From positions 1-35,053 of the forward strand of contig JAHDCF010000032.1 in NCBI GenBank assembly GCA_020630015.1: a stretch of DNA of 35,053 nucleotides, written 5' to 3'. The stretch is from Planktomarina sp. Lineage in GTDB: Bacteria; Pseudomonadota; Alphaproteobacteria; Rhodobacterales; Rhodobacteraceae. The position numbers and the translations under genes are program-made. This document shows positions 1 to 35,053 of the stretch, one piece after another (position 1 is the first letter of the stretch; every line of letters starts with the position of its first letter). The notes under the pieces are model-generated. The model made no database searches. It was not told the DNA's origin and worked only from the letters and a program-made list of their open reading frames with translations.

Positions 1-1034
1 CTGATCATCCGGCACTTGACCGGATCTTTGATCATCACCGGCACGATGTGGCTTTCGTTGGTCAGATGCGGGATACCCGCTTTGTCCAGTGCGGCGCGCA
101 GTTTTGAAACTTGGGCTTTCTGGCCCTCACGCTCCGCGCGGCTTTCTTTCAAATGCGCGATCGATGTGCGCGCGGCGGCGGCAACGGCGGGGGGCAAAGC
201 GGTGGTAAAGATAAAGCCCGACCCGAACGATCGTATGAAATCGCACAGAACGCTTGATCCAGTGATGTACCCACCGACGCAGCCAAATGCCTTACCCAAG
301 GTGCCTTCGATCAAATCAATCCGGTGCGCCAGACCCAGCTTTTCCGACACGCCACCACCACGGGGCCCATACATGCCAACGGCATGCACTTCGTCGATAT
401 ACGTCATCGCGCCGTGTTTTTCGCAGACATCCAAGATGGCCTCAATCGGCGCAATGTCGCCATCCATGGAATAGACGCTTTCAAACGCCACGATCTTGGG
501 CCTGTCACCACATTGCGCCAACTTGCGATCAAGGTCTTCCACGTCGTTATGGGCCCAGATCATCTTATCGCATTTCGAATGGCGGATACCTTCGATCATG
601 GATGCGTGGTTGCCGCTGTCCGACAGGATCACCACGTCAGGTATCTTTGCACCCAATGTCGACAGGGTCGTCCAGTTGCTGACGTAACCAGACGTGAACA
701 AAAGCGCCGCTTCTTTGCCGTGCAGATTGGCGAGTTCTGCTTCTAACAACAGGTGGTCGTGGTTTGTGCCGCTGATGTTGCGTGTGCCACCGGCACCGGT
801 GCCGCAGCGATCCACGGCCTCTTGCATGGCGGCCACCACCTTTGGATTCTGCCCCATGCCCAAATAATCGTTCGAACACCAAACCGTCACGTCGCGCACG
901 CCATCCTCTGTGTGATTGGCCGCACGTGGAAATTTGCCTGCTTTACGCTCCAGCTCAGCGAAATAGCGGTAATTACCTTCCGCCTTCAGCTGTTCCAACG
1001 CATCGGAGAAAAAAGAATCGAACGTCATGGTCAT
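1..1034 (-). CDS. hemA: 5-aminolevulinate synthase, 3' end cut off by window edge
   Basis: Condenses glycine and succinyl-CoA to 5-aminolevulinate, the first step of tetrapyrrole synthesis by the C4 pathway; a cytoplasmic PLP enzyme. Translating the minus strand gives an open frame to the window edge with the family landmarks [11 protein letters not shown] near residue 50, [23 protein letters not shown] and the PLP-lysine segment [14 protein letters not shown]. About 344 residues are visible; the family is about 400 long, so roughly the last 60 are missing. Two in-frame ATGs lie 6 bp apart (1034 and 1028). GTGGA upstream fits either, so the start is uncertain by two codons. It follows yaaA on the same strand after 68 bp, and a possible FnrL site sits in that gap. 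Many Rhodobacterales carry a second ALAS gene (hemA/hemT), and which paralogue this is cannot be told from the window. Confidence 0.93.
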
Positions 1035-1068
1035 GGTTCCACACTACACAAAGCGTACATACCCGAAT

Positions 1069-1082
1069 TTGACACAGATCAT
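1069..1082 (-). promoter_or_regulatory. Possible FNR/FnrL-type site upstream of hemA
   Basis: Read on the minus strand, this 14-mer is ATGAT-CTGT-GTCAA against the FNR consensus TTGAT-N4-ATCAA. The TGA-N6-TCA core is intact, with one mismatch in each outer half-site. It ends about 35 bp before the hemA start. FnrL control of hemA is known in Rhodobacter, which makes the location plausible, but this match is clearly weaker than the two perfect boxes in the cco cluster. Confidence 0.35.
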
Positions 1083-1102
1083 ATGTGATCTATTGCCACG
1101 GT

Positions 1103-1885
1103 TTATTTTGCCGGTCCCGTATATGGCCGGAAAAACACAGGCGCATCAGGGGTTGAAACATCGGGTTGATAAACATACCCGCCCGCATCGAAATCTTTCA
1201 ACGCGGCTTCGTTCTGTAAGCGGTTTTGCACGATATACCTTGCCATGGCACCACGTGCCTTTTTGGCAAAAAAGCTGACGATTTTTGGGGTGCCATCTTT
1301 CACTTCCTTGAATACAGGGGTGATCACCCTCAGGTTCAATGCTTGTTGATCCACCGCCCCAAAATATTCTTGGCTGGCGCAATTTACCAAAACATCGGTA
1401 TCAACAGCCGAACCATCACGATTTAGAGATTTTGAAATCTCTGATCCCCAAAAATCATACAGGGATTTTCCACGTCTGGTTTTCAGCCGACTTCCCATTT
1501 CAAGTCGATACGCTTGAATTTGATCCATCGGTTTAAGAACTCCATAAAGCCCAGACAAGATCCGCAAATGTCCTTCGGCCCAGCGCATATCATCTTCACT
1601 GAACGTGGTGGCCTCAAGCCCTTGATAAGTATCCCCCGCAAAGGCCAATGCCGCTGGGCGAACGTCAGTAATTTCTGGGTCTGCGCGAAAGGCTTTGAAA
1701 CGATCGCGATTCAGCCGGGCCAAATCTGGGCTGATGTTCATCAACTTTTGCAAATCCCCAAGGGTCAAACCACGGGCGGTTTTTGCAAGGCTTTGCGCCT
1801 CTTTTTCGAAAAATGGAGTGCTGGCCAAGGATTGATCCCGTTCAGTCCAATCCAGTTTCTTCGCAGGTGAAATACAAACAAGCAT
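1103..1885 (-). CDS. yaaA: Peroxide stress protein YaaA (UPF0246 / DUF328 family)
   Basis: YaaA proteins bind DNA and limit oxidative damage by lowering free iron during peroxide stress (known from E. coli). The 260-residue product matches the family's usual length and begins with the signature ISPAKKLDW at residues 5-13. Other family-like segments are SGLYGVLKP and NCASQEYFGAV, with a C-terminal stretch around VSFFAKKARGAMARY. I chose the ATG at 1885, behind a G-rich Shine-Dalgarno (GGGGGG, 5-nt spacing), over a TTG one codon upstream. It lies 49 bp downstream of recQ on the same strand, so the two may be co-transcribed. Function comes from family membership only. Confidence 0.9.
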   Translation of the reverse strand: MLVCISPAKKLDWTERDQSLASTPFFEKEAQSLAKTARGLTLGDLQKLMNISPDLARLNRDRFKAFRADPEITDVRPAALAFAGDTYQGLEATTFSEDDMRWAEGHLRILSGLYGVLKPMDQIQAYRLEMGSRLKTRRGKSLYDFWGSEISKSLNRDGSAVDTDVLVNCASQEYFGAVDQQALNLRVITPVFKEVKDGTPKIVSFFAKKARGAMARYIVQNRLQNEAALKDFDAGGYVYQPDVSTPDAPVFFRPYTGPAK

Positions 1886-1934
1886 CAAAGCCCCCCGGTT
1901 TCTGCCACTGTATCTAGCAGTCAGTGGGGCGACC

Positions 1935-3977
1935 TCAACCCCCTTGAAGAACTTCTAAGAACGCTTCGCCAAATCGCAGTATGCGGGCTTCGTCCATTCC
2001 TTTGATCCGCGCCATCTGATTCAGGTCACCGGGCCGGACCTCTGCCAATTTGCGCAACAATGACGTTGAACAGCTGAGAGGTTTTTCCGTTCCCAATTCC
2101 CCACGCTGCAATTGCAGTTGGATTTCTTGCAACCGATCAAACACCTCTCCTGCATCAGTTCGCGCTAACCTGCGCCTGATTGGATGGATGTGTGATGCCT
2201 CCCCTGTGATCACCTCCAAAAACGCGCGGCCATAGCTTTCTAATTTCTTCGCACCCACCCCGGATATCCGCGCCATTTGATCCAAGGTATCCGGGCGCGT
2301 TTCGGCCATTTCAATCAGCGTTTTATCTGTGAAAACGACATAGGCGGGCACTTTCTGCGCTTCGGCCAAGGCACGACGCTTTGCCTTCAACGCCGAAAGC
2401 AACGGCGCATCTTCATCCCTGACCAATGTTTTAACCGCCGGACGTCGGGTCGTGTTTTTGAAACTGTCTTTTCGAAAACGAATTGTGGCCTCACCCCGCA
2501 ACAATGGCCGGGCGTTTTCCGTCATGCGAAGGCCGCCATGGCGATCTGGATCAGGACGCAACAAATCATGTGCCATCATCTGTCGAAATATAACTTGCCA
2601 ATCCCGGCGCGAAGTATCTTTGCCCACCGCAAATGTCGGCAAATCCGCGTGACCGCGCGCCAACACCTTTTCTGTTTCATTTCCGATCAACACATCAATC
2701 AAATGGCCTGATCCAAACCATTCCCCTGTGCGCAATGCTGCCGACAATGCCATGCGCACCTGCGTCGTGGCATCGAAGGTTTCGGGCGGGGTTTCACATA
2801 AATCACACAGTCCGCAGGAAATTTCAGTTTCCCCAAAATACGACAGCAATGTTTGGCGGCGGCAAGATAATGCTTCAGCCAAACCTAGCAGGGCATTTAA
2901 CCGGGCATGATCCGCCATTTTACGGTCGCTCGGGGCCAATCCTTCGTCAATCTGACTTCGGCGCAACCGGATGTCATCAGGGCCAAAAAGAGTGAGTGTA
3001 TCGGCGGGCGCACCATCCCGCCCTGCACGACCAATTTCTTGATAGTAAGCTTCGATTGATTTCGGCAAATCCGCATGGGCCACCCACCGCACATCAGGTT
3101 TGTCGACACCCATCCCAAATGCAACGGTGGCCACGACGATCAAATCATCCTCAAGCTGAAAACGGCGTTCCACAATCCGTCTGTCCTCCGCCTCCATCCC
3201 GCCGTGATAGGCACAGGCGCGGTGCCCCGCATCCCCCAATGCCTTTGCCAAAGTCTCGGTCTTGGCGCGCGTACCACAATACACAATGCCAGATTGCCCT
3301 TTTCGAGCTGCGGCAAAGTTCATGATTTGTTGTCGGGGTTGGTCTTTGGCGGCAAAAGCCAATCGGATATTGGGACGATCAAACCCATGGAGAAAAGTTG
3401 ATGGTGATTGCCCATCAAACAATTTTTCAATTATTTCTGCGCGCGTTTCTTCGTCAGCCGTTGCTGTAAAAGCCGCCAAAGGCACGTTCAGCGCCCGGCG
3501 CAGTTCACCAATTCGTAAATAATCAGGCCTGAAATCATGGCCCCATTGCGAAACACAATGCGCTTCATCCACTGCGATCAAAGACACATTTATGCGTCGC
3601 AACATGCCCAACGAAGATCCCGCCGCCAATCGCTCAGGTGCAATATACAAAAGCTTCAGCGCGCCTTGTTCCAAAGCATCCCAAACCGCATCGGTTTCTT
3701 CATCTGTGTTTCCGGATGTCAAAGCCCCGGCCTGAACACCGGCGGCTTGCAAGGCACGCACTTGATCGCGCATCAATGCAATCAGCGGGGATATGACAAC
3801 GGTCACACCATCGCGAATCAAGGCCGGCAATTGAAAGCACAGGGATTTACCACCCCCCGTTGGCATAATCGCAAGCACGTTTTGATTGTCGTTAACCGCA
3901 TCCACAATTTCGGCTTGGCCCGTGCGAAAGGCATCAAACCCGAAAACCTGTTTCAGGATATCAGGCGCATCCCCCAT
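1935..3977 (-). CDS. recQ: ATP-dependent DNA helicase RecQ
   Basis: A 3'-5' DNA helicase for recombination repair and stalled forks. The 680-residue protein shows Walker A TGGGKS (K44), the DEAH box at 137-140 followed by CVSQWGHDFRPDY, the helicase motif GRAGRDG, and a cysteine-rich zinc segment in the RQC region (CRRQTLLSYFGE then CGLCDLC). Two HRDC-like segments follow: one has DKTLIEMAETRPDTLDQMARISGVG, and a more degenerate copy at the C-terminus has LRKLAEVRPGDLNQMARIKGM. E. coli RecQ has about 610 residues and a single HRDC domain, so the extra length is the second HRDC-like unit. The ATG at 3977 lies 15 bp downstream of the yggT stop on the same strand, suggesting a yggT-recQ transcript. 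Confidence 0.97.
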   Translation of the reverse strand: MGDAPDILKQVFGFDAFRTGQAEIVDAVNDNQNVLAIMPTGGGKSLCFQLPALIRDGVTVVISPLIALMRDQVRALQAAGVQAGALTSGNTDEETDAVWDALEQGALKLLYIAPERLAAGSSLGMLRRINVSLIAVDEAHCVSQWGHDFRPDYLRIGELRRALNVPLAAFTATADEETRAEIIEKLFDGQSPSTFLHGFDRPNIRLAFAAKDQPRQQIMNFAAARKGQSGIVYCGTRAKTETLAKALGDAGHRACAYHGGMEAEDRRIVERRFQLEDDLIVVATVAFGMGVDKPDVRWVAHADLPKSIEAYYQEIGRAGRDGAPADTLTLFGPDDIRLRRSQIDEGLAPSDRKMADHARLNALLGLAEALSCRRQTLLSYFGETEISCGLCDLCETPPETFDATTQVRMALSAALRTGEWFGSGHLIDVLIGNETEKVLARGHADLPTFAVGKDTSRRDWQVIFRQMMAHDLLRPDPDRHGGLRMTENARPLLRGEATIRFRKDSFKNTTRRPAVKTLVRDEDAPLLSALKAKRRALAEAQKVPAYVVFTDKTLIEMAETRPDTLDQMARISGVGAKKLESYGRAFLEVITGEASHIHPIRRRLARTDAGEVFDRLQEIQLQLQRGELGTEKPLSCSTSLLRKLAEVRPGDLNQMARIKGMDEARILRFGEAFLEVLQGG

Positions 3978-3992
3978 ATAACCCGCCCGAAA

Positions 3993-4262
3993 TCAGAGGC
4001 CCGACAAAAAGCCTTGCAAGATGATGACGGCGAATAAGGCCACCAACGGTGAAAGATCCATCCCACCGATATTGGGAAGGACACTTCGAATGGGGCCATA
4101 AATCGGCTCTAACAATCGTTGAAGGATGCCCCAGATCTGACCGACGATGGGTTGATATACATTCAAAACACCAAAGGTGATCAGCCAACTCATGATGAAA
4201 TGTGCGAAAATAACGTATTTCACGATATCCAAGAAACCGACCAAAATATTTGGAATGTCCAT
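3993..4262 (-). CDS. YggT family inner-membrane protein
   Basis: A small integral membrane protein of 89 residues. It has two hydrophobic blocks, one in the first 35 residues and one at the C-terminus (LSPLVALFAVIILQGFL), around the conserved family core LLEPIYGPIRSVLPNIGGMDLSPLVAL. YggT proteins are linked to osmotic or ion tolerance and, by family inference, to cell-envelope organisation; the molecular role is not settled. The ATG at 4262 has AGGG 7 nt upstream. A GTG directly before it is possible but spaced less well. It is probably first in a transcript with recQ and is divergent from the thioesterase gene. Confidence 0.85.
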   Translation of the reverse strand: MDIPNILVGFLDIVKYVIFAHFIMSWLITFGVLNVYQPIVGQIWGILQRLLEPIYGPIRSVLPNIGGMDLSPLVALFAVIILQGFLSGL

Positions 4263-4345
4263 CACGGTGCCCTTTGTTGCTCTGACGTTTACCTATGACC
4301 TCTGGGAAGGTGCCGCAAGGGTGTTCCCCAAGGTAAGTCTTGACG

Positions 4346-4355
4346 TTGACGTCAA
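4346..4355. promoter_or_regulatory. Palindrome in the divergent yggT/thioesterase promoter region
   Basis: TTGACGTCAA is a perfect 10-bp palindrome 33 bp before the thioesterase start. A second TTGACG copy begins 6 bp upstream at 4340. Its position in the 126-bp gap between divergent genes suits an operator for a dimeric regulator, but no regulator is encoded next to it. The sequence could also simply contain a -35-like TTGACG. Confidence 0.3.
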
Positions 4356-4388
4356 TCAACCAATGTTAAAGGAACAGGAGGCCAACCA

Positions 4389-4925
4389 ATGTATCCTTTC
4401 GTTCGATTGATGTGGCAATTTTTCATACACCGGAAGGATCCCAAACTGGGTCCCAAGGACACACATATCAGCCACCACATTTGTCTTCCCCAAGATATCG
4501 ATCTTTGGCGCGAGCTGAACAATGGGCGCACGTTAACCTTGTATGATATGGGTCGTTTGCCATTGGCCGGGCGTGTTGGGTTGATCACCGTTTTGCGCAA
4601 ACGCAAATGGGCTTTGACAATGGCTGGTGTCTCCGTTCGGTATCGCCGCCGTGTGCGCATGTTCGAACGATTTGAAATGCGCAGTCGGGCCATCGGTTGG
4701 GATGATAAATTCATCTATTTGGAACAATCTATTTGGAAAACAAATGGGGAATGCGCAGGGCATGCGATGTATCGATCCGCCGTCACAGATCGCAATGGCA
4801 TCGTGCCCCCCCAAAAGGTTATGGGCGAACTTGGATTGACAGAGGTCGACAACACCTTACCGGAATGGGTGCAGGCCTGGATCGACGCCGATGCCCAACG
4901 CCCATGGCCCCCGATGCAAACCTAA
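4389..4925 (+). CDS. Acyl-CoA thioesterase-like protein (hotdog fold, THEM6-like)
   Basis: The 178-residue protein resembles the hotdog-fold thioesterase family related to 4-hydroxybenzoyl-CoA thioesterase and animal THEM6. The recognisable stretch is around residues 27-60 (ISHHICLPQDIDLWRELNNG, then LYDMGRLPL), where the hotdog helix starts with the N-G-R-T segment, followed by a basic patch VRYRRRVRMFERFEMRSR. It has no signal peptide. A strong Shine-Dalgarno, AGGAGG, sits 7 nt before the ATG. It is divergent from yggT and 68 bp upstream of a UMF1 transporter on the same strand. The substrate cannot be read from sequence; the family call rests on overall pattern. Confidence 0.7.
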   Translation: MYPFVRLMWQFFIHRKDPKLGPKDTHISHHICLPQDIDLWRELNNGRTLTLYDMGRLPLAGRVGLITVLRKRKWALTMAGVSVRYRRRVRMFERFEMRSRAIGWDDKFIYLEQSIWKTNGECAGHAMYRSAVTDRNGIVPPQKVMGELGLTEVDNTLPEWVQAWIDADAQRPWPPMQT

Positions 4926-4993
4926 CCTCGGGTAATTCTTGCTTTTGCGTCTCACCTGACCCAAGGTCAGTTAAAAATGCCTAGGGGGGACAC

Positions 4994-6409
4994 ATGGCAG
5001 ATACGATGGTCGAAGGCGTCAGCCTGAAAAAACGCGTTTGGGGCTGGATGGCCTTCGATTGGGCAACGCAACCGTTTTATACCCTTGGGTTAACATTTAT
5101 CTTTGGACCCTATTTTGCGGTGGTCGCTGCAGAATATTATCTTGGGCTTGGCCTTGATGAAAAATCGGCTGATGCGCAGGCGCAGTCACTTTGGTCATTT
5201 GGCCAAGGGGCGGCGGGCTTATTCATTGCATTCGCTGGCGTTGTCTTGGGGGCATACGCTGACAGCACGGGACGCCGCATGCCTTGGGTATGGGTGTTTT
5301 CAATAGTCTACGTCATATGCTCTTGGTTGCTGTGGTTTATGGTCCCTGATGGATCAGCGCTGATGTTTGGCTTGATTGTGTTTTCCATTGGGTTTGTTGC
5401 CGCTGAATTCATGCTGATCTTTGTCAATGCCCAGCTTCCCGGACTTGGCGACGATGCAGAGGTTGGAAAAATATCCGGAAGTGGGGCTGCCATTGGGTAT
5501 TGGGGGGGCTTTGTGGCCTTTTTGATAATGTTCGCACTTTTTGTGGAATCGGAAGCCGGCGGCAAAACCATGGCGGGTTTAGCACCAGCATTCGGTATGC
5601 TGGATTCAGAAGCGAGGGAAGGCACACGCGCGGTTGGGCCATTTATTGCAATCTGGTTTGTGATCTTCATGGTTCCCTATTTTCTTTGGGTCCGCGAAAG
5701 CAAAACGCCAAATCGCACAGGTGGTATGGGCCAAGCAATGTCTGACTTAGTGACGTCGCTCAAAAACGTGGTGAAAAGACCAAGCCTATTTGCGTTTTTG
5801 GGAGGTTCGATGCTGTACCGGGATGCCTTAAATGGGCTTTATGCCTTTGGTGGGGTGTATGCTGCACTGGTCTTGGGTTGGTCGATAACCATGCTGGGCA
5901 TTTTTGGTGTAATTTCGATCATAACAGCCGCAGTTGTTACGCAAATATCTGGCCGATTTGACGCGCGCTTTGGCCCCCGGCCGGTCATCACATTTCACAT
6001 TTGGGTTCTGATCGTGGTTTGTTTGATCATCATCGGCATGTCGCGTACCAGTTTTTGGGGCATCCCTCTGGCCGAAGGATCTGGCTTGCCTGATATCATT
6101 TTCATGATTTGTGGTGCCGCTATTGGCGGTTCGGGCGGCGGCATTTATGCGGCCAGCCGATCAATGATGGTGCGCCATACCCATCCCGAACGCCCGACCG
6201 AGGCATTTGGCCTGTTCGCATTATCCGGAAAGGCCACCGCATTTTTGGCCCCGATGCTGATTGGATTGTTCACAATTCTTTTCAATGACGCGCGCCTTGG
6301 TTTTTCCCCTGTTGTAGCATTGTTCATTCTGGGTATGATTCTTCTACGATGGGTAAAACCAGACGGAGATCGAGCAGAATGGTCAAAATCCTCTATTCCT
6401 GCGCCATAA
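4994..6409 (+). CDS. UMF1/Atg22-type MFS transporter
   Basis: A 471-residue polytopic membrane protein of the MFS branch related to yeast vacuolar effluxer Atg22 (UMF1 family). The N-terminal WGWMAFDWATQPFYTLGLTFIFGPYF is typical of the family, and about 12 hydrophobic segments follow. An MFS A-motif-like loop (GAYADSTGRRMPW) lies near residue 90. Yeast Atg22 exports amino acids from the vacuole; bacterial substrates are unknown. The ATG at 4994 has GGGGGG just upstream. A CTGACC/GGTCAG hairpin lies at 4956-4970 before it. The end overlaps the start of mepA by 31 bp, so the two are translationally linked. Confidence 0.85.
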   Translation: MADTMVEGVSLKKRVWGWMAFDWATQPFYTLGLTFIFGPYFAVVAAEYYLGLGLDEKSADAQAQSLWSFGQGAAGLFIAFAGVVLGAYADSTGRRMPWVWVFSIVYVICSWLLWFMVPDGSALMFGLIVFSIGFVAAEFMLIFVNAQLPGLGDDAEVGKISGSGAAIGYWGGFVAFLIMFALFVESEAGGKTMAGLAPAFGMLDSEAREGTRAVGPFIAIWFVIFMVPYFLWVRESKTPNRTGGMGQAMSDLVTSLKNVVKRPSLFAFLGGSMLYRDALNGLYAFGGVYAALVLGWSITMLGIFGVISIITAAVVTQISGRFDARFGPRPVITFHIWVLIVVCLIIIGMSRTSFWGIPLAEGSGLPDIIFMICGAAIGGSGGGIYAASRSMMVRHTHPERPTEAFGLFALSGKATAFLAPMLIGLFTILFNDARLGFSPVVALFILGMILLRWVKPDGDRAEWSKSSIPAP

Positions 6410-7293
6410 TATTGGCGCTTGTGGCGTGCGGTGGCGAAAAACGCCAAACGCGCGCCGAAACAAAACGGCACAATTTAACACCGGCTGAGGCAAGCGTTCC
6501 AGCCAAGAAACTTTTCGGCGCGAAACGCGGTGCATCTGCCCAACGCGCACAACCCCATGGCGGATACGCCCGCGGGTGTGTCGCAGGTGCGGTGCAGCTT
6601 CCTGAAACTGGCCCAACATGGCAGGCGATGCGACTGTCGCGCAATCGCAATTGGGGCCACCCCGACACGGTTGATTATATCAAAGAACTGTCGCGAAAAG
6701 TGGCATCCCGAACGTCTTGGAATGGACTTTATGTCGGTGACATCAGCCAACCACGTGGCGGGCCGATGCTGACAGGGCACGCCAGCCACCAAATCGGTAT
6801 GGACGTTGACCTGTGGATGTTGCCACCCGGCCGATTGGATCTAACGCCCGTTGAACGTGAAAACCTTAGCTCGATTTCCATGCGTCGTGCGAATGGTGCC
6901 TATACCAATGATCGTTGGTCCGCAGATCACCGCAAGGTTTTGAAACTGGCGGCCAATGATGACCGCGTGGCGCGCATCTTTGTTTTCCCGGGCGCAAAGG
7001 TGGATATGTGCAATCGCGAAAAGGGCGACCGCAGTTACCTGCGCAAAATTCGTCCGTGGTGGGGGCATCACTATCATTTTCATGTTCGCCTGAAATGCCC
7101 CGACAACGCGCGCAATTGTAAGAACCAAGCACCCCCTCCACCCGGTGATGGATGTGATGATGCGCAAGGCTGGGTTGACCGCATTTTGAACCCACCACCC
7201 CCCGATCCGAACAAACCCCCAAGGCCACCGAAAAAGCCAATTACCTTGGCAACCCTTCCGGCCCAATGCACAGGGGTTTTGAAATCAAACTAA
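6379..7293 (+). CDS. mepA: Penicillin-insensitive murein endopeptidase MepA, predicted lipoprotein
   Basis: A zinc D,D-endopeptidase (family M74, LAS fold) that cuts peptidoglycan cross-bridges in the periplasm. It has 304 residues. The start ATG at 6379, inside the end of the transporter gene, exposes a short basic N-terminus, a hydrophobic core and a lipobox L14-V15-A16-C17, so the protein is probably lipid-anchored; an ATG 30 bp upstream in the same frame would blur this signal. Zinc-ligand segments are GHASHQIGMDVDLW near the middle and WWGHHYHFHVRL. The C-terminus is proline-rich (NPPPPDPNKPPRPPKKP). E. coli MepA is a soluble periplasmic protein of 274 residues, so the anchor and the proline tail are differences. 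A strong terminator follows at 7300-7326. Confidence 0.93.
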   Translation: MVKILYSCAIILALVACGGEKRQTRAETKRHNLTPAEASVPAKKLFGAKRGASAQRAQPHGGYARGCVAGAVQLPETGPTWQAMRLSRNRNWGHPDTVDYIKELSRKVASRTSWNGLYVGDISQPRGGPMLTGHASHQIGMDVDLWMLPPGRLDLTPVERENLSSISMRRANGAYTNDRWSADHRKVLKLAANDDRVARIFVFPGAKVDMCNREKGDRSYLRKIRPWWGHHYHFHVRLKCPDNARNCKNQAPPPPGDGCDDAQGWVDRILNPPPPDPNKPPRPPKKPITLATLPAQCTGVLKSN

Positions 7294-7299
7294 ATCAAG

Positions 7300-7326
7300 C
7301 GGTGGGTCTTTGGCCCACCGTTTTTT
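7300..7326 (+). terminator. Rho-independent terminator after mepA
   Basis: A perfect 7-bp stem CGGTGGG/CCCACCG with a 7-nt loop, followed by six T residues. It lies 6 bp after the mepA stop and 14 bp before the next start codon, so the small downstream gene depends on read-through or on a promoter within or near this hairpin. Confidence 0.9.
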
Positions 7327-7340
7327 GTTGGAGGCCACCA

Positions 7341-7685
7341 ATGCGTCTTTTAATGTTTGCGTTTTGCATGATCTCAACACCCCTTATTGCGGGCCCGCCT
7401 GTGATCGAAGATGTGCAGATCAAACATTCAGGCACCCAAACCCGATTTGATGTGACCCTTCGCCATGCTGACACAGGTTGGGATCACTATGCCGACGGGT
7501 GGGGGGTTTATGACATGCAAGGAACCGAATTAGGGTATCGGATTTTGCATCACCCGCATGTAACCGAACAACCCTTTACCCGCAGTTTAACCCTGGCCCT
7601 TCCTGACGGAGTGCAAAAGGTTCAGATCATTCCACGCGATTCAGTCCATGGAAACGGCGAACCCTTTATAATTTCAGTGCCATAA
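7341..7685 (+). CDS. Small secreted protein of unknown function
   Basis: The 114-residue product starts with a clear signal peptide: MRLLMFAFCMISTPLIAG, with likely cleavage after the alanine before GPP. The mature part, about 95 residues, looks like an all-beta domain (VQIKHSGTQTRFDVTLRHADTGWDHYADGWGVYD) with no cysteines, so it is probably a soluble periplasmic protein. I do not recognise the family. The start at 7341 has GGAGG 7 nt upstream; the same frame is open further upstream into the mepA terminator, which argues against an earlier start. It converges on bdhA with a 5-bp gap. Confidence 0.75.
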   Translation: MRLLMFAFCMISTPLIAGPPVIEDVQIKHSGTQTRFDVTLRHADTGWDHYADGWGVYDMQGTELGYRILHHPHVTEQPFTRSLTLALPDGVQKVQIIPRDSVHGNGEPFIISVP

Positions 7686-7690
7686 AATCG

Positions 7691-8455
7691 TTATTGTGCC
7701 GTCCATCCCCCATCCAGCACCATCGAACTGCCCGTCATGTTTTGCGCTGCGGGTGATAACAAAAACATGACGGCACCGGCAATATCTTCGGGCGTGGTGA
7801 ACCGCAGTGACGGTTGCTTTTCCGCCAACAGCGCCTTTGTTGCTTGTTCATTGGTTTGGCCGGCTTGTTCGGCACGGGCATCGATTTGGGCCTGCACCAA
7901 TGGGGTTAAGACCCAACCCGGGCAGATCGCGTTGCAGGTTATGTCCGCCTTCGCATTTTCCAAGGCGGTGACTTTCGTAAGCCCCACAATCCCATGTTTG
8001 GCCGCAACATAAGCCGCCTTTTCAACAGACGCGACATGCCCATGTGCCGATGCAATATTGATAATGCGGCCAAATCCACGGGTTTGCATTCCCGGCAAAA
8101 CAGCGGATGTTGTGTGAAACGCAGATGACAGATTGACGGCGATCACATCGTTCCATTTATCTTGTGGAAAATCTTCAATCCGCGCCACATGTTGAATACC
8201 GGCATTGTTGATCAAAATATCAACGTCACCTGCATCTGAAATCATCTTGGAAATTTCAGTATGATTGCGCAAATCAGCATTGATATGACGTGCACTGGAA
8301 CCGATGCTGGCCAAGGCAGATGCGATTTGATCCTCTTCTCCAAACCCATTTACGATCACGCTGGCACCCGCTTGCCCCAACGCCTGCGCAATCCCCAAAC
8401 CGATGCCACTGGTCCCGCCGGTCACCAACGCGGTTTTGTTTTTTAGATCAATCAT
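7691..8455 (-). CDS. bdhA: 3-hydroxybutyrate dehydrogenase
   Basis: Oxidises (R)-3-hydroxybutyrate to acetoacetate with NAD+ in the cytoplasm, in PHB and ketone-body breakdown. It is a classical short-chain dehydrogenase of 254 residues. It has the TGGTSGIG cofactor loop at 12-19, NNAG near 83, catalytic S136-Y149-K153 (IINIASAHGHVASVEKAAYVAAKHG) and the C-terminus VLDGGWTAQ, which is typical of BdhA. The start was placed at the ATG 8455, behind AGAGGA, rather than further upstream, because the extra 20 codons give a lysine/arginine-rich stretch unlike the family. It is divergent from an MFS transporter (58 bp). Confidence 0.9.
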   Translation of the reverse strand: MIDLKNKTALVTGGTSGIGLGIAQALGQAGASVIVNGFGEEDQIASALASIGSSARHINADLRNHTEISKMISDAGDVDILINNAGIQHVARIEDFPQDKWNDVIAVNLSSAFHTTSAVLPGMQTRGFGRIINIASAHGHVASVEKAAYVAAKHGIVGLTKVTALENAKADITCNAICPGWVLTPLVQAQIDARAEQAGQTNEQATKALLAEKQPSLRFTTPEDIAGAVMFLLSPAAQNMTGSSMVLDGGWTAQ

Positions 8456-8513
8456 TTTGCGATTCCTCTTAACATGGCTTTTGTTTCTCTTTTCATGAGG
8501 GTACGCAAAGCCC

Positions 8514-9680
8514 ATGGCCAGACCATTTTACGCACCCATTCTAATTTTCTTGCTTTGGTGCGTTGGTCTTTTGGCGGGGGGACAGTTTTCCAAAGTCGCT
8601 GTGCCAATTTCTGAATTCAGCGAAGTTTATAACAGGTCAGAGGCACAGATTGCGTGGCTGTTAACATTGGTCAGTTTGATGGGGGCCTTTTTTGGTTTGG
8701 TCGCCGGTCTCATCGCCGCGCGTATGGGCATGCGCACGGTTTTGCTGATCAGTCTTGTTTTGGGGGGTGGTCTTTCTTTTTTACAATCCACCTTGCCAAG
8801 TTTTAGTGTCTTGGCCTTCAGCCGCATCATCGAAGGTGTATCGCATCTTGGGCTGGCGGTGGCGGCGCCGACCTTAATTGCCCAGATTGCCAATGATCAC
8901 TGGCGCGGGGCGGCGATGGCATTATGGAGCACGTTTTTCGGTGTCGCCTTTGCCTTAACAGCATGGTTCGGGATTCCATTCGTGGAACATTTTGGAATTT
9001 CCAGTCTTTTCCAAACCCATGGCGCTTTCATGCTGGGCTTTGCCTTCATATTGGCTTTGATGTTGCCCACATCCCAAAACGTTCGACCAAACACTTTGGG
9101 AAACCCAATCAAACGCCTGATCCTTGATGCCCAACAGGCCTATCAAACGCCATCCGTTCTTTGGCCGGGCATATCGTGGTTGTTTTACACCCTCACATTT
9201 TTGTCGTTGCTGACATTGCTGCCCCAGCAGATGGATTTATCGCAACGCAGTGAGGCAGCAACGGTGCTGAGCCTTGTTGGCATCGCCATCTCACTTACCT
9301 TGGTTCCGATTGCCCTTCGGTTTTTACAGGCCACCACATTGGTAATCGTTGGTTTTGCGTTGGCAGGCACTTCAATAGTTCTGACCACAGGTCAAAATCT
9401 TCCGTTAATAAGCGTTGCGATTTTCGCAGCTCTTGGGGTTATCCAAGGTGGTACATTCGCATCGGTTTCTCAGCTGAATAAATCCATCCAAAATCGCGCG
9501 TTGGGATTTGGCATCATGGCACAAACTGGAAATCTGGGAAACCTGTTGGGAACGCCTGTCTTCCTTAGCATCCTTGTGGCATCGAACCTTTCGACTGTTT
9601 TGGGCGTTGCGACCGCGCTTTATCTTGGCGCTGGTCTGATCTTATTGATTTTGTTCCGCATCAAAGTTCACAAAGGTTAA
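8514..9680 (+). CDS. MFS transporter, substrate unknown
   Basis: A 388-residue polytopic protein with about 12 hydrophobic segments. It has the MFS A-motif region in the loop after TM2 (GLIAARMGMRTVLL near residues 65-78) and a central cytosolic loop (residues about 190-210). The ATG at 8514 has GAGGG about 11 nt upstream. The gene is divergent from bdhA, which suggests (inference only) a shared control or a role in uptake of a hydroxy acid or similar metabolite. The stop codon lies inside the first of two 12-bp direct repeats that flank the iteron array. Confidence 0.8.
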   Translation: MARPFYAPILIFLLWCVGLLAGGQFSKVAVPISEFSEVYNRSEAQIAWLLTLVSLMGAFFGLVAGLIAARMGMRTVLLISLVLGGGLSFLQSTLPSFSVLAFSRIIEGVSHLGLAVAAPTLIAQIANDHWRGAAMALWSTFFGVAFALTAWFGIPFVEHFGISSLFQTHGAFMLGFAFILALMLPTSQNVRPNTLGNPIKRLILDAQQAYQTPSVLWPGISWLFYTLTFLSLLTLLPQQMDLSQRSEAATVLSLVGIAISLTLVPIALRFLQATTLVIVGFALAGTSIVLTTGQNLPLISVAIFAALGVIQGGTFASVSQLNKSIQNRALGFGIMAQTGNLGNLLGTPVFLSILVASNLSTVLGVATALYLGAGLILLILFRIKVHKG

Positions 9681-9751
9681 CACAGCGCCGGTGTACAGGT
9701 TGTGTACGGGTTGTGTACAGGTTGTGCACAGGAATTGAGACAAAGGTTAAC
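9670..9751 (+). repeat. 11-bp iteron array between 12-bp direct repeats
   Basis: Between 9692 and 9732 the cores TGTACA, TGTACG, TGTACA and TGCACA recur at exactly 11-bp spacing, embedded in the unit CAGGTTGTGTA (9696-9706, 9707-9717, 9718-9728, with a fourth partial unit upstream). Two perfect copies of ACAAAGGTTAAC, at 9670-9681 and 9740-9751, flank the array 70 bp apart; the first overlaps the MFS stop codon. The array lies upstream of the transporter gene at 9865. The spacing of about one helical turn suggests cooperative protein binding on one DNA face, but no binding protein can be named. Confidence 0.75.
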
Positions 9752-9804
9752 GTGCATTTAGCCCCAATTCCCCTTGCCAGATTGCATCGGGTGTCTTAAG
9801 CCGC

Positions 9805-9864
9805 GTCCGTCGTGGATATCCCACGACCATGTCGCCGCACCCATGCAAAAACGGACTTAGAATT
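9805..9864 (+). promoter_or_regulatory. Structured 5' leader of the yhhQ-type gene; candidate riboswitch
   Basis: A perfect 7-bp hairpin, GTCGTGG-ATATC-CCACGAC, occupies 9809-9827. A second stem can form between GTCC at 9805-9808 and GGAC at 9853-9856, the latter overlapping the only Shine-Dalgarno-like purine run (ACGGA) before the ATG. An A-rich tract, CAAAAAC, precedes it. A hairpin, an A-rich tail and a nearby ribosome site recall preQ1 riboswitches, and the downstream gene is a queuosine-precursor transporter. The hairpin loop is too short for a canonical preQ1-I aptamer, so this is only a candidate. Confidence 0.3.
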
Positions 9865-10512
9865 ATGACACGCACTTATCTTCCTGGCATTATTGCCATG
9901 GCCGCCATCGTTGTGGCCTCTAACATCCTTGTACAGTTTTTTGTCGGTGATTGGCTGACTTGGGGGGCTTTTACGTATCCCTTTGCCTTCTTAGTGACCG
10001 ACATCATGAACCGTGTTTATGGCCCCTCTGCCGCACGTCGGGTGATCTTTGCGGGGTTTGTCGTTGGTATTATCTGTTCATTGATTGGAACCCAAATTGA
10101 TGTTCAAATCGCCCCAGATTTTGCCGCCCCGGCGGTGACTTTGCGGATTGCCCTTGGGTCTGCCACGGCCTTTTTGGTGGCCCAGCTGATTGATGTTTTG
10201 GTCTTTGATAAACTGCGTGGGGGCAGCTGGTGGAAGGCACCTTTGACATCCACCTTAGTTGGATCAACGATCGATACGGCTTTGTTTTTCACAATCGCTT
10301 TTTCGGCTGCAATGACAGGTGTGTTAGGCGCGGATCACAACACGGATTTCTTCAACGAGGTTGTCGCCACCCCATTTGGGGCTGATTTGACCCGTTGGAT
10401 CGGAACCGCCGGGGTTGATTGGTGCGTAAAAGTTGGGATTGCACTGATCGCATTGATCCCATTTCGCCTAATTGTTGGGGCTTTAAGCGGGCCAACCACA
10501 GAATATCGTTGA
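9865..10512 (+). CDS. Queuosine precursor transporter, YhhQ/VUT family
   Basis: A 215-residue inner-membrane protein with about six hydrophobic segments, matching the VUT/YhhQ (DUF165) family that imports preQ0/preQ1 for the tRNA modification queuosine. Family marks are NILVQFFV near residue 18, TYPFAFLVTDIMNRVYG (the conserved TD-N-R-G segment), LVAQLIDVLVFDKLR and STLVGSTIDTALFF. I chose the ATG at 9865. The frame stays open 36 bp further upstream, but those codons would lie in the leader hairpin region and add charged residues. Upstream lie an iteron array and a foldable leader. Downstream is the structured RNA before arfB. A perfect TTGACA overlaps its stop codon. Confidence 0.9.
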   Translation: MTRTYLPGIIAMAAIVVASNILVQFFVGDWLTWGAFTYPFAFLVTDIMNRVYGPSAARRVIFAGFVVGIICSLIGTQIDVQIAPDFAAPAVTLRIALGSATAFLVAQLIDVLVFDKLRGGSWWKAPLTSTLVGSTIDTALFFTIAFSAAMTGVLGADHNTDFFNEVVATPFGADLTRWIGTAGVDWCVKVGIALIALIPFRLIVGALSGPTTEYR

Positions 10513-10555
10513 CATATGACACACCTGTGCCACCTTAGCTGTATCTTGTAACAGC

Positions 10556-10572
10556 GAAAGGAGGTGATCCAG
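10556..10572 (+). promoter_or_regulatory. Extended Shine-Dalgarno: 17-nt complement of the 16S rRNA 3' end
   Basis: GAAAGGAGGTGATCCAG is the exact reverse complement of the usual alphaproteobacterial 16S 3' tail (CTGGATCACCTCCTTTC). AGGAGG lies 7 nt before a GTG start codon. Ordinary sites in this window pair over 4-6 nt. The rRNA itself is not in the window, so the comparison rests on general knowledge of that conserved sequence. Confidence 0.8.
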
Positions 10573-10628
10573 TGTCGAGAAAGGTATTGGAGAGTGTGGT
10601 TGAAACAGGTCTGGAGGTTGCGCTTTAA
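10572..10628 (+). CDS. 18-residue mini-ORF behind the extended Shine-Dalgarno
   Basis: GTG at 10572 opens an ORF for MSRKVLESVVETGLEVAL, ending in TAA at 10626-10628. The peptide has a basic start and then alternating hydrophobic and acidic residues, which could form one short amphipathic helix. It shows no signal peptide or membrane segment. Translation is suggested by the ideal start-site spacing. The stop codon sits in the loop of a 6-bp hairpin, so ribosomes finishing the ORF would open that hairpin and favour the competing downstream one. It may be a regulatory leader peptide; a functional protein product is not shown. No known leader-peptide family was recognised. Confidence 0.5.
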   Translation: MSRKVLESVVETGLEVAL

Positions 10629-10724
10629 GGCAACCCTTGAAGGGTAACTTCAGGACTTGGGCGAAGGTGTCCGAAGCGTTTTGCGAAACGCTGAATTCAA
10701 CCCCCGCCTCCGCAAACTTTCGAT

Positions 10725-10755
10725 GGGCCGTCCGATCTGGGCGGCCCGTTTTATT
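10725..10755 (+). terminator. Rho-independent terminator between mini-ORF RNA and arfB
   Basis: GGGCCGTCC pairs with GGGCGGCCC (one G-U pair, 5-nt loop), followed by GTTTTATTT. It ends 18 bp before the arfB start codon, so either arfB has a promoter overlapping the hairpin or it is expressed by read-through/antitermination from the RNA upstream. Confidence 0.85.
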
Positions 10756-10772
10756 TGTGCCATGGTGGTGTC

Positions 10773-11195
10773 ATGCTGCGCGTGAACGACGACATAACAC
10801 TCCAAGACTGGGAACTTTCTGAAAGTTTCACCCGGGCCCAGGGGCCAGGTGGGCAAAATGTTAATAAGGTGTCCACCGCTGTTGAACTGCGGTTCGAGGC
10901 ACAACGCAGCCCGAACCTGCCCCAATTTGTGAAAATGCGGTTGCGCAAAATTGCTGGCCGCAAATGGACAAGTGATGGCGCGATCATTCTAAGGGTGGAA
11001 GACACACGATCACAGGCCCGCAATCGCGAAATCGCCCGTGACCGCCTGATCGAAATGATTGAAAAGGCAACACATCGCCCCAAAAGACGTATCGCCACCA
11101 AACCCACCTTGGGTTCAAAACGCCGGCGTATGGATGCAAAAACGCAAAGGGGCGCGGTGAAATCACTGCGTGGAAAGGTAAAATTCGATGACTGA
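10773..11195 (+). CDS. arfB: Alternative ribosome-rescue factor ArfB (peptidyl-tRNA hydrolase)
   Basis: ArfB (YaeJ) enters stalled ribosomes that lack a stop codon in the A site and hydrolyses the peptidyl-tRNA. The 140-residue product equals the E. coli length. It has the release-factor GGQ motif at residues 26-28 (RAQGPGGQNVNKVSTAVELRF) and the long basic C-terminal tail (RPKRRIATKP, GSKRRRMDAKTQRGAVKSLRGK) that binds the mRNA channel. The ATG at 10773 is chosen because the frame further upstream runs into the terminator hairpin. Its Shine-Dalgarno is weak (GGTGGTG), in striking contrast to the extreme site of the mini-ORF upstream. It overlaps the next gene by 8 bp. Confidence 0.93.
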   Translation: MLRVNDDITLQDWELSESFTRAQGPGGQNVNKVSTAVELRFEAQRSPNLPQFVKMRLRKIAGRKWTSDGAIILRVEDTRSQARNREIARDRLIEMIEKATHRPKRRIATKPTLGSKRRRMDAKTQRGAVKSLRGKVKFDD

Positions 11196-12447
11196 TCTTT
11201 TGGCGCGCCGCGTTTCGGTGCTTGGCCCCAACATGCCAACCTTTTACAATATTCCGCTTCACCTTATCCGCGGGGAAGGTGTACATGTTTGGGACGATAC
11301 CGGCAAAAAATACTTGGATTGTTATAACAACGTGCCTCATGTCGGCCATTGCCATCCTAAGGTCGTGGAAGCCATTACCAAACAAGCGCAAATGCTGAAC
11401 ACCCACACAAGGTATCTGCATGAAGGTATCGTGACCTATGCTGAACGGCTTACCGCAAAGTTTGATCATGATTTGGATCAACTTATTATGGTCTGCTCTG
11501 GATCAGAGGCGAATGATATCGCCATTCGAATGGCACATGCAGCCACAGGAAAAACGGGCATTATTTCCACGGATAACACATATCACGGGAACACCCATCT
11601 TGTGACTCAGCTTTCCAGTCGCAAACCCCCGATCGGGGGATATGCACCTTTCGTAAAACGCGTTCCTTCCCCTGATACGTTACGTCCGCTTGGTGGTTCA
11701 TTGGAGGCCCAAGGCAAGGCATTTGCAGCAGAAATTCAAAAAGCCATTGATGAATTGAACGCGAACGGACATGGGTTTGCGGGGATGATGCTGTGCCCTG
11801 TTTTTGCAAACGAAGGCCTGCATGATTTGGATGCAAGTTTCCTGAAACCAGCGGCAGATGTGGTGCGGCGTGCAAACGGGTTGCTTCTGTGTGATGAGGT
11901 TCAACCAGGATTTGGACGATGCGGCAGTCATTGGTGGGGTCATGATCGAATGCAGATCAAACCTGATGTTGTGACCGTTGGTAAACCAATGGCCAACGGC
12001 CACCCAGTGGCCGCAGTGATCACCAGGCCCGATATCATGGCGGGTTTCCGAAATGCATTCGGATACTTCAATACCTTCGGCGGTAACCCTGTCAGTTGTG
12101 CCGCCGCCAGTGCCACATTGGACGTGATTGAAAATGATAACTTAGTTGAAAACGCAAACACAGTCGGCACATATTTTGCCGATCAAATGTCACAGCTAAG
12201 CCATCCAATCATCGCAAGTACCCGTGGGGTTGGTCTGTTCATTGCGGTCGAAGTGGAAATCGATGGCACCCCAGCCACGACAGAGGCCGCATTGATCGTG
12301 GAAAATATGAAAGACAAAGGCATCTTGATGGGGCGAACCGGACGCAATGCAAATACGCTTAAATTTCGCCCCCCCCTGCCCTTTGAAAAAGGTCACGTAG
12401 ATCAGGTAATTGAAACACTTGATTCAATCTTGGATACAATTGGATGA
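11188..12447 (+). CDS. Class III PLP aminotransferase / phospho-lyase (AGXT2L-like)
   Basis: A 419-residue fold-type I PLP enzyme. Motifs: YNNVPHVGHCHPKVVEAI near residues 45-60, CSGSEANDIAIRMA, CDEVQPGFGR with the PLP-binding aspartate, and the Schiff-base lysine K266 in VGKPMANGHP. The sequence is closest in style to the AGXT2L1/AGXT2L2 branch, whose animal members are ethanolamine-phosphate and 5-phosphohydroxylysine phospho-lyases rather than true aminotransferases. The next gene is a kinase whose ATG overlaps this stop codon (ATGA), which supports a kinase-then-phospho-lyase route. The substrate is inferred, not shown. A plain omega-aminotransferase remains possible. Confidence 0.8.
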   Translation: MTDLLARRVSVLGPNMPTFYNIPLHLIRGEGVHVWDDTGKKYLDCYNNVPHVGHCHPKVVEAITKQAQMLNTHTRYLHEGIVTYAERLTAKFDHDLDQLIMVCSGSEANDIAIRMAHAATGKTGIISTDNTYHGNTHLVTQLSSRKPPIGGYAPFVKRVPSPDTLRPLGGSLEAQGKAFAAEIQKAIDELNANGHGFAGMMLCPVFANEGLHDLDASFLKPAADVVRRANGLLLCDEVQPGFGRCGSHWWGHDRMQIKPDVVTVGKPMANGHPVAAVITRPDIMAGFRNAFGYFNTFGGNPVSCAAASATLDVIENDNLVENANTVGTYFADQMSQLSHPIIASTRGVGLFIAVEVEIDGTPATTEAALIVENMKDKGILMGRTGRNANTLKFRPPLPFEKGHVDQVIETLDSILDTIG

Positions 12448-13361
12448 CTGTTGAAAACTTCGCGAAACATTGGGGCGGGACAATCGTCAGATTGATCAGC
12501 CACAGGGAAAATGCGGTCTATGAAATGGTGCTGCCCAATGGGCAAAGGGCCGCCCTTCGTCAACACCGCCCCGGATACCAAAGCCGGGCCAGCATCATGG
12601 ACGAGGTGATGTGGACGAAATTTTTGGCATCATCTGAATTCCCTTGCCCCATGCCTTTGCAGAACCGATCTGGCGAAGATTTGGTGGACAGTGAAGAACA
12701 TATATTTTCGGCGGTTTCTTGGGTGGACGGTCGCCCCATTGCAGAACAAAATCAATCAACCGATAGCTTGGTCAAAACATATTTTGCGTTGGGGCGGCTT
12801 TTGTCGCAACTGCATGATATTTCTGATGAGATGCCGGATGATATCCATCACCGCCCGGCATGGTCTGTCGATGGATTGTTGGGCCCTGATCCATTTTGGG
12901 GGCGTTTTTGGGAAACACCACCCAAAGACAGCCAGGATGCCCAAACCCTTCACCAGGTTCGAAAAGTGGCGCATGCATGGTTGTCCGGTCTGCAAGAATG
13001 GGATCAGGGCTTGATCCATGCTGATGCGATTGGGGAAAATGTTTTAGGGTCTGCAGATGATTTATGGTTGATCGATTTTGACGACAGCGGCACCGGGTTT
13101 CGCGCGTTTGATCTGGGCGTTACCCTAACCCAACATTGGGATGCTGCCTACTTAACCGATATCGCCACTGCCTTAATTGAAGGATACACAGACAATCCAA
13201 CCGAACGCCAAAATCTTGGCGCAGAGGTGTTTCGATTTATGACTTTGCGGTGCTTGGCATCCGCCGGTTGGGTACAGGGACGCATGCCAGAAAATGATCC
13301 AAGGCGGCAAACCTATGTAACGCGGGCCGTTACATGTGGCAGGCGGTATTTTGATGTTTGA
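12444..13361 (+). CDS. APH/choline-kinase-like small-molecule kinase (hydroxylysine-kinase-like)
   Basis: A 305-residue kinase of the aminoglycoside phosphotransferase/homoserine kinase II fold. The catalytic loop reads LIHADAIGENVL (an HxD...N motif with alanine for the usual glycine) and the metal-binding segment reads LIDFDDSGTGFRAFDLGV. The N-lobe has AALRQHRPGY with a likely ATP-contacting basic residue. It starts inside the phospho-lyase stop codon (4-bp overlap). Animal hydroxylysine kinase (HYKK) belongs to this fold and works just before phosphohydroxylysine phospho-lyase, so the pair may phosphorylate an amino alcohol and then eliminate phosphate. Antibiotic resistance is unlikely given this context. 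Its stop codon abuts that of pncB with no gap. Confidence 0.78.
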   Translation: MTVENFAKHWGGTIVRLISHRENAVYEMVLPNGQRAALRQHRPGYQSRASIMDEVMWTKFLASSEFPCPMPLQNRSGEDLVDSEEHIFSAVSWVDGRPIAEQNQSTDSLVKTYFALGRLLSQLHDISDEMPDDIHHRPAWSVDGLLGPDPFWGRFWETPPKDSQDAQTLHQVRKVAHAWLSGLQEWDQGLIHADAIGENVLGSADDLWLIDFDDSGTGFRAFDLGVTLTQHWDAAYLTDIATALIEGYTDNPTERQNLGAEVFRFMTLRCLASAGWVQGRMPENDPRRQTYVTRAVTCGRRYFDV

Positions 13362-14654
13362 TCACACAAACACATCCTGCGCAGTTTGATCACCCACACC
13401 AAAAACCCGTTTGTATCGCGCTATTTCGTCTTTTGGCCCCATCGCCTTGTTCGGATTGTCCGACAGTTTTACGGTGGGGCGCCCATTGGCTTTGATCGCT
13501 TTGCATACCATGGAAAATGGGGCCAATGCATCATCTGCGACCAATCCGCGGAAATCGTTGGTCATCAATGTTCCCCATCCAAATGAAACACGACACCTTC
13601 CTTGGAATTGGGCTTGCAGTTGCGAGATTTTTTCAACGTCCAAGCCATCGGAAAAAATAACCAACTTTTTGGTTGGATCTTCGCCACGGTCCTTCCACCA
13701 TTGAATGGCAATTTCAGCACCGGTTGCGGGATCACCTGAATCAATCCGAATGCCTGTCCATTCTGTCAGCCAATCTGGCGCACCATCCAGAAACCCTTTG
13801 GTGCCATATGTGTCGGGCAAAATGACCCGCAAGTTTCCATCATGTTCTTCATGCCAATCAGACAAAACATCATAGGGGGCTTGTCGCAAATCTTCGTCTG
13901 TTTCAGCCAAAGCGGAATACACCATCGGCAATTCGTGGGCATTGGTTCCGATCGCCTCAAGATCACGATTTTTCGCAATCAGACAATTGGAAGTCCCGAC
14001 AAATTTTTCACCCAAACCTTCACACATGGCCTGAACGGCCCAATCTTGCCAAAGGAAAGAGTGCCGGCGTCGCGTCCCAAAATCCGCAAGGCGCAGCCCA
14101 TCCACCTGACGCAGCTGTTCAATCTTTTCCCACAGCTTTGTCATCCCACGCGCGTACAAAATTTGCAGTTCGAATTTACGCATGTCGCGCATCACGGCCC
14201 GCCCGCGCAATTCCATCAATACGGCCAAAGCGGGAATTTCCCACAGCATGACTTCGGGCCACGATCCTTCGAAAGTTAGTTCATATTGCCCATCTCTTTT
14301 TTCAAGATGATAGGCAGGCAAACGAAGATCCTCGAACCAATCCATAAACTCTGGTGTGAACATTTGGCGTTTGCCGTAAAAGGTGTTTCCCCTCATCCAC
14401 GTACTTTCACCACGCGAAAGGGATAGACTGCGAATGTGATCCAATTGTTCACGCAGTTCACCTTCATCAACCAACTCTGCCAACTTGATGTGTTTGGACC
14501 GATTGATCAGACTGAATGTCACCGTCGCGTCTGGTCGATTTCGAAAGACCGATTGGCACATCAGTAACTTGTAGAAATCAGTGTCGATCAGCGAACGCAC
14601 GATCGGGTCAATCTTCCATTTGTGGTTCCAAACACGGGTCGCGATATCAACCAT
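13362..14654 (-). CDS. pncB: Nicotinate phosphoribosyltransferase
   Basis: Converts nicotinate and PRPP to nicotinate mononucleotide, with ATP, in NAD salvage. The 430-residue protein shows the N-terminal LIDTDFYKLLMCQSVFRNRP, the active-site segment DFGTRRRHSF (its histidine is phosphorylated in the family), and IRIDSGDPATGAEIA and VIFSDGLDV in the PRPP-binding barrel. Its ATG overlaps the pncA stop by one base (TAATG), so both are translated from one message and act in sequence. It converges on the kinase gene, the two stop codons sharing the palindrome TGATCA. Confidence 0.96.
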   Translation of the reverse strand: MVDIATRVWNHKWKIDPIVRSLIDTDFYKLLMCQSVFRNRPDATVTFSLINRSKHIKLAELVDEGELREQLDHIRSLSLSRGESTWMRGNTFYGKRQMFTPEFMDWFEDLRLPAYHLEKRDGQYELTFEGSWPEVMLWEIPALAVLMELRGRAVMRDMRKFELQILYARGMTKLWEKIEQLRQVDGLRLADFGTRRRHSFLWQDWAVQAMCEGLGEKFVGTSNCLIAKNRDLEAIGTNAHELPMVYSALAETDEDLRQAPYDVLSDWHEEHDGNLRVILPDTYGTKGFLDGAPDWLTEWTGIRIDSGDPATGAEIAIQWWKDRGEDPTKKLVIFSDGLDVEKISQLQAQFQGRCRVSFGWGTLMTNDFRGLVADDALAPFSMVCKAIKANGRPTVKLSDNPNKAMGPKDEIARYKRVFGVGDQTAQDVFV

Positions 14655-15244
14655 TAAACCAATTTCACCCCCGCCTGTTTCATCCCTTCGATCGCCTGAT
14701 CAAGCGAGCCTGCAAAATCTATTGCACGGCACAGATCGGTGCGAACAGTGACGTTGAAACCAAGATTGGCGGCATCAACCGCGGAATAATTCACGCAAAA
14801 ATCTGTCGCCAAACCCACCATTGTCAAATCGTCAATGCCGCGGGTCTTAAGGTAGCCTTCTAACCCTGTGGGTGTGGTTTTATCATTTTCGAAAAAGGCA
14901 GAATAACTGTCGATTGCGGGATTAAAACCTTTGCGCACAATCAGATCCGCACGGTCTGATTCTAGATCGACATGAAACGCCCCGCCGGATGACCCTTGGA
15001 TGCAATGATCGGGCCAAAGAACCTGTGTTCCATATGGCATTTCAATTGTGGTCATTGGCGCCGCATCGTGGCTGCTGGCAAAGGATGAATGTCCCGCAGG
15101 GTGCCAGTCTTGAGTTAACACAACGGCATCAAAGTCTGACATCATGGCGTTGATCCCATGAACGATCTGATCGCCATCAGGCACGGCCAAGGCCCCACCA
15201 GGGCAAAAATCGTTTTGCACATCAATAACAATGAGGGCTTTCAT
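14654..15244 (-). CDS. pncA: Nicotinamidase
   Basis: Hydrolyses nicotinamide to nicotinate, feeding PncB directly downstream. It has 196 residues of the cysteine-hydrolase/isochorismatase fold. The catalytic triad is visible: D8 in VIDVQNDF, a lysine in LIVRKGFNP and the cysteine in ATDFCVNYSAVDAA. The metal site is TQDWHPAGHSSF (Asp, His, His). The ATG at 15244 has GGAAGG upstream; an earlier in-frame start would add five residues before the conserved N-terminus. It is divergent from trhO, 80 bp apart. Confidence 0.95.
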   Translation of the reverse strand: MKALIVIDVQNDFCPGGALAVPDGDQIVHGINAMMSDFDAVVLTQDWHPAGHSSFASSHDAAPMTTIEMPYGTQVLWPDHCIQGSSGGAFHVDLESDRADLIVRKGFNPAIDSYSAFFENDKTTPTGLEGYLKTRGIDDLTMVGLATDFCVNYSAVDAANLGFNVTVRTDLCRAIDFAGSLDQAIEGMKQAGVKLV

Positions 15245-15324
15245 CACATTCCTTCCCACGTGTTGAGGGGACCATGGCGGTTGGGGGATTGCAGGTCAAC
15301 CAAATGGCAGGGTAAACGCCTTAC

Positions 15325-16212
15325 ATGTTCACTGTTTCTGCGCTTTATCACTTTACCAGATTTGAAGATCCGGCGGCATTTCGTCAGCCGCTTTTGTCTT
15401 TGTGCGAACACGAAGGCATAAAAGGAACCATCCTTCTGGCAAAGGAAGGCATCAATGGCACCGTCGCCGGGCCGCGTTTGGGCATCGAACGCCTTTGGAG
15501 GCATATTGACGCCCTGCCGGGATGTGCTGGTTTTGAACATAAGGAAAGCACCGCCACCACAATGCCGTTCAAGCGCATGAAGGTTCGTTTGAAAAAAGAA
15601 ATTGTCACCATGGGGCAACCTGATGTCGATCCTACTGTGGGCACAGGGCATTATGTGGATCCGCAAGACTGGAATGAACTGATCAGTGCCCCTGACGTTG
15701 TGGTGATCGATACACGCAATGATTACGAAGTTGGCATCGGGACATTTGAAGGCGCAATTGATCCTGAAACAAAAACATTTCGTGATTTCCCCGAATGGTG
15801 GGAAAACAACAAAGACCGTTTTCACAACAAACGCGTTGCAATGTTTTGCACCGGCGGCATTCGGTGCGAAAAATCAACGAACTTCTTGATCGGACAGGGT
15901 GTAGATGACGTTTACCATTTGAAGGGCGGCATCCTTAAATACTTGGAAAACGTTCCCCAAGAAGACAGCAAATGGGAAGGTGAATGCTTTGTGTTCGATA
16001 ACCGTGTCAGCGTTGGGCATGGACTTGTTGAAGGCAGTTATGACCAATGTTTTGCTTGCCGCCGACCAATTACCGAAGACGATAAAACACGTCCCGAATA
16101 TCAAAAAGGTGTTCAATGCCACCAGTGCGTGGATGAATATTCAGACGACGATCGCCAAAGGTTCGGCGAACGCCAACGCCAAATTGAATCAGGTGAACTG
16201 ACGCCAAGCTGA
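15325..16212 (+). CDS. trhO: tRNA uridine(34) hydroxylase TrhO (YceA-type rhodanese)
   Basis: TrhO makes 5-hydroxyuridine at the wobble position of certain tRNAs, an O2-dependent step towards cmo5U/mo5U. The 295-residue product has the N-terminal acylphosphatase-like domain (LYHFTRFEDP, GTILLAKEGINGTVAG), then a rhodanese domain (VVVIDTRNDYEVGIGTFEGAIDP) with the cysteine loop FCTGGIRCEKST. A C-terminal cysteine cluster (CFACRRPI and CHQCVDEY) looks like a small zinc site. The start has a modest AGGGT Shine-Dalgarno. It is divergent from pncA. Confidence 0.93.
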   Translation: MFTVSALYHFTRFEDPAAFRQPLLSLCEHEGIKGTILLAKEGINGTVAGPRLGIERLWRHIDALPGCAGFEHKESTATTMPFKRMKVRLKKEIVTMGQPDVDPTVGTGHYVDPQDWNELISAPDVVVIDTRNDYEVGIGTFEGAIDPETKTFRDFPEWWENNKDRFHNKRVAMFCTGGIRCEKSTNFLIGQGVDDVYHLKGGILKYLENVPQEDSKWEGECFVFDNRVSVGHGLVEGSYDQCFACRRPITEDDKTRPEYQKGVQCHQCVDEYSDDDRQRFGERQRQIESGELTPS

Positions 16213-16298
16213 TCAAAGAATCCTTGCCACATGCCCTTGTCGCGCCCATTCTGACGCCATGTATCCGATTTTCGGATGCTTAGATGAAAGGGATCCAT

Positions 16299-16613
16299 AT
16301 GCCAAAATTTTTGCTCGCTTTTCATGGTGGAACAATTCCAGACGACGAAGCCGCGGTTCAAGAAACGATGGCCGCCTGGGGTGCTTGGTATCAATCGATT
16401 GGTGCTGGCGTCGTGGACGGTGGTGCCCCTGTTGGAAAATCGCATACCGTATCTGCACAAGGTATTGTGGAAGATGGCGGTGCAAATCCAGTAAGCGGAT
16501 ATTGCATCATCGAAGCCGCCGATTATGGTGCGGCCACTGAAATCGCCAGCCGCAATCCCATGGTGACCACAGAAACCGGGACTGTCGAAGTGGCTCAGTT
16601 TGTCGATATGTAA
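16299..16613 (+). CDS. YCII-related domain protein
   Basis: A 104-residue soluble protein beginning MPKFLLAFHGG, matching the YCII-related (DGPF-like) ferredoxin-fold family: WYQSIGAGVVDGGAPVG, then GYCIIEAADYGAATEIASRNPMV. The role of the family is poorly known; some members act as small enzymes or accompany ECF sigma factors, but none is adjacent here. The ATG at 16299 has AAAGGG upstream. It follows trhO after 86 bp and precedes the small membrane protein by 24 bp. Confidence 0.8.
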   Translation: MPKFLLAFHGGTIPDDEAAVQETMAAWGAWYQSIGAGVVDGGAPVGKSHTVSAQGIVEDGGANPVSGYCIIEAADYGAATEIASRNPMVTTETGTVEVAQFVDM

Positions 16614-16637
16614 GACTTTCAAAGGATCAAAAGGCAA

Positions 16638-16904
16638 ATGGAATTCTTAGCAGAAATGACCGCAGTGGATTGGTTAGGTGTTTTGGGGTCTTTTCTGATC
16701 GCAAGTGCCTATTTCCTCGTGTCATCGAAAACATTAGAAGGTGACAGCGTCACATTTCAGCTGATGAACCTTGTCGGTGCTCTTTTGATCCTTTGGTCGT
16801 TGTATTACCGCCCCAATGCTGGGGCCATAATGATTGAGGTTTTGTGGATAGGCATAGCCGTCTATAGTCTTGCAAAGATATTTCTTGGAAGATCAAAACG
16901 ATAA
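16638..16904 (+). CDS. Small membrane protein, CBU_0592-like
   Basis: An 88-residue protein with three hydrophobic segments: residues about 12-29 (WLGVLGSFLIASAYFLVS), 40-56 (LMNLVGALLILWSLYYR) and 62-82 (AIMIEVLWIGIAVYSLAKIFL). The Q-x-x-N-x-x-G-A segment in the middle is typical of the CBU_0592-like family. The function is unknown. It is in the same direction as the YCII gene with a close Shine-Dalgarno, so the two are probably co-transcribed. It converges on thiX, with only 3 bp between the stop codons. Confidence 0.7.
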   Translation: MEFLAEMTAVDWLGVLGSFLIASAYFLVSSKTLEGDSVTFQLMNLVGALLILWSLYYRPNAGAIMIEVLWIGIAVYSLAKIFLGRSKR

Positions 16905-16907
16905 AGT

Positions 16908-17651
16908 TTATTTTCGGCCCTGGGCATAGACAGTCAGTCTTTTTGCCAAAATTCCGACAGCCAAATGCAAAATTACAGTTAGGCAAGCCAAGACAATCAG
17001 ACTGGCAAACATCAGGTCTATTTTCGCGCGCCCATTGGCCAACAACATCAGATATCCCAAGCCTTTGGATGCCCCTACCCATTCGCCGATGACAGCTCCG
17101 ATCGGGGCGTAAACCGCAGCCAATTTCAACCCCGACCCCAAACTGGGAAGAGCGTGGGGAATCTGGATGTGACGCATTATCTGATATTTTCCACCGCCCA
17201 TGGATTGTGCCAAATCGCGATATCCCTGCGGTGTTCGTGTCAATCCATCATGAAATGCAGAGGTGACCGGGAAATAGATTATCAGCACCGCCATAATAAT
17301 CTTTGATCCCATTCCATACCCAAACCACAAGGTCAGCAATGGTGCCAAAGCAAACACCGGCACGGCTTGCGTGAATACCAAAATCGGCAACATCAAACGT
17401 TCAGCAGTTTTGGATAGGGCAAGTTGTATCGCCGTGGCGGCCCCAAGTAACGTCCCAATCACAAGGCCCAAAAGAACCTCGAATGCCGTTACCCATGCGT
17501 TTTCCAAAATCACGACGCGGCTTTTGAACATCGCTTGGGCAACCCGCCAAGGTGACGGCAAAATAAAATGAGGTGCACCGGTAACCCACACAAGACCTTG
17601 CCAAATTGTCAAACCAATCAACAATGCGTAAAAAATATCTCGTCTTCTCAT
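16908..17651 (-). CDS. thiX: ABC transporter permease for thiamine pyrimidine precursor
   Basis: The inner-membrane channel of the ThiXYZ importer for N-formyl-4-amino-5-aminomethyl-2-methylpyrimidine. It has 247 residues, about six membrane segments and the ATPase-coupling EAA loop (YRDLAQSMGGGKYQIMRHIQIPHALPSLGSGLKLA). The ATG at 17651 overlaps the thiZ stop by 4 bp (ATGA), which decides the start over a TTG further upstream. It is the last gene of the thiamine operon. The substrate is inferred from the operon and from the known ThiY system, since NMT1-type permeases are not distinguishable by sequence alone. Confidence 0.88.
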   Translation of the reverse strand: MRRRDIFYALLIGLTIWQGLVWVTGAPHFILPSPWRVAQAMFKSRVVILENAWVTAFEVLLGLVIGTLLGAATAIQLALSKTAERLMLPILVFTQAVPVFALAPLLTLWFGYGMGSKIIMAVLIIYFPVTSAFHDGLTRTPQGYRDLAQSMGGGKYQIMRHIQIPHALPSLGSGLKLAAVYAPIGAVIGEWVGASKGLGYLMLLANGRAKIDLMFASLIVLACLTVILHLAVGILAKRLTVYAQGRK

Positions 17652-18373
17652 GCTTGGTGGCCCCGCAGATGTTCCAAAAGGCGGGTCTGACAATCAATCA
17701 CGGAAGGTTCGTTTAAATCCCTTGGGATCGTGTTTCCCGGCGCAGGCCAATGTTGAACCCCTTCGGGCGACATCACCAATATCTGATCTCCGATACGCGC
17801 GGCCTCTGACGGGTCGTGGGTCACCAAAAGGATTGTTTTGCCCACCAAAACTTCGGTCGCCAGTTCTTGCATGTCTGCACGCGTGCTGGCGTCGAGCGCT
17901 GAAAAAGGTTCATCCAAAAACACCACCGGGCGGTCTTCCATCAGTGTTCGTGCCAAGGCCGCGCGTTGTCGCATACCACCAGACAACGCCGTGGGTGTTT
18001 TATCGATGTGATCGGTTAAACCAACCCGGTGCAACAATTCCTTTGCGCGAACGGTGTCCGCGACTTCGCCGCGTAATTTGGCCCCGATAACTGTGTTTTG
18101 CAAAACCGTCAGCCAAGGAAGTAACAAATCAGACTGCGCCATATAACTGATGCGTCCGTCCAACGGCACGCGATCCGTTGCAGCAATTGTTCCGTGAAAA
18201 TTTCCCCCAGTTTGCAAACCTAAAATCAAACGCAGAATTGTTGATTTTCCGACCCCTGATTTCCCCAACAAACATGTCCACATTCCCCCGGGCAAACACA
18301 GATCTGCATCAAACAAAACGGATCCATTAATCCTGTGTTGCCCGTGCAAACTTATTCCCGGGGATGATGTCAC
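17648..18373 (-). CDS. thiZ: ABC transporter ATPase of the ThiXYZ importer
   Basis: It powers precursor uptake by ThiX/ThiY. The 241-residue protein has Walker A GKSGVGKST, a Q-loop (YMAQSDLLLPWLTVLQN), signature LSGGMRQR, Walker B VVFLDEP and the switch histidine in LLVTHDPSEAA. The best start is GTG at 18373, because it overlaps the tenA stop as GTGA, the same coupling used by most genes here. A TTG 24 bp upstream would lie well inside tenA. The domain is compact, with little C-terminal extension. Confidence 0.88.
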   Translation of the reverse strand: MTSSPGISLHGQHRINGSVLFDADLCLPGGMWTCLLGKSGVGKSTILRLILGLQTGGNFHGTIAATDRVPLDGRISYMAQSDLLLPWLTVLQNTVIGAKLRGEVADTVRAKELLHRVGLTDHIDKTPTALSGGMRQRAALARTLMEDRPVVFLDEPFSALDASTRADMQELATEVLVGKTILLVTHDPSEAARIGDQILVMSPEGVQHWPAPGNTIPRDLNEPSVIDCQTRLLEHLRGHQA

Positions 18374-19053
18374 GCGCCATCCAATCCCATTTGCCAAAAC
18401 CCCACCTCAAGCTGGGTCGCTTTGGTAAATCTGTTTTGCAATGATGTGGCACGCGGTGAATTGTTCAGCTCTCCAATTCGGCGGGCAACGGCATTGTCGA
18501 TCATGTGCCCCACAGATGTGCAAACCCCCTGATAATCTGAGGACGCATATGTTTCGATCCAATCAAGATAAGGCGTCTGCGCCGACTTTTCCGCATTCAG
18601 TCGCAAACCAATTTCACCATACCCCATCACACAGGGCGCAAGCGCAGCCATCATATCCAAGAAATCCCCTTGAATACCCGCATCCATGACAAAGCGTGTG
18701 TACGCCAAATTTTCAACGGCCTCGGATGCATCGAACAATGTGGTCTCATCAATGCCTGCAGCCGCGCATGTTTTAACGTGCAAAGCCATTTCATGATTCA
18801 CCAGCGCATCAACAGTGCCAGCGCAAATCTTCATTTCATCAATCGTTTCAGACTTCACCACGGCCAATGACCAAGCCCGTGAAAAGTGAACCAAAAAAAC
18901 ATAGTCTTGTATCAAATAATGAAGGAAAGCTTTGCGCGGCAAAGAACCATCACAAAGCCCTTGAACGAAGGCATGGCGGGTATATTCCCGCCATGTGTCT
19001 TTGGCACCTTCACGCCACGCCGCGAAGGTTTTTCCATAGTCCGGTTGCATCAT
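18370..19053 (-). CDS. tenA: Aminopyrimidine aminohydrolase TenA
   Basis: TenA hydrolyses 4-amino-5-aminomethyl-2-methylpyrimidine to HMP, salvaging base-degraded thiamine. The 227-residue all-helical protein has HAFVQGLCDGSLPRKAFLHYLIQDYVFL near the N-terminus and the catalytic-cysteine segment ALAPCVMGYGEIG, so it is the TenA_C type. The conserved acidic and tyrosine positions around YLDWIETYASSDYQ are present. The ATG at 19053 overlaps the thiY stop as ATGA; a second ATG follows directly. Its place between the substrate-binding protein and the ATPase fits use of the imported pyrimidine. Confidence 0.94.
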   Translation of the reverse strand: MMQPDYGKTFAAWREGAKDTWREYTRHAFVQGLCDGSLPRKAFLHYLIQDYVFLVHFSRAWSLAVVKSETIDEMKICAGTVDALVNHEMALHVKTCAAAGIDETTLFDASEAVENLAYTRFVMDAGIQGDFLDMMAALAPCVMGYGEIGLRLNAEKSAQTPYLDWIETYASSDYQGVCTSVGHMIDNAVARRIGELNNSPRATSLQNRFTKATQLEVGFWQMGLDGA

Positions 19054-19988
19054 TTTGCCGTCACATCGATTGCAATTGTGGAAACCGGGTTTTGAGATGG
19101 GATCAACCCCTGTTCATTCAGAAACGCCTCAAATGCCGCATAGCGACCTTCATCCATCGCGGTTGGCCGCAACGCAAATCGAGGAAGCGTATCCACCCAA
19201 GCCTTGGCATTGAGTTCATCTTGCAATTCTGCAGATGTTCCAGAGAAGATGTTCCAACTGTCTTCTGGGTGATTCACGATATATTGTGTGGCTTTTTCAG
19301 TGGCGGCCAAGAAACGCGCGATCAAGTCTTTGTCCATGCTGTTTGTATTCGCCACATAGATCAGCTCATCATACGGGGGCAGGCCTTCTTCTTCGACGAA
19401 GAAACACTTACCTTCCACGCCCTCAATCTCCATCTGGTTCAATTCGAAATTGCGATAAGCGCCAATGACTGCATCCACTTGGCCTGACATCAAAGACGGC
19501 GACAAGGACCAGTTTACGTTCACCATTTCAACTTCTTCGAAGGCAACACCATGATGGCGCAGGATTGAACCAACCACCGCTTCTTCCACACCGCCGACAG
19601 AAAACCCAACTTTCTTACCGGCCAGATCGGCCGGGGATTTAATGGGGCCATCTGCCAAGACCAACAAACAGTTCAGGGGTGTTGCCACCAAGGTACCCAC
19701 CCTTTGCAAAGGCAACCCTTCGTGGATTTGCAGATGCAATTGCGGCTGATACGAAATGGCAAGTTCCGCTTTGCCTGCTGCCACCAACTTGGGCGGGTCG
19801 GAAGGATCTGCCGGGGCAACAATTTCAACCTCAAGATCTTGTTCGGCAAAGTATCCCTTCTCTTGTGCGACGATAAGGGGGCCGTGATCGGGGTTGATAA
19901 ACCAGTCTAAAAGCACTGTCATTTTGTCAGCTGCCATCAGTGGACTGGTCGCAAGGGCAAAAGCCGCTGTTAGGGTTGCAAGTTTCAT
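19050..19988 (-). CDS. thiY: Periplasmic pyrimidine-precursor binding protein
   Basis: The periplasmic binding protein of ThiXYZ. The 312-residue precursor has a Sec signal peptide (MKLATLTAAFALATSPLMAA) and an NMT1/THI5-like domain: DWFINPDHGPLIVAQEKGYFAEQDLEVEIVAPADP at the start of the mature protein, then AISYQPQLHLQ and KKVGFSVGGVEEAVVGSIL. The ATG at 19988 is supported by the signal peptide and by the ATGA overlap with thiF; the upstream in-frame codons lie in thiF and code for no plausible leader. The close match to the THI5-like fold supports a thiamine pyrimidine as ligand rather than a nitrate or sulfonate. Confidence 0.92.
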   Translation of the reverse strand: MKLATLTAAFALATSPLMAADKMTVLLDWFINPDHGPLIVAQEKGYFAEQDLEVEIVAPADPSDPPKLVAAGKAELAISYQPQLHLQIHEGLPLQRVGTLVATPLNCLLVLADGPIKSPADLAGKKVGFSVGGVEEAVVGSILRHHGVAFEEVEMVNVNWSLSPSLMSGQVDAVIGAYRNFELNQMEIEGVEGKCFFVEEEGLPPYDELIYVANTNSMDKDLIARFLAATEKATQYIVNHPEDSWNIFSGTSAELQDELNAKAWVDTLPRFALRPTAMDEGRYAAFEAFLNEQGLIPSQNPVSTIAIDVTAK

Positions 19989-20980
19989 GGTGTTTGCCTT
20001 TCTTTTTGGGCCACATCGCCCATTGCAATCAAAGTTATTTCGCCATCCCAAAACGTACGAAGATGCGACGCAGCCTGCCACGCACGCAAACCAGATCGAC
20101 AGGTAAAAATCGCACGTTGCCCCGGTTCCGGGGACATCATTTGGGATTTAAATTCATCAACATTCAGACGCAGCGCCGAAGGAAAAACCGGTTGTGGGGC
20201 TTCCTCGACCTCCCGCAATTCAACAACAAAATCATCTGGGGATATGCTGCCCGGTCCGATAAACCGCATTGGCTTCTCCGGTTCGGGTGCGCCATCAAAG
20301 CGGAATTGACTTGATCTAAAACTTGCCAGATCAAACCGCATAAATTGGCCAAGAGGTGAAGGTTTTTGCCCGATCAACAATGCCAAAGCCATTTGGGCCT
20401 GTGCTGAACCAAGCATCCCAACAACTGGCCCCATCACCCCGGCAGTTGCACAAGTTGCGGCCCGATCCGGAAGGTCAGGAAACACCGCACGCAAAGACGG
20501 TGCCCCACCGCAAAATCCAGCAACATAACCTTCAAACCCCAAAACCGAGGCGGTGATCAGTGGTTTAACCTGTTCCAGACACGCATCAGATAAAATATAA
20601 CTGACGGCAAAACTGTCGGCACAATCCAGAATAACGTCATGGTCTTGAACCAACGTGCGCGCGTTTGACGTATCCAGATGGACAGGTTTCCCCTCTATAA
20701 AAACCGTCGGATTCAAATCATTAAGACGTTGTGCCGCCGTCAACGCTTTGGATCGGCCGACATCCGTTTGGTTGAAAAAAGTTTGCCGATGCAAATTGGA
20801 TTCAGACACAATATCCCCATCCACGATCGTGACATGGCCAACGCCGGCCCCAACAAGATATTGCAATACAGGCGATCCCAAACCACCAGCCCCCACAATC
20901 AAGACCCGTGCGGATTCAATGGCATGTTGACCATGTTCGCCAACAGCGGGTAAAATTGATTGTCGGTGATATCTGTTCAT
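19985..20980 (-). CDS. thiF: ThiS adenylyltransferase ThiF with C-terminal rhodanese-like domain
   Basis: It activates the C-terminal Gly-Gly of ThiS by adenylation for sulfur transfer in thiazole synthesis. The 331-residue protein opens with RYHRQSILP (MoeB/ThiF type), has the nucleotide loop IVGAGGLGSP at 29-38, then DGDIVSESNLHRQTFF and LDCADSFAVSYILSDAC. The last 100 residues resemble a rhodanese domain, ending in FTCRSGLRAWQAASHL, where the cysteine could carry the persulfide. The fusion would join activation and sulfur delivery in one chain. The paired zinc cysteines common in MoeB/ThiF are not obvious. Start 20980 overlaps thiE (ATGA). Confidence 0.88.
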   Translation of the reverse strand: MNRYHRQSILPAVGEHGQHAIESARVLIVGAGGLGSPVLQYLVGAGVGHVTIVDGDIVSESNLHRQTFFNQTDVGRSKALTAAQRLNDLNPTVFIEGKPVHLDTSNARTLVQDHDVILDCADSFAVSYILSDACLEQVKPLITASVLGFEGYVAGFCGGAPSLRAVFPDLPDRAATCATAGVMGPVVGMLGSAQAQMALALLIGQKPSPLGQFMRFDLASFRSSQFRFDGAPEPEKPMRFIGPGSISPDDFVVELREVEEAPQPVFPSALRLNVDEFKSQMMSPEPGQRAIFTCRSGLRAWQAASHLRTFWDGEITLIAMGDVAQKERQTP

Positions 20981-21573
20981 CGGGTTGCCGCAATCCATTC
21001 TTGCACGCGGGTTTCTGGATCGTCGTGCAATGTAATGTCAGTGACCGCAGAAACGATATCAGCCCCTGCATTAAACGCGCCTGCGGCACGATCAACAGAC
21101 ATGCCACCAATGGCAACCAAAGGTGTATTGCCAATAAGATTGCGCCATTTGCCAAGCTTTTCCACACCCTGGCTGTGCCATTTCATTTTCTTCAAGATCG
21201 TTGGATATATCGGCCCCAGCGCGATGTAATCCGGGTTCAATTCAATGGCCCGTGCCAATTCGGCTTTGTCATGGGTGCTGACGCCAAGTTTCAAACCTGC
21301 CCGATTAATCGCGCCGGTGTCAGCTGTATCTAAATCTTCTTGGCCCAAATGAACAAAGGTGCAATCCTCCTCGATGGCAAGGCGCCAGAAATCGTTGATC
21401 ACCAACGTGCAATCATGCTGTTCGCATATCTGTTTCGAACGGCGGATGTGCGCGCGCGTTTCATCCACGGACAGGTCCTTTACCCGCAGTTGCACCAATT
21501 TAATGCCCAAAGGCACCAACCTTTCCAGCCAGTCCGCGCTGTCAAATATTGGATAAAACCGATCCAAACTCAT
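20977..21573 (-). CDS. thiE: Thiamine phosphate synthase
   Basis: Couples HMP-PP with the thiazole phosphate carboxylate to give thiamine phosphate. The 198-residue TIM barrel shows LVQLRVKD (near residue 27), [53 protein letters not shown] and [30 protein letters not shown]. It is slightly short for the family (about 205-220). The ATG at 21573 overlaps the thiG stop (ATGA), and its own stop overlaps the thiF start. Confidence 0.94.
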
Positions 21574-22343
21574 TCTAAAAACGCCTTCCCAATGACTGGT
21601 GTTGAAGGGGCGGCCATGTCTCGCGGCTCCATCGGGTCGGCCAGTGCTGCTTCTTGGCCTGCTTTGATGGCCAGGGCAAATGCCTGGGCCATTAAAGCAG
21701 GATCACCCGCATTGGCCACTGCGGTGTTCAACAACACAGCATCAAAACCCAATTCCATTGCCTGCGCCGCCTGACTGGGCAAACCAAGACCTGCATCGAT
21801 GACCAACGGGATCTCTGGGAAATGGGCCCGCATTGCCCTGAGACCGAACAGATTATTCAATCCAAGGCCTGACCCAATGGGGGCGCCCCATGGCATTAAA
21901 ACCTGACACCCGGCAGACAATAATTTATCGGCGACAACCAAATCTTCGGTCGTGTACGGGAACACCTGAAACCCATCTTCCGTTAGAATGCGCGCCGCTT
22001 CAACAAGCCCGAAAACATCGGGTTGCAAGGTGTCTTCTTCACCAATGACTTCCAACTTTATCCATTTGGTATCAAACACTTCACGCGCCATATGCGCTGT
22101 TGTCACCGCCTCTTTGACGGAATGACATCCAGCCGTGTTAGGCAATATATGCACACCCAAATCTTGGATCAGCTTCCAAAAATCTTGGCCTGCCTTGTCA
22201 TGCCCGCTTTCTCTGCGCAGCGAAACCGTAGCCACCGATGCCCCGCTTCGTTCAAAGGCGTCAGCCAAGATTGCCGGTGAAGGGTACTGTGCCGTGCCCA
22301 ACATGAAGCCATTGGGCAAAGTGGTTCCATAAAAATCACGCAT
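21570..22343 (-). CDS. thiG: Thiazole synthase
   Basis: Forms the thiazole ring from DXP, dehydroglycine and ThiS-thiocarboxylate. It has 257 residues of TIM-barrel type, with the Schiff-base lysine in [38 protein letters not shown] and [13 protein letters not shown]. The ATG at 22343 has AAGGAGG 9 nt upstream. A TTG at 22352 would overlap the thiS stop but sits directly against that Shine-Dalgarno, so it is less likely. Confidence 0.95.
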
Positions 22344-22348
22344 ACCTG

Positions 22349-22546
22349 TCAACCTCCTTGCATCGGGGCAAGGATTTCAACGCTGTCCCCATCGTTCAAA
22401 ACGTGGCTTTTGCGAAGGCCAGCAGGCACAAAAGTTCCATTTACGGCCGTTGCCACCTTTGCGTTTGCCAGGTCTTGCTGTTCCAATAAATCTTGCAAGG
22501 TTGCGGCGTCGCTGTTGAGTGGCGCACCATTAAGCTGCAGCTTCAT
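22349..22546 (-). CDS. thiS: Sulfur carrier protein ThiS
   Basis: A 65-residue ubiquitin-like carrier that bears the thiocarboxylate for thiazole synthesis. It begins [10 protein letters not shown] and ends with the essential Gly-Gly after [17 protein letters not shown] and [10 protein letters not shown] are usual for ThiS. It overlaps the end of thiO by 17 bp and ends 5 bp before thiG. Confidence 0.95.
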
Positions 22547-23525
22547 CCATCACCTCCGGCGTTTTGTTTTCGAAAATCATTTCGCCCACCATGCGGGCCA
22601 TTGCGGGCGCCAACAAAAACCCGTGCCGAAACAAACCGTTCACACGGATCAGTTGGTCTTTGCGCTGTATCCGCGGCAAATTATTGGGAAACGCTGGGCG
22701 GCTGTCGACGCCAATTTCAAGTATTTCTGCCTCTCCGAACGCAGGGTTCAGGGCGTACGCCGATGACAACAATTCAAGCATGGATCGGGCCGTTACGTGC
22801 GGGCCCGCGGCCCCTTCGATCTGGGTTGCGCCAAGCATGAAAATTCCATCCCCACGCGGAACGATGTAAAGGGGTATTCGCGGATGCAACAATCGAACCG
22901 GTCGATGCAAAGTCACGTCGGTGCATGACAGGATCAACATCTCGCCTTTTACGCCGCGCATCGTTGGCATGTCATCCTTTGCTGCAAACCCTCTGCAATC
23001 GATCGACAACCCATTTTGCGCATATTCGGCTGGATCGGCATCTTCTTCTTCGAAAAGAACCCCATCCGATTTCAATCGATCTTGCAGCGTGGCTAAGGCC
23101 TTTCGTGGGGCTAAATGCGCCTCTGCTTCAAAGAACAATGCCTTTGCAAATCTGTCACCCAGATCAGGTTCCAATTCCTTGATTCGTGCTTGAGACAGCT
23201 GTTGATGGCCGTCTGTGCGCCGGGCAAAGCGGGTAAGTTCAGACACATCACGGGACATGGAGACCACAAGAGAACCACGCTTATTCACAGCATCTGTTTT
23301 TGCGGCCCACCAATCAGCCGCCTCTTGCCCCAACCGAACCACAGGTTCTTCGGCGCTTTCACCTTCACAAAATGGGGCCAGCATGCCGCCCGCCCACCAA
23401 GAACAGGCATGCGGACCTTGCGTCAAATTCCGATCGATGACTTTCACCTTTGCACCACGATCACAAAGTTCGCGCGCAACGCAAAGCCCCGCAACACCGG
23501 CCCCTATGATGGTTGCAGAAATCAA
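22530..23525 (-). CDS. thiO: Glycine oxidase ThiO
   Basis: A FAD-dependent oxidase that turns glycine into dehydroglycine (imine) for ThiG in aerobic thiazole synthesis. It has 331 residues, with the FAD dinucleotide motif IIGAGVAGLCVARELCDRGAKVKVID at the N-terminus, WWAGGMLAPFCE, and the C-terminal GLFRHGFLLAPAMA typical of ThiO. There is no ATG near the N-terminus. I chose TTG 23525, which overlaps the thiD stop as TTGA and has AGG 8 nt before it; TTG 23531 is an alternative giving two more residues. Use of ThiO rather than ThiH fits an aerobe. Confidence 0.9.
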   Translation of the reverse strand: MISATIIGAGVAGLCVARELCDRGAKVKVIDRNLTQGPHACSWWAGGMLAPFCEGESAEEPVVRLGQEAADWWAAKTDAVNKRGSLVVSMSRDVSELTRFARRTDGHQQLSQARIKELEPDLGDRFAKALFFEAEAHLAPRKALATLQDRLKSDGVLFEEEDADPAEYAQNGLSIDCRGFAAKDDMPTMRGVKGEMLILSCTDVTLHRPVRLLHPRIPLYIVPRGDGIFMLGATQIEGAAGPHVTARSMLELLSSAYALNPAFGEAEILEIGVDSRPAFPNNLPRIQRKDQLIRVNGLFRHGFLLAPAMARMVGEMIFENKTPEVMDEAAA

Positions 23526-24331
23526 GACCAAACCTGATGGAAATGGTGCACCGGGCCGTGCCCGTTGCCGATATCGATACTATCGGCCGCTATAATCGCT
23601 TCTTTCAGATAGGCATGTGCCGATGCCACAGCATCTGAAAGAGGTTTAGATTGCGCCAACTGCGCAGCGATGGAAGCAGAATATGTGCACCCTGTACCGT
23701 GCGTATTTTGCGTATTCACACGCTGTGACGTCAATTCCAACATCACGCCATCAGGGCCAACCAGAACATCAGTACAATGATTGCCTGTCCCATGCCCACC
23801 TTTCATCAACACGGTCTTTGGCCCCAAGGCCAATAAGGCATGCCCTTGATCAATCATCTCCGTAATTGATGTTGCCTCATCGGTGTTTAGAAGTCGCGCG
23901 GCCTCTGGCAGGTTTGGTGTCAGGACAGTGGCCAAAGGCAATATTTTTTGCGTCAAAGCATCCACCGCCACGTCTTGCAACAATGCATCACCCGATTTTG
24001 CGATCATCACGGGATCAACAACAATTGGGCCCGGAAATCCAGACAAGGCATTTGCAACAACATCAATAAGATCAGGCGAAAACAGCATTCCCAACTTTAT
24101 GGCTGAAACATCCAAATCAGACATCACTGCATCAATTTGCGCTGAAACAACATCCAAAGGAACCGCATGAACCGCAGTGACGGCAACTGTATTTTGTGCA
24201 GTTACAGCGGTGATCACACTAGCCCCATAAGCACCGTTTGCCGACATGGCCTTCAAATCCGCTTGAATCCCCGCGCCGCCGCCGCTGTCGGATCCTGCGA
24301 TTGTCAATGCAATCGGTGTTTTGGTCTGCAT
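23522..24331 (-). CDS. thiD: Hydroxymethylpyrimidine/phosphomethylpyrimidine kinase
   Basis: Phosphorylates HMP and then HMP-P to HMP-PP for ThiE. The 269-residue ribokinase-like protein has TIAGSDSGGGAGIQADLKA at residues 10-28, VVDPVMIAKSGD, LTPNLPEA, VLMKGGHG and the catalytic NTHGTGCTYSASIAA. It is the first gene of the operon. Its Shine-Dalgarno GGAGGG is 6 nt before the ATG and can pair with CCCTC just upstream, forming the off-state hairpin of the riboswitch. Confidence 0.95.
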   Translation of the reverse strand: MQTKTPIALTIAGSDSGGGAGIQADLKAMSANGAYGASVITAVTAQNTVAVTAVHAVPLDVVSAQIDAVMSDLDVSAIKLGMLFSPDLIDVVANALSGFPGPIVVDPVMIAKSGDALLQDVAVDALTQKILPLATVLTPNLPEAARLLNTDEATSITEMIDQGHALLALGPKTVLMKGGHGTGNHCTDVLVGPDGVMLELTSQRVNTQNTHGTGCTYSASIAAQLAQSKPLSDAVASAHAYLKEAIIAADSIDIGNGHGPVHHFHQVWS

Positions 24332-24337
24332 CTGCAG

Positions 24338-24354
24338 CCCTCCAAATTCGAGGG
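24338..24354 (-). promoter_or_regulatory. Shine-Dalgarno-sequestering hairpin of thiD (riboswitch expression platform)
   Basis: On the minus strand CCCTC, a 7-nt loop and GAGGG form a 5-bp hairpin that buries the thiD ribosome site. There is no T tract, so control by the TPP riboswitch is probably at translation initiation, as is common in Proteobacteria. Confidence 0.6.
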
Positions 24355-24399
24355 GTCGACCAGCGATGTCACGAGAAAGCGCGATTTGTACGCGTATGA

Positions 24400-24483
24400 C
24401 CCGTTCCCTACGCCGGTATTGCCCGGATCAGGTTCGACGGGTCGGTTACAAAACCTCTCAGCCCCAAGGGCCCCCCGACGGAT
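24400..24483 (-). promoter_or_regulatory. TPP riboswitch (THI element)
   Basis: The minus strand carries the three conserved blocks of the TPP aptamer in order: CTGAGA (24461-24456), GAACCTGATC (24435-24426) and GCGTAGGGA (24413-24405). The P1 helix can form between CCGT (24481-24478) and ACGG (24404-24401). It lies 69 bp ahead of thiD and should repress the ten-gene thiamine operon when TPP is plentiful. Confidence 0.96.
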
Positions 24484-24493
24484 TACTTGGTTA

Positions 24494-24522
24494 TATGTAT
24501 CGAAATTTTTCTCTGTCCACAA
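24494..24522 (-). promoter_or_regulatory. Possible sigma-70 promoter of the thiamine operon
   Basis: On the minus strand TTGTGG (24522-24517), a 17-bp spacer and TACATA (24499-24494) precede the TPP aptamer by about 10 bp, the right place for a promoter. The match is moderate, and TATAAC slightly downstream is an alternative -10. Confidence 0.35.
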
Positions 24523-24563
24523 TTCCCGAAATTTCTTTGAAACCCTTCAGGAAAGCAGGGCCC

Positions 24564-25448
24564 TTAACACGAACAAAACTTTTCAAGTTCGTCGGCAAAA
24601 AGGCGCATTCTTCGATTCAATCGGCGATTTTCAGATCGCATTAAATAAATATTCAAAGTTTCAACGGGAACGTCTTTCAAGATCTCAACGACACCTTTCC
24701 AATCGTCTTGCGCTGGCACAACGAAATCAGGCAAACGGGCAATCCCGGCACCACTTGCCATCGCATCAAACAAATAGCTGCCGCTGTTTGAACTCATTGC
24801 TGGGCGAAATTTGAGCTGAGTTTTATTGCCTTGAGGATCCTTAAAGCTCCACACGCCTTGCTTTGCAGCGCCGTAGCTTAATAAACGGTGGTTCTTTAGG
24901 TCAGCAACACAACCAGGTATGCCTTCACGTGCAAGATAGGCTTCACTTGCAAACAAGCGATATCGTGAGCGAGCAAGCAACCGTGTGAATTCATTCCCAA
25001 TAACATTTGGAGTCACACGAAGAGCGAAATCATAGTTTTCGTGATTCAAATCGATGGGGCGATTGTCAAAGACGACATTCAATTGAATTTCTCTGTGACT
25101 TTTCTGGAACTCAATCAAAAACTTGTTCAACACTGAAAGGCCGAATTCGTGGGCGACGGTAACTGAAAGTGGGCCTTCAACCTTGTGTGGCGTCTGCGAA
25201 AAATCGCCATCCAGGGTATCAAGGCTATCAATTATCGAAAGCGATCTTTGGTACAGGTCTTTACCTGCATCAGATATTTGCCATTGTCCCGGTTTGCGGT
25301 GAACCAGCTCAGCTGCGTATTTACCCTCAAGCAATTTCAAGCGCCGACTGACAGCTGATTTTGCAATCCCCAAACGATCTGCTGCTTTGCTGATACTGGC
25401 GTTTTCAACAATCGATACAAACAGTTTAAGATCTTCAATCTGGCCCAT
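24564..25448 (-). CDS. LysR-family transcriptional regulator
   Basis: A 294-residue LysR regulator: an N-terminal winged helix (LKLFVSIVENASISKAADRLGIAKSAVSRRLKLLEGKYAAELVHR) and a co-inducer domain from about residue 90 (PLSVTVAHEFGLSVLNKFLIEFQ). The C-terminus (DVPVETLNIYLMRSENRRLNRRMRLFADEL) is like regulators of the CrgA/YhaJ type. ATG 25448 has GGGAG 6 nt upstream and is preferred to a TTG four codons earlier. It is divergent from doxX-yqjG, its probable target; in E. coli the LysR protein YhaJ activates yqjF. The inducer may be an aromatic or quinone compound (inference). Confidence 0.9.
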   Translation of the reverse strand: MGQIEDLKLFVSIVENASISKAADRLGIAKSAVSRRLKLLEGKYAAELVHRKPGQWQISDAGKDLYQRSLSIIDSLDTLDGDFSQTPHKVEGPLSVTVAHEFGLSVLNKFLIEFQKSHREIQLNVVFDNRPIDLNHENYDFALRVTPNVIGNEFTRLLARSRYRLFASEAYLAREGIPGCVADLKNHRLLSYGAAKQGVWSFKDPQGNKTQLKFRPAMSSNSGSYLFDAMASGAGIARLPDFVVPAQDDWKGVVEILKDVPVETLNIYLMRSENRRLNRRMRLFADELEKFCSC

Positions 25449-25450
25449 TT

Positions 25451-25517
25451 GTTCTCCCAATTAGAACCATATGTCCTATTTTATATGTCTTGTTACAAGT
25501 TTTGAAACACCTATTGT
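25451..25517. promoter_or_regulatory. Divergent lysR/doxX control region with inverted repeats
   Basis: The 99-bp gap holds GTTCT-N7-AGAAC (25451-25467) and CTTGT-T-ACAAG (25489-25499), plus two copies of ATATGTC between them. A possible doxX promoter is TTGTTA (25490-25495), 16 bp, TATTGT (25512-25517), so the second palindrome would overlap its -35. This arrangement suits LysR-type activation and autoregulation. Confidence 0.4.
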
Positions 25518-25547
25518 CAGGTGAGCTCAAAAAAGGAATGCTTGAAA

Positions 25548-25904
25548 ATGTCTCCTCAAATTAAAAAATATGGCCTTCTTGCGATTAAGGCTCTTCTTAC
25601 CCTTGCTTTTGTTGCTGCCGGTTTTGCCAAACTGTCAGGTGCTGAAATGATGGTGCAAACATTCGAAGCTGTCGGCGTGGGCCAATGGTTCAGATATGTG
25701 ACTGGCGCGATCGAAATTGGTGGTGCAATTTTGCTTTGGATGAATGGCCGTCAATTTATCGGCGCTGCATTGCTGACTGTTACGATGATTGGTGCGGTCC
25801 TTTCGCACTTATTGATCCTTGGGCCTTCGGCCGTTCCAGCGTTGGTGTTGGGCGTTTTGTCAGCGATTGTCGCCTATTCACATCGCGATCAAATGCCACG
25901 ATAA
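25548..25904 (+). CDS. DoxX family membrane protein (YqjF-like)
   Basis: A 118-residue protein with four hydrophobic segments starting about residues 10, 45, 68 and 92. The DoxX signature FVAAGFAKLSGAEMMVQTFEAVGVGQWFRYVTGAIEIGGAILL is clear. ATG 25548 has AAGGA about 10 nt upstream; a GTG at 25521 would add nine polar residues before the first membrane segment. The gene pairs with the glutathionyl-hydroquinone reductase downstream, like yqjF-yqjG in E. coli, so a role in quinone or thiol redox defence is likely. The reaction is unknown. Confidence 0.85.
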   Translation: MSPQIKKYGLLAIKALLTLAFVAAGFAKLSGAEMMVQTFEAVGVGQWFRYVTGAIEIGGAILLWMNGRQFIGAALLTVTMIGAVLSHLLILGPSAVPALVLGVLSAIVAYSHRDQMPR

Positions 25905-25922
25905 ATTCAAAATATTGTTTTG

Positions 25923-25951
25923 AAAGGGCTGCCAATGGGTGGCCCTTTTTA
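25923..25951 (+). terminator. Terminator/attenuator between doxX and the GST gene
   Basis: AAAGGGC/GCCCTTT forms a perfect 7-bp stem with a 12-nt loop that can pair further, ending in a T run. It stands 19 bp after the doxX stop and only 15 bp before the next start, so it may lower, rather than block, expression of the second gene. Confidence 0.75.
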
Positions 25952-25965
25952 AAAGGAGTTTTAAG

Positions 25966-26958
25966 ATGGGTTTGCTGCAAAATGGAAAATGGGTTGATCA
26001 GTGGTATGATACCAAAGCAACCCAAGGACGGTTCTTTCGAAAAGCACCGCAATTTCGCAACTGGATCACCACCGATGGTTCAAAAGGGCCCAGCGGAACC
26101 GCGGGCTTCAAGGCAGAACCAAATCGATATCATCTTTATGTCTCTTTAGCGTGCCCATGGGCGCACCGAACGCTGATTTTTCGGACATTGAAGGGTCTGG
26201 AAGAAATGATCCCGATTTCGATTGTACATTGGTACATGGCCGAAAATGGGTGGACTTTTGCACCCGGTGATGGGGTTGTTTCCGATCCTATTTCCCACGC
26301 GCAATACATGCATGAAATCTATACCGCCGCTGATAAAAATTATTCTGGCCGTGTCACTGTGCCCGTTTTGTGGGACAAAAAACAAAACACAATTGTTTCC
26401 AATGAATCGCCAGAGATCATTCGGATGTTCAATTCCGCTTTTGATGACATTGGCGCCAAAAAAGGGGACTTTTATCCGGCCGAATTACGTACCCAGATCG
26501 ATGCATTAAACGATCGCATTTATGAAACTGTGAACAATGGGGTGTACAAAGCCGGGTTCGCAACAACACAAGCCGCGTATGATGAGGCGATCGAACCCTT
26601 GTTCGCATCTCTTGATTGGCTGGAAGATATTCTGTCCGAAAAAAGATATCTTACGGGCGATACAATAACCGAGGCCGATTGGCGCCTTTTTACCACTTTG
26701 GTGCGATTTGATCCCGTGTACGTTGGTCATTTTAAATGCAACAAAAAACGTATTTCAGATTACCCAAATCTGTTCGGTTACACTTGTGATCTATTTCAAC
26801 AACCTGGCATCGCCGAAACCGTGAATATGAAACATATCAAACACCATTATTACGCAAGTCACGAAAGCATTAACCCCTCTCGTGTTGTACCTGCTGGCCC
26901 TAATTGGGATTTGAATGCGCCACATTCACGTGGGCAATCTTCCTTGGCTGACCATTAA
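25966..26958 (+). CDS. yqjG: Glutathionyl-hydroquinone reductase (Xi-class GST, YqjG/EcmB type)
   Basis: Reduces glutathionyl-hydroquinones with glutathione, recycling quinones and detoxifying aromatics. The 330-residue cytoplasmic protein shows the Xi-class catalytic motif SLACPWAHRTLIFR with C63, the following IPISIVHWYMAENGWTF, VPVLWDKKQNTIVSNESPEIIRMFN and the C-terminal GDTITEADWRLFTTLVRFDPVYVGHFKCN. ATG 25966 has a good AGGAG; an in-frame ATG nine codons earlier falls in the terminator stem. The neighbouring DoxX and LysR genes support a quinone-stress module. Confidence 0.93.
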   Translation: MGLLQNGKWVDQWYDTKATQGRFFRKAPQFRNWITTDGSKGPSGTAGFKAEPNRYHLYVSLACPWAHRTLIFRTLKGLEEMIPISIVHWYMAENGWTFAPGDGVVSDPISHAQYMHEIYTAADKNYSGRVTVPVLWDKKQNTIVSNESPEIIRMFNSAFDDIGAKKGDFYPAELRTQIDALNDRIYETVNNGVYKAGFATTQAAYDEAIEPLFASLDWLEDILSEKRYLTGDTITEADWRLFTTLVRFDPVYVGHFKCNKKRISDYPNLFGYTCDLFQQPGIAETVNMKHIKHHYYASHESINPSRVVPAGPNWDLNAPHSRGQSSLADH

Positions 26959-26962
26959 AAGG

Positions 26963-27000
26963 GTGTGGGGGTTTACATGTTCTGTGGCCCCTGCACTTTC
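26963..27000 (+). terminator. Weak terminator-like hairpin after yqjG
   Basis: GTG-T-GGGG pairs with CCCC-TG-CAC around a 17-nt loop, followed by the pyrimidine run TTTCTCTCTT. It is imperfect, but in the right place between yqjG and the ccoN promoter. Confidence 0.4.
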
Positions 27001-27018
27001 TCTCTTAACAGAAAAAAT

Positions 27019-27032
27019 TTGATCCAGATCAA
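27019..27032 (+). promoter_or_regulatory. FnrL/FNR box upstream of ccoN
   Basis: TTGATCCAGATCAA is a perfect match to TTGAT-N4-ATCAA, 84 bp before the ccoN start. If it is a class II site centred at -41.5, transcription would begin near 27067, inside TTGCGAACAGG (27065-27075), with TAACAG (27055-27060) as -10. Low-oxygen activation by FnrL/FixK of ccoNOQP is well known in Rhodobacterales. Confidence 0.93.
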
Positions 27033-27086
27033 CGCACCGATCCCGACTCGCCATTAACAGAAAATTGCGAACAGGTGCGTTGGGAC

Positions 27087-27111
27087 TTCCTCAGCGCGGA
27101 AAGCTGAGGAG
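27087..27111 (+). promoter_or_regulatory. Hairpin sequestering the ccoN ribosome-binding site
   Basis: TTCCTCAGC, the loop GCGGAAA and GCTGAGGAG make a 9-bp stem (one T-G pair). The 3' arm contains the ccoN Shine-Dalgarno GAGGAG (27106-27111), 5 nt before the ATG. Translation of ccoN therefore probably needs this stem to open. Confidence 0.65.
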
Positions 27112-27116
27112 TTTCT

Positions 27117-28727
27117 ATGGGTGATATCTTCAAACTCGTTGTTTTATTATTCATTATATTTTTTGCCGGTATGGCCGCCGATTGGGGACGTGATGTTGCC
27201 TATTCTGTCCATGCATTCATTATCATGGCGATCGCATCTGGTCTGTTCATCTGGCAGATGCGGCGCACCGGAGAGCACAAGCCAAAAGTAGATACATCCA
27301 AATATATGGATGACGTTGTTCGGGCCGGGGTGATTGCCACGGGTTTTTGGGGTGTCGTGGGTTTTTTGGTCGGCGTGTTTATTGCCTTTCAACTTGCCTT
27401 TCCATCCTTGAACTTTGACTGGGCGCAACCTTTTGCCAACTTCGGCCGTCTTCGCCCCTTACACACCAGCGCTGTTATTTTTGCGTTTGGTGGCAACGCA
27501 TTGATCATGTCGTCATTTTACATCGTGCAACGTACATGCGGGGCCCGGTTGTGGGGCGGTAATCTGGCTTGGTTTGTGTTTTGGGGATACAACCTGTTCA
27601 TCGTGTTGGCCGCCACCGGATATCTTTTGGGTGCAACACAATCCAAAGAATACGCAGAACCAGAATGGTACGTAGACATTTGGTTGACCATTGTCTGGCT
27701 CGCGTTCTTGACCGTCTATCTTGGAACCATTTTCAAGCGGACTGAAAAGCACATTTATGTTGCGAACTGGTTTTTGCTGTCTTTCATCGTGACCGTTGCA
27801 ATGTTGCACGTGGTCAATAACATCAGCATCCCAGTGTCCATTCTGGGGTCAAAATCAGTGCAGCTGTTCGCTGGCGTTCAAGACGCGATGACCCAATGGT
27901 GGTATGGTCACAACGCTGTTGGATTTTTCCTAACCGCTGGTTTTTTGGGCATGATGTATTACTTCGTGCCCAAACAGGCAGGCCGACCCGTGTACAGTTA
28001 TAAACTGTCGATCATTCACTTCTGGGCCCTGATCTTTCTTTATATTTGGGCTGGACCACACCACCTTCATTATACGGCTTTGCCTGATTGGGCCTCCACG
28101 CTTGGAATGGTGTTTTCTGTCATCCTTTGGATGCCAAGCTGGGGTGGTATGATCAACGGTTTGATGACCCTTCAGGGCGCGTGGGACAAATTGCGCACAG
28201 ATCCGATTGTCCGGATGATGGTTATCAGCTTGGCCTTCTATGGCATGTCCACCTTTGAAGGACCTATGATGTCGATCCGTGCGGTCAACAGCCTGTCACA
28301 TTACACCGACTGGACCATTGGCCACGTACATTCTGGCGCGTTGGGATGGAACGGGATGATCACATTCTCGGCCCTTTACTTTCTGACACCTCGCCTGTGG
28401 GGAAAGGCACAGATGTATTCCATGAAGGCCATTGATTGGCACTTCTGGTTGGCCACAATCGGCATCATTTTATATGCCGCCTCAATGTGGGTCACCGGCA
28501 TCATGGAAGGCTTGATGTGGCGCGAAGTCGATGCCCAAGGTTTCTTGGTCAACAGCTTTGCGGACACCGTGACCGCAAAATTCCCAATGTACGTGGTGCG
28601 TGGCTTGGGGGGTGTTTTGTACCTCGCGGGTTCCCTGATCATGGCATGGAACATGATCATGACAATCCGGGGCGGCGCGGTTCAATCCGTCGCCACACCC
28701 CAAAACAACCTTCAACCCGCTGAATAA
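27117..28727 (+). CDS. ccoN: cbb3-type cytochrome c oxidase subunit I
   Basis: The catalytic heme-copper subunit of the high-affinity cbb3 oxidase in the inner membrane, which reduces O2 to water and pumps protons. It has 536 residues and about 12 membrane helices. Ligand histidines are visible in [32 protein letters not shown] (CuB region with the helix VII tyrosine near it), [13 protein letters not shown] and [12 protein letters not shown]. The ATG at 27117 is preceded by GAGGAG. It is the first gene of ccoNOQP, behind a perfect FnrL box and an SD-hiding hairpin. Confidence 0.98.
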
Positions 28728-28739
28728 AGGAGGACAAAG

Positions 28740-29465
28740 ATGTCAATTCTGAAACGCCACCAGATCCTTGAACGCAGTCCTACTCTGTTGTTTGTCTTTT
28801 CTTTCCTTGTTGTCACGATTGGGGGGATCGTTGAAATTGCGCCGTTGTTTTATCTTGAAAACACTATCGAAGAGGTCGACGGCGTACGCCCATACACACC
28901 GTTAGAGTTGGCCGGCCGCGATGTTTACGTGCGTGAAGGTTGCTATGTCTGCCACAGCCAAATGATCCGCCCGATGCGTGACGAAGTTGAACGATACGGG
29001 CATTATTCCTTGGCTGCTGAATCCATGTACGATCATCCATTTCAATGGGGTTCAAAACGCACCGGCCCTGATTTGGCCCGTGTGGGTGGGCGGTATTCCG
29101 ATGCCTGGCAGGTGGATCATTTGAATGACCCACAATCGGTCGTGCCGGAGTCAATTATGCCCAAATACGCATTTTTGAACGATGCAAAGCTTAATCCTGA
29201 CCACATCACCGATTTGGTAAAAACCCATCGTTTGGTCGGTGTACCCTATTCGGATGAAATGATCGAAAACGCCAAAGCCGATTTCAAAGCCCAAGCCGAT
29301 CCAGACTCTGATTGGGACGGTCTTGTGGAACGATATCCTGGTGCCGTTGTTTCCAACTTTGATGGTCAAGACGCCTTAACCGAAATGGATGCGCTGGTCG
29401 CGTATCTTCAAATGCTGGGAACCATGGTCGACTTTTCAACATTTACCCCAGAGGCAAGTCGCTGA
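28740..29465 (+). CDS. ccoO: cbb3-type cytochrome c oxidase subunit II (monoheme)
   Basis: A membrane-anchored c-type cytochrome that passes electrons from CcoP to CcoN. It has 241 residues, one N-terminal anchor ([24 protein letters not shown]), the heme motif CYVCH near residue 68 and the probable axial methionine in [10 protein letters not shown] strong AGGAGG precedes it, 12 bp after ccoN. Confidence 0.97.
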
Positions 29466-29480
29466 GCGAAAGGACAAAAA

Positions 29481-29717
29481 ATGGAAACCTACACTTTACT
29501 TCGCGCCTTCGCCGACAGCTGGTTTTTGGTGGCAATGATGATCTTCTATCTGGGCGCATGCATTTTGCCATTTTTATCCAGCCGCCGCAAAGCCATGGCT
29601 GATGCCGCTTCGATCCCCTTTCGAAACGAAGCCGCGCCGCAAGCCACGGACCACAATTTCGCACAAGGCAAAAACACTGAAAACTGCGACCACGACACCC
29701 AGAAGTTGGGGGGTTAA
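29481..29717 (+). CDS. ccoQ: cbb3-type oxidase subunit CcoQ
   Basis: A 78-residue small subunit with a single membrane helix (FLVAMMIFYLGACILPFL, residues about 15-32) and a polar C-terminal tail. CcoQ stabilises the oxidase complex and, in Rhodobacter sphaeroides, signals oxygen state to the Prr system. The tail is longer than in many CcoQ proteins (about 45-60 residues). It lies between ccoO and ccoP, with 1 bp to the next start. Confidence 0.9.
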   Translation: METYTLLRAFADSWFLVAMMIFYLGACILPFLSSRRKAMADAASIPFRNEAAPQATDHNFAQGKNTENCDHDTQKLGG

Positions 29718-29718
29718 T

Positions 29719-30594
29719 ATGAGCAAAGAAAAGCTGAAGTCAGACGCCGAAGAAACCCATGACGTTGAAACCACTGGTCATACATGGGACGGCATCGAAG
29801 AACTGAACAATCCCTTACCGCGTTGGTGGTTGTGGTGTTTCTATCTCACCATTGTTTGGGGTGTTGCGTATACCATTGCTTATCCCGCGTGGCCTTTGGT
29901 TAACTCTGCCACTGCTGGCCTTTTGGGATATTCCACACGTCAAGAAGTGGCGCAGGAAATTCAAAGAGTAGAAGAACACAACGCCGAAGTTTCAAACAAA
30001 TTGGCACAATCGAATTTGTCAGAACTTTCGACCGATGATCCAGCTTATCATTTTGGTGTTTCGGGTGGGGCATCCGTCTATCGCGCGCAATGTTCGCAAT
30101 GTCATGGATCGGGTGCGGCTGGCGCGAAAGGATATCCAAACCTGCTGGATGATGATTGGCTGTGGGGCGGATCCCTGAAAGAGATTGAATACACAATCCG
30201 CCACGGTGTGCGTAATGAAACAGACAGCAACGCCCATTGGTCACAAATGCCTGCCTTTGGAGAAATTTTGGATAAAAAACAAATCGTATCCGTCGCCGAA
30301 TACGTGCTGGGATTATCCGGACAAGACAATGATCCAGACCTTGCAAGCATTGGGCAAACTGTATTCGCTCAAAACTGTGCCTCATGCCATGGTGACGGCG
30401 GAGAAGGCATGCGCGAACAAGGTGCCCCACGTTTAAACGACGCCATTTGGCTTTATGGTGATGACAGGGCATCCCTTATCGAAACCATTACCTATTCTCG
30501 GTTCGGCGTCATGCCGGCCTGGGGACAGCGGCTTGATGATGCCGATGTGAAAGCGTTGACACTTTATATTCATCAGCTTGGCGGGGGCGAATAA
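29719..30594 (+). CDS. ccoP: cbb3-type cytochrome c oxidase subunit III (diheme)
   Basis: A diheme c-type cytochrome that receives electrons from soluble or membrane cytochromes. It has 291 residues: a cytosolic N-terminus, one membrane helix (WWLWCFYLTIVWGVAYTIAYP, residues about 36-56) and two heme domains with CSQCH at 125-129 and CASCH at 220-224. The likely axial methionines are in SQMPAFG and GVMPAWG. ATG 29719 follows GGGGGG; the frame extends upstream within ccoQ but the family N-terminus starts here. Transcription ends at the hairpin after it. Confidence 0.97.
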   Translation: MSKEKLKSDAEETHDVETTGHTWDGIEELNNPLPRWWLWCFYLTIVWGVAYTIAYPAWPLVNSATAGLLGYSTRQEVAQEIQRVEEHNAEVSNKLAQSNLSELSTDDPAYHFGVSGGASVYRAQCSQCHGSGAAGAKGYPNLLDDDWLWGGSLKEIEYTIRHGVRNETDSNAHWSQMPAFGEILDKKQIVSVAEYVLGLSGQDNDPDLASIGQTVFAQNCASCHGDGGEGMREQGAPRLNDAIWLYGDDRASLIETITYSRFGVMPAWGQRLDDADVKALTLYIHQLGGGE

Positions 30595-30606
30595 CCCCAG
30601 CCATAC

Positions 30607-30643
30607 CCGCGACACACAGTGTTCCATCCTTCAAGTGTCGCGG
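30607..30643 (+). other. Inverted repeat after ccoP
   Basis: CCGCGACAC and GTGTCGCGG form a perfect 9-bp stem with a 19-nt loop, starting 13 bp after the ccoP stop. There is no T tract, so it is not a terminator by itself. It may protect the 3' end of the ccoNOQP message or act in DNA as a binding site. Confidence 0.5.
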
Positions 30644-30648
30644 AACAG

Positions 30649-30699
30649 ACCCGGCCCTTTTCCTGTTCGCAAAACGGAAAATTGGGGTCGGGTTTTTTT
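30649..30699 (+). terminator. Rho-independent terminator of ccoNOQP
   Basis: ACCCGGCCC pairs with GGGTCGGGT (one G-U), and the stem continues through TTTTCC/GGAAAA after a 3-nt bulge, with a 12-nt loop. A run of seven T residues follows. The last T residues are the first bases of the FnrL box of ccoG, so terminator and activator site overlap. Confidence 0.9.
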
Positions 30700-30711
30700 G
30701 ATCCAAATCAA
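30698..30711 (+). promoter_or_regulatory. FnrL/FNR box upstream of ccoG
   Basis: TTGATCCAAATCAA matches TTGAT-N4-ATCAA perfectly. TAGATT (30734-30739) is a fitting -10, and TTGCGAACAGG (30744-30754) follows exactly as downstream of the ccoN box, 32 bp after it. Transcription is expected to start near 30746, 19 bp before the ccoG ATG. Confidence 0.93.
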
Positions 30712-30764
30712 AGGCCAGTAACGACGCTCTGCCTAGATTGGCATTGCGAACAGGAAACATCGTT

Positions 30765-32192
30765 ATGTCTACGTCACCCGACCAACCTCTTTATGCCCCT
30801 CAAGAACCGGTTTTTCCCAAAAAGGTTTCTGGGACATTCCGCCGCTTAAAATGGTGGATCATGATCGTTACGTTGGCGATCTACTATATCACGCCATGGC
30901 TTCGCTGGGATCGCGGGCCACATTTGCCCGACCAGGCGGTGCTGGTCGATCTGGCCGGGCGCCGCTTCTATTTTTTGTGGATCGAGATTTGGCCGCACGA
31001 ATTTTATTTCGTTGCAGGTTTGTTGATCATGGCGGGACTTGGGCTTTTCCTATTCACCTCAGCACTTGGTCGGGTTTGGTGTGGATACGCTTGCCCACAA
31101 ACCGTTTGGACAGATCTATTCATTCTTGTGGAACGTTGGATCGAAGGGGATCGGAATGCCCGTGTGCGTTTGTGGAACGCGAAATGGACATTACGCAAAT
31201 GGCGACTGCGATTTACCAAATGGTTGGTTTGGTTTCTGATTGCTTTGGCAACGGGTGGCGCTTGGGTTTTCTATTTTGCGGACGCCCCAACATTGGCCAG
31301 TGATCTTGCATCGTTTGACGCACCTTTTGTTGCCTACGCCACCATTCTGACGTTGACGGCGACAACCTTCATTTTTGGTGGTTTTTTACGCGAACAAGTT
31401 TGCATCTACATGTGCCCATGGCCGCGCATCCAAGGGGCAATGATGGATGATTCAACCCTGACGGTGGCTTATCGAAATTGGCGGGGTGAACCGCGCGGCA
31501 AACACCGCAAAGCACAAGCCGCCGCAGGCCTGGGTGATTGCGTTGATTGCATGGCCTGCGTGAATGTTTGCCCCATGGGAATTGACATCCGTGATGGTCA
31601 ACAAATGGAATGCATCACCTGTGCCCTTTGCATTGATGCATGCGATGACATCATGGCAAGGCTGGGCAAAGACCGTGGATTGATCGATTACCTTGCCCTT
31701 TCGGATGAACCTTTGGAACGCGCAGGTGCAAAGCCACGCCCGATTTGGCAACACATCTTTCGGACGAGAACAATTCTGTACACCGCCCTTTGGAGTTTGA
31801 TCGGGGTTGGCCTTGTCTGGGCGTTGTTCGTGCGATCCGATATCGGCCTATCGGTAGAGCCCGTGCGCAACCCGCAATATGTAACCCTTTCAGACGGATC
31901 CGTCCGAAATACCTATACCCTCCGCATCCGCAACCAAACCGCCATGCCCCGCGAATTTCGCCTGATGCTGACCGCAGACAGCATTTTGAGGATTGAAGTG
32001 GAAACCGAAGGGCCCGAGGTAGGTCATGTGATCGTTCCCGCTGATCAAACCTTGAATGCGCGGGTCTATGTCATTGCGCGCCCACAGGATCCGGCCGCAT
32101 CACAGGATACCACATCACTCAGGCTGTGGGTCGAAGATGTCGAAACGGATGCCCGCGCAAGCGCATCAACCGTATTTAATGGAAAAGGATAA
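30765..32192 (+). CDS. ccoG: cbb3 oxidase accessory protein CcoG (FixG/RdxA), iron-sulfur
   Basis: A membrane Fe-S protein that reduces copper (Cu2+ to Cu+) for cbb3 assembly. The 475-residue product has about five membrane segments, a conserved WCGYACPQTVWTDLF near residue 105, a CIYMCPWPRIQGAM loop near 223, and a two-[4Fe-4S] ferredoxin domain with Cys at 259, 262, 265, 269 and 283, 286, 289, 293. The C-terminal third is a soluble beta domain. ATG 30765 has AGGA 9 nt before it. It is first in ccoGHIS. Confidence 0.96.
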   Translation: MSTSPDQPLYAPQEPVFPKKVSGTFRRLKWWIMIVTLAIYYITPWLRWDRGPHLPDQAVLVDLAGRRFYFLWIEIWPHEFYFVAGLLIMAGLGLFLFTSALGRVWCGYACPQTVWTDLFILVERWIEGDRNARVRLWNAKWTLRKWRLRFTKWLVWFLIALATGGAWVFYFADAPTLASDLASFDAPFVAYATILTLTATTFIFGGFLREQVCIYMCPWPRIQGAMMDDSTLTVAYRNWRGEPRGKHRKAQAAAGLGDCVDCMACVNVCPMGIDIRDGQQMECITCALCIDACDDIMARLGKDRGLIDYLALSDEPLERAGAKPRPIWQHIFRTRTILYTALWSLIGVGLVWALFVRSDIGLSVEPVRNPQYVTLSDGSVRNTYTLRIRNQTAMPREFRLMLTADSILRIEVETEGPEVGHVIVPADQTLNARVYVIARPQDPAASQDTTSLRLWVEDVETDARASASTVFNGKG

Positions 32193-32196
32193 GACC

Positions 32197-32655
32197 ATGG
32201 GTGTGAAAGAAATTACCGGTTGGCATGTTTTGGCCATTTTCGGAACAGCCTTTGCCATCATCATATCCGTAAATCTGACCTTGGCATTCAAAGCAGTTTC
32301 CACATTTCCCGGCCTTGAAACCAAAAATTCCTATGTTGCAAGCCAAGCATTTCAAAAAAACAAAGATGAACAGTTGGGCCTGAATTGGCAGGTATCTGCG
32401 CGGGCATCGCAAGGGAAACTGCACCTGAAAATCGATGATCCATTTGGCCCGGTGATTGCCGAAATTGTGACTGCAACACTTGGGCGGGCCACTCATGTGG
32501 GGCAAGATCAATTTCCACAATTCAAACACAACGGTCGTTTTTTCGAAGCCCCGATTGTGCAACTTGAAAACGGCAATTGGAACCTTCGATTGGTGGCAAA
32601 ATCACAAAGTGGAAAAACATTTCAACAACGTGTCATCGTTGAGGTAACCCCATGA
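32197..32655 (+). CDS. ccoH: cbb3 oxidase assembly protein CcoH (FixH)
   Basis: A 152-residue membrane-anchored protein needed for cbb3 assembly. It has one N-terminal helix (GWHVLAIFGTAFAIIISVNLTLAF) and a periplasmic beta domain (LNWQVSARASQGKLHLKIDDPFGPVIAEIVTATLGRATH, then LENGNWNLRLVAKSQSGKTF), as in FixH. Start 32197 has AAGGA at 7-nt spacing; an ATG 18 bp upstream would overlap ccoG. It lies 4 bp after ccoG and overlaps ccoI as ATGA. Confidence 0.93.
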   Translation: MGVKEITGWHVLAIFGTAFAIIISVNLTLAFKAVSTFPGLETKNSYVASQAFQKNKDEQLGLNWQVSARASQGKLHLKIDDPFGPVIAEIVTATLGRATHVGQDQFPQFKHNGRFFEAPIVQLENGNWNLRLVAKSQSGKTFQQRVIVEVTP

Positions 32656-34766
32656 CAATGGCCTGTCCCGGATGCGCGGCAGGGGCCCTCGCAGCTGAAG
32701 AAGCCATCGTTGGGAAGGACGTTCCAACTCACGAAATTCTTTTACCAACGATCCACTGCATTTCCTGCGTCACAGCTGTCGAACGCATTTTGTTATCCAA
32801 GCCAGACATTAAATCCGCACGCGTCAACCTGAGCCGGAAACGCGCCGTGATTACCGCAACCTCCCCCGACATTGATCCAAAGCATTGGATCAATGCAATC
32901 GCTGCAGCCGGGTTCGAAGCCCACGAAGCGAAAGCCACGCAAACCAAATCGACTGATATGAATTTGCTGTTGCGTCTGGGTGTTGCTGGCTTTGCCATGA
33001 TGAATGTCATGTTGTTGTCCGTGGCTGTATGGTCAGGCGCCGCCGAAGTCACAAGAGAGTTTTTTCACTGGGTGTCTGCCTTGATTGCATTGCCCGCCAC
33101 CGTGTTTTGCGCACAACCATTTTTCAGCAGTGCATTTGGGGCCCTAAGGTCCAAACGATTAAACATGGATGTACCCATTTCATTGGCAATCATACTTGCC
33201 AGTGGCATGTCACTTTTTGAAACAATGATTGGCGGAACAGAAGCGTATTTCGACGCAGCTTTGTCACTCACCTTTTTCCTGTTGATCGGCAGATATCTTG
33301 AAAAACGAATGCGCAGTGTTGCGCGATCTGCCGCTGCCGATCTGGCGGCTTTGGAACCCGCACGGATCAACTGCATTCAAGGTAACGAACACATCAGCAA
33401 AAAAATCGACGACGTTCGCGCTTCGGATATTTTGTGGCTGTCTGCAGGAAGTCGGGTACCAGTCGATGCAGAACTGCAAGCAGATATCGTCATGGTGGAT
33501 GGCAGCGCAATCACCGGTGAAAGTGATCCCGTATCCCGTGTGAAAGGAAGTATCTTAGCCGCAGGTGAAGTCGTGTTGACCGGGCCGGTTCGCGCCAAAT
33601 GCATCGTAGACGCCAAGCATTCCACCCTTCGCCGAATGATCGAATTAACCAGCCTCGCCGAAGGGGCCCGCGGCCGTTACACCAGCTTGGCAGACAAAGC
33701 CGCAGGTCTTTATGCGCCATTGGTTCATGGCCTCGCCATATTGGCTTTCATTGCTTGGGTGGTGGCAACATCGGATGTGTACTTTGCGATCACTGTTGCG
33801 ATTTCAACATTGATTATCACCTGTCCATGTGCGCTTGGCTTGGCGGTTCCGGCCGTGACAACAGTTGCAACCGGGCGGTTGTACAGAAACGGCGTTTTGG
33901 TCAAATCAGAAACTGCTTTGGAAAGGATGGCAGAGGTCGATACAGTCATTTTTGATAAAACTGGTACGTTGACCCAACCCAAACTGAACTTGCCCAAAGG
34001 AATGCCCGTCAAACATCAAAGGGCACTCAAAGCTTTGGCACAAGCCAGTCAACACCCTTTGTCACAAAGTTTGTTGCCCCAACTCAAATCTGTTTCTTCA
34101 GCTGTATTGCACAACACCATCGAATTGGTAGGCAAAGGCATCCGTGGGGAATGTGATAAGCAAGATGTTTGGCTGGGGGCGGTAGATGAAATCGGAACCG
34201 CATTCCGGTTTGGAAAAACAACATATCCCCTCCCGCAAGTTGAAGAGATTATTCCGGGTGTTTCACAAACAATTTCCGAACTTCAAAAAATGGGACTCAC
34301 CATCCATCTTTTGACTGGCGACACGGAAAACCACGCGCGTTTTGCCAACCAAAGTTTGGGATGTGATAGGGTGCATGCGCAAGTCACCCCAGAGCATAAG
34401 CAGCAGGTCGTTCAAAGTTTGCAAGACCAAGGGTTGAAACCATTGATGGTTGGGGATGGTCTAAATGACACGATAGCCATGACGGCGGCTTGGGCATCAG
34501 CTGCCCCCGGTTCCGCACTTGAAGTCAGCCAAAATGCCGCGGATATCGTGATGTTGTCAAAAGATTTAAGACAACTTCCATCCACGCTTCGAATTGCCAA
34601 GGCATCAAAACAAAGGATTTTGGAAAACTTTGGGATCGCTGTTGTCTATAACAGCGTTGCAATTCCATTGGCCGTGGCGGGGTTTGCAACGCCTCTGCTG
34701 GCGGCATTGGCGATGTCCAGCAGTTCAATTCTTGTCACTCTTAATGCTTTGAGGATCCGTGCATGA
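32652..34766 (+). CDS. ccoI: Copper-translocating P-type ATPase CcoI (FixI)
   Basis: A P1B-type ATPase that moves Cu+ out of the cytoplasm for the CuB centre of cbb3. It has 704 residues: an extra CPGC near the N-terminus (C5, C8), a heavy-metal domain with CISC (C36, C39), the phosphatase motif ITGES, the transmembrane CPC at 391-393, the phosphorylated D435 in DKTGTLT, the HP motif in ASQHPLSQ and MVGDGLND. After GDGLND the usual APAL is TIAM here. It overlaps ccoH and ccoS by 4 bp each. Confidence 0.95.
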   Translation: MTMACPGCAAGALAAEEAIVGKDVPTHEILLPTIHCISCVTAVERILLSKPDIKSARVNLSRKRAVITATSPDIDPKHWINAIAAAGFEAHEAKATQTKSTDMNLLLRLGVAGFAMMNVMLLSVAVWSGAAEVTREFFHWVSALIALPATVFCAQPFFSSAFGALRSKRLNMDVPISLAIILASGMSLFETMIGGTEAYFDAALSLTFFLLIGRYLEKRMRSVARSAAADLAALEPARINCIQGNEHISKKIDDVRASDILWLSAGSRVPVDAELQADIVMVDGSAITGESDPVSRVKGSILAAGEVVLTGPVRAKCIVDAKHSTLRRMIELTSLAEGARGRYTSLADKAAGLYAPLVHGLAILAFIAWVVATSDVYFAITVAISTLIITCPCALGLAVPAVTTVATGRLYRNGVLVKSETALERMAEVDTVIFDKTGTLTQPKLNLPKGMPVKHQRALKALAQASQHPLSQSLLPQLKSVSSAVLHNTIELVGKGIRGECDKQDVWLGAVDEIGTAFRFGKTTYPLPQVEEIIPGVSQTISELQKMGLTIHLLTGDTENHARFANQSLGCDRVHAQVTPEHKQQVVQSLQDQGLKPLMVGDGLNDTIAMTAAWASAAPGSALEVSQNAADIVMLSKDLRQLPSTLRIAKASKQRILENFGIAVVYNSVAIPLAVAGFATPLLAALAMSSSSILVTLNALRIRA

Positions 34767-34903
34767 ATGTTTTGATTATCCTTGTACCTTGTTCCATCCT
34801 TTTGGGTCTCTTGGCTTTGGTTGGGTTCGTCTGGACCCTTTCGAATGGTCAATATGAAGACCTCGAAGGGGATGCCGCGCGTGCCGTGACCGACCCCGAT
34901 TGA
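34763..34903 (+). CDS. ccoS: cbb3 oxidase assembly protein CcoS
   Basis: A 46-residue protein with one N-terminal membrane helix (LIILVPCSILLGLLALVGFVW) followed by the CcoS-like SNGQYEDLEGDAARAV. CcoS is needed for cofactor insertion into cbb3. The ATG overlaps the ccoI stop (ATGA), as is usual for the last gene of ccoGHIS. No Shine-Dalgarno other than the coupling is evident. No clear terminator follows in the next 100 bp. Confidence 0.92.
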   Translation: MNVLIILVPCSILLGLLALVGFVWTLSNGQYEDLEGDAARAVTDPD

Positions 34904-35000
34904 AATTTACCAAAAACAATCACAGTGCGGTTTGAAATCACGATCAACATATTTTGGGATTCGTGACTGCGGCCGCTGGCAATCTAGAAACCGAATACAT

Positions 35001-35053
35001 TGGCGACCCCGGCAGGATTCGAACCTGCAACCTGCCCCTTAGGAGGGGGCTGC
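35001..35053 (-). tRNA. tRNA-Arg(CCU), 5' part outside window
   Basis: On the minus strand the 3' half of a tRNA is clear: anticodon stem GCCCC/GGGGC around the loop CTCCTAA with anticodon CCT (35043-35041), a 5-nt variable loop, T stem GCAGG/CCTGC with loop TTCGAAT, acceptor strand CGGGGTC, discriminator G and an encoded CCA at 35003-35001. The D arm and 5' acceptor strand lie beyond the window. Confidence 0.92.

Follow-up and report, generated by a model that had tools for sequence, protein, structure and literature searches.

A candidate RNA gene with a 16S-complementary ribosome-binding sequence and a short reading frame, conserved in Rhodobacteraceae and related to RNAs across the Alphaproteobacteria

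The window, the whole stretch of 35,053 nucleotides that was analysed, carries between a transporter gene and a gene of the RF-1 domain family an element that, judged from comparison with its relatives, appears to be a genuine RNA gene, old and widespread, whose short open reading frame (ORF) looks translated and whose match to the 3' tail of 16S rRNA seems selected. It would be the form taken in Rhodobacteraceae by an RNA that spans the Alphaproteobacteria and is related to the Rfam family RF01867 (CC2171). Our best reading, held tentatively, is that of a free-standing RNA on which ribosomes load and which responds to their supply through its fold and its translation; transcription at this locus, translation, switching and an effect on other genes are all things that we infer. 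RF01867 is listed as an sRNA of a few alphaproteobacteria, and no reported function was found for it in the open-licence literature. Its relatives, on the present evidence, extend over much of the class, where they occur as a single copy and have a ribosome-binding site that complements the exposed 16S tail. If binding or sensing of 30S subunits is indeed its function, the element would measure ribosome supply by means of RNA, something for which few examples are known.

Features and range of the element

The original prediction had placed at this site a folded RNA with a terminator, in which an 18-codon GTG ORF follows a 17-nt sequence complementary to the 16S tail, and each of these parts was recovered. 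The features of the element and its neighbours are:

9829..10512, + strand: upstream neighbour, Vut_1 family transporter (PF02592)
10556..10572, + strand: 17-nt ribosome-binding sequence GAAAGGAGGTGATCCAG, exact complement of the 16S rRNA 3' tail
10560..10565, + strand: 5' strand of P1 (Shine-Dalgarno core), pairs with 10706-10711; 96.7% of cells paired
10568..10591, + strand: P2, hairpin over the start codon (10568-10575 with 10584-10591); 98.8% of cells paired
10572..10628, + strand: 18-codon ORF, GTG start 10572-10574, TAA stop 10626-10628; this length in 104 of 110 family loci
10599..10603, + strand: 5' strand of P3, pairs with 10697-10701; 3 of 5 pairs changed on both sides
10608..10658, + strand: P4 (10608-10612 with 10654-10658), encloses P5; 4 of 5 pairs changed on both sides
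10622..10643, + strand: P5 (10622-10630 with 10635-10643), stop codon in the 5' strand; 5 of 8 pairs changed on both sides
10697..10701, + strand: 3' strand of P3
10706..10711, + strand: 3' strand of P1, GCCTCC, an internal anti-Shine-Dalgarno resembling the 16S tail
10724..10755, + strand: intrinsic terminator hairpin and T run (scan hairpin 10722-10750); 5 of 10 pairs changed on both sides
10773..11195, + strand: downstream neighbour arfB (RF-1 domain, PF00472), outside the element

By blastn, the element was found in 153 of 198 Rhodobacteraceae genomes. A covariance model (R1) built from 30 Rhodobacteraceae loci matched 170 of the 198 at E<=1e-9 and 181 at E<=0.01; the former count is preferred because weak R1 matches in the window's own genome (50-137 nt) include short ones that look like terminators. 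These matches were rejected as paralogues on the same grounds. Elsewhere, a second strong R1 match (E 7.2e-27) at G185:C41:15046-15214, in a genome with its main copy on contig C19, is a possible paralogue. For comparisons within the family, a set of 110 loci was formed from the top 30 blastn hits and 80 of those that followed, and it therefore leans to better hits; counts with n=107 omit three of them (L253, L260 and L272) that were missed by the search pattern.

Relatives occur in single copy through much of the Alphaproteobacteria. The pattern AAAGGAGGTGRTCYNRTG was present in 82 of 385 genomes of the class, with one match each and none in the control, and a degenerate 20-mer of the element start was found in 48 of 86 alphaproteobacterial genomes versus none of 213 genomes of other classes in the phylum. 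A scan of named genomes yielded at least 119 stretches, and among the 80 matches listed all but one came from genomes labelled alphaproteobacterial or plain "Proteobacteria"; the exception, a Gemmatimonadota match (L123), was discarded, other hallmarks being absent. When R1 was applied to 42 chosen loci of other families, 40 aligned end to end at E<=1 and 33 at E<=1e-3.

The Rfam model RF01867 aligned to the window over its full length (model positions 1-159 of 159; 31.7 bits, E 3.1e-05), and both share the 5' motif GAAAGGAGGTG[A/G]TCC with the start codon, a short ORF and a 3' terminator. The motif was likewise seen at loci of other families. They differ in that the score stays below the gathering cut-off of 75 bits, here as in three further Rhodobacteraceae genomes, that the internal stems are different and that P1 here uses the Shine-Dalgarno sequence itself. 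Across the class RF01867 matched in 61 of 289 genomes, nine of them above the cut-off; matches above it were obtained at Bosea, Methylobacterium and Roseiarcus loci, and the one match among 14 control genomes was in Caulobacter vibrioides. CC2171 reportedly goes back to Caulobacter work by Landt in 2008. Rfam lists it as an sRNA, and the available text on Rfam 15 mentions it in a table of structure updates, without a function; reports of 16S complementarity or of an ORF in CC2171 were not found in the open-licence full-text literature. For Mesorhizobium huakuii, the accessible part of one study gives an RNA-seq product of about 215 nt for MH_s33, annotated as CC2171, and products for 34 of 35 predicted sRNAs (PMC5596092).

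The 20-mer also occurs on 21 viral contigs. A phage origin was considered and rejected: 14 of these contigs carry other, mostly longer reading frames, five a Bradyrhizobium-type and two an MSHCH-type element. On nine contigs (L297, L301, L302, L304, L306, L308, L310, L311 and L314) longer frames follow the same long Shine-Dalgarno and form two families that recur, one a small basic protein rich in Gly and Lys, the other VSTALVHLAIQSALAALTP.... The Bradyrhizobium-type element (MSxxKRCHLAGIAR) lies about 170-240 nt from a tRNA gene at L138, L146, L158 and L164, and its copies on the five viral contigs are perhaps flanks of prophages inserted at tRNA genes.

The 16S match and the short reading frame

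Since the 16S 3' tail is absent from the window's own assembly (0 matches in G000), the tail of a genome of the same genus (G045) served as reference. It ends in ...GCGGCTGGATCACCTCCTTTCT / CTGGATCACCTCCTTTCT, to which the 17-mer is the exact complement. The spacing from GGAGG to GTG is 7 nt, and the GTG overlaps the 17-mer, whose final base is its G. The 16-mer core AAAGGAGGTGATCCAG has a single copy in the 2.88 Mb genome at up to one mismatch, and its reversed control has none.

The match is kept in relatives. Positions 2-15 of the 17-mer comprise 1540 cells in the 110 Rhodobacteraceae loci, of which 1499 form Watson-Crick pairs, 37 form G-U pairs and 4 are mismatched when a single 16S tail is applied to all loci, so that 37 of the 41 altered cells stay compatible with pairing; the cells are not independent events, because relatives share changes. 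The commonest substitution, A to G at position 12 (30 of 110 loci), retains a G-U pair. Similar proportions were obtained at 30 loci that had been retrieved by RF01867, without use of the motif (412 Watson-Crick, 6 G-U and 2 mismatched of 420 cells). The A run at positions 2-4 is constant, yet it is unpaired in the consensus fold, and therefore intramolecular pairing cannot account for its constancy. On this comparative evidence complementarity to the 16S tail appears to be under selection, a property to be expected of a 30S-binding or ribosome-sensing RNA. In several families a CAACAA-like, probably unstructured leader (10520-10560 in the window) precedes GAAAGGAGGTG.

The ORF is conserved as well. 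GTG stands at the same position in 110 of 110 Rhodobacteraceae loci, and the ORF is 18 codons long in 104, the other six having 12, 17, 19, 20, 20 and 24 codons. Counted on all 110 loci and not on ORFs preselected for 18 codons, codon 19 is TGA in 45, TAG in 39, TAA in 20 and TGG in none. Length is likewise characteristic in other groups: 14 codons in 8 of 8 Bradyrhizobium-type and 18 in 19 of 22 Sphingomonadales-type loci, 20-26 in 43 Caulobacter-type and 22-30 in 25 Rhizobiales-type loci. The distance from the start codon to the motif CUGGAU takes five lengths among 36 Caulobacter-type relatives, with one frame kept in 35, and the region 3' of the ORF splits 14/12/10 by frame.

The peptide behaves differently from the frame. 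Although MSRxxLERGVGT is similar throughout Rhodobacteraceae, a crude count over 101 loci gave a pN/pS of 1.08 for codons 13-18, and purifying selection on the peptide was not detected there; codons 2-12 gave 0.59, but they lie inside conserved helices. Across families the peptides do not align (MSHGSA..., MSSDF..., KRCHLAG...). That frame and stop are kept while the peptide drifts points to translation itself as the signal, and the pattern fits selection on translation, not on the peptide, at least in Rhodobacteraceae. At four loci (L069, L090, L091 and L183) the ORF behind the long Shine-Dalgarno has 54-59 codons and a signal-peptide-like start.

Fold and terminator

The region 10545-10760 folds at -93.6 kcal/mol (z -5.14), and 0 of 200 shuffles folded as well. 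A scan for terminator-like hairpins found one versus 0.8 expected from shuffles; the scan alone is therefore weak, and the stem covaries in relatives. The fold was assessed on an alignment of 30 loci (A1; MAFFT, not structure-fitted), in which 94.7% of the cells of the consensus fold are paired and 19 of 46 pairs show double changes, amounting to 96 double-changed cells versus 17-27 when partners were slid. The compensatory changes that were to be looked for in relatives thus exist: P3, P4, P5, P6 and the terminator covary within Rhodobacteraceae. P1 and P2 show one-sided changes and no double changes there, because one strand is nearly invariant, and their support is therefore consistency, not covariation. 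A hairpin proposed at 10616-10635, with the stop codon in its loop, is not the helix that is kept in relatives; the covarying helix pairs 10622-10630 with 10635-10643.

Single sequences were folded for 92 of the 107 loci, the other 15 being without a terminator by the pattern used (some of these sequences end before it). The Shine-Dalgarno sequence paired with the 3' region in 87 of the 92 and P2 formed in 79. In lowest-energy folds at least 5 of 7 Shine-Dalgarno bases were paired in all 28 Rhodobacteraceae-type and all 8 Bradyrhizobium-type sequences, and other groups gave 11 of 43, 10 of 22, 13 of 25 and 14 of 21. Closure of the Shine-Dalgarno by the RNA itself is thus predicted throughout only in these two types and is not general.

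Before the alignment of two further groups, outlying loci were removed (7 of 43 Caulobacter-type, 7 of 22 Sphingomonadales-type). For the remaining 36 Caulobacter-type sequences a hand-drawn structure was 86.7% paired, with double changes in 22 of 38 pairs and 66 double-changed cells versus 13-31 when slid; in its start-site helix, AUCCAG with CUGGAU, 3 of 6 pairs are changed on both sides. RNAalifold on these 36 sequences returned nothing beyond the terminator and a 3-pair hairpin, which weakens the support for the hand-drawn structure. For 15 Sphingomonadales-type sequences RNAalifold gave 45 pairs, 18 of them double-changed, in which codons 3-7 are closed against bases just 5' of the terminator.

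Neighbouring genes, proposed mechanism and rival explanations

Downstream of the element lies an RF-1-domain gene that, from its short GGQ protein, we take to be arfB. The original prediction had offered two readings of the element, a small RNA by which free 30S subunits are titrated or sensed and an attenuator in which ribosome availability decides read-through into arfB. Vut_1 is upstream in 97 of 107 family loci and arfB lies within 450 nt downstream in 90; it is non-adjacent in 17 of 107. Most fetched loci extend no further than about 300 nt to the upstream side and 1.1 kb to the downstream side, and one of the 17 (L216) has only 484 nt downstream. In 16 of these 17 cases the genome was searched, and 15 have arfB elsewhere, within about 8 kb in 8, and on a different contig or 16 kb or more distant in 7; the RNA is intact in these 7. 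Of 148 loci belonging to other types, which include some repeats of the same genome and of which 141 had 450 nt or more of downstream sequence, none showed an arfB-like hit on that side, and among 177 other loci such downstream hits occurred only at 18 Rhodobacteraceae-type elements. Adjacency to arfB is common within the family, and arfB was found downstream in no other family sampled. Neighbour clusters differ between families, and the element is therefore regarded as free-standing. At one Hyphomonadaceae locus (L153) the element has a different ORF, and an arfB-like gene lies 179 nt upstream of it on the opposite strand.

The distance from the terminator to the arfB start, measured at 79 loci, has a median of 48 nt and does not exceed 60 nt in 46 of them. 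This leaves little room for a promoter, so that some read-through is likely, and read-through probably feeds arfB in Rhodobacteraceae. Pairing of an antiterminator with the 5' arm of the terminator was sought in 92 loci; 0 had z below -2, and the median z was -0.18 (mononucleotide shuffles). On synteny and the lack of an antiterminator in these 92 loci, the attenuator was rejected: the RNA is not an arfB device, and the arfB link is one of local neighbourhood. That the element is a leader attenuating arfB by ribosome state we accordingly hold to be very unlikely, despite the frequent adjacency and the short gap.

The other half of the prediction fared better. Its parts (16S match, ORF, fold and terminator) are conserved and the gene is free-standing across the class, and therefore the small RNA that titrates or senses 30S subunits is favoured over the attenuator; of the idea that ribosomes act on this RNA the anatomy held, and read-through into arfB as its outcome was given up. 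As ORF length is kept but the peptide is not, the RNA may sense or hold ribosomes. We propose a free-standing RNA gene of about 180-200 nt whose ribosome-binding site, being complementary to the exposed 16S tail, would allow 30S subunits to bind tightly to the RNA while it is still being made. Loaded ribosomes would translate the short ORF, which ends at a fixed place, and what is selected would be ribosome entry, passage and release, not the peptide. In the ribosome-free state, in Rhodobacteraceae, the same bases would be closed by the internal copy of the 16S tail (GGAGGU with GCCTCC) and by the start-codon hairpin. The RNA would thus exist in two forms, one held by a ribosome and one closed on itself; its fold, its stability or its exposed anti-Shine-Dalgarno strand may report ribosome supply.

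The closest mechanism, by analogy, and a possible precedent for the ribosome-supply reading is the duf1127-1 leader of S. meliloti, where the ribosome-binding site pairs with early codons of a short ORF when free of ribosomes, the RNA and not the peptide matters and a monitor of ribosome availability has been proposed (PMC12218461). It differs in being a cis leader whose C-rich element is probably Rho-dependent, and the accessible text describes no Shine-Dalgarno as long as the 16S tail (PMC12218461). Homology to it was rejected, a search of the surroundings of 177 element loci by regular expression (not by profile) having shown no DUF1127-like motif. Extended Shine-Dalgarno sites of S. aureus indicate, in the portion of the report available, that long pairing is used in nature: there it is lengthened towards the start codon, at natural starts and small ORFs, but in ordinary mRNAs of another phylum and without a dedicated RNA gene (PMC13009471). 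Bartonella BbsR14 is, as far as the accessible text goes, likewise an sRNA touching Shine-Dalgarno/anti-Shine-Dalgarno pairing; it exposes anti-Shine-Dalgarno loops, whereas the RNA of the window carries the Shine-Dalgarno itself and hides the anti-Shine-Dalgarno (PMC7717549). Caution against the ribosome-loaded reading comes from ribosome profiling in Caulobacter, where, according to the part of the study at hand, newly mapped ncRNAs were in general untranslated (PMC4117421).

Among the rival explanations, an ordinary trans-acting base-pairing sRNA, whose seed would be an exposed strand such as the anti-Shine-Dalgarno CACCUCC and whose ORF would be secondary, seems rather unlikely, if worth keeping in mind. 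It agrees with the free-standing gene, the terminator and the sRNA relatives in Rfam; the available accounts describe a translated ORF in Rhodobacter Pos19 with regulation independent of translation (PMC5036791), and suggest anti-Shine-Dalgarno seeds for BbsR14 (PMC7717549). Yet it leaves unexplained both the 14 nt of 16S complementarity outside the anti-Shine-Dalgarno strand and the fixed stop codon. A small-protein gene, in which the peptide is functional and the long Shine-Dalgarno serves simply to bind ribosomes very strongly, we judge unlikely. The conserved frame and stop, the MSRxxLERGVGT motif and the four signal-peptide-like ORFs of 54-59 codons would suit it, but codons 13-18 drift by the crude pN/pS count, the early codons are also RNA helix and the peptides of different families do not align. 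A long Shine-Dalgarno may also mean merely strong expression, and at least some phage genes carry one. A random long Shine-Dalgarno in intergenic sequence has almost no probability left: the near-chance yield of the terminator scan would fit it, and conservation across the class, the frame, the stop and the covariation refute it.

The ribosome-supply reading has a bolder extension, which we put forward as speculation and think improbable. The RNA would be a class-wide regulator of the ribosome itself and would bind free 30S subunits at their anti-Shine-Dalgarno tail. The ORF would serve as its release valve and the internal 16S-tail copy as its off switch, and the RNA would set the balance between Shine-Dalgarno-led and leaderless or weak-Shine-Dalgarno mRNAs in Alphaproteobacteria.

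Two further RNA features were recorded in the window, both on the minus strand: a TPP riboswitch aptamer at 24388-24487 (81.1 bits) and a partial tRNA at 35004-35053, which is cut by the window end.
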